From Verrucomicrobiota bacterium (lineage in GTDB: Bacteria; Verrucomicrobiota; Kiritimatiellia; SS1-B-03-39; UBA6053): a stretch of DNA of 36,272 bases. The first letter of the stretch is position 1, and each line of letters begins with the position of its first letter. Shown here one piece after another: positions 1 to 36,272 of the stretch. A program made the translations under genes and the position numbers. A model generated the notes under the pieces. The model did not search any database. It was not told the DNA's origin and was given only the letters and a program-made list of their open reading frames with translations. The stretch is from assembly GCA_020831635.1 (NCBI GenBank), contig JAFIGC010000043.1, positions 1-36,272 on the forward strand, read 5' to 3'.

Positions 1-84
1 GCTCCATGATCTTGCACGCCTTCTTTGCAAATATCTCACGGATTCAGGATAAAAATATTTTATTTCTTTTAGACCGGAAAAAAG

Positions 85-225
85 GGAGTGCGACCCCGTT
101 GGGGTAGTCAAATGGGGGTTGGAAACGGTTCCCGGGGCGTTGCCGCCGGGCTGATGAGTGCGACCCCGTTGGGGTCAATGGGGAATGGCATCCCATACCT
201 GAATTTACATGCCAACGGGATGCCA
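85..225. repeat. Intergenic repeat family 1, copy A
   Basis: Two copies of an 18-base unit (88-105 and 158-175) each contain ACCCC-GTT-GGGGT, a small hairpin. Between them is a CCGGGG/GCCGCCGGG core. The right part carries an inverted repeat GGCATCCC (187-194) and GGGATGCC (217-224) with a 22-base loop. The same arrangement recurs near 15405-15510 and 18860-18961. No coding frame is convincing. It is a short interspersed noncoding repeat of unknown function. Confidence 0.75.
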
Positions 226-483
226 GTCTTCCCGATAATATAAAGTAAATTTCAGAAAACCTCAGGTTCCGGCCAAATGGAATGCTGTAGCAACAGATGA
301 AAATTAAAAACTACTGCTAATCTTAAGCGCTGGAACAAAATAATAGAGAATCTGAAACGACACATGCACACATGTCGTCACGAATATCGCATAAATTATC
401 GATTTGACGCAAACGACAGTGTAATATTTCATCTTTTTCTTGTTGATTTTCACAGCAATAAGCCTCACTGGTGACTTTAACTA
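226..483. other. Gene-free AT-rich spacer
   Basis: No start codon with a plausible ribosome site and no recognisable protein could be found on either strand. The stretch is visibly more AT-rich than the repeats on each side. Nothing further can be supported here. Confidence 0.6.
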
Positions 484-813
484 TAGACAGAGTAACCGAA
501 GCTATTGGTTTGTGTCGAGGCAAAAACGACGCAAATAAGCCATGGGGGCGGCGCATCGAAAACCATGGGGGCGGCGCATCTTGCGCCGGAATCTTCAGCA
601 CAAAGAAAGCTCATCCATCCAATCTGACTTCCACACGGGAGACGCGCACCCTTTTCCTGCATTTGAGCCTTGGAAAATGGTGTGAAAGATCAGGCAGAGG
701 AAAAGCGGTAGCTTCGTTGCACTCGCTACGCGCACTCCCTCCGCCGTCCCGCGAGCGGGACTATGGCGGGCACGCCAAAGCGGCTTCGCCGCGCTCTTTA
801 CTCCGAAACCCAT
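484..813 (+). repeat. Long direct repeat D, copy 1 (left edge of island)
   Basis: This stretch of about 330 bases matches 19741-20033 in the same orientation, with few mismatches. The copy here has about 37 extra bases near 739-775 that contain their own hairpin (CCCGC/GCGGG within CCGCC/GGCGG). Inside is a tandem ATGGGGGCGGCGCATC unit (542-557 and 565-580) and the palindrome GGCGCA-TCT-TGCGCC (573-587). A 25-base core (565-589) reappears inverted at 27157-27181. Long open frames through the repeat shift between the copies, so it is probably noncoding. Confidence 0.85.
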
Positions 814-843
814 GTTCATTTATAGCATTCATAATGAACGCTA
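812..843. repeat. Short sequence shared with the nucleotidyltransferase start region
   Basis: About 28 of 32 bases match 10780-10811, which covers the first codons of the operon's nucleotidyltransferase. Read on the minus strand from 832, it would encode MNAINEHG, compared with MNEINEHK for the real gene. Both sites contain the palindrome TTCAT-A-ATGAA (828-838 and 10795-10805). It may be a remnant of a related gene's start or a shared binding site. Confidence 0.5.
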
Positions 844-852
844 CAAACGTAC

Positions 853-887
853 ATGCAGGTGGAAAAGGTTGACCTCAACACCTGCAT
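853..887 (-). terminator. Possible terminator hairpin after the hsd operon
   Basis: ATGCAGGTG (853-861) pairs perfectly with CACCTGCAT (879-887). The 17-base loop can itself fold through AGGT/ACCT. It lies 20 bases beyond the stop codon of the last operon gene. There is no clear U-tract on the minus strand, so a factor-independent terminator is only a possibility. Confidence 0.35.
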
Positions 888-907
888 TTGGGAGATTTCT
901 CAATGAA

Positions 908-1633
908 TCACCCTCTTGCGCCAAATTCATTCAATCTTCCACGACGCCACTTCCAATCAGGCATCACATTGGTCAACAGCCTGTAAAAGCCAGGACCGTG
1001 ATCATGCACCTGCAGGTGACACAATTCATGGACAATCACATAGTCGATACAGGGAGAAGGAGCCTTGATGAGTTCAGGATTGAGGGTGATGATCCCGGAT
1101 GGCGAACAGCTTCCCCAACGGGAACTCATCTTTCGTAATCGCACCGGAACCTTTTTGCCCCTGGCAAAGGCAAGCAGCTTTTGGTTCTTTCGAACCCGCT
1201 CAGGCAGGTAGACGGACGCTTTTTCCCTGTACCAGGCTTCCACCAACTTTTGGGTCACCTCTCGATCCTGAAGATCCGGAAGTTCCACTTCCAACCGCCC
1301 ACCCCGCAGTTTTACAGAGGGTTTTGTTCCCGTGACCCTTTTCAGGATATATTGTCGCCCCAGATAATAGACGGATTCACCGGACCGGTATCGCTTGGGA
1401 CCGGGGAGAGGATGAAATTTTGAGAATTCCTTTTGGTGCCTGACAATCCATCCCGTCCGCTTGCGGACCCGGGATTGGATTTCCTCCCGGCTCTTGCCTT
1501 CGGGCACGTTGACCACCACCCGGAGATCCGGATACACCTCGATTTTCAGACGGGACCCTGTGGACTCCCGTACTTCATAGGCAAGAGTCTGATTGCCATA
1601 AAGGATGTTTTCGATTCTCGGTTCAGCGGGCAT
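908..1633 (-). CDS. YgjP/DUF45-type zinc metallopeptidase
   Basis: This 241-residue protein belongs to the YgjP-like (DUF45, WLM-related) metallopeptidases. Visible signatures are MSSRWGSCSPSG in the middle, then IDYVIVHELCHL with the zinc-binding HELCH at residues 202-206, and a C-terminal MPDWKWRR stretch typical of the family. The frame stays open upstream to 1744, but the ATG at 1633 is preferred because it gives the normal family start and overlaps the end of hsdR by only 11 bases, which suggests translational coupling. It is the last gene of the restriction operon. Members of this family are often found next to type I hsdR genes; what they cleave there is not established. No signal peptide is seen, so it should act in the cytoplasm. 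The family is secure, the role is not. Confidence 0.9.
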   Translation of the reverse strand: MPAEPRIENILYGNQTLAYEVRESTGSRLKIEVYPDLRVVVNVPEGKSREEIQSRVRKRTGWIVRHQKEFSKFHPLPGPKRYRSGESVYYLGRQYILKRVTGTKPSVKLRGGRLEVELPDLQDREVTQKLVEAWYREKASVYLPERVRKNQKLLAFARGKKVPVRLRKMSSRWGSCSPSGIITLNPELIKAPSPCIDYVIVHELCHLQVHDHGPGFYRLLTNVMPDWKWRRGRLNEFGARG

Positions 1634-4600
1634 GGTGCTTCTTGGCAATCGAGATGCAATCTTCCACGACCCGATCCATACGTTCGAGATCGAGTTCCAT
1701 TTCGTTCTCCTCCAGAAACCGGACCAGAAACTCATCCATGTCATTCCGCATCCGGTTTTGGGCGTCCTCGTCTTTTGCCCATTGAACTTTCACATGCCGC
1801 CGGATGATCTCGTCCAGAGCGAACGACATCTCGACATACCGGTTTTTGTCCTCATCGGTTTCGGGCTCCCCGACATGAAACACATCCACCACCGCGCCAT
1901 AAAAAGCCCTGGGAGCGTCCTTGCCCCGCAAAGCGGGGGGCACGGATGCGTCGGAATGGTTCAATACCGCCTCCATTACGTCCTTCGCTTTTGAAAGATA
2001 CGCCGCCGCGGATATGCGCTGGTTCCTGTAATCCTCAATCGCCTTTTCCAGAATTTTGGAGAACTTGCGATAGAAAAACGGGTCCTCGTCCCACTTCTCG
2101 GTCAGGGTCTTTTTGGTTCGGAAGGCGATGGTGTCCGCCTTCGACGCGTCGGAATGCAGCTTTTCAAGCTCCTTCCGAAACTCCGCTTTCTCGAAAATAT
2201 TGGTGGGCGGGGTGATTTGTTCCACCTCATGGCTGGTCACATAACTGTCCACCAGCTTGCGAACCCGTTCTTCGTACACGGAAAAATCGACCGTTTCCGC
2301 ATACCGCCGTTTGACCGAAGCCCGCAATTTTAGAAAAAAGGCCAGATCTTCCGTATAGACATCGATGCGCTCCTGCGGAACATCCTGGTAGAACCTCACG
2401 GTGGAAAAGGCCGTGGCCAATCGACGGTTGAAAGCCGACAGTTTCTCATAGAACAGTTCTCGTTGGTCCTCCGGGGCAAGCGACACTTCGAAAGCCTCCT
2501 CATCATTTTTGTTCTTCACCCCCCTGAACACATCCCACAGCTCGGAATGGGCCTGGGGCAATTCCCGGATCTCCTCACGAACGTCCCGCACCGCCCCCAT
2601 CAAATCCTCTTTTTCGTAATCCGGCAGGGTCGCGTATAAATCCATGGCATCCCCCAGTTCCTGGATGATGCCGTAATAATCGACAATGAATCCGAAGTCC
2701 TTGCCCTCATACAGCCGATTCACGCGGGCGATGGCTTGAAGCAGGCTGTGGTTTTTCAAACTCCGGTCCACATACAGCACCGCGTTGCGGGGAGCGTCGA
2801 ATCCCGTCAACAGTTTGTGCACCACGATGATGATCTCCGGTTCGGTGTCGTATTTGAACGCATGAATCAGTTGCTCGTTGTAGGTCTTCTCATCCCCGTA
2901 TTTTTCCATCACTCGGGCCCAAAACCGCTGGACCTCGTCATCCGAAGCCTCATACACATCCTCATTGTCCTCCCGGGTATCCGGGGCGGAAATCAACACC
3001 TCGGAACTGACCTTCCCCAACTCGTCGAGAAATTTTTTGTACCGGATCGCGGAACGCTTGGAGTCGGCGGCCAACTGACCCTTGAACGGGGTGCCCTGCC
3101 AGTTTTTGCTAAAGTGCTCGCTAATGTCGTGGGCGATGTTCCACTGACGCGATTTGGCTTTGTAGAGCTGGTTGGTGGAGGAGAATTTCCGTTTCAGGTC
3201 CCTCACCTGGTACTCCCCCAAACCTTCGGCAACCACCCCGAATGCTTTGTCCAACGCCGCTTCATTCACCTGCTGATACGCGATCCTTCCCTCGTAGAGC
3301 AGGGGCACCACCGACTGGTCCCCGACCGCGTCCTGAATGGAATAGGTGTCGATCATGCCCCCGAATTTTCGGGCAGTGTCTTTCTCCACTCCCATCAACG
3401 GGGTGCCCGTAAAGCCGATGTAACAGGCGTTCGGCAACACGCGTTGCATCTGCGCGTGGATCTTGCCGTACTGGGTGCGGTGACTCTCGTCCACCAGCAC
3501 GAAAATATCCCGCCCCGTGATTTCCGCCTTCTTCTTCACCGAGGCCTCGAATTTGTTGATCACCGTGGTGATGATCGAGGCCTTGTGGCTCTTCAACAGG
3601 CGCAGGAGATCCGCGCCCGTCTTCGCCCGCTCCGGGGTTTTGCCCGTCCGCAAAAAGGTTTTCCAGATCTGGTCGTCCAGATCGACCCGATCCGTCACCA
3701 GCACGATGCGGGGATCGGGAATCGACGGTTCCAAGGCCAGGGCCCTCGCCAGCATCACCATGGTCAGCGATTTCCCCGATCCCTGCGTATGCCAGACCAC
3801 CCCGCCTCTGCGTCGACCCTCCTCATCGGTTTCCAGCACCCGGGCCATGGTTTTTTTCACCGCGAAATACTGCTGATAGCGGGCGATCTTTTTTTCCGAC
3901 TTTTCGAACAGCACAAAGCGGTGGGTCAGCTCCAGAAGCCGGTCCGGACGGCACAGGCTGATCAAGGCCCGGTCCTGATCGGTGACCAGACGCGGTTCCG
4001 CCGCCTGCTCCGCGTAGACGTCCAACAAATAGCGGTATTGATCCTGAAACACCGCCCGCTCGCGGTCGGCGGAGATGGGAAGGTTCACCAGCCGTTTCAT
4101 CTCCTCCTCCGGGATCTCCGATTCCCGCCAGGAGGCCCAAAACGGCGCGGGCGTTCCCGTGGTCGCGTACATGGCCTCGTTTTTCGAGAGCGCCATCAGC
4201 ACCTGGGAAAACACGAAAAGCCCCGGAATCTCCTCCCGGCGCTGGTTGCGGATGTGCTGGGAAATCGCCGACTTCATCGCGTCCTTGACGTCCGGACGCT
4301 TGCACTCGATCACCACAAAAGGAATCCCGTTCACATAACACACGATATCCGGACGCCGGGTTTTGTCAGGGGACTCCGCCCGCGACACCTCTACCTCATC
4401 GCAGACATGGTAGACGTTGGTTTTCGGATTTATCCAGTCGATGTAGTGAAGCTGCGGACTCTTTTTGATGCCCTGCACCTCCTCGTCAAAACTCTTGCCC
4501 AACACCAACAGATCGTAGATCTTTTCGTTTGTCCGCACCAGTCCGTCGAACGGCACCGACTTCAACGCATCCACTGCCGCGCGAATATTGTCCTCGCCAA

Positions 4601-4805
4601 ATGTATATTCCCGCCCCTTCACCTCAAAGCGGTTCATCTTCGCCAACTGCTTCGCCAGAACCCCCTCCAACAGCACATTCCCGTACTTTCCGCCCCGCTC
4701 AACAAACGCCTCCTGCGGACGCAGGTACGTGTACCCCAGCCGCTGCAGCACCTGGATGGCGGGGATCTGGGAAATATGGTCTTCTTGGAAGGAGGGGGTG
4801 CTCAT
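1623..4805 (-). CDS. hsdR: Type I restriction enzyme subunit R (HsdR)
   Basis: HsdR is the ATP-dependent DNA translocase and nuclease of a type I restriction complex; it joins HsdM and HsdS to cut unmodified DNA away from the target. The 1060-residue length is normal. The N-terminal nuclease domain shows PD152-153 and ECKR (167-170), the PD-(D/E)xK core. The helicase part has Walker A QGSGKS (341-346), VDESH (438-442, motif II), GFTGTPL (464-470, motif III) and a later LLTGFDAP and ARVNRLY (motifs V-VI). The C-terminal region fits the DUF3387 helical domain that docks to the methylase core. The ATG overlaps the upstream HNH-ATPase gene by four bases and the stop overlaps the YgjP gene by 11, so all three appear to be translated from one message. 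No disruption is seen. Confidence 0.97.
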   Translation of the reverse strand: MSTPSFQEDHISQIPAIQVLQRLGYTYLRPQEAFVERGGKYGNVLLEGVLAKQLAKMNRFEVKGREYTFGEDNIRAAVDALKSVPFDGLVRTNEKIYDLLVLGKSFDEEVQGIKKSPQLHYIDWINPKTNVYHVCDEVEVSRAESPDKTRRPDIVCYVNGIPFVVIECKRPDVKDAMKSAISQHIRNQRREEIPGLFVFSQVLMALSKNEAMYATTGTPAPFWASWRESEIPEEEMKRLVNLPISADRERAVFQDQYRYLLDVYAEQAAEPRLVTDQDRALISLCRPDRLLELTHRFVLFEKSEKKIARYQQYFAVKKTMARVLETDEEGRRRGGVVWHTQGSGKSLTMVMLARALALEPSIPDPRIVLVTDRVDLDDQIWKTFLRTGKTPERAKTGADLLRLLKSHKASIITTVINKFEASVKKKAEITGRDIFVLVDESHRTQYGKIHAQMQRVLPNACYIGFTGTPLMGVEKDTARKFGGMIDTYSIQDAVGDQSVVPLLYEGRIAYQQVNEAALDKAFGVVAEGLGEYQVRDLKRKFSSTNQLYKAKSRQWNIAHDISEHFSKNWQGTPFKGQLAADSKRSAIRYKKFLDELGKVSSEVLISAPDTREDNEDVYEASDDEVQRFWARVMEKYGDEKTYNEQLIHAFKYDTEPEIIIVVHKLLTGFDAPRNAVLYVDRSLKNHSLLQAIARVNRLYEGKDFGFIVDYYGIIQELGDAMDLYATLPDYEKEDLMGAVRDVREEIRELPQAHSELWDVFRGVKNKNDEEAFEVSLAPEDQRELFYEKLSAFNRRLATAFSTVRFYQDVPQERIDVYTEDLAFFLKLRASVKRRYAETVDFSVYEERVRKLVDSYVTSHEVEQITPPTNIFEKAEFRKELEKLHSDASKADTIAFRTKKTLTEKWDEDPFFYRKFSKILEKAIEDYRNQRISAAAYLSKAKDVMEAVLNHSDASVPPALRGKDAPRAFYGAVVDVFHVGEPETDEDKNRYVEMSFALDEIIRRHVKVQWAKDEDAQNRMRNDMDEFLVRFLEENEMELDLERMDRVVEDCISIAKKHHAR

Positions 4806-6070
4806 TCCGCGATCCCTCGTGTCATTGTGCCGAAGGCTCGAATTACTGAAAACTCGCCAGAGAACTTCGAACGCTCAATCCGCCATACCCGCCAGTTCGA
4901 AAAATCATGACCATTAGGCCAATTGTACATGGAAAGAATGGTTTGGTACGGGCCACTATCAGTTCCCAGTTCCTCTACCACCTGTTTCTTCCAAGAATCG
5001 TCTAAAGTATGCAGTACGCCCTGATCAATCAAGAGAATAGTCGGCGTCGTCTCACCACTGAATCGTGCCGCACGTAAAACCAAGTCTAGTAGCAACAATT
5101 GTTGTTCAGCACATGACAGCGATTGATATTCACACCAATGTCCTTTTGTGCAATTAGTCTTACCTTCCAACCTACCTGTATCATTTATCCGGATTTCATC
5201 TAGAAATCGAGGCCTCCTGCTCGCAAACGTACAGATAACCGCCCTTGTTTCTTCAGGGGAAAAGCCAATATATTCGCCCAAAGCCTCAAGGAGATCTGAG
5301 TTCATTTTTTCCTCAGGCACTTGCTCGAAGTTATCGTATTTTGGCTCTCGGAACGGGTCACGACAGTAGATAAGGTGGAAACCACTAAAAACATATGGGA
5401 AAGGCGCATCCTCAAGCTTGATCGAAACCGAATCCGAGAAGTCAAAACGCCACTTTCTTTGTGTGTTTGAATAGGTCACCATCTCAAGCCATGGTCTGTC
5501 GTTGTGAAGCAAAGGGAGCCGATCTTCAGCAAAACGATACCGCCCCAGGAGGGATAAAAAATCGCAAAGCACAGACTTCCCTGTACCATTATTTCCTAGA
5601 AGAAGAGTCCGTGGAGCGAATGAAATGTGTTGTTCTCCCAAGAAAGGACCAATGTTTGAGAAACGCGCCTCTTTAAGGATTCCGTTGCCCACCCAGACCC
5701 CGCTAACCTGCAAAGCGATTTTTTCTTCATGATCTGACTTCCACCTCCTTAATAGTTCGGGAGAATATCGCATACGATCAGAGTCTATGATTGTCGCATG
5801 ATTGCTACACAACCATATCCCATTGTCGAAAGACCTTCTGTCAAGCGTAGCCATATTGGGATCCGCACGTGGCCCACTATCTGGTGAAGCCGACACAATA
5901 TGCGCCGCTATCCCAAGCCCGGCGACACCCTGCCCATTCGCCTCAGGGCCTTTTGTTTTGTTGTTACAAGTCGGGCATGAACATTCCAACCCGGCCCGAT
6001 CAGCTAGCTTCCGCTTCACAGAAGGTGCGAATTCATCCCTTGCCGATTTCGATTTATTCTTTGCTGCCAT
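4802..6070 (-). CDS. HNH-like domain fused to ABC/SMC-type ATPase
   Basis: This 422-residue fusion is not a standard hsd gene. Residues 20-115 resemble HNH nucleases with a zinc knuckle: C30-x-C32-x2-C35, AHI at 56-58, then DNGIWLCSNH (82-91) and a YSPELLRRWK tail. From about 130 an ATPase begins, with Walker A GNNGTGKS (159-166), a signature-like SCAEQQ (319-324) and Walker B ILLIDQ (345-350). The usual catalytic Glu after the Walker B Asp is Gln here, which in other ABC ATPases blocks or slows hydrolysis. The middle is short, with no long coiled coil, unlike SMC or Rad50. A strong ribosome site (GGAGGT, 6078-6083) precedes the start, and the gene ends four bases inside hsdR. It could be a nucleotide-gated nuclease working with the restriction complex. 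Septu-like systems also combine ATPase and HNH, but as two genes, so no name is assigned. Confidence 0.8.
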   Translation of the reverse strand: MAAKNKSKSARDEFAPSVKRKLADRAGLECSCPTCNNKTKGPEANGQGVAGLGIAAHIVSASPDSGPRADPNMATLDRRSFDNGIWLCSNHATIIDSDRMRYSPELLRRWKSDHEEKIALQVSGVWVGNGILKEARFSNIGPFLGEQHISFAPRTLLLGNNGTGKSVLCDFLSLLGRYRFAEDRLPLLHNDRPWLEMVTYSNTQRKWRFDFSDSVSIKLEDAPFPYVFSGFHLIYCRDPFREPKYDNFEQVPEEKMNSDLLEALGEYIGFSPEETRAVICTFASRRPRFLDEIRINDTGRLEGKTNCTKGHWCEYQSLSCAEQQLLLLDLVLRAARFSGETTPTILLIDQGVLHTLDDSWKKQVVEELGTDSGPYQTILSMYNWPNGHDFSNWRVWRIERSKFSGEFSVIRAFGTMTRGIAE

Positions 6071-6162
6071 TGCTTATACCTCCACCTTATGTTGTCTTGT
6101 TGACAACTGAATCACCGAGGTTTCGGACATATAAATATTTTGGTGGGAGGGGGGCATGGCGA

Positions 6163-7347
6163 TTAGTATCGATTGGATTTTCGTGTTCCATCTGGATTGT
6201 AGCCTTCCGATCCGGGATAACCACAGGCATTCCAAATTTGATCAAAAAGAGGTTTCAACACCTGGTCCGCTAATCTCTCTTCAGAATCGACTAAGATTTC
6301 CCGCGTCAGCAAGTGATCCTGATCAATAGGATGGCTCCGGTCCCCTTCGCATCCATTACCGACAAACATAGCGTATCCACGCACATTCAAGAGAGACAAA
6401 CTGACAGCATAGGGTGGAGAGCACTGCAAAACCGCCAATAGTTTTGCAATTTGTTCATAATATTGAATCATCATATTTTCCCATAAAATATTCATGATAT
6501 ACCCACGTCCATTCTTGCTGTATCGAGGATCGAGATAATCCGGATGGAGGAATTTCGCATTGACCACTTCAAAGAAACCATTCCGATAAACCTGGGTGTA
6601 ACCCAGTGTTTTATCCTGGGAGTCGATTCGCTCGTTCCGAATACCGTCGAAATTGAATTCATAAAAAACATCATGCCTGGACAGCTTCACTAGCTTGTCA
6701 TGATCCACTTGATAATTGGATATAGCACCTTGAAGCATAAGCACGTGCAAGACGATAAGTGGATCTCCATACATAGGCCGTGGCGCATCGCCTGAAATCA
6801 GCCGACTGATCCGATCCAGCCGAAAAGTCTTCAACCTCTCGCCCATTGCCTCATTGTCCACAAACGCCGAACGCAACTCCTGCACGTCCAGATCGTATTT
6901 TCCATTGGAATTCCTGCCGCAGAACCGCGTTAGTCCTTTATGAAAGACCATGTGAGGTGCTGTGAAGCTGCGGGGCACCCGCAAAATTAGGGCATGGTTG
7001 CCATTTTTCAGGTCCACAACCCGCGGACGATGCCCTTTCAACCTGGGTTGGACAAAATCACGCAGCAGGTTTTCGATAGTACCCAGTGAAGAATCAGCAA
7101 TGAAGTTTTTCAACCCCACCAACTCTTTCGCGATCCCAGCATCCTCACGCATTCCATAGAGCAAGTCACCGCCATCCGTGTTGGCCATTGCCGTAACATC
7201 GCATAGAAACTCACGCTTCTGCTCATCTGTGACCAGACAAAAGTCCCGCTTGTAATCGAGATGTTTACTCTCCGGCACCTGGTCGTTGATCAGGCGTAAA
7301 AGGTCACTTTCTGAAATCGATATTATTGGAATATGCTGTAGGGACAT
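6163..7347 (-). CDS. AlbA_2/Schlafen-type nucleic-acid-binding protein
   Basis: The N-terminal third matches the AlbA_2 (Schlafen AlbA) domain: a conserved ESKHLDYKRDF segment (residues 26-35) and AMANTDGGDLLYG (53-65), the family hallmark. Proteins with this domain bind nucleic acid, and some cleave RNA or act in phage defence. The remaining 250 residues are helical-looking, have no domain I recognise, and are rich in aromatic residues. There is no signal peptide or membrane segment. It lies nine bases after the HEPN gene and 92 bases before the HNH-ATPase, inside the type I operon. Base composition is more AT-rich than hsdR or hsdM, suggesting later acquisition. The ribosome site is weak, so translation may depend on the upstream gene. 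The domain call is firm; the function is inferred only from context. Confidence 0.8.
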   Translation of the reverse strand: MSLQHIPIISISESDLLRLINDQVPESKHLDYKRDFCLVTDEQKREFLCDVTAMANTDGGDLLYGMREDAGIAKELVGLKNFIADSSLGTIENLLRDFVQPRLKGHRPRVVDLKNGNHALILRVPRSFTAPHMVFHKGLTRFCGRNSNGKYDLDVQELRSAFVDNEAMGERLKTFRLDRISRLISGDAPRPMYGDPLIVLHVLMLQGAISNYQVDHDKLVKLSRHDVFYEFNFDGIRNERIDSQDKTLGYTQVYRNGFFEVVNAKFLHPDYLDPRYSKNGRGYIMNILWENMMIQYYEQIAKLLAVLQCSPPYAVSLSLLNVRGYAMFVGNGCEGDRSHPIDQDHLLTREILVDSEERLADQVLKPLFDQIWNACGYPGSEGYNPDGTRKSNRY

Positions 7348-7356
7348 AGTATTATC

Positions 7357-7860
7357 TCAACTTTTAGTTTTTTCGTTCAAGAAGAACTGATTTTTAACTT
7401 CCAGCATAAACTCATTTATAAAAGACCCAAAACGTTGAATTGAAATTGATGCACTGAAATTGTCACCACCATTTTTTGTTTGGTCGTAAAATGAAATATT
7501 ATTCTGTTCTACTTTAAATCGGGCATGCGCTAGGGAATTGCGAATTCTGCTGCAAAACCTTTTTGGGTCCGTTGTATTGGTGCCTTCAGTTACAGTAAAG
7601 GATGATAGATCGATTTCACTAAAATTGATTGCATTGAACTCGGCTTGCTGTGGAAAAACGAAAAGCGGGTATGCCGCCATAATCAATGAGCCGATGTTTA
7701 GTGGGTCAATTTTATATTTTTCTCGAAACTCAACCAATAGTTCCCCAATAGTCTTTTTTTCATAAGTTGGGTCTAAAGCCCATTGACACCAGATCAATGA
7801 TATATTACTTTGCACTACGATATTCCAATCTGTTTTTATGTTTAGATCATGTTTTGGCAT
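7357..7860 (-). CDS. HEPN-domain protein, candidate RNase
   Basis: This 167-residue, mainly helical protein carries RNSLAH (residues 107-112), the R-x4-6-H motif that forms the active site of HEPN ribonucleases when two subunits dimerise. The context around it (SRIRNSLAHARF, followed by a strand with FYDQ) resembles the pEK499_p136-type HEPN family. HEPN proteins in defence loci usually cut RNA to stop growth of an infected cell. A good ribosome site (AGGAG, six bases before ATG) and a 13-base gap after hsdS place it firmly in the operon. The gene is clearly AT-rich compared with hsdS and hsdR, a sign of separate origin. No antitoxin-like partner directly overlaps it; the AlbA_2 protein nine bases downstream is the closest candidate. 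The motif is visible; activity is inferred. Confidence 0.75.
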   Translation of the reverse strand: MPKHDLNIKTDWNIVVQSNISLIWCQWALDPTYEKKTIGELLVEFREKYKIDPLNIGSLIMAAYPLFVFPQQAEFNAINFSEIDLSSFTVTEGTNTTDPKRFCSRIRNSLAHARFKVEQNNISFYDQTKNGGDNFSASISIQRFGSFINEFMLEVKNQFFLNEKTKS

Positions 7861-7873
7861 TATAACTCCTGTT

Positions 7874-9169
7874 TTACGTTCTTATTTGGCCCGTCAGCAA
7901 CTTCTGCATCAGGCCCTTTTTTTGGTTCTTTAACTCTACCAACTTTTTACTTTCAAGCTTGATCTCGCTGTCAGCATCTTGCAAGGCATCGATGATGGCA
8001 TCCTGTTCCGCCAGCGAGGGTATGGGAACTTGAATTTTGGAAAAATCTTTCCATCGCAGGCTCCCCCGTCGGTCGACAGAGGAGTTAGTGGACGATTCAA
8101 AAATGTGCCGATACAAGTCGGTTTTGAACAGGTACATCAAAAAGTCAGGCCGAACGTGTTTTCCACATTCGAAAACAACATAAATGGGACTCACCAAGCC
8201 TTCATCATAACTATCCTGCAACCCGATGGATCCTTCTTCGACATGATTCGAGGGGAACCCAAGCCAATTCCTTCGGACGATCTTGTAGTTCGATAGATCC
8301 GCGCTGTGTACCTTTCGCCCAAAATAAGTCTCCGAATCCACAAAACCGGCGTATTTTGTACAGGACAAAACGCGGATCGATTTTACCGCTTTGTTTCGAA
8401 CGCTTCGCTCTTTGGCAACCTCTCCCATCTTCGGGCACCACCAGTCGGCAGGGAGAGTGAAAATCCGATATCCAACTGTTTTTTTCGTTTCAAACCCCGG
8501 CAACCGCCGCTTTCCCGTCAGCAACTGCTGCATCAGCCCACGTTTCCGCTCCTCTTTCTCGCGAATCAGCTCTTCCTGCAAGCGGATGGCTTCATCCCAA
8601 ACGGTGAGGATTTCCGCGATTTTCTTTTGCTCGGCGATAGAAGGGAGAGGAATTTCTAGATGCAGAAAACTACCTTTTGTAATCTTCACCATCGTTCCAC
8701 TTGTCCCGTTCCCTATGGACGAGATTTTCCGTCTCATCATGGGTAGCCACAGGTAGTATGACAGCCATTTGATGTGAAGATCTTTACCGTTTCTAGGACT
8801 CAATTCCCAAATCAAATCAGAGAGGTACAGATTTTCATGTGTTTTTCGGACATAACAGACAGCCCCAACAAGATCCGGAGTGTTGGAACGGCTAATCAAA
8901 AGAGTGCCTGCCTTTACATGCGTCGATAAAATATTTTGCGTGGAAGTTTTGGATGCTTTGTTCTCGCGGGGATCGAAAACCCCGTTTTTGATGCAACTCA
9001 GCTTCAAGACCCCAACCTCTTCTTTACCTGCAACACGGTCCTCACAAATGGGGCTTTGGCCGGAAACCGGCTGATTGCAAATATTCTTTATCCTCGTCAT
9101 TCGCCACTCCACCGGAATGCGTCCGGCGGGGGGATCTTTGAATAAGGATTGTTGGATAGAGTTTGCCAT
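7874..9169 (-). CDS. hsdS: Type I restriction specificity subunit (HsdS)
   Basis: HsdS gives the type I enzyme its DNA target. The 431-residue protein has the classic two-part layout: one target recognition domain up to about residue 170, a conserved helical spacer that begins PLPSIAEQKKIAEIL and ends RGLMQQLLTGKRRLP, a second recognition domain, and a C-terminal spacer (PSLAEQDAIIDAL to LMQKLLTG). The repeated AEQ...LLTG spacers set the distance between the two half-sites. The frame is open far upstream, but that part is the shadow of the preceding gene; the ATG at 9169 shares one base with its TAA stop (TAATG), a typical coupling signal. The target sequence cannot be read from the protein. 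Confidence 0.95.
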   Translation of the reverse strand: MANSIQQSLFKDPPAGRIPVEWRMTRIKNICNQPVSGQSPICEDRVAGKEEVGVLKLSCIKNGVFDPRENKASKTSTQNILSTHVKAGTLLISRSNTPDLVGAVCYVRKTHENLYLSDLIWELSPRNGKDLHIKWLSYYLWLPMMRRKISSIGNGTSGTMVKITKGSFLHLEIPLPSIAEQKKIAEILTVWDEAIRLQEELIREKEERKRGLMQQLLTGKRRLPGFETKKTVGYRIFTLPADWWCPKMGEVAKERSVRNKAVKSIRVLSCTKYAGFVDSETYFGRKVHSADLSNYKIVRRNWLGFPSNHVEEGSIGLQDSYDEGLVSPIYVVFECGKHVRPDFLMYLFKTDLYRHIFESSTNSSVDRRGSLRWKDFSKIQVPIPSLAEQDAIIDALQDADSEIKLESKKLVELKNQKKGLMQKLLTGQIRT

Positions 9170-10200
9170 TAAGGTTGCCCCTCCATCAACCGATCCAGGA
9201 TCTGATCGACTTGTTGCTGAAACACGGGGATCAACTCTTCGCCGGAGGGCAATCGGTTCCCCCCGATGCGAAGCTCCGGCGCGACAAGATTGAGCCCCTG
9301 CAAGGATTTGCTTTCCAGAAAACGGCGAAGCCGTGACGCTTGTTGTCGAGGTGATGCCTCGTCCCGGCATGCCTCCTCCAACATCACATGCAGTTGGCAC
9401 AATGCCGGCATCACCGCAACCCAGTCCACTCCCTTGGGAATTCCTGGCCATCCAACCAACAGGGACCACCATTTTTCCCGGTCTCGAAGTGAATAGAGTA
9501 CCCGCCTCCCATCCGACTGAAGATCCACCCAACCGGATTCCGACATTTCCGACAACGCCAGAGTCACCGTTGGGGCACCGTATCCGCATGCCCGAGCCAT
9601 GGCCCGGGGGGAGCCGGAAGAATGTAGCAGAAGATAGTTCAGTAATTCAGCCCGCGCGTTCAAGCCCGTGAATGCGCGCAAGCGTAGCAACAGGGTTTCC
9701 GCGCCCACACCCGGGAAGGGTCCGCAAATCTTTCGGTTTTCATATGTGTTTCGTAGAAAGCCCCATTGTTGAAAAACCGGATCCAGCGTCCTCCCCGTTG
9801 GCATGGGCTCCGCATCCGGCCCCAGAAACAGAGGCATCGGCTGAATTTCGTCACTCCCCCAGGTTTGAATCGCCTTAAATTTTGATGTCAGGGTGGGGTC
9901 GCCTCGCTCCACCAAGCCGAGAAAAAGCTTGTACGGTACCACCTTGGTTTCCCGAAGCAACCGTTTGGCCCTGGACACGTTTATCCATCGTCCGTTCCGC
10001 TCCACCCATTCCACCATGCCGTCAAATAGCCGTTGATCCCGGCGTCCAACTTCACAGGTGAACATGATCAACGCCTCGGGATCGATTGGGGAATGTTTCC
10101 ATTTCGCGCCATAGCCTTGCAGGCCCAGCGCCACCCATTGCCGCCAGGCCAGATCAAGCATCCGTTTCCGGAATTCCAATTTATAATCGTTTAGCTGCAT
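9169..10200 (-). CDS. Winged-helix-like partner of the nucleotidyltransferase
   Basis: I do not recognise this 343-residue protein by name. Around residues 185-240 it has a probable winged helix-turn-helix: LLNYLLLHSSGSPRAMARA, then a second helix containing APTVTLALSEMSESGWV and a wing with GRRVLYSLRDREKWW, much like ArsR/MarR-type reading heads. The N-terminal half is rich in Trp and Arg. It follows the nucleotidyltransferase gene with a 20-base overlap, an arrangement like AbiE-type or other nucleotidyltransferase toxin-antitoxin pairs, where a winged-helix protein is the antitoxin and repressor. The ATG at 10200 was chosen; a TTG at 10212 is also possible and would add four residues. It shares one base with hsdS. 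A role as DNA-binding control protein for the operon is an inference. Confidence 0.6.
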   Translation of the reverse strand: MQLNDYKLEFRKRMLDLAWRQWVALGLQGYGAKWKHSPIDPEALIMFTCEVGRRDQRLFDGMVEWVERNGRWINVSRAKRLLRETKVVPYKLFLGLVERGDPTLTSKFKAIQTWGSDEIQPMPLFLGPDAEPMPTGRTLDPVFQQWGFLRNTYENRKICGPFPGVGAETLLLRLRAFTGLNARAELLNYLLLHSSGSPRAMARACGYGAPTVTLALSEMSESGWVDLQSDGRRVLYSLRDREKWWSLLVGWPGIPKGVDWVAVMPALCQLHVMLEEACRDEASPRQQASRLRRFLESKSLQGLNLVAPELRIGGNRLPSGEELIPVFQQQVDQILDRLMEGQP

Positions 10201-10799
10201 CGGGGTATCCAATTTGTTGCAACATGCTTTTTGTCATCATAAAAAATCCATTGGAGGGATCGTGGCTCCTTGCCCAATGCACTGCGGCGACCAGTTCTTC
10301 GGTGGTTGGTTTCAAGGCATGAAGATCGTCCACATGATACCCACCGCGGTCCACGGCGGCATACACTTTGAAAAAAATCTGGTCGGTCCTGCCAATGAAA
10401 AATACGGACAGCCGATCTCCAAACTCCCGGCGGGTCAGCCGCTCCCCCGAATCCCTCGGGCAGGCCGCCCTGAAACAACCCCATCTGAGGATCCTTGCTA
10501 GGGCCGTTGTTGAGCCAATCCTCCATCAGATCCTCGTCCGCCGCGACCTCACGCACAGCTTGCAGGAGATCCTCCGGTAAAGGCTGAGGACTCGACAACC
10601 TATCGTTTTCCATCAAGGCCACCACGTCCACGTCTTTGGTGGTACGCGGAACCGCCCCCGTCAGAATCAGCGCGGAGCCACCGCATACCACAAGTCCGAA
10701 CGGACCGGCATTGTTCTCCTTCAAACGGAAGGCCAAAGCATCAAGAGCCCTTTCAAGGTCCTCTTCGCCCAATGGCTTATGTTCATTTATTTCGTTCAT
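10181..10799 (-). pseudogene. DUF6036-like nucleotidyltransferase, frameshifted
   Basis: The first 117 residues read well as a DUF6036-type nucleotidyltransferase: VVCGGSALILTG holds the GGS of the catalytic loop (40-42) and TTKDVDVVAL the paired aspartates (D56, D58). After GLPEGFG the frame is wrong. Removing one base from the five-G run (plus-strand C run 10444-10448) restores ERLTRREFGDRLSVFFIG, then the family's FKVYAAVDRGG and HDPSNGF segments, ending at 10181. The span is 3n+1 bases, as expected for one inserted base. The restored product would have about 205 residues. As read, the product is 202 residues with an unrelated tail. It could be real inactivation, phase switching or a sequencing error. 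It lies 21 bases after hsdM. Related enzymes act as toxins that modify tRNA or proteins. Confidence 0.8.
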
Positions 10800-10820
10800 A
10801 ATGAATGTTATATTTGAACA

Positions 10821-12335
10821 CTACTTGGTGGCGTGTATCAAGCCCAAATCCCGTAAATATCCCTTCATCGTCTCCCGAACATCCGCCAGTTCACCCTCCA
10901 GCCCCTCGATGCGTAGCTGGACGGCGGGGATGTCGACTTCCTCTTCCTCCTCGAAGGTGTCCACGTAGCGGGGAATGTTGAGGTTGAATTCATTCTCCTC
11001 GATCTCGGCGAAGGTGACGCGGGCGGCGTACTTGTCCACGGTTTCAAAGGTTTGGCAGGTTCTCACAATGCGGTCAATATCCTCAGAACGAAGCAAGTTC
11101 TGGTTGGTGCCCTTTTCGTACTGCTTGCCGGCGTCCACAAAGAGAACGTCGCGGGTGGTTTTGGCGCGGTTGAAGAGCAGGATGGCGGCGGGGATGCCGG
11201 TCCCGAAGAACAGGTTGGCGGGCAAGCCGATCACGCATTCCAACAAATTCTCCTCGATCATCGCCTTGCGGATGCGCCCCTCGGCGGCACCTCGGAACAG
11301 GACCCCGTGGGGAACAATCACCCCCACCCGTCCGGTGTCGTTGACGGAAGTTTCCACCATGTGGGAGATAAACGCGAAGTCCCCCTTGCTTTTCGGGGGC
11401 ACTCCCCGGTAAAAGCGGTTGTGGGGGTCCGAGGCGGCTTCGTCCGCACCCCACTTGTCCAGGGAAAAGGGCGGATTGGCGACGACGATATCGAATTTCA
11501 TCAAGCTGTCGTTTACCAGCAGCTTGGGGTTGTTGAGGGTGTCGCCCCACTTGATGTCGGCGGAGTCCTTGCCGTGCAGAAACATGTTCATGCGGCAAAG
11601 GGCCCAGGTGCTCCCGTTGCTTTCCTGACCATAGAGGGCGTAATCATCCGGGTCGGGCACTTCGTTGGCCACGCGAATGAGCAGGGAGCCGGAACCGCAG
11701 GCGGGATCACAGATTTTCGCCCCTTTGTTGGGCTTCAACAACTTCGCCAACAAGGTGGCCACCCCTTTGGGGGTGTAAAATTCCCCGCCTTTTTTGCCGG
11801 AATCGCTCGCAAAGCGGGAGATCAGGTACTCGTACACGTCTCCGATCACATCCGCGTCGCCCACCACCGAGGGACGCAGGTCCAAGCGCGGGTCGGCAAA
11901 GTCCTCCAGCAAATTTTTCAACCGTTTGTTTCTATCCTTGGTTTCCCCCAGATTGGATTCCGAGTTAAAGCGAATGTTGCGAAATACCCCCTCCAGCTTG
12001 GCCTTGTTGGCCTCTTCAATGCCTTCCAGGGCCACGTCAATTTCCTCGCCGATGTTGTCATCCTTGCGTTTGGCAAACAGGCTGTAAAAATCGCTGCCCT
12101 CGGGCAAGACAAAGCGCTGACGGCTCATATACCGCTCCACCAACTCGGGTTTCCCGGGATATTTGGCCTTGGCCTCCTCCAGCTTTTCTTTCCAGAGATC
12201 GCTAAGGTATTTTACAAACAGCATCACGAGAATGTAGTTCTTGTATTCGGAAGGGTCCACCACGCCCCGAAAGGTGTCGCAGGCCTTCCAGACCACTTCG
12301 TTGATCTGATTTTGGTCGATTTTAGACGCTTTCAT
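10821..12335 (-). CDS. hsdM: Type I DNA adenine methyltransferase (HsdM)
   Basis: HsdM transfers a methyl group from S-adenosylmethionine to the N6 of adenine, protecting the host's own sites and forming the core of the restriction complex. The 504-residue protein starts with the helical HsdM N-terminal domain (residues 10-140). GGEFYTPKGVATLLAKLL (183-200) leads into the SAM-binding motif DPACGSGSLL (210-219), and the catalytic motif IV is NPPF (287-290). A C-terminal helical tail with EEEEEVDIPAV would contact HsdS. The start overlaps the half-HsdS gene by 14 bases, with GGAG about 11 bases upstream. All expected motifs are present and no lesion is seen, so the methylase should be active. 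Confidence 0.97.
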   Translation of the reverse strand: MKASKIDQNQINEVVWKACDTFRGVVDPSEYKNYILVMLFVKYLSDLWKEKLEEAKAKYPGKPELVERYMSRQRFVLPEGSDFYSLFAKRKDDNIGEEIDVALEGIEEANKAKLEGVFRNIRFNSESNLGETKDRNKRLKNLLEDFADPRLDLRPSVVGDADVIGDVYEYLISRFASDSGKKGGEFYTPKGVATLLAKLLKPNKGAKICDPACGSGSLLIRVANEVPDPDDYALYGQESNGSTWALCRMNMFLHGKDSADIKWGDTLNNPKLLVNDSLMKFDIVVANPPFSLDKWGADEAASDPHNRFYRGVPPKSKGDFAFISHMVETSVNDTGRVGVIVPHGVLFRGAAEGRIRKAMIEENLLECVIGLPANLFFGTGIPAAILLFNRAKTTRDVLFVDAGKQYEKGTNQNLLRSEDIDRIVRTCQTFETVDKYAARVTFAEIEENEFNLNIPRYVDTFEEEEEVDIPAVQLRIEGLEGELADVRETMKGYLRDLGLIHATK

Positions 12336-12963
12336 AAGATTCGGACTCCAATTGGGTTCTCAAAAATTCCTTCTGTAACGCCTGATTGCGCTTCTCCGTT
12401 AGCTCTGTCAACTCCCGCAACAAACGGATTTCCAGCAAAGAGGCCTCGTGCATTTCTAAAAGCCGTGTTTGTGTGGACAGAGAGGGGATCTCCACCTCCA
12501 GCCGTTTCAGCATGGCAATGCTCACATGGGGGATGGTGGACCCCGCCGACATGGCCTCCAGCCGACGCCGCACCCCCTCCGTGTTTAGCAACCAGGCCAG
12601 ATATGCGGGAAGCACCCGCCGCGCATCCCGCACCCTCACCACCAGAAACTGCGATCCCGCCACCACAAACTCCGGTTGACCCTCGAACACCCCCGCCCGG
12701 TGCTGCGACCCCCGGGCCGCAAACAACACCTCGCCCGCTTTCAGAAAATGGGAGTCCTTAAACCCTTCGTCAGGCACCCGGACCAGGTCACGGGTGTCCA
12801 AGCGCCCTTCATCCGTCAAATCCCGAATCTGTACCACCGGCACGCCCTCGTCCACCTCCTGCAAAGCGGAACGGAACGAATATCCGCTTCGGATTTCCGC
12901 CACATCGCCGAACGGGGTTGGCCTCCGTTTGTCGGGTTTATTATGATTTTGCTTCACATTCAT
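12322..12963 (-). CDS. Half-size HsdS-like protein with one recognition domain
   Basis: This 213-residue protein looks like one half of an HsdS subunit: a single target recognition domain (GDVAEIRSGYSFRSAL, then VVQIRDL, FLKAGEVLFAARGS, VVAGSQFLVVRV and the SAGSTIPHVSIAMLKRLEV segment) followed by one helical spacer (PSLSTQTRLLEM to LQKEFL). Single-domain S proteins can dimerise to recognise palindromic-type targets. Here it is the first gene of the operon and a full HsdS is encoded later, so the cell may have two specificity proteins for one HsdM. The frame extends upstream to a TTG at 13035, but the ATG at 12963 fits the domain better. The ribosome site is weak. It could also be a decoy or a regulator of complex assembly. 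Confidence 0.8.
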   Translation of the reverse strand: MNVKQNHNKPDKRRPTPFGDVAEIRSGYSFRSALQEVDEGVPVVQIRDLTDEGRLDTRDLVRVPDEGFKDSHFLKAGEVLFAARGSQHRAGVFEGQPEFVVAGSQFLVVRVRDARRVLPAYLAWLLNTEGVRRRLEAMSAGSTIPHVSIAMLKRLEVEIPSLSTQTRLLEMHEASLLEIRLLRELTELTEKRNQALQKEFLRTQLESESYESV

Positions 12964-13068
12964 CAGGAGTTCTGCGTATAATACGGTTAGTCGACGGTTC
13001 GGTTTTCCGATCCATAAAGCCCAGACTGGGGTCAAACCCGTTTGGGTTTTCGAATCCAGGTTTCTTCA

Positions 13069-13086
13069 CTGTATATGATTATACAG
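13069..13086. promoter_or_regulatory. Palindromic operator candidate over the hsd promoter
   Basis: CTGTATA (13069-13075) and TATACAG (13080-13086) form a perfect inverted repeat around TGAT. The palindrome covers the whole -10 box of the operon promoter and the expected start site, so a protein bound here would block transcription. The winged-helix protein of the operon is a possible ligand, by inference. Confidence 0.6.
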
Positions 13087-13106
13087 AGTATTACACAGCT
13101 AATCAA
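13078..13106 (-). promoter_or_regulatory. Sigma-70-type promoter of the hsd operon
   Basis: On the minus strand, TTGATT (13106-13101) and a perfect TATAAT (13083-13078) are separated by 17 bases. The transcript would start near 13070, giving a leader of roughly 107 bases to the ATG at 12963. This is the best promoter match in the window. Confidence 0.75.
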
Positions 13107-13271
13107 TAGTTATTTTTAGATTTTTTTTGCAGTATTTGCATTTGTGCAATTATTAATCACAAAATTAATTCTATTTTTTGTTGACAATTGGAAATCTATA
13201 CAGATAAGAAATTAAGCTTTCGGGGTCTAAATTTAAGATTGTAATCCGAAATAAATTGTCAAATCTATATG

Positions 13272-13300
13272 TTTACAAAGATATCTGTTTGTGTTATCTT
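13272..13300 (+). promoter_or_regulatory. Promoter candidate for the PLD-like/2TM module
   Basis: TTTACA (13272-13277) and TATCTT (13295-13300) are 17 bases apart and lie just before a clear ribosome site GAAGGAG (13315-13321). A second candidate further upstream pairs TTGACA (13181-13186) with GATAAG (13203-13208). Either could serve the module. Confidence 0.45.
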
Positions 13301-13332
13301 CAAAACCTCACAAAGAAGGAGCGAACTAAAAA

Positions 13333-13923
13333 ATGAAGTGCCAACAAGATGAGAATTGCGATCCGATAAAAAGCAGCTACCCAACCCAAACATTTGATGA
13401 TGTAAGACCAAATGATCAGCATACCTTAGCAGAATATAAAGAGTGTATTGCGGAATTAAACCGTTTGAAGGCGGACATCCCCTTCTCAAACGGCATGAAA
13501 GAACATGCAGCCGCGATTATGGAGGAGTTTTTTCGCTCCGCTCGGAAGCGAGTCGTGGTTTTTTGCCACAATTTGCAACAGGATGCTTACGAAAGCCAAA
13601 ATGTTTTTGAAAGTCTCGTAGGAGCTGTGCTTAGTGGCGTTCACGTCGACATAATTACTCAAGAAGAACCTCAGTCAGTTAAAATAAAAGAGTTTGCAGA
13701 AATAGCAAAAAATGCCAAATGGCCTTTAAGATTAGTTCGAAGCAAAGATAATTTCCAGAAGCAATTGACACAAAATTTTGCAGTAATGGACAACAGGGCG
13801 TACAGATGGGAGCCAAATTGGGCAGAACCAAAAGCTTCTGCGTGTATGAACGATCCAGATAAAGCAAATCAACTTATGGAAGTATTCGAACACTTAATGA
13901 AAAAGAACCTCGCAACCTCCTAA
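13333..13923 (+). CDS. Probable PLD-like fold protein without HKD motif
   Basis: I cannot name this 196-residue protein. Its strand pattern resembles half a phospholipase-D fold: RKRVVVFCHNL (71-81), a helix, GVHVDIITQ (102-110), PLRLVRS (131-137), then QNFAVMDNRAYRWEP (147-161) and a helix ending in LMEVFEHLM. In PLD enzymes the HxKx4D catalytic motif lies around these strands; no HKD is present, so a binding or sensing role is more likely than catalysis. It has a good ribosome site (GAAGGAG, 11 bases before ATG). The next gene, a small membrane protein, starts ten bases downstream, suggesting a sensor-effector pair. Both genes are much more AT-rich than the flanks, and their promoter region faces away from the hsd operon. 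The fold assignment is by eye and needs structural comparison. Confidence 0.55.
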   Translation: MKCQQDENCDPIKSSYPTQTFDDVRPNDQHTLAEYKECIAELNRLKADIPFSNGMKEHAAAIMEEFFRSARKRVVVFCHNLQQDAYESQNVFESLVGAVLSGVHVDIITQEEPQSVKIKEFAEIAKNAKWPLRLVRSKDNFQKQLTQNFAVMDNRAYRWEPNWAEPKASACMNDPDKANQLMEVFEHLMKKNLATS

Positions 13924-13933
13924 TTCTGACTAC

Positions 13934-14482
13934 ATGGATTTACGGGCAATATGGGAATATTTTCTTAACGGCGAAGGGATTGGCGGCTTGCAATTCATCG
14001 CCCCTGCTTTGGCTTTAAATATTGCCACAACTAATTGGAAAACATTTCAGGAGCATTTAAAAGTATTCGAATTGGACTTGGATAAAATTTTAAGCACTAT
14101 TAATAGAGTGGAAAAAATGGAGTATGTAAATTCAAATAATCGAGATTTGCTTAGAAATTTTTTAGAACATGAAACAGAAAAACTTCGAGAAGCGCACAAA
14201 ATAATTTGGAGCTACACACGAAAATTTGCTGGATTTTGCGCTTTTGCTTGCTTTGTATGCTTGTTTTATGGAAAACAGGGCCCTTTTACGATGTTGCTTG
14301 TACTTCCGCTTCCATCTCAATTTGTATGGAAAAAATTCAAGTGTATTAAGTTAAAAAGAAATTACGCAAAGAAATGTAAAACCATAAAAGAGTTGCACGA
14401 ATGTCCAACAACGAATGGGCTTGATAAATCGATTAATGAATTTGCGGCTAAGGCTTTGGAAAATCATAATGATGATCAATAA
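13934..14482 (+). CDS. Small two-helix membrane protein, unknown
   Basis: The protein has 182 residues and no family I recognise. Two hydrophobic segments lie at about 98-113 (FAGFCAFACFVCLFY) and 115-132 (GPFTMLLVLPLPSQFVW), joined by a tight turn. Before them is a helical, charged region (36-95), and after them a basic stretch KKFKCIKLKRNYAKKCK. An N-terminal segment FIAPALALNIA is mildly hydrophobic. The layout (helical domain, hairpin of two membrane helices, basic tail) resembles small pore-forming or membrane-damaging effectors in defence modules, but that is an inference. It starts ten bases after the PLD-like gene, without a clear ribosome site, so it is probably translated together with it. 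AT-rich like its partner. Confidence 0.6.
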   Translation: MDLRAIWEYFLNGEGIGGLQFIAPALALNIATTNWKTFQEHLKVFELDLDKILSTINRVEKMEYVNSNNRDLLRNFLEHETEKLREAHKIIWSYTRKFAGFCAFACFVCLFYGKQGPFTMLLVLPLPSQFVWKKFKCIKLKRNYAKKCKTIKELHECPTTNGLDKSINEFAAKALENHNDDQ

Positions 14483-14587
14483 TTTAAGTGGTATTCAAGA
14501 CGATAAGGTCTAGTCGCCTGTTTTCACCCCGTTTTATAGTGTAGACTGTTCTCAATCATTTTCTTGATGAGACTTTAATGTCCCCGT

Positions 14588-15397
14588 TTGAAGTCCCCCC
14601 TTCGCCGCTGGTATTCCCGGACGCACGCCTTCAAGGATGTTCTGAACCGTGAATTGTATCATCATGCAAAACTGCCCGATGTAAAAAGGAGAGAGGATCT
14701 GGAGGTGGTCATCAATTCCTGTGACCTGGCAACCAAAAGCGCCTTTCGCTTTGGCAACCGTAAATCCAGTTGTTATCGACACGGGACGCTTCAGCGGAAC
14801 GATCAGGTGAATGTTGCCTTTGCGGTTGCGGCGTCGGCGGCATTCCCGCCTCTTTTGCCCGCCTTGGACTGTAACATGAAATTCACGCATCAGAATACAG
14901 GGGACCGCTCCCACCGTGTCACCCTCACGGATGGTGGCATCTACGACAACCTTGGGATTTCCTGTTTTGAACCTGGACGCGACAATTCTTACACCCCCTT
15001 CACTTTCGACCTTGATTTCCTCATCTCCTGCGATGCGGGACACGGCATGAGCCCGGGTGGAGCGTTTCCCTATTGGTGGCCAAGCCGAATGGGCAGTGCG
15101 TTTGGAGCCGTGTTCAAAAAAGGAACCGATTATTCCAGGAAACTGCTGAACGGACTCCATGGACCCGCGCTCAAAGGTGGCTACATCCATGCCTATTTGG
15201 GACTGCAAGACCACAAACTGGAGAACAAGCCCGCCGATTTCGTCACCCGCTTTCAGGTCAACAACTACCCCACCAATTTTGCGGCCATGTCCGATCAGAA
15301 CATCCAACTGTTGACCAAACGGGGCGAGCAGATCATGGAAATTTTGATGGATACTTATGGAAGCAATCTGAAATCATATCACGGGAATAATTTTTGA
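14588..15397 (+). pseudogene. Patatin-like phospholipase, 5'-truncated remnant
   Basis: The readable part is the C-terminal half of a patatin-like acyl hydrolase. It contains VNVAFAVAASAAFPPLLP, typical of the strand before the active-site Asp, and LTDGGIYDNLG with the DGG catalytic Asp. The N-terminal half with the oxyanion glycines and the GxSxG nucleophile is missing: an in-frame stop lies at 14576-14578 and no matching sequence is seen further upstream, where the AT-rich two-gene module ends about 100 bases away. The frame itself begins with a TTG and no ribosome site. Without the serine it cannot be an active lipase. The break next to the module suggests that insertion or deletion removed the front of the gene. 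Confidence 0.75.
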
Positions 15398-15404
15398 AAT
15401 GATG

Positions 15405-15510
15405 AAAATAGTGTGGGTGCGCCCCCATTGGGGTCGGTAAAACGGGGGGGGGAATCGTTTTCCGGGGTGTTGCCGCCGGGCTGACGAGTGGGACCCCGTT
15501 GGGGTCAAAA
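15405..15510. repeat. Intergenic repeat family 1, copy B
   Basis: It begins just after the patatin remnant's stop and repeats the ACCCC-GTT-GGGGT unit (15493-15505), a diverged first unit (GCCCCCATTGGGGT near 15421-15434) and the CCGGGG...GCCGCCGGGCTGA core seen at 85-225. The GGCATCCC/GGGATGCC half of copies A and C is absent. It ends two bases before the glycosyltransferase stop codon. Confidence 0.7.
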
Positions 15511-15512
15511 GA

Positions 15513-16610
15513 TCAAGCCCCTTGGACCTGCATAAGCTCGCCGTAAAATTTGAGTAAATCTTCGGTGGTTTGCTCGGTATGATATTCATTGCGAATGCGC
15601 TCGCGGGCCTCGTATCCACAACGGGCCCTCAATTCCGGATCCCGGTAGAATCGCATGATCGCCTCCGCAAGCGCCCGGGGGTCCTTGCGCGGCACCATCA
15701 ATCCGCTGATTTCATGGCGCACCAAGTCGCGGTTCCCCGGAATCCGGGTCATGATCGGGGCAATGCCCAACGACATCGCTTCAATCGCGGACTTGGTGAT
15801 GGCCTCGCCATAAATCGACGGCAGCACAAAGGCATCCGACGCTTTTACGATGCGCCAGCCATCCGTGCGATACCCCATGAAATGAATGCGTTCCGGATGT
15901 GGCGTTTCCTTCAACAAACGACGAACCTCCCCCGAGTCCAAGCCCTTCCCCACCAACACCAAATGAATGTTGGCCTCCTCCGGCAACAGGAGCATGGCCC
16001 GAATCAGATACGGCATGCCTTTCATCCGGCGGGTGTTCGCAACCGTCGACAACAGAAACGCCGATTCGGGAACCGACAACGCCTCCCGGGGCAACGGCCT
16101 CACGTCGTCATACCATTCCAAACGGTGACCTTTGGAGATCGTGCGGATCATCGGTTTCACAAACACACAGTGTTTTTGCAGATGCTCTTCCACCGCCTTG
16201 GCAATGCACATGATCCCATCCACCCTGGGATGCAGAAATTTTGTATAATCCCAAACATTCAGACAATGGACATTGCCCACATACCCTCGGTACAACACCA
16301 CCTTCACCGGCAACCCGTCGGCGGCGCGGAGTCCCGTGCAGATCGCCTTACTGTTGAACAGATGCAGGAGGTCATGCTTTCCCTCCTGAAGAAGTTTTCG
16401 AATTTCTTCCGATTCATCACGCGACCACTTCCCCCGCGGATGAAATTCAATGACCCGGATCCCCGCCGCCCGGAATTCATCCGAAAGCAGGCAATCCGGG
16501 TACGTCATTACCTCCACTTCCGCACCGGATTTGTGGATGCCGATGAGAAAAGCGACTTCAGATTTGGCCGAAATCGCGTCCCGATAATCACTAATCACAA
16601 GTATTTTCAT
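15513..16610 (-). CDS. Glycosyltransferase family 4-type (GT-B)
   Basis: This 365-residue protein is a retaining GT-B glycosyltransferase that would move a sugar from a nucleotide sugar to a lipid or polysaccharide acceptor at the inner face of the membrane. The N-terminal domain begins MKILVISDYRD and contains LLHLFNSKA. The C-terminal donor domain starts near LLSTVANTRRMKGM (187-200), with HLVLVGKG (216-223) and the EX7E motif in GEAITKSAIE (E269 and E277), then an ISGLMVP loop typical of the family. The ATG at 16610 fits the Rossmann start; an upstream ATG would add 22 residues of no clear value. Sugar and acceptor cannot be told. With the sulfotransferase upstream it may take part in surface glycan synthesis or modification. 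Confidence 0.88.
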   Translation of the reverse strand: MKILVISDYRDAISAKSEVAFLIGIHKSGAEVEVMTYPDCLLSDEFRAAGIRVIEFHPRGKWSRDESEEIRKLLQEGKHDLLHLFNSKAICTGLRAADGLPVKVVLYRGYVGNVHCLNVWDYTKFLHPRVDGIMCIAKAVEEHLQKHCVFVKPMIRTISKGHRLEWYDDVRPLPREALSVPESAFLLSTVANTRRMKGMPYLIRAMLLLPEEANIHLVLVGKGLDSGEVRRLLKETPHPERIHFMGYRTDGWRIVKASDAFVLPSIYGEAITKSAIEAMSLGIAPIMTRIPGNRDLVRHEISGLMVPRKDPRALAEAIMRFYRDPELRARCGYEARERIRNEYHTEQTTEDLLKFYGELMQVQGA

Positions 16611-16667
16611 GCAAGGGAAATCATTTGAATCTATGCAAGTCAGTTTAAGGGTGTCGGAACGCGAAGC

Positions 16668-16690
16668 CATCGCCATAAACTATGGCGATG
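16668..16690. terminator. Perfect hairpin between glycosyltransferase and sulfotransferase
   Basis: CATCGCCATA and TATGGCGATG pair perfectly around an AAC loop. It lies in the 180-base gap between the two minus-strand genes. No U-tract follows on either strand, so it may be an attenuating or mRNA-stabilising hairpin rather than a full terminator. Confidence 0.4.
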
Positions 16691-16790
16691 AATAGAAAAG
16701 ATTTATCATCTATATAGGCCCCACAACGCGAAACAAGGAAGAAGTGCCCGTCCCTTGATTAGAATTTTCATAGGAAAATGTAAAAAACGC

Positions 16791-17693
16791 TCAGACCCAT
16801 TCCGAAGCCCGTGTCGCTTCCGACTCTCCGTGGGGCATCATGATTTTCCGCACGGGTTTGTAAACCAGATTCCGGTAGAGTTTGGCGACGGTCGTATCGT
16901 TGGGTTTTGCGGGGGCGGTTTGATTGGCAAGTTTCAATGCGGCCGTGTCCGCATCCAGATCCCCCGGATAGGTGGAAACCATTTCCGGCCAAATTTCCCG
17001 CGCCACCCTCGACTCCAACCGAACATCCTCCCCATTCGCCTCGGCCAGAATTTCCCGCAACCCGGGATCGGTTTTGAGTTGAAGCGCGTATGCCTTGATT
17101 TGCGCCGAGTATTCGGCATCCTTTTTCTCCGCCCGTCCCCGTCCCACCCCGGCAATATTGCGGGGGCGGACACGCAGATCCAATTCGCTTTCTCCCGACC
17201 ATTGCCGAAAAAGCAACAGGGAAATGTCAAAACATTCCACCCGTAACGTCAGGATCCGCTTGCGGTGAATCATGTCCCAAGCCGCTTCGAATGTCGCCTC
17301 TTTCGACAAATGCGCACATTGTCGGTTGCGGTTGATGGGAGCCGCCGCCCATCTGCGGAAGACTTCGTCAAAATCGTCATAGAAAATATTCGCATGGGCT
17401 TTCCAACTCAGGAACCATGGAAAATGAGATGCCGCCCTTGCGAGCGGATCGCGCAAAAACGTATAATACCGCAAGTCGGGCATCGCCGTCTCCAAGTCGG
17501 ACATGGGACGCACGGGATGTCCGCCAATGCTTTGAAGCCAAGGATACACCCGACGCAGACGACGAAGGTCCTGTCCCGTCAACCATCGTTCCCTGAACCC
17601 GAACCGATCCAAATGCCCGAGTCCAAAGTGATTGCGCAACAACACGTTGAAAGTCGTGCCCGCGCATTTGTAAATATGTATAAAGGCGATCAT
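16791..17693 (-). CDS. Sulfotransferase, Sulfotransfer_2-like
   Basis: This 300-residue protein should transfer sulfate from PAPS to a hydroxyl group, probably on a carbohydrate. The 5'-phosphosulfate loop is IYKCAGTTF (7-15, with K9) right at the N-terminus, and the 3'-phosphate motif is FLRDPLARAASHF (79-91), where Arg81 and Ser89 would bind PAPS. A His-rich catalytic region (GGHPVRP, 57-63) lies between them, as in the heparan sulfate 2-O family. There is no signal peptide or membrane anchor, so it is cytoplasmic. The start overlaps the upstream unknown gene by four bases, which in turn overlaps a nucleotidyltransferase, so all three appear coupled. Sulfated surface glycans are common in marine PVC bacteria; the acceptor here is unknown. 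Confidence 0.85.
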   Translation of the reverse strand: MIAFIHIYKCAGTTFNVLLRNHFGLGHLDRFGFRERWLTGQDLRRLRRVYPWLQSIGGHPVRPMSDLETAMPDLRYYTFLRDPLARAASHFPWFLSWKAHANIFYDDFDEVFRRWAAAPINRNRQCAHLSKEATFEAAWDMIHRKRILTLRVECFDISLLLFRQWSGESELDLRVRPRNIAGVGRGRAEKKDAEYSAQIKAYALQLKTDPGLREILAEANGEDVRLESRVAREIWPEMVSTYPGDLDADTAALKLANQTAPAKPNDTTVAKLYRNLVYKPVRKIMMPHGESEATRASEWV

Positions 17694-18259
17694 GTTGTCA
17701 TTCCAAGCTTTGTCATGAATCCAATATCCGTCGACTCAACACCATGTGGCCGCAGCCACAGTTTTGATCGCGCCATGCGCAACTGGCCCGCATGAATAGG
17801 GGCCTCCGTTGTAAACCGATCCCGATGTGGAAGAATGCCCGCCGGGGGGCGGCGCGGAGGAAGGTTTATTAAAAGCGTCGTCCAGAAAACATTGTCGGGT
17901 TCTATTGTTTTTCCAGCTTCAGCGATATGGCGCAAGGGGGTTTGCAACCGTTCCATGTCAGCGATCCGCAAGATCGCATCAGGAGTGCTTTCCCCACTGA
18001 TCAACTGCGCGGCGACTCGGATAAATGTCGGATTGTATTTGGATTCATTGGAGAGAAGGGCGGCAGCAATTTCCAGATTACTGATGCAATCAGGACCCGG
18101 ATCAATCACGTGCGGACCTTGCTCCTGATAATGATGGCAACCTCTAAGCGTGGCCAATTGAACCCAATGGGCCTCCGTCGGGAATCCATGGCGCATGAGT
18201 TTTCTCCGTACGGGGGAGAGGATCCGGGTCTCCTGCAAAGCTTCACCCAATGTTTTCAT
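17690..18259 (-). CDS. Unknown protein coupled to a nucleotidyltransferase
   Basis: No family is recognised in this 189-residue protein. It is mostly helical with conserved-looking stretches TEAHWVQLATLRGCHHY, LEIAAALLSNESKYNP and LISGESTPDAILRIADMERL; no signal peptide or membrane helix is seen. Its ATG overlaps the stop of the nucleotidyltransferase-like gene by four bases and its stop overlaps the sulfotransferase start by four. This tight pairing with a nucleotidyltransferase resembles two-gene systems in which one member restrains or is modified by the other. An alternative is that it simply assists in a biosynthetic cluster. Function cannot be inferred from the sequence alone. Confidence 0.7.
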   Translation of the reverse strand: MKTLGEALQETRILSPVRRKLMRHGFPTEAHWVQLATLRGCHHYQEQGPHVIDPGPDCISNLEIAAALLSNESKYNPTFIRVAAQLISGESTPDAILRIADMERLQTPLRHIAEAGKTIEPDNVFWTTLLINLPPRRPPAGILPHRDRFTTEAPIHAGQLRMARSKLWLRPHGVESTDIGFMTKLGMTT

Positions 18260-18804
18260 CCCAAAACCTCGCTACGAAACCATTCCTGGTTATGATTGAA
18301 GGCTTCCCGGATTTCCGGAACATCCGGCACAATCGCGGAAGCAAAAATATCGGCCCAGTTTTTCTGTTGGGGCACATAAACCGCAAGTTTGCGAATGTCG
18401 GCCCGATCCTGCGGGTCAATTCGCATCATTTTCGTAAGAATCAAATCTTCTATGGCAGGACGGCTTAGGTTAAGATTTCTCAATCCGGGAAGGCGGATCG
18501 GCTTACAATGGTTGCGCCAGTCTTTTGAAAGGATCACCTGCTCCTCCAAAAAAAGATGGGTGAGGTACAACCCTTCGTCGCAAAGCGTGCTGTTCGTCTT
18601 CTCCAGACCGTTCCAAAAATCAGAATTCATATCAAAGGTCTCCACCATGAGGGTTGGAATGATCACATCGATATCCATCGTGCTGGACCAATCCTCATAG
18701 TCTGGAAAGGCAAGGGAGAGGGCACCGCGTCCATACAGGATCAAGTCAACGACTCCATGTAAATGTCGGTCCAATTCCCGCAGAATTTTTTCAGGATTAC
18801 TCAT
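18256..18804 (-). CDS. Nucleotidyltransferase-fold protein, DUF6036-like
   Basis: The 182-residue protein shows the start of a minimal nucleotidyltransferase fold: DLILYGRGALSLAF, then STMDIDVIIP with the two catalytic-type aspartates in DID, and a later LSRPAIEDLILTKMMRIDPQDRADI, a segment common in DUF6036 and related families where Lys and Asp line the pocket. The GGS loop is GRG here, so activity is uncertain. The frame is open to 19044, but the extension runs through an intergenic repeat, so the ATG at 18804 (MSNPEKIL) is used. It is the second protein of this fold in the window; the first lies in the hsd operon. It overlaps the following unknown gene by four bases. Confidence 0.72.
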   Translation of the reverse strand: MSNPEKILRELDRHLHGVVDLILYGRGALSLAFPDYEDWSSTMDIDVIIPTLMVETFDMNSDFWNGLEKTNSTLCDEGLYLTHLFLEEQVILSKDWRNHCKPIRLPGLRNLNLSRPAIEDLILTKMMRIDPQDRADIRKLAVYVPQQKNWADIFASAIVPDVPEIREAFNHNQEWFRSEVLG

Positions 18805-18859
18805 AAAATCAGAATACCATTTATCAATCCACCTGCAAGATGTTCTTGCCAGGATATAC

Positions 18860-19030
18860 GTTTCCCGGGGGTTTGCCGCCGGGCTGACGCGTGCGATCCC
18901 GTTGGTTGGGGTCAATAAGAAATGGCATCCCCTTCCTGAATTTACATCCCAACGGGATGCCACTCGCCAGACCGGGGTGAAACCCCGGGGATTCGCATCC
19001 CCAGACAATCCCGCATCCCAACGGGATGCC
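18860..19030. repeat. Intergenic repeat family 1, copy C with extra hairpins
   Basis: The CCCGGGGG...GCCGCCGGGCTGA core and a GTGCGATCCCGTTGG unit match copy A, with four extra bases in the ATCCC/GGGGT unit. GGCATCCC (18924-18931) and GGGATGCC (18954-18961) are again 22 bases apart. Further right, CCGGGG/CCCCGG and GCATCCC-AAC-GGGATGC (19013-19029) form more hairpins, close to the lipoprotein stop codon, where they could end or protect its transcript. Confidence 0.7.
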
Positions 19031-19040
19031 TCTCCTCCCT

Positions 19041-19730
19041 TCACATCTCCGGATTGACTTCTTCCCTTGCAGCCTCAAGTTTCTCCATGCTCAACTTATT
19101 CAGAATAAATTCCTCATGGAAATCCAAAGGAACCCAAAAGTCCACAAACCAAAATTTATCAACATAATCATAGTTTTCATGGTATAAATGATATACCGCA
19201 ACAATATTTTTTTCATTAAATTTATCAAATATTAGAATACGGGACCGAGGGAACAGCCCGCTGGCACGGATATTATCTCTTTTTTGTGGAAAAAAATCTT
19301 TCCTCGAAAGGTATCGGTATTGGTTATTAATCCTATCGTAACCCATTATTTCAAACGCATAATAACTTAACCCCTTCAAGGACGTGACATGACGAAGATC
19401 TTCTTCAGGAATTCTTTCAATTCTAAAAGCACCAGTATAATACTCACCATCTTCAAAATAAATACGTGTCATCCATTTTCCAGAAATAATTTTTGCGACA
19501 GAATAGCTGTCATCTCTTTGCAAGGCTTTATCAGGTCTATTTTCACTATTCATCAAAATTTCATGTGCGCCACCCTCCATGAGCGTGGCGTTTCCTTCAA
19601 AGTATTCAAGAGCCAATTCCTTGTCTACAATCCATATCCCATTCACATCAGGCACGGTATTTTTATTTGCGCATGACACAAATAAGCCGAAAACAAACGG
19701 TAAATAAAATATGATTTTGATGTATTTCAT
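19041..19730 (-). CDS. Predicted lipoprotein of unknown function
   Basis: The 229-residue product starts MKYIKIIFYLPFVFGLFVSC, a short basic end, a hydrophobic stretch and a lipobox-like FVSC with Cys20 as the probable lipid-attached residue. The mature part is rich in Tyr, Phe and charged residues, without a domain I know; VNGIWIVDKELALEY after the signal recalls small lipoproteins that begin with a 'G.W..d' strand. The frame runs on upstream to 19919, but that section is repeat D read in frame; the ATG at 19730 is correct for a lipoprotein. The gene is strongly AT-rich compared with all neighbours and sits alone between repeat C and repeat D, so it was probably acquired separately. Confidence 0.75.
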   Translation of the reverse strand: MKYIKIIFYLPFVFGLFVSCANKNTVPDVNGIWIVDKELALEYFEGNATLMEGGAHEILMNSENRPDKALQRDDSYSVAKIISGKWMTRIYFEDGEYYTGAFRIERIPEEDLRHVTSLKGLSYYAFEIMGYDRINNQYRYLSRKDFFPQKRDNIRASGLFPRSRILIFDKFNEKNIVAVYHLYHENYDYVDKFWFVDFWVPLDFHEEFILNKLSMEKLEAAREEVNPEM

Positions 19731-20150
19731 AAGTGATCTGTAGACAGTGTAAGCGAAGGTATTGGTTTGTGTCGAGGCAAAAACGACGCAAATAAGCCAT
19801 GGGGGCGGCGCATCAAAAACTATGGGGGCGGTGCATCTTGCGCCGGAATCTTCAGCACAAAGAAAGCTCATCCATCCAATCTGGCTGCCACACGGAGGAC
19901 GCGCACGCTTTTCTTGCATTTGAGCCTTGGGAAATGGTGTGAAAAATCAGGCAGTGGGAAAAGCGGTAGCTTCGTTGCACTCGCTACGCGCACTCCAAAG
20001 CGGCTTCGCCGCGCTCTTTACTCCTAAACCCATAAAGTCTTGAAGCTCGACGGAGGGATCCAAGCGAGTGGAGCCATTGACTCACGCCCGAAACATTCTT
20101 TTTCCCCTCTGCGCTCTCCGCGTCCTCCTGTTCAAAAAGGTTATCAGTGG
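19731..20150. other. Gene-free stretch dominated by repeat D
   Basis: The first 300 bases are repeat D copy 2. The remaining bases up to the epimerase stop hold no gene or clear hairpin. A frame of 86 codons crosses the repeat, but the corresponding frame in copy 1 diverges after the 37-base length difference. Confidence 0.6.
19741..20033 (+). repeat. Long direct repeat D, copy 2 (right edge of island)
   Basis: It aligns with 484-813 from TAGACAG to CTCC(G/T)AAACCCAT in the same orientation, lacking the 37-base insert. The AT-rich lipoprotein lies on its left and the housekeeping block on its right. Recombination between the copies would delete about 19.2 kb including the entire restriction operon. 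Confidence 0.85.
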
Positions 20151-21092
20151 TTACAAAAGCTCATCAATCGCTCCTCCAAATTCAGGAAAATCGAACTGAA
20201 ACCCGCTTGCAATGAGCTTTCCGGGGACGACGCGCCGGCTTTTGATGATCAATTCGGTTTCGGTGCGCAGGAAAAACGCGCCCAGTTCCAAGGCCCACGC
20301 GGGCGCGGGCAAACCGAACGGACGGTTCAGACGCTTGCGCAGCAACCGCATCATTTCCTGATTGGGCAGTGGATTCGGAGCACAGACATTCACCACGCCC
20401 TCCAACGCCTCATGCCCAACGATCCATTCCAGGGCCCGGCACAAATCCCGCTCGTGAATCCACGAGACGAATTGACGCCCATGCCCCATCCGTCCTCCCA
20501 ATCCCAATCGGGTCAATCGACGCAAAACGCTCAACACGTTGTTGGCATCTTTTCCCCGACCCAACACCATCGCGCTCCGCAGCAACACCGGACGCACCCC
20601 TTCGGGAACCGATTCCTGAAACGCCACTTCCCAGGCCTGCGCCAGATCAATTGAAAACGCGTCCTTGGCGTCCGGATGCGCACCCACTTCACCGTCCTCA
20701 TCCCAGGGGTCCCCAAAGGTATGCCTATACAGCGTCGCGGTGCTGGCATTCAGCCATACCTTGGGCGGCGTTTTCATTTCCGCCATCACCTCCCCCAACA
20801 ATCGGGTCGGGCGCACCCGGGACTCCATCAAGGTCAGACGATTCCGGGCGTGATACCGGCAGTTCACCGACTGACCGCACAGATTCACCACCACCTCGGC
20901 GCCTTCCAACGCGCTTTCCCACGCCCCGCGATGCATCCCGTCCCATTGCACCTCCCGTCGCGACTTTTGGGGCGGTTGCGGCGTATGACGCGTCAGCACC
21001 ACGCAGGTCCAGCCCAGCTTTTCAAAATGGGCGGCCAACAAACCGCCCATAAACCCGCTTCCACCCGCCAATACGATTTTTCGGGGGTTCAT
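20151..21092 (-). CDS. NAD(P)-binding epimerase, TIGR01777 (YfcH-like)
   Basis: This 313-residue protein is a short-chain dehydrogenase-related epimerase of the TIGR01777 type. The dinucleotide loop is LAGGSGFMGG (8-17). Further family marks are VVNLCGQSVNCRYHARNR (the usual 'NLAG..v..rW'), a strand with LNASTATLYRHTFGDPWDE (the usual 'SA.g.YG' has a Leu-Tyr here), FVSWIHERDLCRA and VVNVCAPNPLPNQEM. The C-terminal half fits the DUF1731 cap ending with FEFP-like FDFPEF. Substrates of this family are not established. The start overlaps the small membrane-protein gene by four bases, placing it in a probable three-gene operon with that gene and the acyltransferase. Confidence 0.88.
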   Translation of the reverse strand: MNPRKIVLAGGSGFMGGLLAAHFEKLGWTCVVLTRHTPQPPQKSRREVQWDGMHRGAWESALEGAEVVVNLCGQSVNCRYHARNRLTLMESRVRPTRLLGEVMAEMKTPPKVWLNASTATLYRHTFGDPWDEDGEVGAHPDAKDAFSIDLAQAWEVAFQESVPEGVRPVLLRSAMVLGRGKDANNVLSVLRRLTRLGLGGRMGHGRQFVSWIHERDLCRALEWIVGHEALEGVVNVCAPNPLPNQEMMRLLRKRLNRPFGLPAPAWALELGAFFLRTETELIIKSRRVVPGKLIASGFQFDFPEFGGAIDELL

Positions 21093-21505
21093 ATCCGTCC
21101 TCCCTTCACCGCCGCCCAGCCATAGACAATCGGCATGAACAAAAACACCACATTGGTGGCCTGATAGCCGATCTTGAGGGCCATATTGGTCAGGTAAGGG
21201 CGCACATCAAACACAAACGCCGCCGCCACAAGCCGAATGCTCCAGAACAGGCAAAAAAAGCCACACACGGCCCGGGCCAGCGGGGTTCCGGCGGCCAGCT
21301 CTCCGGCCAGAAAAAAGCTGACCAATCCAAAGCTCACCAGGCAGGTGGCGATAAAAACATAATAGACCCAGAAAAGCCTACGGGGAAATTCGGGGAGGGT
21401 TTTGAGATGTTCGGGCAGGTTCACGACCCGGGGCATGGTCAGCCCGGCCGCGATCAGGCCCACATGCAGCAGGCCGGCAAGTTGAAGTAGATGTGTCATG
21501 GTCAT
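21089..21505 (-). CDS. Four-helix membrane protein, unknown
   Basis: The 138-residue product is almost wholly hydrophobic, with four predicted membrane segments at roughly 5-23, 43-68, 78-98 and 110-132, the first preceded by MTMTHLL. No catalytic motif is visible. AAAGGA lies six bases before the ATG. It follows the MBOAT acyltransferase by 33 bases and overlaps the epimerase by four, so the three are very likely co-transcribed. It may help in membrane lipid or ester metabolism together with the acyltransferase, but this rests on position only. Confidence 0.75.
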   Translation of the reverse strand: MTMTHLLQLAGLLHVGLIAAGLTMPRVVNLPEHLKTLPEFPRRLFWVYYVFIATCLVSFGLVSFFLAGELAAGTPLARAVCGFFCLFWSIRLVAAAFVFDVRPYLTNMALKIGYQATNVVFLFMPIVYGWAAVKGGRI

Positions 21506-21538
21506 GGTTTTTCCTTTGGGTAGGTTTTCAGGTTTCGG

Positions 21539-22390
21539 TCAGGAGAAAAGGCCCCATGCCGTGAACATGGGCAAAACGATGTTGCGGACAAAGACCGCCG
21601 GAAAAAGCAGACCCGCCGGAAGCAACACCACGCAAAGGGTCCAGACATGCCCCCAAATCACGTGCCGCTTCCGCCTCATGCGCCGTTCGAGTAACACGGC
21701 CAGCCCCTGGATCAGAAAATACGCCGTGGGTCCGCCAACTCCCCCGCCCGCTGGCACCGTAATCACCAGTTCGTGAATCAATCCCGAAGCCAGGAACGAC
21801 GTCCCCAAAGCCACTTGGGGCGTGAAACGTTTCTGAAGCGGACGGAACAGATACCGCATCGTCAACCGTTGAAAGGCCAGATTCCATCGCTGTCCCCAAA
21901 AATTGGCCACACTGCGGGCTTCGATGGGCCGATGCATCAGCGGCTCCGCGCCATATCCCAGACGCTGCCAAAGGAAGGACAACAGATGAAACAACCCGAA
22001 ATGCAGCATGAAAATCATCCCCGTCATGCCCAACCACCCCGCAAGCAAAGGCGCCGAATCCAACCAAACGGGGGCCAGAAACCACAGGCAAATCCACCCG
22101 ACAAACACATTGCGCATGGCCAACCCCAACAAGGCCCAGTCTCCCCCGCCCCGGGTCCCCTTGTGGAGAAAGGCTTGCGGATCCATGCCCGGCCAAGCCA
22201 AAAAATACATGGCCTTGCCCATGGCCCGTCCTTCTGCCGACACCTCCCACAAGGTCAACCATTTGCACCCCAGATACAACGAGAACGCCAAAGCCCACAT
22301 CAGGACCCAGGCAGGCTGTGTCCGCCCCCATCCCCAGGCCAGGGCGGGCAAAACCATCATCGGACTCCATTGAATAATTTTTGTGTTCAT
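21539..22390 (-). CDS. Wax-synthase-like membrane O-acyltransferase (MBOAT_2)
   Basis: This 283-residue polytopic protein resembles the wax synthase domain of plant and bacterial long-chain acyl transferases. Conserved marks are PIEARSVANFWGQRWNLAF (155-173), where FWGQRWN matches the family's 'FWgrRWh', and FLASGLIHELVI with the presumed catalytic His206. About seven or eight membrane spans are visible. It would transfer an acyl group from acyl-CoA to an alcohol at the inner membrane. The start at 22390 has no obvious ribosome site, but an operator-like palindrome and a TTGACA box lie just upstream, shared with the neighbouring regulator gene. It begins the probable operon that continues with the membrane protein and the epimerase. 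Confidence 0.85.
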   Translation of the reverse strand: MNTKIIQWSPMMVLPALAWGWGRTQPAWVLMWALAFSLYLGCKWLTLWEVSAEGRAMGKAMYFLAWPGMDPQAFLHKGTRGGGDWALLGLAMRNVFVGWICLWFLAPVWLDSAPLLAGWLGMTGMIFMLHFGLFHLLSFLWQRLGYGAEPLMHRPIEARSVANFWGQRWNLAFQRLTMRYLFRPLQKRFTPQVALGTSFLASGLIHELVITVPAGGGVGGPTAYFLIQGLAVLLERRMRRKRHVIWGHVWTLCVVLLPAGLLFPAVFVRNIVLPMFTAWGLFS

Positions 22391-22407
22391 TTCGTTTGTT
22401 TTCGTTG

Positions 22408-22425
22408 TTTCTGTAATGAGAGAAA
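22408..22425. promoter_or_regulatory. Operator candidate upstream of the acyltransferase
   Basis: TTTCTG (22408-22413), six bases, GAGAAA (22420-22425): the same half-site and spacing as the palindrome before the regulator gene, with one mismatch. A minus-strand TTGACA (22436-22431) lies just upstream, so the site would cover the -10 region of this promoter. Confidence 0.5.
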
Positions 22426-22447
22426 TATATTGTCAAAAAAAAGGGGC

Positions 22448-22972
22448 CTAAGCGCCCTTCCCCGTGCCGCCAAAGCGAATCAGGGCCTGAATTGCCTTTT
22501 TCGGCATGCGATTCATGCGTTCGAACCAGGTGCTGGACACCTGAAGAAACGTCGCCATTTCCTGCAACCGTTTCACGGAATGCTCCGAAGTCTCCTCATC
22601 CGCCTTGGCCTCCTCCACAAAAGTCTGCAAAACCCGATAGGTTGGATCGATTTCCCGCTTTTTGCGTTCGTTCAGAATAATCCGCGCCAGTTCCCAAACA
22701 TCCTGCACCGACTCAAAATGATCGCGTTTGTCCCCCAGCCTCCCCACCTTGTGCACGATTCCCCAGCCCTGAAGCTCCTTCAGGCTCGTGCTCACATTCG
22801 AGCGGGCCACATTCAGGAAGTCGCAAATGGCCTCCGCGTGCAGCGGTTCATCCGACAAATACAACAAGGCATGCACCTGGGCCACGGTGCGGTTGATCCC
22901 CCACTGCACCCCCATTTGACCCCAATGCAAGATGAAGTCCTGTTCCACTTTGGTTAGCTTGTTGTTTTTCAT
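22448..22972 (-). CDS. GbsR/MarR-type transcriptional regulator
   Basis: A 174-residue winged-helix regulator. After a short helix (KVEQDFILHWGQMGVQWGI, close to the GbsR 'f.e.~G.~fe~~G~p...gri' start) comes the DNA-binding domain: NRTVAQVHALLYLSDEPLHAEAICDFLNVARSNVSTSLKEL in which the recognition helix contains ARSNVSTSLKEL, then the wing VGRLGDKRDHFE. The C-terminal helices would form the dimer. GbsR-type proteins usually repress nearby genes in response to small molecules such as choline. The ATG at 22972 fits the family and sits two bases from a palindrome over its own -10 box. The acyltransferase operon follows 57 bases after its stop, with a matching palindrome, making it the likely target. 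Confidence 0.87.
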   Translation of the reverse strand: MKNNKLTKVEQDFILHWGQMGVQWGINRTVAQVHALLYLSDEPLHAEAICDFLNVARSNVSTSLKELQGWGIVHKVGRLGDKRDHFESVQDVWELARIILNERKKREIDPTYRVLQTFVEEAKADEETSEHSVKRLQEMATFLQVSSTWFERMNRMPKKAIQALIRFGGTGKGA

Positions 22973-22973
22973 A

Positions 22974-22991
22974 TTTCTGAATATACAGAAA
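22974..22991. promoter_or_regulatory. Autoregulatory operator candidate of the GbsR-like gene
   Basis: TTTCTG (22974-22979), AATATA, CAGAAA (22986-22991) is a perfect six-base inverted repeat. A further CAGAAA half-site lies at 22995-23000. It coincides with the -10 box of the regulator's own promoter, so binding would shut the gene off. Confidence 0.6.
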
Positions 22992-23007
22992 TTGCAGAAA
23001 CCGTCAA
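22980..23007 (-). promoter_or_regulatory. Promoter of the GbsR-like gene, possibly leaderless
   Basis: On the minus strand TTGACG (23007-23002) and TATATT (22985-22980) are 16 bases apart. The expected start falls on or next to the ATG at 22972, leaving no room for a ribosome site, so the message would be leaderless if the start codon is right. Confidence 0.6.
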
Positions 23008-23148
23008 GTGGATTTATCAATGTTGATCAAATTTTTTGGATAGGAACCATTCCGTGGTCTTTTCCACATTTTCCAGATCCACAAAATCCTTCTGACGCAT
23101 ATCTCAAAAGCCATGCCACCCCTAAAAACCCTCCTTCGCCATGCATTT

Positions 23149-23592
23149 TTACAACAAATGGCCTTTCGAACCGGCTCTCGCCATAACGGCGGCGTGGGCA
23201 CGAATGGTCTTCACCATGCTGTGCAAACCATTGGTACGATTCATGGTTAGATGCGACATCAACCCGATCTCTTCGAGAAAATTCAGGTCGGTTTCCAGAA
23301 CCGCCTCGGGGGTTTGGCCCTGATAGAGCCGCAGGAGGATGGCAATCAAGCCCTGCACGATCAAGGCGTCGCTTTCCGCCTGCAACCGCATGCGCCCCTC
23401 CCCGTCCAGTTCCGCGTGTAGCCACACCTGGGACTGACACCCCTTCACTTTGTGGGCTTCGTCTTTGTATTGGGGGTCCATTTTCTCCAAATCCCGGCCC
23501 AGGTCGATGATGTACCCGTATTTCTCCTGCCAGTCTTCGAAAAGGGAAAACTCTTCGATCAATTCTTTCTGTCGGTCTGCGATGTTGCTCAT
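23149..23592 (-). CDS. sufE: SufE family sulfur acceptor
   Basis: SufE takes persulfide sulfur from the cysteine desulfurase SufS and passes it to the scaffold for Fe-S cluster assembly in the cytoplasm. The 147-residue protein is of the normal size. The key Cys52 lies in HKVKGCQSQVWL (48-59), which matches the SufE motif around the acceptor Cys. Further family marks are FEDWQEKYGYIIDLGRDL near the N-terminus and a C-terminal helical end. AGGGG lies close to the ATG. It stands alone, divergent from rseP; no sufS or other suf gene is near. A minus-strand TTGACA at 23627-23622 may belong to its promoter. Confidence 0.93.
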   Translation of the reverse strand: MSNIADRQKELIEEFSLFEDWQEKYGYIIDLGRDLEKMDPQYKDEAHKVKGCQSQVWLHAELDGEGRMRLQAESDALIVQGLIAILLRLYQGQTPEAVLETDLNFLEEIGLMSHLTMNRTNGLHSMVKTIRAHAAVMARAGSKGHLL

Positions 23593-23706
23593 ATCTCCCC
23601 TTTTACGGGCAGGAACGAGGCTGTCAACGGCACGAAATCAAAGAACCGCTTGTTTTTCCGCGAAAAAGATGGAGATTAGGCCCCTTTCCTGACATAAACA
23701 CCGCAC

Positions 23707-25158
23707 ATGAAAATCTTTGACATTCAATTTTTATATTCCGTCGTCATGGTCGCCATCCTTTTCGGTGGCACTGTATTCATTCACGAACTCGGCCATTTTC
23801 TCACCGCGAAATGGTTTGGGCTGCGCATTGACGCGTTTTCCATCGGCATGGGGCCGGTGCTTTGGCAAAAAACGATCAATGGCACTTCCTACCGAATCAG
23901 CCTGCTCCCCATCGGCGGGTACGTGGCCCTCCCGCAAATGGACATAACCGGTTCGGCCTTTGAGAACGAGGACGCCAAAAAAGGCAAACTGGAACCCGTG
24001 GCGCCCTGGAAGCGCATCATCATCGCGGTAGCGGGACCGTTTATGAACGTCGTCGCCGCTTTTGTGCTTTGCCTGGTCGTCTACAACGCTGGCAAACCCT
24101 ACGATCCCGGTCCCGGACCGGCCGTGGTGGGCTGGATGAACCCCAATTCCGTCGCCTACGAGGCCGGTCTGCGCGAGGGCGATTTGATCAGGGAAGTCAA
24201 TGGCGACCGGGTTCACTTCTGGACCGATTTCCAGATTGCCACCAGTTTGAACCAACGCTTGGAACTTCAGGTGATTCGGGACCGCGAAGTGCATTATGTC
24301 TCGGGATTGGAAACCGAGCGCAATCCCCTTGGCTTCCTCTATCTTCCCGGGGTCGGACCGATTGAACACGTGGAACACGTCCTCGCCCAAGCGGTTCAAA
24401 AAGGCTCCCCGGCGGAAAGCGCCGGGCTGGAACCCGGCGATATCCTCCATAAAATCAACGGCGAGGAAGTTGAAAGCATCAATTTCTTTCGCGCCCAGGT
24501 CCAAGAAAGCGAAGGGAACCCATTGTCCCTCACCATCCTGCGTGGGGACGAGATGGAAGAATTTCAATTGTCTCTCGCACCGCAATTTGACGAGGAACTC
24601 GGTCGTTGGCTGATCGGAATCAACTTGGGTGAAACGTACCAAGAAGTAATGGTCCATCCCCAGCCCGTGGAGCAAATGCATTATTTCAGCGGGGTGATTT
24701 TCAGGACCCTGCGCGGTCTCATACGTCCCCGCGAACGCGGCGAAGCCGCCGGGGGCATCGGCGGACCCGCCATCATGATCGGCAGCATTCACCAGCAAGT
24801 GCAATTGCATCCCATGCAGGCCCTTTGGTTCACGGCGTTGATCAATGTGAACCTGGCCATCATCAATCTCTTGCCATTGATTGTACTCGACGGTGGACAC
24901 ATCATGGTCGCCCTTTTTGAAATCGTGACAGGCAAAAAGATCCACAAAAAGCTCATCATCGCCATGGCCAACACCATGGTGGCCCTCTTGTTGACGCTCA
25001 TGGTGCTGCTCACTTTCAAAGACGTCCGGTTTTATTTTCGTTTGAACCAATGGCGCAATGAGAATGCAGCCGAAGAAGTCAATCGTGAACCCAACGACAC
25101 GCCGAAAGTGGAAGCCTCTCCGGAAGCGAACGCAAACGAAGACGTAGGTCCCGAATAA
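23707..25158 (+). CDS. rseP: Site-2 zinc metalloprotease RseP
   Basis: RseP cuts membrane-embedded anti-sigma factors and signal-peptide remnants within the inner membrane. The zinc site HELGH is at residues 26-30 in the first membrane helix; the partner motif appears near the C-terminus as NLLPLIVLDGGH (LDG). Two PDZ-like segments lie between them: one at MNPNSVAYEAGLREGDLIREVNG and one at GSPAESAGLEPGDILHKINGEEV. The length of 483 residues is near normal, with a C-terminal tail rich in Glu, Asn and Pro. The ATG follows a short purine stretch. cinA follows by 14 bases, so they may be co-transcribed. In many bacteria rseP sits near dxr and bam genes, which are not seen here. Confidence 0.95.
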   Translation: MKIFDIQFLYSVVMVAILFGGTVFIHELGHFLTAKWFGLRIDAFSIGMGPVLWQKTINGTSYRISLLPIGGYVALPQMDITGSAFENEDAKKGKLEPVAPWKRIIIAVAGPFMNVVAAFVLCLVVYNAGKPYDPGPGPAVVGWMNPNSVAYEAGLREGDLIREVNGDRVHFWTDFQIATSLNQRLELQVIRDREVHYVSGLETERNPLGFLYLPGVGPIEHVEHVLAQAVQKGSPAESAGLEPGDILHKINGEEVESINFFRAQVQESEGNPLSLTILRGDEMEEFQLSLAPQFDEELGRWLIGINLGETYQEVMVHPQPVEQMHYFSGVIFRTLRGLIRPRERGEAAGGIGGPAIMIGSIHQQVQLHPMQALWFTALINVNLAIINLLPLIVLDGGHIMVALFEIVTGKKIHKKLIIAMANTMVALLLTLMVLLTFKDVRFYFRLNQWRNENAAEEVNREPNDTPKVEASPEANANEDVGPE

Positions 25159-25172
25159 TCAGGGCAAAAGGC

Positions 25173-26504
25173 GTGACATCTCCCCCTCCCCGGCCCGCCG
25201 GTGCGCAAACCGATTCCCCGAGACCCTGCTTCTCCGCAGAAGTGATCGCCACGGGCGCGGAGCTTTTGCAGGGTCGGACCCTCAATCGTCATGGCTACAC
25301 CTTAGGAGGTCTGCTCACCGCTTTCGGCATCCCGCTCGTTCGGGAAACCGTCCTGCCCGATGACCCCCAACGCATCACCGCCGTCACCGCCGAAGCCCTG
25401 ACACGGGCCGATCTGGTATTTGTGACCGGCGGCCTCGGCCCCACGGACGACGATCTCACCCGAGAAGCCGTGGCCGAGGCCTTGGGCAAAACCGTGGTTT
25501 CGGATCCCGAGGCAGACGCACATTTGCAGGCCTATTTCGACCGCATAGAACGTCAACCCACCCCCGCCCAGCGACGCCAAGCCAAGGTGATCGCGGGTGC
25601 GCGGGTGTTCATGAATCCCGTGGGGATCGCCCCCGGACAATGCGTCACCACCGAAGATCAACGGCATGTCTGGCTGTTGCCGGGTCCTCCGAGAGAACTC
25701 CAGGGTCTGTTGGAAAGCGCCGTCCAACCTTGGCTGACCCAACTCGGGGAACGACCCGACCGACACGTCCGACTTTTCCGCATCCTCGGTCACAGTGAAT
25801 CACGGGTACAAGAGGCCGTTTTGGCCCATGGGGTGCCAGAGGGCGTGGAAATCGCCTACTGCGCCCGCCCCGGCAGCGTCGAACTCCGCTTTACCGGCCC
25901 GCAACGTCAACTTTCTCCCATGGTCGATTGGGTGCGCGAACACTATGCGGACGATGTGCTCAACGAAACCGGAGAACCGGTGGAAGTGGAACTGGGGCAT
26001 CTATTGACCGCCCGCAAAGAGACCGTCGCCACCGCCGAATCCTGCACGGCGGGCGGCATTGCCGAAAGACTCACAGATGTGCCCGGCAGTTCCGCCTATG
26101 TCGCCGGGGGCATCATTGCCTACGCCAACGAAGTGAAAATCCGGGAATTGGGCGTGTCCGAGGCGATATTAGCGGAACAAGGCGCGGTCAGCGAACCCGT
26201 GGCCGCACAAATGGCCGCCGGGGTCCGCGAAAAATTCAACACCGACTGGGGCATCTCCATCACCGGCATCGCCGGACCCGGCGGCGGCAGCTCCGAAAAA
26301 CCGGTGGGACTCTTTTACGTGGGCACCGCCGGAAAAAACCAAGTGCGCGTCACCCGCTATCAAGTCAACGGCAACCGCGCCCAAATTCGGGATCACGGCA
26401 TTCAACGCGCCTTGGAATGCCTTTGGCGGGAGGTCGTAGATCGGCAGTCCCTTGCCGATAATCCTTCCGTTCGCGACAGGGACTGTCGCGCTACCGCGCC
26501 GTAG
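25173..26504 (+). CDS. cinA: CinA, NMN amidohydrolase/competence-damage protein
   Basis: CinA combines an N-terminal MoaB/Mog-like domain (ADP-ribose pyrophosphatase activity in studied members) with a C-terminal nicotinamide mononucleotide deamidase used in pyridine nucleotide recycling. Signatures here are VIATGAELLQGR (24-35), TGGLGPTDDD (85-94), TAESCTAGG (287-295, with the catalytic Ser) and TGIAGPGGG (364-372). Translation starts at a GTG. The last residues, about from REVVDRQSLADNP on, are encoded by a REP-like hairpin repeat, and the TAG stop lies inside a second copy, so the natural C-terminus has been altered or extended by about 20 residues. The gene follows rseP by 14 bases and converges on a toxin gene. 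Confidence 0.95.
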   Translation: MTSPPPRPAGAQTDSPRPCFSAEVIATGAELLQGRTLNRHGYTLGGLLTAFGIPLVRETVLPDDPQRITAVTAEALTRADLVFVTGGLGPTDDDLTREAVAEALGKTVVSDPEADAHLQAYFDRIERQPTPAQRRQAKVIAGARVFMNPVGIAPGQCVTTEDQRHVWLLPGPPRELQGLLESAVQPWLTQLGERPDRHVRLFRILGHSESRVQEAVLAHGVPEGVEIAYCARPGSVELRFTGPQRQLSPMVDWVREHYADDVLNETGEPVEVELGHLLTARKETVATAESCTAGGIAERLTDVPGSSAYVAGGIIAYANEVKIRELGVSEAILAEQGAVSEPVAAQMAAGVREKFNTDWGISITGIAGPGGGSSEKPVGLFYVGTAGKNQVRVTRYQVNGNRAQIRDHGIQRALECLWREVVDRQSLADNPSVRDRDCRATAP

Positions 26505-26524
26505 ATCGGCAGTCCCTTGCCGAT
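26440..26524. repeat. Cluster of three REP-like hairpins
   Basis: ATCGGCA-GTCCCT-TGCCGAT occurs at 26440-26459 and 26505-26524; between them CGCGACAG-GGA-CTGTCGCG (26472-26490) is a related hairpin in the opposite orientation (its loop carries AGGGACT, the complement of AGTCCCT). The head-to-tail arrangement recalls BIMEs. It overlaps the end of cinA and separates it from the convergent toxin gene, so it may act as a two-way terminator. Confidence 0.8.
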
Positions 26525-26862
26525 TATCGAATGACCCCCCCTTCAAGTTCATCCGTCTCCGTCAGTGTTTTCAAACGTATCTCCCAGTGTTTTGGGTCGC
26601 GTCTTAAGTGCATGATTGCTGCAACAAAAATTTGGTTTGGATAATTTTTATACAGGATTCCATAGGGAAACCTTTGAAGAAAGCACCTTCTGCTGGTTTC
26701 ATGAAAGACAGGCCATGCGTCTGGAAATTCTTTGATCCGTTGAAATGCTGATTTCACTTCCGAAGCAAATTCGTATCCCAGGCCTGGACGCTCTTGGTTG
26801 TAATACACTACCGCATCCTGAAACTCTTCTACTGCGGCACGGGCAATCACAAGAGGGAGCAT
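26524..26862 (-). CDS. ParE/RelE-superfamily toxin
   Basis: This 112-residue protein fits the ParE/RelE toxin fold: ARAAVEEFQDAVVYYNQERPG at the N-terminal helix pair, GYEFASEVKSAFQRIKEFP, then RRCFLQRFPYGILYKNY and the strand IFVAAIMHLRRDPKHWEIR. ParE toxins poison gyrase and RelE toxins cut ribosomal mRNA; the sequence resembles the ParE type more, but the target is inferred. Its ATG shares one base with the antitoxin stop (TGATG), so the two are translated together. It ends next to a cluster of REP-like hairpins downstream of cinA. Full-length and with no lesion, so the pair is probably active. Confidence 0.88.
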   Translation of the reverse strand: MLPLVIARAAVEEFQDAVVYYNQERPGLGYEFASEVKSAFQRIKEFPDAWPVFHETSRRCFLQRFPYGILYKNYPNQIFVAAIMHLRRDPKHWEIRLKTLTETDELEGGVIR

Positions 26863-27086
26863 CAGCGATTCACTTTCGCAAAAAGTTCCTCTTCCGTGAC
26901 CGTTTCCATCATTCCTTGTTCATAAGCATGGATGCGATGGACAACCTCTAACTTCCACCGCAATTCGCGGGCTTCATCAAAAGCGTCTGAACCAAAGCTG
27001 TGAATCAGGGCATCAATGAATTCCGCCCGGTCCACGGGAGGGAGTGTGAGCACAGAGGACAAGAGTTTTTTGGCTGTGGTTGTCAT
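26862..27086 (-). CDS. Addiction-module antitoxin, TIGR02574-like
   Basis: The 74-residue protein matches small antitoxins of the 'addiction module component' family: ATAKKLL-like start (MTTTAKKLLSS), LTLPPVDRAEFIDALIHSF and a C-terminal ELRWKLEVVHRIHAYEQGM with the family's Trp and Arg-His-rich segment, which would wrap around the toxin. The frame continues upstream to 27257, but that part reads through a piece of repeat D, so the ATG at 27086 is taken. It precedes and overlaps the ParE-type toxin gene by one base, the typical order with the antitoxin made first. No promoter of its own is obvious. Confidence 0.85.
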   Translation of the reverse strand: MTTTAKKLLSSVLTLPPVDRAEFIDALIHSFGSDAFDEARELRWKLEVVHRIHAYEQGMMETVTEEELFAKVNR

Positions 27087-27156
27087 GTTTTCAGCATCGA
27101 AGTTTTTTCGAATAATGTCAATAAATATTGGGTGGAAAGAACTGTTTGAAGAGCGC

Positions 27157-27181
27157 CCGGCGCAAGATGCGCCGCCCCCAT
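27157..27181 (-). repeat. 25-base core of repeat D, inverted
   Basis: It is identical to 565-589 in the reverse orientation and includes the GGCGCA/TGCGCC hairpin. It lies upstream of the toxin-antitoxin pair, outside the island, showing that the D core occurs independently of the long repeat. Confidence 0.85.
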
Positions 27182-27310
27182 AAGCGAGCGCGCACCCGGG
27201 AATCTGAGCGTGCCGCCACCAAAATGCCCGCCCCCGAGGGGGAACCCGCATTGACATCGGAAAATTCCGGGTTATATGTGGGCTGCTCCTATATGTAGGA
27301 AAGGTAATTC

Positions 27311-28498
27311 ATGAAGTCAAACAACATTCTGGTCATCAACTGCGGCAGCTCTTCCATCAAATTCAGTTTGGTGGATTTCGAGGCGGGCACGCATCTTTTG
27401 ACGGGTCAGGCGGAAAATCTGGGCGCCGCCGATGGGTCGCTGAAATGGACGGGCGTTTCTTCGGGGGTCAAAAAACCGGGGAAAATCGGCCACGAAGAGG
27501 CCATGCGGGAAATTGTGTCCGTTTTGCGGGAGTCCGGGTGTAGCTTTGTCGGAATCGGGCACCGGGTGGTGCACGGGGGCGAACATTTCAGCCAATCCGC
27601 TTTGGTCAGCCCAAAAACCGTGGAGGCCTTGAGAGCGCACCAACATCTGGCCCCGCTTCACAATCCGGTCAACCTGCTGGGCATTGAAGCCGCGCAGGCG
27701 GCCTTTCCCGAACATCCACAGGCCATGGTCTTCGACACGGCTTTTCATCAAAGCATGCCGCGACGGGCCTATTTGTATCCCATCCCCTACCATTTGTTTT
27801 CCGAACACGGGGTTCGACGCTACGGATTTCACGGCACCAGCCATCGTTTTGTGACCGCCAAGGCGGCGGAAACCCTGGGCCGTCCCCTGGAAGACCTCGC
27901 CTTGGTCAGCGCCCACCTCGGCAACGGTTGCAGCGCCACCGCCGTGCTGGGCGGCAAGTCGATGGACACCACCATGGGCCTGACCCCGCTGGAAGGTCTG
28001 GTGATGGGCACGCGTTCCGGTGACGTGGACCCTTCCCTGCACAAATATCTGTGCGACACCCTGAACCTGAACCTGGATGAGGTGTCTTCGATTTTGAACA
28101 AGCAAAGCGGGCTGTTGGGCCTTTCCGGCATCAGCAACGACATGCGAACCCTGCTGGAAGCCGAAGCCAAGGGGGATGAACGCGCCGCCATCGCCGTGGA
28201 GGTCTTTTGCTATCGACTCGCCAAGGCCATTGCCGGGCTGGTGGTGGGTCTGGGACGTCTCGACGCGCTGATCTTCACCGGTGGCATCGGAGAAAACTCC
28301 AAGCCCGTTCGGGCCCGAACCTTGGCACTGCTGCCGTTTTTGGGCCTCCACTTGGACGAAGCCGCCAATGAAGACCACGGACGCGGGGATCGCGGCATCA
28401 TTACCCGCGGCGATTCGCCCTGCGCCATGGTCGTGGCCACCGACGAGGAATTGCTCATCGCCCGCGACACCGCCCGGGTGCTCGCAGAAAAATCCTAA
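27311..28498 (+). CDS. ackA: Acetate kinase (AckA)
   Basis: AckA converts acetyl phosphate and ADP to acetate and ATP, the energy-yielding step of acetate overflow or fermentation, and can run in reverse for acetate uptake. Family signatures are all present: LVINCGSSSIKFSL near the N-terminus, GIGHRVVHGGEHF, VFDTAFHQSMP, RYGFHGTSHRFV, AHLGNGCSATA and DTTMGLTPLEGLVMGTRSGD, and FTGGIGENS near the end, with the catalytic Asn, Arg and Asp residues in these blocks. The 395-residue length is standard. AGGAAAGG lies a few bases before the ATG. pta follows 39 bases downstream in the same direction; a hexamer repeat begins at the ackA stop codon. Confidence 0.97.
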   Translation: MKSNNILVINCGSSSIKFSLVDFEAGTHLLTGQAENLGAADGSLKWTGVSSGVKKPGKIGHEEAMREIVSVLRESGCSFVGIGHRVVHGGEHFSQSALVSPKTVEALRAHQHLAPLHNPVNLLGIEAAQAAFPEHPQAMVFDTAFHQSMPRRAYLYPIPYHLFSEHGVRRYGFHGTSHRFVTAKAAETLGRPLEDLALVSAHLGNGCSATAVLGGKSMDTTMGLTPLEGLVMGTRSGDVDPSLHKYLCDTLNLNLDEVSSILNKQSGLLGLSGISNDMRTLLEAEAKGDERAAIAVEVFCYRLAKAIAGLVVGLGRLDALIFTGGIGENSKPVRARTLALLPFLGLHLDEAANEDHGRGDRGIITRGDSPCAMVVATDEELLIARDTARVLAEKS

Positions 28499-28531
28499 TC
28501 GTAATCCTAATCTTAATCCTAATCGTAATCC
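28496..28531 (+). repeat. Hexamer repeat TAATCN between ackA and pta
   Basis: Six copies of TAATC(G/C/T) in a row start with the ackA stop codon (TAA) and end seven bases before the pta ATG. Copy pattern is G, C, T, C, G, C in the last base. It fills nearly the whole intergenic space and could vary in number, changing the gene spacing. Confidence 0.9.
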
Positions 28532-28537
28532 TCCATC

Positions 28538-30682
28538 ATGCCCTCCCCCCAAAAACAATGCATCTATCTCGTTCCCACCGGCACCGGCGTGGGATTGACC
28601 TCCGTGAGCATGGGGCTGGTACGCGCCTTGGACCGCAGCGGTATCAAAGCCTCTTTTTTCAAGCCCGTGGCCCAATTGTTCCGTGGCGACACCGGACCGG
28701 AACGCAGCACCCACGTCATCCGCAATACCACGGAACTGAACCCGCCCGAGCCGATTCCCTACGCCGAAGTGGTGCGCGAATTGTCCGCCGGTGCCAATGA
28801 CCGGCTCATGGAACGCATCATGGAATTGTATCATCTGGCGGCGGACGACGCGGACATCGTGGTCACCGAAGGCCTCATCAGCATGGATGAGTTTGAGCAC
28901 GCCTCCATTTTGAATCAGGCCATCGCCCGGGCACTGGACGCTTCCGTGGTGCTCGTGGGCGCGCCCATTGGCGCAAACCTCGATCAACTGAACCAAGAGC
29001 TGAGCAATACCGCGTCCGAATTCGGTGGCGTGGATTCCGAGCGCACCCTCGGCGCCATCATCAACTTCGTCAATGCACCGCGGGATCGGGATGATTTTAT
29101 TATCAATGAAGTGTCCGAACCACCGGAAGGCGAACCCATCACCTTCGAGCGTATGCAAGAGGCCTGTTCGGTTTTTTCCAGCAAACATTTCCGACTTTTG
29201 GGTTGTGTCCCCTGGTTGCAAAGCATGGCGGTTCCCCGCACCGTGGATATCGCCGAACACCTCCACGCCACCGTGCTCCATGAAGGAGAAATGCGGAAAC
29301 GGCGCGTATCGTCCCTTTTTCTCTGCGCCCGCACCGTGGGCAACATCACCCACGTTTTTCAAGCCGGCGCTTTGTTGTTGATTCCCGTGGATCGCATGGA
29401 CCTCTTTCTCGGGGCCTGCATGGCCACACGCAACGGCGTACCCTTGGCCGGGGTGATTTTCACCTCCGCGGGCGAGCCGAGTCCCGGAATCATGAAACTG
29501 TGCAAAACCGCGATTGACACCGGACTCCCGGTACTCGCCGTCACCACCGACAGTTACACCACCGCCACCCGCATTCCGCGCATGAACGCCGAAGTGCCCA
29601 TCGATGATTTGGAACGCATCGAAGAGGGCATGAACCATGTGGCCAGTCAAATCAGCCGAAGCTGGATCGCGTCCCTGGGGTCCACCCAACGGGAAATCCG
29701 CCTCTCTCCGGCCGCCTTCCGATACCGCCTGGTGCAATTGGCGCGGCTGGCGAACAAACGGATCGTCCTGCCGGAAGGCGAAGAACCCCGCACCCTGCAA
29801 GCGGCCAACATCTGCCAAAAACGTGGCATCGCCCACTGCGTCTTGCTCGGCAACCCCGAGGTGATCCACGACATCGCCTCACAACAGGGCATCAGCCTCG
29901 AACCCGGTCTCACCATTATTGATCCGTTCACCATTCGTGAACGCTATATCGACGGCCTGGTGGAATTGCGCAAGCACAAAGGCTTGGACCGCGCCATGGC
30001 CGCCTCCATGTTGGAGGACAACATCCCCTTGGCCACCATGATGTTACAACAGGGTCATGTGGACGGATTGGTCGCGGGCGCGGTGCACACCACCGCGCAA
30101 ACGGTTCGTCCGGCCCTGCAGCTCATCAAAAGCAAACCCGGCAACAACTTCGTTTCCTCCCTCTTTTTCATGCTCCTGCCCGATCAGGTGTGCATCTACG
30201 CCGACTGCGCCATTCACGAAAACCCCGATGCCGAGGCCCTCGCGGAAATCGCCCTGCAAAGCGCGGACAGTGCCCGGGCCTTTGACATCGAACCCCGGGT
30301 GGCCATGATCAGTTACAGCACCGGGGAAAGCGGGAGTGGCAGCGACGTGGAGAAAGTGCGCGAGGCCACCCGCATCGCCCGTGAAAAACGCCCCGACCTC
30401 GCCATCGACGGCCCCCTCCAATACGATGCCGCCTCCACCGCGTCCGTGGCCCGCACGAAAGCACCCAATTCCCTCGTGGCCGGCAAAGCCACCGTGTATA
30501 TATTCCCCGACCTCAATACCGGCAACACCACCTACAAGGCCGTGCAGCGAAGTGCCAAGGTCGTAAGCATCGGCCCCATGTTGCAAGGACTCAACAAACC
30601 CGTCAATGACCTCTCGCGCGGCGCCCTGGTCGAGGATATCATCTATACCATCGCCCTCACCGCCATTCAAAGTACGCAATGA
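28538..30682 (+). CDS. pta: Phosphate acetyltransferase, long form (Pta)
   Basis: Pta converts acetyl-CoA and phosphate to acetyl phosphate and CoA, the partner step of acetate kinase. The 714-residue protein is the long, three-part form: an N-terminal BioD-like P-loop domain (YLVPTGTGVGLTSVSMGL), a central DRTGG-type domain (residues about 220-340) and the C-terminal catalytic phosphotransacetylase domain starting near LARLANKRIVLPEGEEPR. In the catalytic part MMLQQGHVDGLVAGAVHTTA, SSLFFMLLPDQVCIYADCA and PRVAMISYSTGESGSGSD are typical. The ATG at 28538 follows the hexamer repeat, so the ribosome site is poor and translation may depend on ackA. No lesion is visible. Confidence 0.97.
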   Translation: MPSPQKQCIYLVPTGTGVGLTSVSMGLVRALDRSGIKASFFKPVAQLFRGDTGPERSTHVIRNTTELNPPEPIPYAEVVRELSAGANDRLMERIMELYHLAADDADIVVTEGLISMDEFEHASILNQAIARALDASVVLVGAPIGANLDQLNQELSNTASEFGGVDSERTLGAIINFVNAPRDRDDFIINEVSEPPEGEPITFERMQEACSVFSSKHFRLLGCVPWLQSMAVPRTVDIAEHLHATVLHEGEMRKRRVSSLFLCARTVGNITHVFQAGALLLIPVDRMDLFLGACMATRNGVPLAGVIFTSAGEPSPGIMKLCKTAIDTGLPVLAVTTDSYTTATRIPRMNAEVPIDDLERIEEGMNHVASQISRSWIASLGSTQREIRLSPAAFRYRLVQLARLANKRIVLPEGEEPRTLQAANICQKRGIAHCVLLGNPEVIHDIASQQGISLEPGLTIIDPFTIRERYIDGLVELRKHKGLDRAMAASMLEDNIPLATMMLQQGHVDGLVAGAVHTTAQTVRPALQLIKSKPGNNFVSSLFFMLLPDQVCIYADCAIHENPDAEALAEIALQSADSARAFDIEPRVAMISYSTGESGSGSDVEKVREATRIAREKRPDLAIDGPLQYDAASTASVARTKAPNSLVAGKATVYIFPDLNTGNTTYKAVQRSAKVVSIGPMLQGLNKPVNDLSRGALVEDIIYTIALTAIQSTQ

Positions 30683-30800
30683 TGTTGGTTGCTGGTTGAT
30701 GGTTGTGGGTTTTTGGTTGCCGGTTGCTTGTTGTTGGTTGCTGGTTGTTTGGTTCTGCGTTCGAAGTTGGGCGTTCGATGTTCGACCCCCCTTCGCCCCA

Positions 30801-30866
30801 GCCGATGCGGAGATCGGCGATCCCGTCCCCCTTTGCCCCGTCTAAATGCGTTCAATGTTCGAAGTT
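30801..30866 (+). repeat. 66-base direct repeat, copy 1
   Basis: It matches 31009-31074 at about 61 of 66 positions. It includes GCCGAT-GCGGAG-ATCGGC, a perfect six-base hairpin. The AGATCGGC...TCCC string resembles the REP-like hairpins at 26440-26524, so it may belong to the same family. Confidence 0.8.
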
Positions 30867-30883
30867 CAGTCGTGACCATAATC

Positions 30884-30957
30884 GACAAAGTTTCAGACAA
30901 AGCTCAAGACAAAGTTCTTCCGAAACCTTTGTCTTGAGCTTTGTCTGGAGCTTTGTC
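30884..30957. terminator. Large hairpin with GACAAAG heptads
   Basis: Left arm GACAAAG-n5-GACAAAG-n5-GACAAAG pairs with CTTTGTC-n5-CTTTGTC-n5-CTTTGTC. The inner 19 bases (30896-30914 and 30927-30945) pair perfectly around a 12-base loop; the outer part has few mismatches. It lies between convergent pta and the TraB/GumN gene and may end transcription from both sides. A short T-rich stretch follows on the plus strand. Confidence 0.65.
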
Positions 30958-31008
30958 TATTTTTCTCGCATCCCCTTCGTGCCTTTGTGAGTGCGGAATG
31001 CGGAGTTC

Positions 31009-31074
31009 GCCGATGCGGAGATCGGCGCTCCCGTCCCCCTTTGCCCCGTCGATATGCGTTCAATGTTTAAAGTT
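31009..31074 (+). repeat. 66-base direct repeat, copy 2
   Basis: Second copy of the element at 30801-30866, in the same orientation and 208 bases away, with the GCCGAT/ATCGGC hairpin preserved and five differences. The two copies enclose the large heptad hairpin. Confidence 0.8.
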
Positions 31075-31133
31075 GGACGGCCTGCCCGCCGAAGCTCTGA
31101 GAGCGTAGGAGGGTTCGACGTTCGCTTTCCCCC

Positions 31134-32114
31134 TTACGGCAGCGTCGTATTTTCCGGTTTTTCCGGCATCATCATGCGCATGGTCTGGACTTGTTGTTGC
31201 ACATACCAGGTCAACATGCGCTTTTGCATGGCATTGAGCCCGCTGGCTTGAAGATTTCCGCTGAATGCGGGCAGCCATTGGGTGGCAATCGGCTCCAGGG
31301 AAAATTTCTCCACCAATCTTTTTTCCAAATCGTACATGTGGGCGGCTCCATAAAAAATCATGGTGTGACCGGGCGGTTCGGGTTGACCCAGCGCTTCGAC
31401 CACGTCCCGCACCACCACGTCATTGCGTTTATCCAGCAAAATGGTCAACAGTTCCCGCATGTCCGGGGGCAGTCCTTTCATTTCCGACATATCCCCGCGC
31501 AAGGTGCCCAGAATTTCCACCATGGCCCAGGCAAAGCCGCGCCGAAAACCGGGATGCGATTCCACGCGCCCCATCATCATTTCCATCATTTGTCCCCCGA
31601 GGCCTTGTCCCTGCATGGTTTCCAAGGTTTCTCGCAGGCGTTGCAGGGCTTCTTCACTGAGTTCATCGGGATTTTCCCCGCGAAACAGGGCGAACATCTC
31701 CAACACGGTCATGTCGCTGTTCACAAAATGGTCCCGGTCGTAATCGATCGCGTGCAACTGAAATTCGAGTTCCAAGGCCCGGGCCAAGGCCACTTGCATG
31801 GAGGAGGCTTCATCGATTTGCGCCCGATCCGGATTGCGAAAATCATCCTCGTCCGCCCCCACCCCTTCAAACAAGACCAAATCCGCGGAGTCCAGTAGTG
31901 TTTGCAGGGTTTCATAATAATGGGCGGTGCCGATATGGGACACCCCCACCAAACTGAGCGACCGGGCGGGGCTGCCGGGCACCGCAAAGGTCCGCACCGC
32001 GATTTCCAACACCCGGGTGCCCCCCGGCGCATCCGATACCCGAAGATATTCGGGTGCCGAAAAGGCGAACGGGGCCAGCCAAAAAACCAAAAAAGGGTAA
32101 ATCCAAATTTTCAT
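31134..32114 (-). CDS. TraB/GumN family protein, secreted
   Basis: The 326-residue protein begins MKIWIYPFLVFWLAPFAFSA, a typical Sec signal peptide ending at about residue 20. The mature part fits the TraB/GumN (PrgY) family, which is distantly related to Tiki metalloproteases: LVGVSHIGTAHYYETL (55-70) with the first GxxH, ADLVLFEGVGADEDDF, a central helical region rich in Met (QMMEMMMGRVES), and TMIFYGAAHMYDLEKRL with the second GxxH-like GAAH. The two histidines and the Glu in LFEGV are those expected to bind metal. The activity of bacterial members is mostly untested. The ATG at 32114 is chosen since the longer frame would spoil the signal peptide. It is divergent from the coiled-coil gene. 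Confidence 0.85.
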   Translation of the reverse strand: MKIWIYPFLVFWLAPFAFSAPEYLRVSDAPGGTRVLEIAVRTFAVPGSPARSLSLVGVSHIGTAHYYETLQTLLDSADLVLFEGVGADEDDFRNPDRAQIDEASSMQVALARALELEFQLHAIDYDRDHFVNSDMTVLEMFALFRGENPDELSEEALQRLRETLETMQGQGLGGQMMEMMMGRVESHPGFRRGFAWAMVEILGTLRGDMSEMKGLPPDMRELLTILLDKRNDVVVRDVVEALGQPEPPGHTMIFYGAAHMYDLEKRLVEKFSLEPIATQWLPAFSGNLQASGLNAMQKRMLTWYVQQQVQTMRMMMPEKPENTTLP

Positions 32115-32215
32115 CCCACAAACATCCCGTCCGCAAGGGCAATTGTCAAGAAGGGTCACGTCCTTTGTGGGAATTCATGCTTTTGTTTTCGGAGAGTTCC
32201 GTTTAAGGGGGAGTC

Positions 32216-33896
32216 ATGAAAATTCAATTTACACTCCTCCTGTTTTTATGTGGGTTTGCCGGTTTTCTAAGCGCAAATGAAGATCCATATCACGGGCTGT
32301 CAGTGGAAGAAATCCTGCGACAACGCTTGGAGGCCATGGAAGTGGAACGCGATGAGGCCGAAAAGGCGCTGCTTGAGCTTCGCGCCCGCACCGGGCCGCT
32401 CATCAATGAAATGGCCAGGGAGCAAGCCCGGCTCAACACGGAAATCGACAACGCCCGCAAGCAACTCTTTCAGCTCAATTCCGCGGCGGCGTCAACCGAC
32501 GAGGCCACGCAACGCGCCGAGCAGGACCTGGCTGCCACTCGGGAGCGGATTGAAACGCTGGAAAACCAATTGGCCAGCGACCAACGGGAATTCGCGGAGG
32601 CGCTCAATGCCCTTCGCGAGAGCGAGCAAACCCTTGAAAACGCGCTGGAATCGGAGCGTACCACCGCCGGCGAACTCCGCGAACGCATGTCCGAACGTCA
32701 AGCCCAATTGGAGGCGTTGCGGCAAGATGAGCAAAGCTTGAGACAGGAACGGGACGACATTCGGGGACTGAACGAAAGCCTGCAACAGGAATTGCACACC
32801 GCCCAACGGGACGCGGCCCTGTCCCAAGCCCAACTCAACGCCCTGGCCTCGAGAATGGAATTAATGCGGGAACAAATGGCAGAGGCCTTCAAGGAACGAA
32901 GTCAGGCCGAACAGGAGCGGGATCAGTTGGCCGGTCGGGTGAAGTCCTTGGAAGATCAATTGAAAACCGCGCGGGAAGAAGGTGCACCCAGGGAAACGGT
33001 GGAACGCATGCAGCAGGATCTCGACCTCACCCGGGCCGAGAACGAGATGCTCACCGAAGCCTTGGAGGCGGAACGCCGCCGCCCCGACCTCACCCGCGAT
33101 CTGGAACGCATCACCCGCGAGCGCGATTTGCTGGATGCCCAAATCAAAACCATGCAGACCCGGGTCGCGACCGTCGAACAAGCCCGCCAGGAATTGGAGA
33201 TGGCCAACCGCGAACTCCAAGAACGCCTGGCGCAAAGGGAGGCGCAACTCGAAGACAATCGCCGGCAGCTTGAAGAAATGACGCAAGAAGTTCAAAGGGG
33301 ACGCCACGCGCGGGCGCGCGTGAGTGAATTGGAACAAACCAATCGGGCCCTGCTCGATCATCTGGCCAAAGTGGTGGGGACGCAAGGAATTGCTGGAGCA
33401 ATTGGATTCCTTGCGGGGGGAATTGGCCGAAGCACGGGAAACCGGTCTTCGGGCCGGCGAAATCGACGAGGTACGCAAAGTCCTCCAGGATCTCTCCGCC
33501 GAAAACAACATTCTTCGTGAAGCCCTGGAAGCCGAAGGCATGGCCATGGACACCTTGTCCGATGAAATGCGCAACATCCAACAGGCCCACCTCAGCGAGT
33601 TGAACGAACTTGAATCCCTGCTCGGCTCCTCCATGCGGGAACTGAACCTCATGCGCCAACGGGTCGCCGATTTGGAAGAACGGGGCGCGCGCGTCTCCCA
33701 AATTGAAGCCGCAAATCGTGACCTTGCCGCCGCCCGCGATCAGGCCCGGCAGGATTTGCGCACGCTGGCCCGCCATATCCAAGCCCTGCGCAAGGAACGC
33801 GTGGACCAGCAAAACCGTGCCAGGGAATATCAAGCGGAACGGGAAGGCTTGATTCGGCGGATTATGGAACTCGAAGCCATGAACGCCCGGCCCTGA
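32216..33896 (+). pseudogene. Secreted coiled-coil protein, frameshifted
   Basis: A signal peptide (MKIQFTLLLFLCGFAGFLSA) is followed by more than 500 residues of uninterrupted heptad-rich helix, full of Glu, Arg, Gln and Leu (for example REQARLNTEIDNARKQLFQL and LEQTNRALLDHLAKVVG). As read, the frame ends at 33520 after a Gly/Arg/Ser-rich tail that does not fit. Dropping one G from the run at 33376-33379 gives GRKELLEQLDSLRGELAEAR and continues the coiled coil to 33896, so the intact protein would have about 559 residues. The span is 3n+1 bases. It could be a genuine mutation or a sequencing error in a G run, like the one in the nucleotidyltransferase. A periplasmic structural or cell-envelope role is likely but not shown. 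Confidence 0.75.
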
Positions 33897-33952
33897 CGTC
33901 CCTCCCTAATTTTCTACCGACCCAACCTTCAAAAACCTTTCAAAAGAGTATC

Positions 33953-34339
33953 ATGAACAAAACGGATATGCTACAAGACCTTTTCGACAAACAAATGTCA
34001 CTCAACCATCGCATCGGTGTGAATCCCGGGGAAATGGACGAGGCCGAGCGCATCCAATGGGTGCTCAACTACACCCGGGCCACTTCACAGGAGTTGGCCG
34101 AATTGGTGGACAGCGTCCCCTGGAAGTGGTGGGCGAAATATCAGAAATTCGACCTGCAAAACGCCCGGGTCGAAGTCGTCGATCTCTTCCACTTTCTCAT
34201 CAGCCTCGCACAGGTCCTCGGCATGGATGCCAAGGACGTGCACGATCTGTACAACCAGAAAAACAAAGTGAATTTCCAGCGACAGGACAGCGGCTACGCC
34301 ACCAAAGACGAAGACGACAACAAAGACCTGGGGGTTTAG
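33953..34339 (+). CDS. Dimeric dUTPase-like NTP pyrophosphatase
   Basis: This 128-residue helical protein resembles the dimeric dUTPases of the MazG-like all-alpha NTP pyrophosphohydrolases, which split dUTP to dUMP and pyrophosphate and so keep uracil out of DNA. Metal-binding motifs are visible: E47LAE50 (ExxE) and E74VVD77 (ExxD). SVPWKWWAKYQKFD follows the first, the family's 'WKWW' mark, and HFLISLAQVLGM the second. The C-terminal KNKVNFQRQDSGYATKDEDDN is typical of the dUTPase branch. It starts 56 bases after the coiled-coil gene. Its TAG stop overlaps the stop of the convergent YlbF gene. Substrate preference is inferred from the family. Confidence 0.88.
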   Translation: MNKTDMLQDLFDKQMSLNHRIGVNPGEMDEAERIQWVLNYTRATSQELAELVDSVPWKWWAKYQKFDLQNARVEVVDLFHFLISLAQVLGMDAKDVHDLYNQKNKVNFQRQDSGYATKDEDDNKDLGV

Positions 34340-34779
34340 GAGCAGCCGCAACCGCCGCTGCCGCAACCACCTCCGCCACCGCAGCAGCCGCCTTGGGGTT
34401 TGACTTCGTCTTCCGTGGGCACCCGTCCCAATTCAAACGACTTGGTTACGTACCGGACAATGGTGTCGCGCAGTTCTTCAAACCCCTGTTGGGCTTCCAC
34501 AAAACCGCCGGCAACCGGGTGCATCAGCAGCTTTTCGCGCTTGTCTTCAAAATCCTGAATCTCTTCTTCGGTCAATTGGGCGCCGGACTCCTGCTTTTCC
34601 ACCAGACGGGACTGATGGTCGCTGAGCGCCTGGTACATCAGTTGGGCTTCTTGGTCATTGACAAACGCATCCAGCTTGCCTTTCAGGGCTTTGTAGCTCT
34701 CCTGGGCGACGAGGGCTTCGCAAAGCGCTTTGGTTTTGGCAATTACGGGCGTTTCTTGTTCGTTTAAAAGCTGTGACAT
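34336..34779 (-). CDS. YlbF/YmcA family protein with Gly/Cys tail
   Basis: YlbF-family proteins are small helical proteins; in Bacillus they work in a complex that steers RNase Y. The 147-residue product has the family's helical core (IAKTKALCEALVAQESYKAL, then LDAFVNDQEAQLMYQALSDH and a C-terminal RDTIVRYV). After this it ends in GGCCGGGGGCGSGGCGCS, with five cysteines in a glycine-rich tail, likely to bind metal or an Fe-S cluster; the Bacillus members YlbF and YmcA also carry a shared Fe-S cluster. AAAGGA lies before the ATG at 34779; the frame extends 16 codons further up without benefit. Its TAA overlaps the convergent dUTPase stop by three bases. Confidence 0.85.
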   Translation of the reverse strand: MSQLLNEQETPVIAKTKALCEALVAQESYKALKGKLDAFVNDQEAQLMYQALSDHQSRLVEKQESGAQLTEEEIQDFEDKREKLLMHPVAGGFVEAQQGFEELRDTIVRYVTKSFELGRVPTEDEVKPQGGCCGGGGGCGSGGCGCS

Positions 34780-34872
34780 GCGTTTTTCCTTTGGGATTTG
34801 ATGTTGCGGGATTGATGTTGAAAGCAAAACAAGGTAACAGAGAAATTATGAATTGCAATTCCGGATGGTTGA

Positions 34873-36195
34873 ATGTTTGACGTACGTGAAAAACCCAAGA
34901 TGGTGGAACGCGCCTTTTTGGTTGGGGTTTCCCTGAAAGGAGAATCCACCGCCGAGGCGGAGGATTTACTCAGGGAACTGCATGAACTGGTCAATACCCT
35001 CGGCATTGGCATCGTGGGCAGCGCCCTCGTGGAAGTCCGAGAATGGAAGGCCCGTCTGCTCATGGGCGGCGGCAAGGCCGAGGAAGTGCTCGAACAGGTC
35101 AAAGAACTGAATGCGGACTGCGTGGTCTTTGACAACGAGCTGTCACCCGCCCAACAACGCAACTGGGAAGCGTTCACCAACCTGACCGTCATCGACCGCC
35201 AAGAGGTGATCCTCGATATTTTCGGGGCCCGGGCCCAAACCAAGGAGGCCAAACTCCAGGTGGAACTGGCCCGCATGGAATACAATCTCCCTCGCTTGAA
35301 AAGGGCTTGGGGACACTTGGGCCGCCAAGGGGGTGGCGGAGGCGGGGGCGGCGGTGGCGGAGGCGGGGGCGGGGGCGGCGGTGGCGGTGCCCATCGCGGC
35401 GAAGGCGAACAACAAATCGAAATGGACCGCCGCATGGTTCGGGAGCGCATCGCGTCCCTGAAACAAGAACTCGTCCTCGTTCGCTCCCATCGCGCCACCC
35501 AACGCAAGGAACGCAGCCGCATTCCCCTGCCCCACGCCGCCATTGTCGGGTATACCAACGCCGGAAAAAGCTCCCTGCTGCGCACCCTCACCGGTTCGGA
35601 CGTGTACGTCGCCAACAAACTGTTCGCCACCCTTGACACCACCACCCGCCGTATCGAATTGCCCAATGGCCGACCGCTGCTCATGACCGATACGGTCGGG
35701 TTCGTTCGTCGCCTGCCACACCGCCTGGTGGAATCTTTCAAAGCCACACTCGAAGAGGCGGTGCTGTCCGATTTCCTCGTGCATGTCCTCGACATCAACG
35801 CCCCCGAAGTCGAAGCCTTCCACCACACCACCCTCGAAGTGCTCAAAGAACTGGGCGCGGATCAAAAACGCATTATCACCGTTTTTAATAAAATCGACCT
35901 GCTGGAAGACGACACCAAAACCGCCGCCGTCCGGGCCCACCACCCCGACGCCGTTTTCGTCTCCGCTCACACCGGCGAAGGTCTCGACACCCTCCGGGAC
36001 CGGATGGCCGATCTGCTCGCCGATCAAATCGCCCACATGCGCTTGAAAATTCCGCACGAACGCGCCGACATCGTGGCCAGACTCCATCAACACGGACACG
36101 TCAACGAATGCCGTTACGAGGACGACGCCGTCTATCTTGACACCACCCTCCCCAAGCGTCTCGCCGAAGAAGTCCGGGAATGGTCCGTGGGGTGA
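34873..36195 (+). CDS. hflX: GTPase HflX with expanded polyglycine
   Basis: HflX is a ribosome-associated GTPase that splits stalled 70S ribosomes under stress. The 440-residue length is near normal. The N-terminal domain has VGSALVEVREWKARLLMGGG and VVFDNELSPAQQRNWE (the usual nucleotide-binding part). The GTPase has G1 GYTNAGKS (226-233), G3 DTVGFVRRLP, G4 NKIDLL and G5-like SAHTGEG. The usual glycine-rich loop before RGPGETQ is replaced by 20 consecutive glycines (153-172), then AHRGEGEQQIEMDRR. No disruption is visible and the frame is kept. The start ATG is 13 codons before a MVERAFLVG stretch. It is divergent from the YlbF gene. Confidence 0.95.
   Translation: MFDVREKPKMVERAFLVGVSLKGESTAEAEDLLRELHELVNTLGIGIVGSALVEVREWKARLLMGGGKAEEVLEQVKELNADCVVFDNELSPAQQRNWEAFTNLTVIDRQEVILDIFGARAQTKEAKLQVELARMEYNLPRLKRAWGHLGRQGGGGGGGGGGGGGGGGGGGGAHRGEGEQQIEMDRRMVRERIASLKQELVLVRSHRATQRKERSRIPLPHAAIVGYTNAGKSSLLRTLTGSDVYVANKLFATLDTTTRRIELPNGRPLLMTDTVGFVRRLPHRLVESFKATLEEAVLSDFLVHVLDINAPEVEAFHHTTLEVLKELGADQKRIITVFNKIDLLEDDTKTAAVRAHHPDAVFVSAHTGEGLDTLRDRMADLLADQIAHMRLKIPHERADIVARLHQHGHVNECRYEDDAVYLDTTLPKRLAEEVREWSVG
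35329..35388 (+). repeat. GGN microsatellite coding 20 glycines in hflX
   Basis: Twenty consecutive GGN codons (GGC, GGG, GGT and GGA mixed, with duplicated blocks such as GGC GGC GGT GGC) lie in the glycine-rich loop of HflX. The mix of codons suggests an old expansion with local duplications. Length changes by multiples of three would keep the frame. Confidence 0.9.
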
Positions 36196-36272
36196 GGGAT
36201 GTGGGTTATGGGTTGAGGGTTATGGGTTGAGGGTAATGGGTTCAGGGTTGAGTGATGTGTTTTGAGGGTTAT
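36196..36272 (+). repeat. GGGTTA-rich tandem repeat after hflX
   Basis: From just after the hflX stop to the window edge, units like GGGTTATGGGTTGA repeat with some changes and then degenerate. A similar GT-rich array begins right after the pta stop. The repeat may continue beyond the window. It codes for nothing visible. Confidence 0.75.

Follow-up and report, generated by a model that had tools for sequence, protein, structure and literature searches.

A candidate defense protein joining an HNH nuclease to an ABC-type ATPase head without the Walker B glutamate in a Type I restriction-modification operon

Why would an HNH nuclease encoded within a Type I restriction-modification (RM) operon be fused to an ABC-type ATPase head that carries Gln where the catalytic Glu is expected after the Walker B Asp? 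This question is raised by a gene at positions 4802 to 6070 (minus strand) of the window, the whole stretch of 36,272 nucleotides from a Verrucomicrobiota bacterium that was analyzed here. A sequence-only reading of this DNA had proposed that the natural Gln may make the protein an ATP-level switch that releases the nuclease.

The HNH-ATPase gene and its operon

The HNH-ABC ATPase fusion gene, defined by its ORF and translation and by full-length relatives, encodes 422 amino acids (aa). Its ATG is preceded by a Shine-Dalgarno (SD)-like sequence, GGTGGAGG, and its stop codon shares an ATGA overlap with the start of hsdR. In transcription order, the operon begins with a short hsdS-like gene with one specificity domain (12322 to 13035; Methylase_S, E = 2e-9), which overlaps the start of hsdM (10821 to 12335; TIGR00497 over cut-off; N6_Mtase, E = 6e-105), followed by a DUF6036 remnant, a PaaX-like gene, and an hsdS gene with two target-recognition domains (7874 to 9589; Methylase_S twice; PADLOC Specificity_I, E = 1e-81), the true start of which is probably near ORF residue 141. 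It continues with a pEK499_p136-like HEPN gene (7357 to 7860; PF18736, E = 5e-8, over cut-off), a Schlafen AlbA_2 domain gene directly upstream of the HNH-ATPase gene (6163 to 7347; PF04326, E = 7e-8, over cut-off), the HNH-ATPase gene itself, the Type I restriction subunit gene hsdR (1623 to 4805; TIGR00348, 489 bits; Pfam HSDR_N and SWI2_SNF2), and a YgjP-like metallopeptidase gene, all on the minus strand. The location of the HNH-ATPase gene inside an RM operon suggests that its product is probably a phage defense nuclease.

Several other features of the window were observed. Three unrelated accessory candidates (AlbA_2, HEPN, and HNH-ATPase) are stacked between hsdS and hsdR. The DUF6036 nucleotidyltransferase (10181 to 10799, minus strand) consists of two overlapping ORFs and looks frameshifted; the PaaX-like gene (9169 to 10212) adjoins it, and a second DUF6036 gene lies at 18256 to 19044. 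A 258-bp direct repeat (481 to 738 and 19738 to 19996, 93% identical) flanks about 19.2 kb that includes the restriction island. The repeat pair was considered as the boundary of a mobile element, but because shorter pieces of it are scattered over the genome (62 matches), it is no proof of one. The product of an HflX-like gene (34873 to 36195, plus strand), an HflX GTPase, has a run of about 24 glycines in its middle part, encoded by a GGN tandem repeat (35332 to 35387).

Domains of the fusion protein

The HNH domain spans residues 10 to 122 (5705 to 6043, minus strand) and contains C30, C35, H57, N83, C88, and H91. It shows a weak match with Pfam HNH_2 (E = 0.027, under cut-off) and clear matches with the PADLOC HNH effectors PDC-M68A (E = 6e-23) and SAVED_HNH (E = 8e-16). 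The solved HNH chain 9om4 in the PDB also matches (E = 1e-10), as do the Cap5 entries 8ysq and 7rwk. C30, C35, H57, N83, and C88 are unchanged in all 23 aligned sequences; at position 91, 19 of these have His and the other 4 have Cys. With its His-Asn-His active site and zinc ligands, the domain that had been described as an HNH-like zinc domain is, as judged from its sequence, an intact HNH endonuclease domain of the Cap5 type.

The remainder of the protein, from about residue 130 onward, forms an ABC head of the SMC/Rad50/RecF type. The Walker A motif, GNNGTGKS (residues 159 to 166; 5573 to 5596, minus strand), has GK[ST] in 23/23 sequences. The signature-like LSCAE (residues 318 to 322; 5105 to 5119, minus strand) aligns with the LSGGE of SMC1A and Rad50, so that the SCAEQQ noted earlier starts at residue 319 within an LSxxE signature; position 322 is Glu in 18/23 sequences, and position 319 is Ser in 14/23. 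The Walker B motif, ILLIDQ (residues 345 to 350; 5021 to 5038, minus strand), has an acid at D349 that is D or E in all sequences and ends in Gln350, encoded by CAG at 5021 to 5023. The D-loop, L356-D357 (5000 to 5005, minus strand), is followed by the switch (H-loop) region QTILSMYNW (residues 376 to 384; 4919 to 4945, minus strand), in which Q376 is invariant in the alignment and the switch position, occupied by His in 7/23 sequences, is Tyr382. The motifs named in the sequence-only reading were thus all recovered where it had placed them, and they occur in the order expected on an ABC fold.

Structural comparisons agree with this assignment. A profile of 21 sequences matches SMC1A, Rad50, RecF, AriA, and the retron PtuA in the PDB, and the profile alignment to solved structures pairs Q350 with the catalytic Glu of SMC1A, a position that reads DQ in the engineered EQ structure entries. 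An AlphaFold2 model of the monomer, built from a shallow alignment of 18 sequences, has a mean pLDDT of 80 and a pTM of 0.66. It matches the heads of cohesin, SMC, and Rad50 proteins in the PDB at E values of about 1e-11, which argues that the ATPase motifs, including ILLIDQ, are not chance occurrences, and it also matches the PtuA ATPases of Septu and retron I-A at about 1e-10 to 2e-10. No long coiled-coil helices are present in the model of the 422-aa protein. Two residues associated with hydrolysis are replaced, the catalytic Glu by Gln350 and the switch His by Tyr382.

Relatives, loss of the Walker B glutamate, and gene neighbors

A total of 22 full-length relatives, 21 to 29% identical to the window protein, were found on plasmids, on viral contigs, and in genomes of several phyla (designated here by locus, such as L016). 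A scan of genome contigs with the window protein alone returned no relatives, which were recovered with a five-sequence alignment; a viral scan with L050 as the query gave no matches. Searches of the class and phylum to which the window belongs recovered no full-length fusion besides the window copy (1 of 388 genomes in the last of them), the other matches being HNH only or ATPase only, and this distribution points to horizontal gain of the gene. The resulting alignment comprises 23 divergent sequences, including the window protein; L056 is almost the same sequence as L052, and contamination may explain its Bacillus label; for the actinobacterial members, alignment around the signature is poor. 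In the maximum-likelihood tree, the sequences formed two deep clades of 9 and 14 members (support, 100/99), with the window protein in the larger one.

The residue at position 350 is highly variable, with Glu in seven sequences, Ser in seven, His in two, and Gln, Asn, Lys, Tyr, Trp, Leu, and Thr in one each. Glu is present in 7/9 members of the sister clade and in 0/14 members of the window's clade, where Gln, His, Ser, Thr, Asn, Tyr, or Lys takes its place; the sister clade thereby supplies half of what the sequence-only reading had named as its refutation. The substitute tracks lineage, being His in L016 and L026, Asn and Tyr in two Bacteroidota, and Ser or Thr in an eight-member, mainly proteobacterial group. 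Among the 23 sequences, Gln occurs in the window protein alone, and the idea of a conserved, selected E-to-Q trap is rejected on this count. What stands of the earlier claim is that the Walker B Glu is absent: in the alignment of the 14 sequences of the window's clade, no conserved acid was found at +1 or +2 past the Walker B acid. On this evidence, loss of Glu is a trait of the clade, and the window Gln is one among many substitutes.

Other changes accompany this loss. Relative to the sister clade, the window's clade has an extra residue between Walker B and the D-loop, which moves the D-loop of the window protein one position farther away from Walker B. The switch His is absent from most of the window's clade, with L066 and L077 retaining it; it is present in 5/7 Glu members (five actinobacterial sequences have both residues) versus 2/16 others, a difference that is descriptive only because the sequences are related (Fisher P = 0.011). 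The window's clade retains Walker A together with the Walker B acid, the signature Glu, and the D-loop, and both clades conserve the HNH residues as well as Walker A. For pairs with unsaturated synonymous sites, the dN/dS values were 0.069 (L052/L056) and 0.142 (L016/L026) for the Glu-less ATPase part and 0.081 and 0.216, respectively, for the HNH part, so in these two pairs, constraint on the Glu-less ATPase is no weaker than that on the HNH part. This purifying selection suggests that the Glu-less ATPase is maintained and probably hydrolysis deficient rather than decaying. With no Glu at Walker B +1, no conserved substitute acid, and the ATP-binding motifs and HNH site maintained by purifying selection, the window head is likely to bind ATP and to hydrolyze it poorly.

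Gene neighbors were profiled for some loci with no background set, and their support for a defense context is not statistical. In L058 and L077, the HNH-ATPase gene follows GajA-GajB, with which it shares the strand, at a distance of about 100 and 165 bases, respectively. In L045, a TIR effector-type gene precedes it by 30 bases, and a PDC-S26 nuclease gene is downstream; a PDC-M29A ATPase gene is upstream in L047, a Type IIG RM enzyme is encoded downstream in L026, Type II RM genes are nearby in L016, and the L019 gene adjoins a Swt1-type HEPN gene. No hsd genes were recognized beside the relatives with annotated or profiled neighbors. The arrangement in L058 (5281 to 9263) and L077 (3952 to 9251), from two distant genomes, may represent a three-gene Gabija variant. 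In addition, a conserved, uncharacterized gene containing a GEAKGSH stretch lies downstream in one clade, in L020 (7223 to 8371), L052 (9230 to 10408), and L056 (9230 to 10408); it is 75% identical between L020 and L052, in which it has no Pfam or PADLOC match. In L024 (4998 to 5780; Pseudoalteromonas), a similar HNH domain is joined to a different P-loop NTPase, and a 707-aa protein overlaps downstream.

Known defense designs, a proposed mechanism, and its rivals

The two-domain protein resembles several known systems and differs from each of them. PtuAB of Septu and retron I-A also pairs an ABC ATPase with an HNH nuclease, and the nuclease is reportedly inhibited when PtuA binds ATP. PtuAB consists of two proteins, whereas the window gene is a single fusion, its HNH domain is of the Cap5/SAVED-type effector group, and its PADLOC match with PtuA is confined to residues 133 to 172 (E = 2e-4). 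CBASS Cap5 (HNH-SAVED) has an N-terminal HNH domain of the same type, but its C-terminal part is SAVED rather than an ABC head; the SAVED_HNH matches stop at residue 122, and no CD-NTase or other cyclic-nucleotide synthase was recognized among the operon proteins scanned. The Cap5 HNH is switched on by a dimer-to-tetramer transition (PMC12804361). Among the library models, the PADLOC candidate PDC-M68A matches the HNH part best (residues 14 to 122), but only over positions 5 to 112 of its 253; the match ends after the HNH domain, so the ABC head has no match in the rest of that model. In PARIS, an ABC ATPase keeps a nuclease inactive, sometimes within one fused polypeptide, and AriB, the nuclease, stays sequestered by the AriA hexamer until a trigger arrives (PMC12409363). 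An AriA model matches 15 of the 23 HNH-ATPase members, but the PARIS nuclease is Toprim rather than HNH, and the fusion is a different one.

In Lamassu, LmuB has an SMC/Rad50-like head that governs a nuclease and generally carries a natural Glu-to-Gln change after the Walker B Asp, for which low or no hydrolysis has been put forward (PMC10586767). LmuB differs in its length of about 650 aa, its coiled coil, and its frequent zinc hook, and the Lamassu effector is a separate protein (Cap4 in Vibrio rather than HNH), whereas here a single 422-aa chain includes the fused HNH domain. No Lamassu model was among the matches listed, and the shared Walker B change is a common property rather than a sign of kinship. 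TrlF family ATPases likewise have a natural Gln at the equivalent position (IIIDQPEDDLDN in L142, above the family cut-off; LLIDQPEDNLDN in the TrlF-type L145, under it), but they are far longer (about 900 aa) and have no HNH domain. No published fusion of HNH to an ABC head was found in a literature search, the 2020 survey of ABC ATPases being outside its scope. Together, the Lamassu, Septu, PARIS, Cap5, and TrlF precedents make an ATP-held nuclease plausible but also less novel.

We propose, at about an even chance of being right, that the protein works as an antiviral effector whose HNH nuclease is regulated in cis by an ABC head deficient in hydrolysis. The head would bind ATP and engage a second head in a dimer or higher assembly, and with slow or absent turnover, ATP would act as a durable clamp keeping the HNH domains separated and inactive. 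An infection-induced change, such as a fall in ATP or an encounter with DNA, a phage component, or HsdR as a partner, would open the clamp, and the freed HNH domains would come together and cut DNA. The protein would then be a module that assists or backs up the Type I RM locus without being part of the restriction enzyme itself. The Gabija, TIR, and RM neighbors of some relatives are supportive of such a defense role. Two observations count against a clamp. L066 and L077, in the same clade, keep the switch His and could have another route of hydrolysis, and the Glu of the sister clade suggests that hydrolysis is or was useful. The role of ATP could equally be reversed, with ATP required for activation rather than inhibiting the nuclease.

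Alternatively, the head may be a sensor of nucleic acids or partners in which ATP is a permanent cofactor. ATP-bound heads would then serve as a platform, and DNA ends, phage DNA structures, or a phage protein, rather than the ATP level, would trigger the HNH domain, much as has been proposed for Lamassu. This possibility is credible, if rather doubtful: Lamassu, with the same Walker B change, is the closest mechanistic precedent, the SMC/Rad50 fold acts on DNA, and constant ATP occupancy suits a head without Glu, but the 422 aa contain neither coiled coil nor zinc hook, and no DNA-binding element was identified. That the ATPase still hydrolyzes ATP slowly or with another base, as OLD/PtuA-type enzymes do, and tolerates the missing Glu seems unlikely. 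Mutants of Walker A or the Walker B Asp abolish Septu immunity, which also requires the HNH motif (PMC13096335), and the His of L066 and L077 and the paired Glu and His of the actinobacterial members point the same way; against this, the window's clade has no conserved acid near the site and has the extra residue before the D-loop, and ABC ATPases engineered with equivalent substitutions become drastically slower (PMC10586767).

It is very improbable that the protein works with HsdR, HsdM, and HsdS as part of the Type I restriction enzyme rather than as a separate effector. The ATGA overlap with hsdR and the location inside the operon fit such a role, but no hsd gene was recognized beside the relatives with annotated or profiled neighbors, which include Gabija, TIR, and HEPN genes and RM genes of other kinds, and the unrelated AlbA and HEPN genes share the same operon. 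Least credible is a decayed or mis-sequenced Glu in a failing gene. CAG differs from GAG by one base in one codon, and Gln occurs in a single sequence, but Glu is missing from all 13 other members of the clade, its loss is accompanied by the extra residue and by the absence of the switch His, and the gene has an intact ORF, an SD-like site, and the ATGA overlap; a decayed ATPase is also rejected on the dN/dS values of the relatives, which show purifying selection.

A bolder form of the proposed clamp, which we hold tentatively and think somewhat less than probable, is that these proteins constitute a rare, scattered, and undescribed one-protein family in which the HNH nuclease is locked by a head that never hydrolyzes ATP and is released irreversibly on ATP loss or opening by DNA, the lock having arisen once and then tolerated many substitutes for Glu. 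A natural Glu-to-Gln change is already known from LmuB, and the HNH-ATPase is a variation on known defense designs. Its combination of a Cap5-type HNH domain with a minimal SMC-type head in a chain of about 420 aa is simpler than Septu, PARIS, or Lamassu, and with it, restriction loci of Type I and loci linked to Gabija gain a candidate defense gene. The natural series of Glu, Gln, Ser, His, Asn, Tyr, and Lys at one site beside the same fused nuclease allows a direct test of whether the ATPase of a defense nuclease needs ATP hydrolysis or binding alone.
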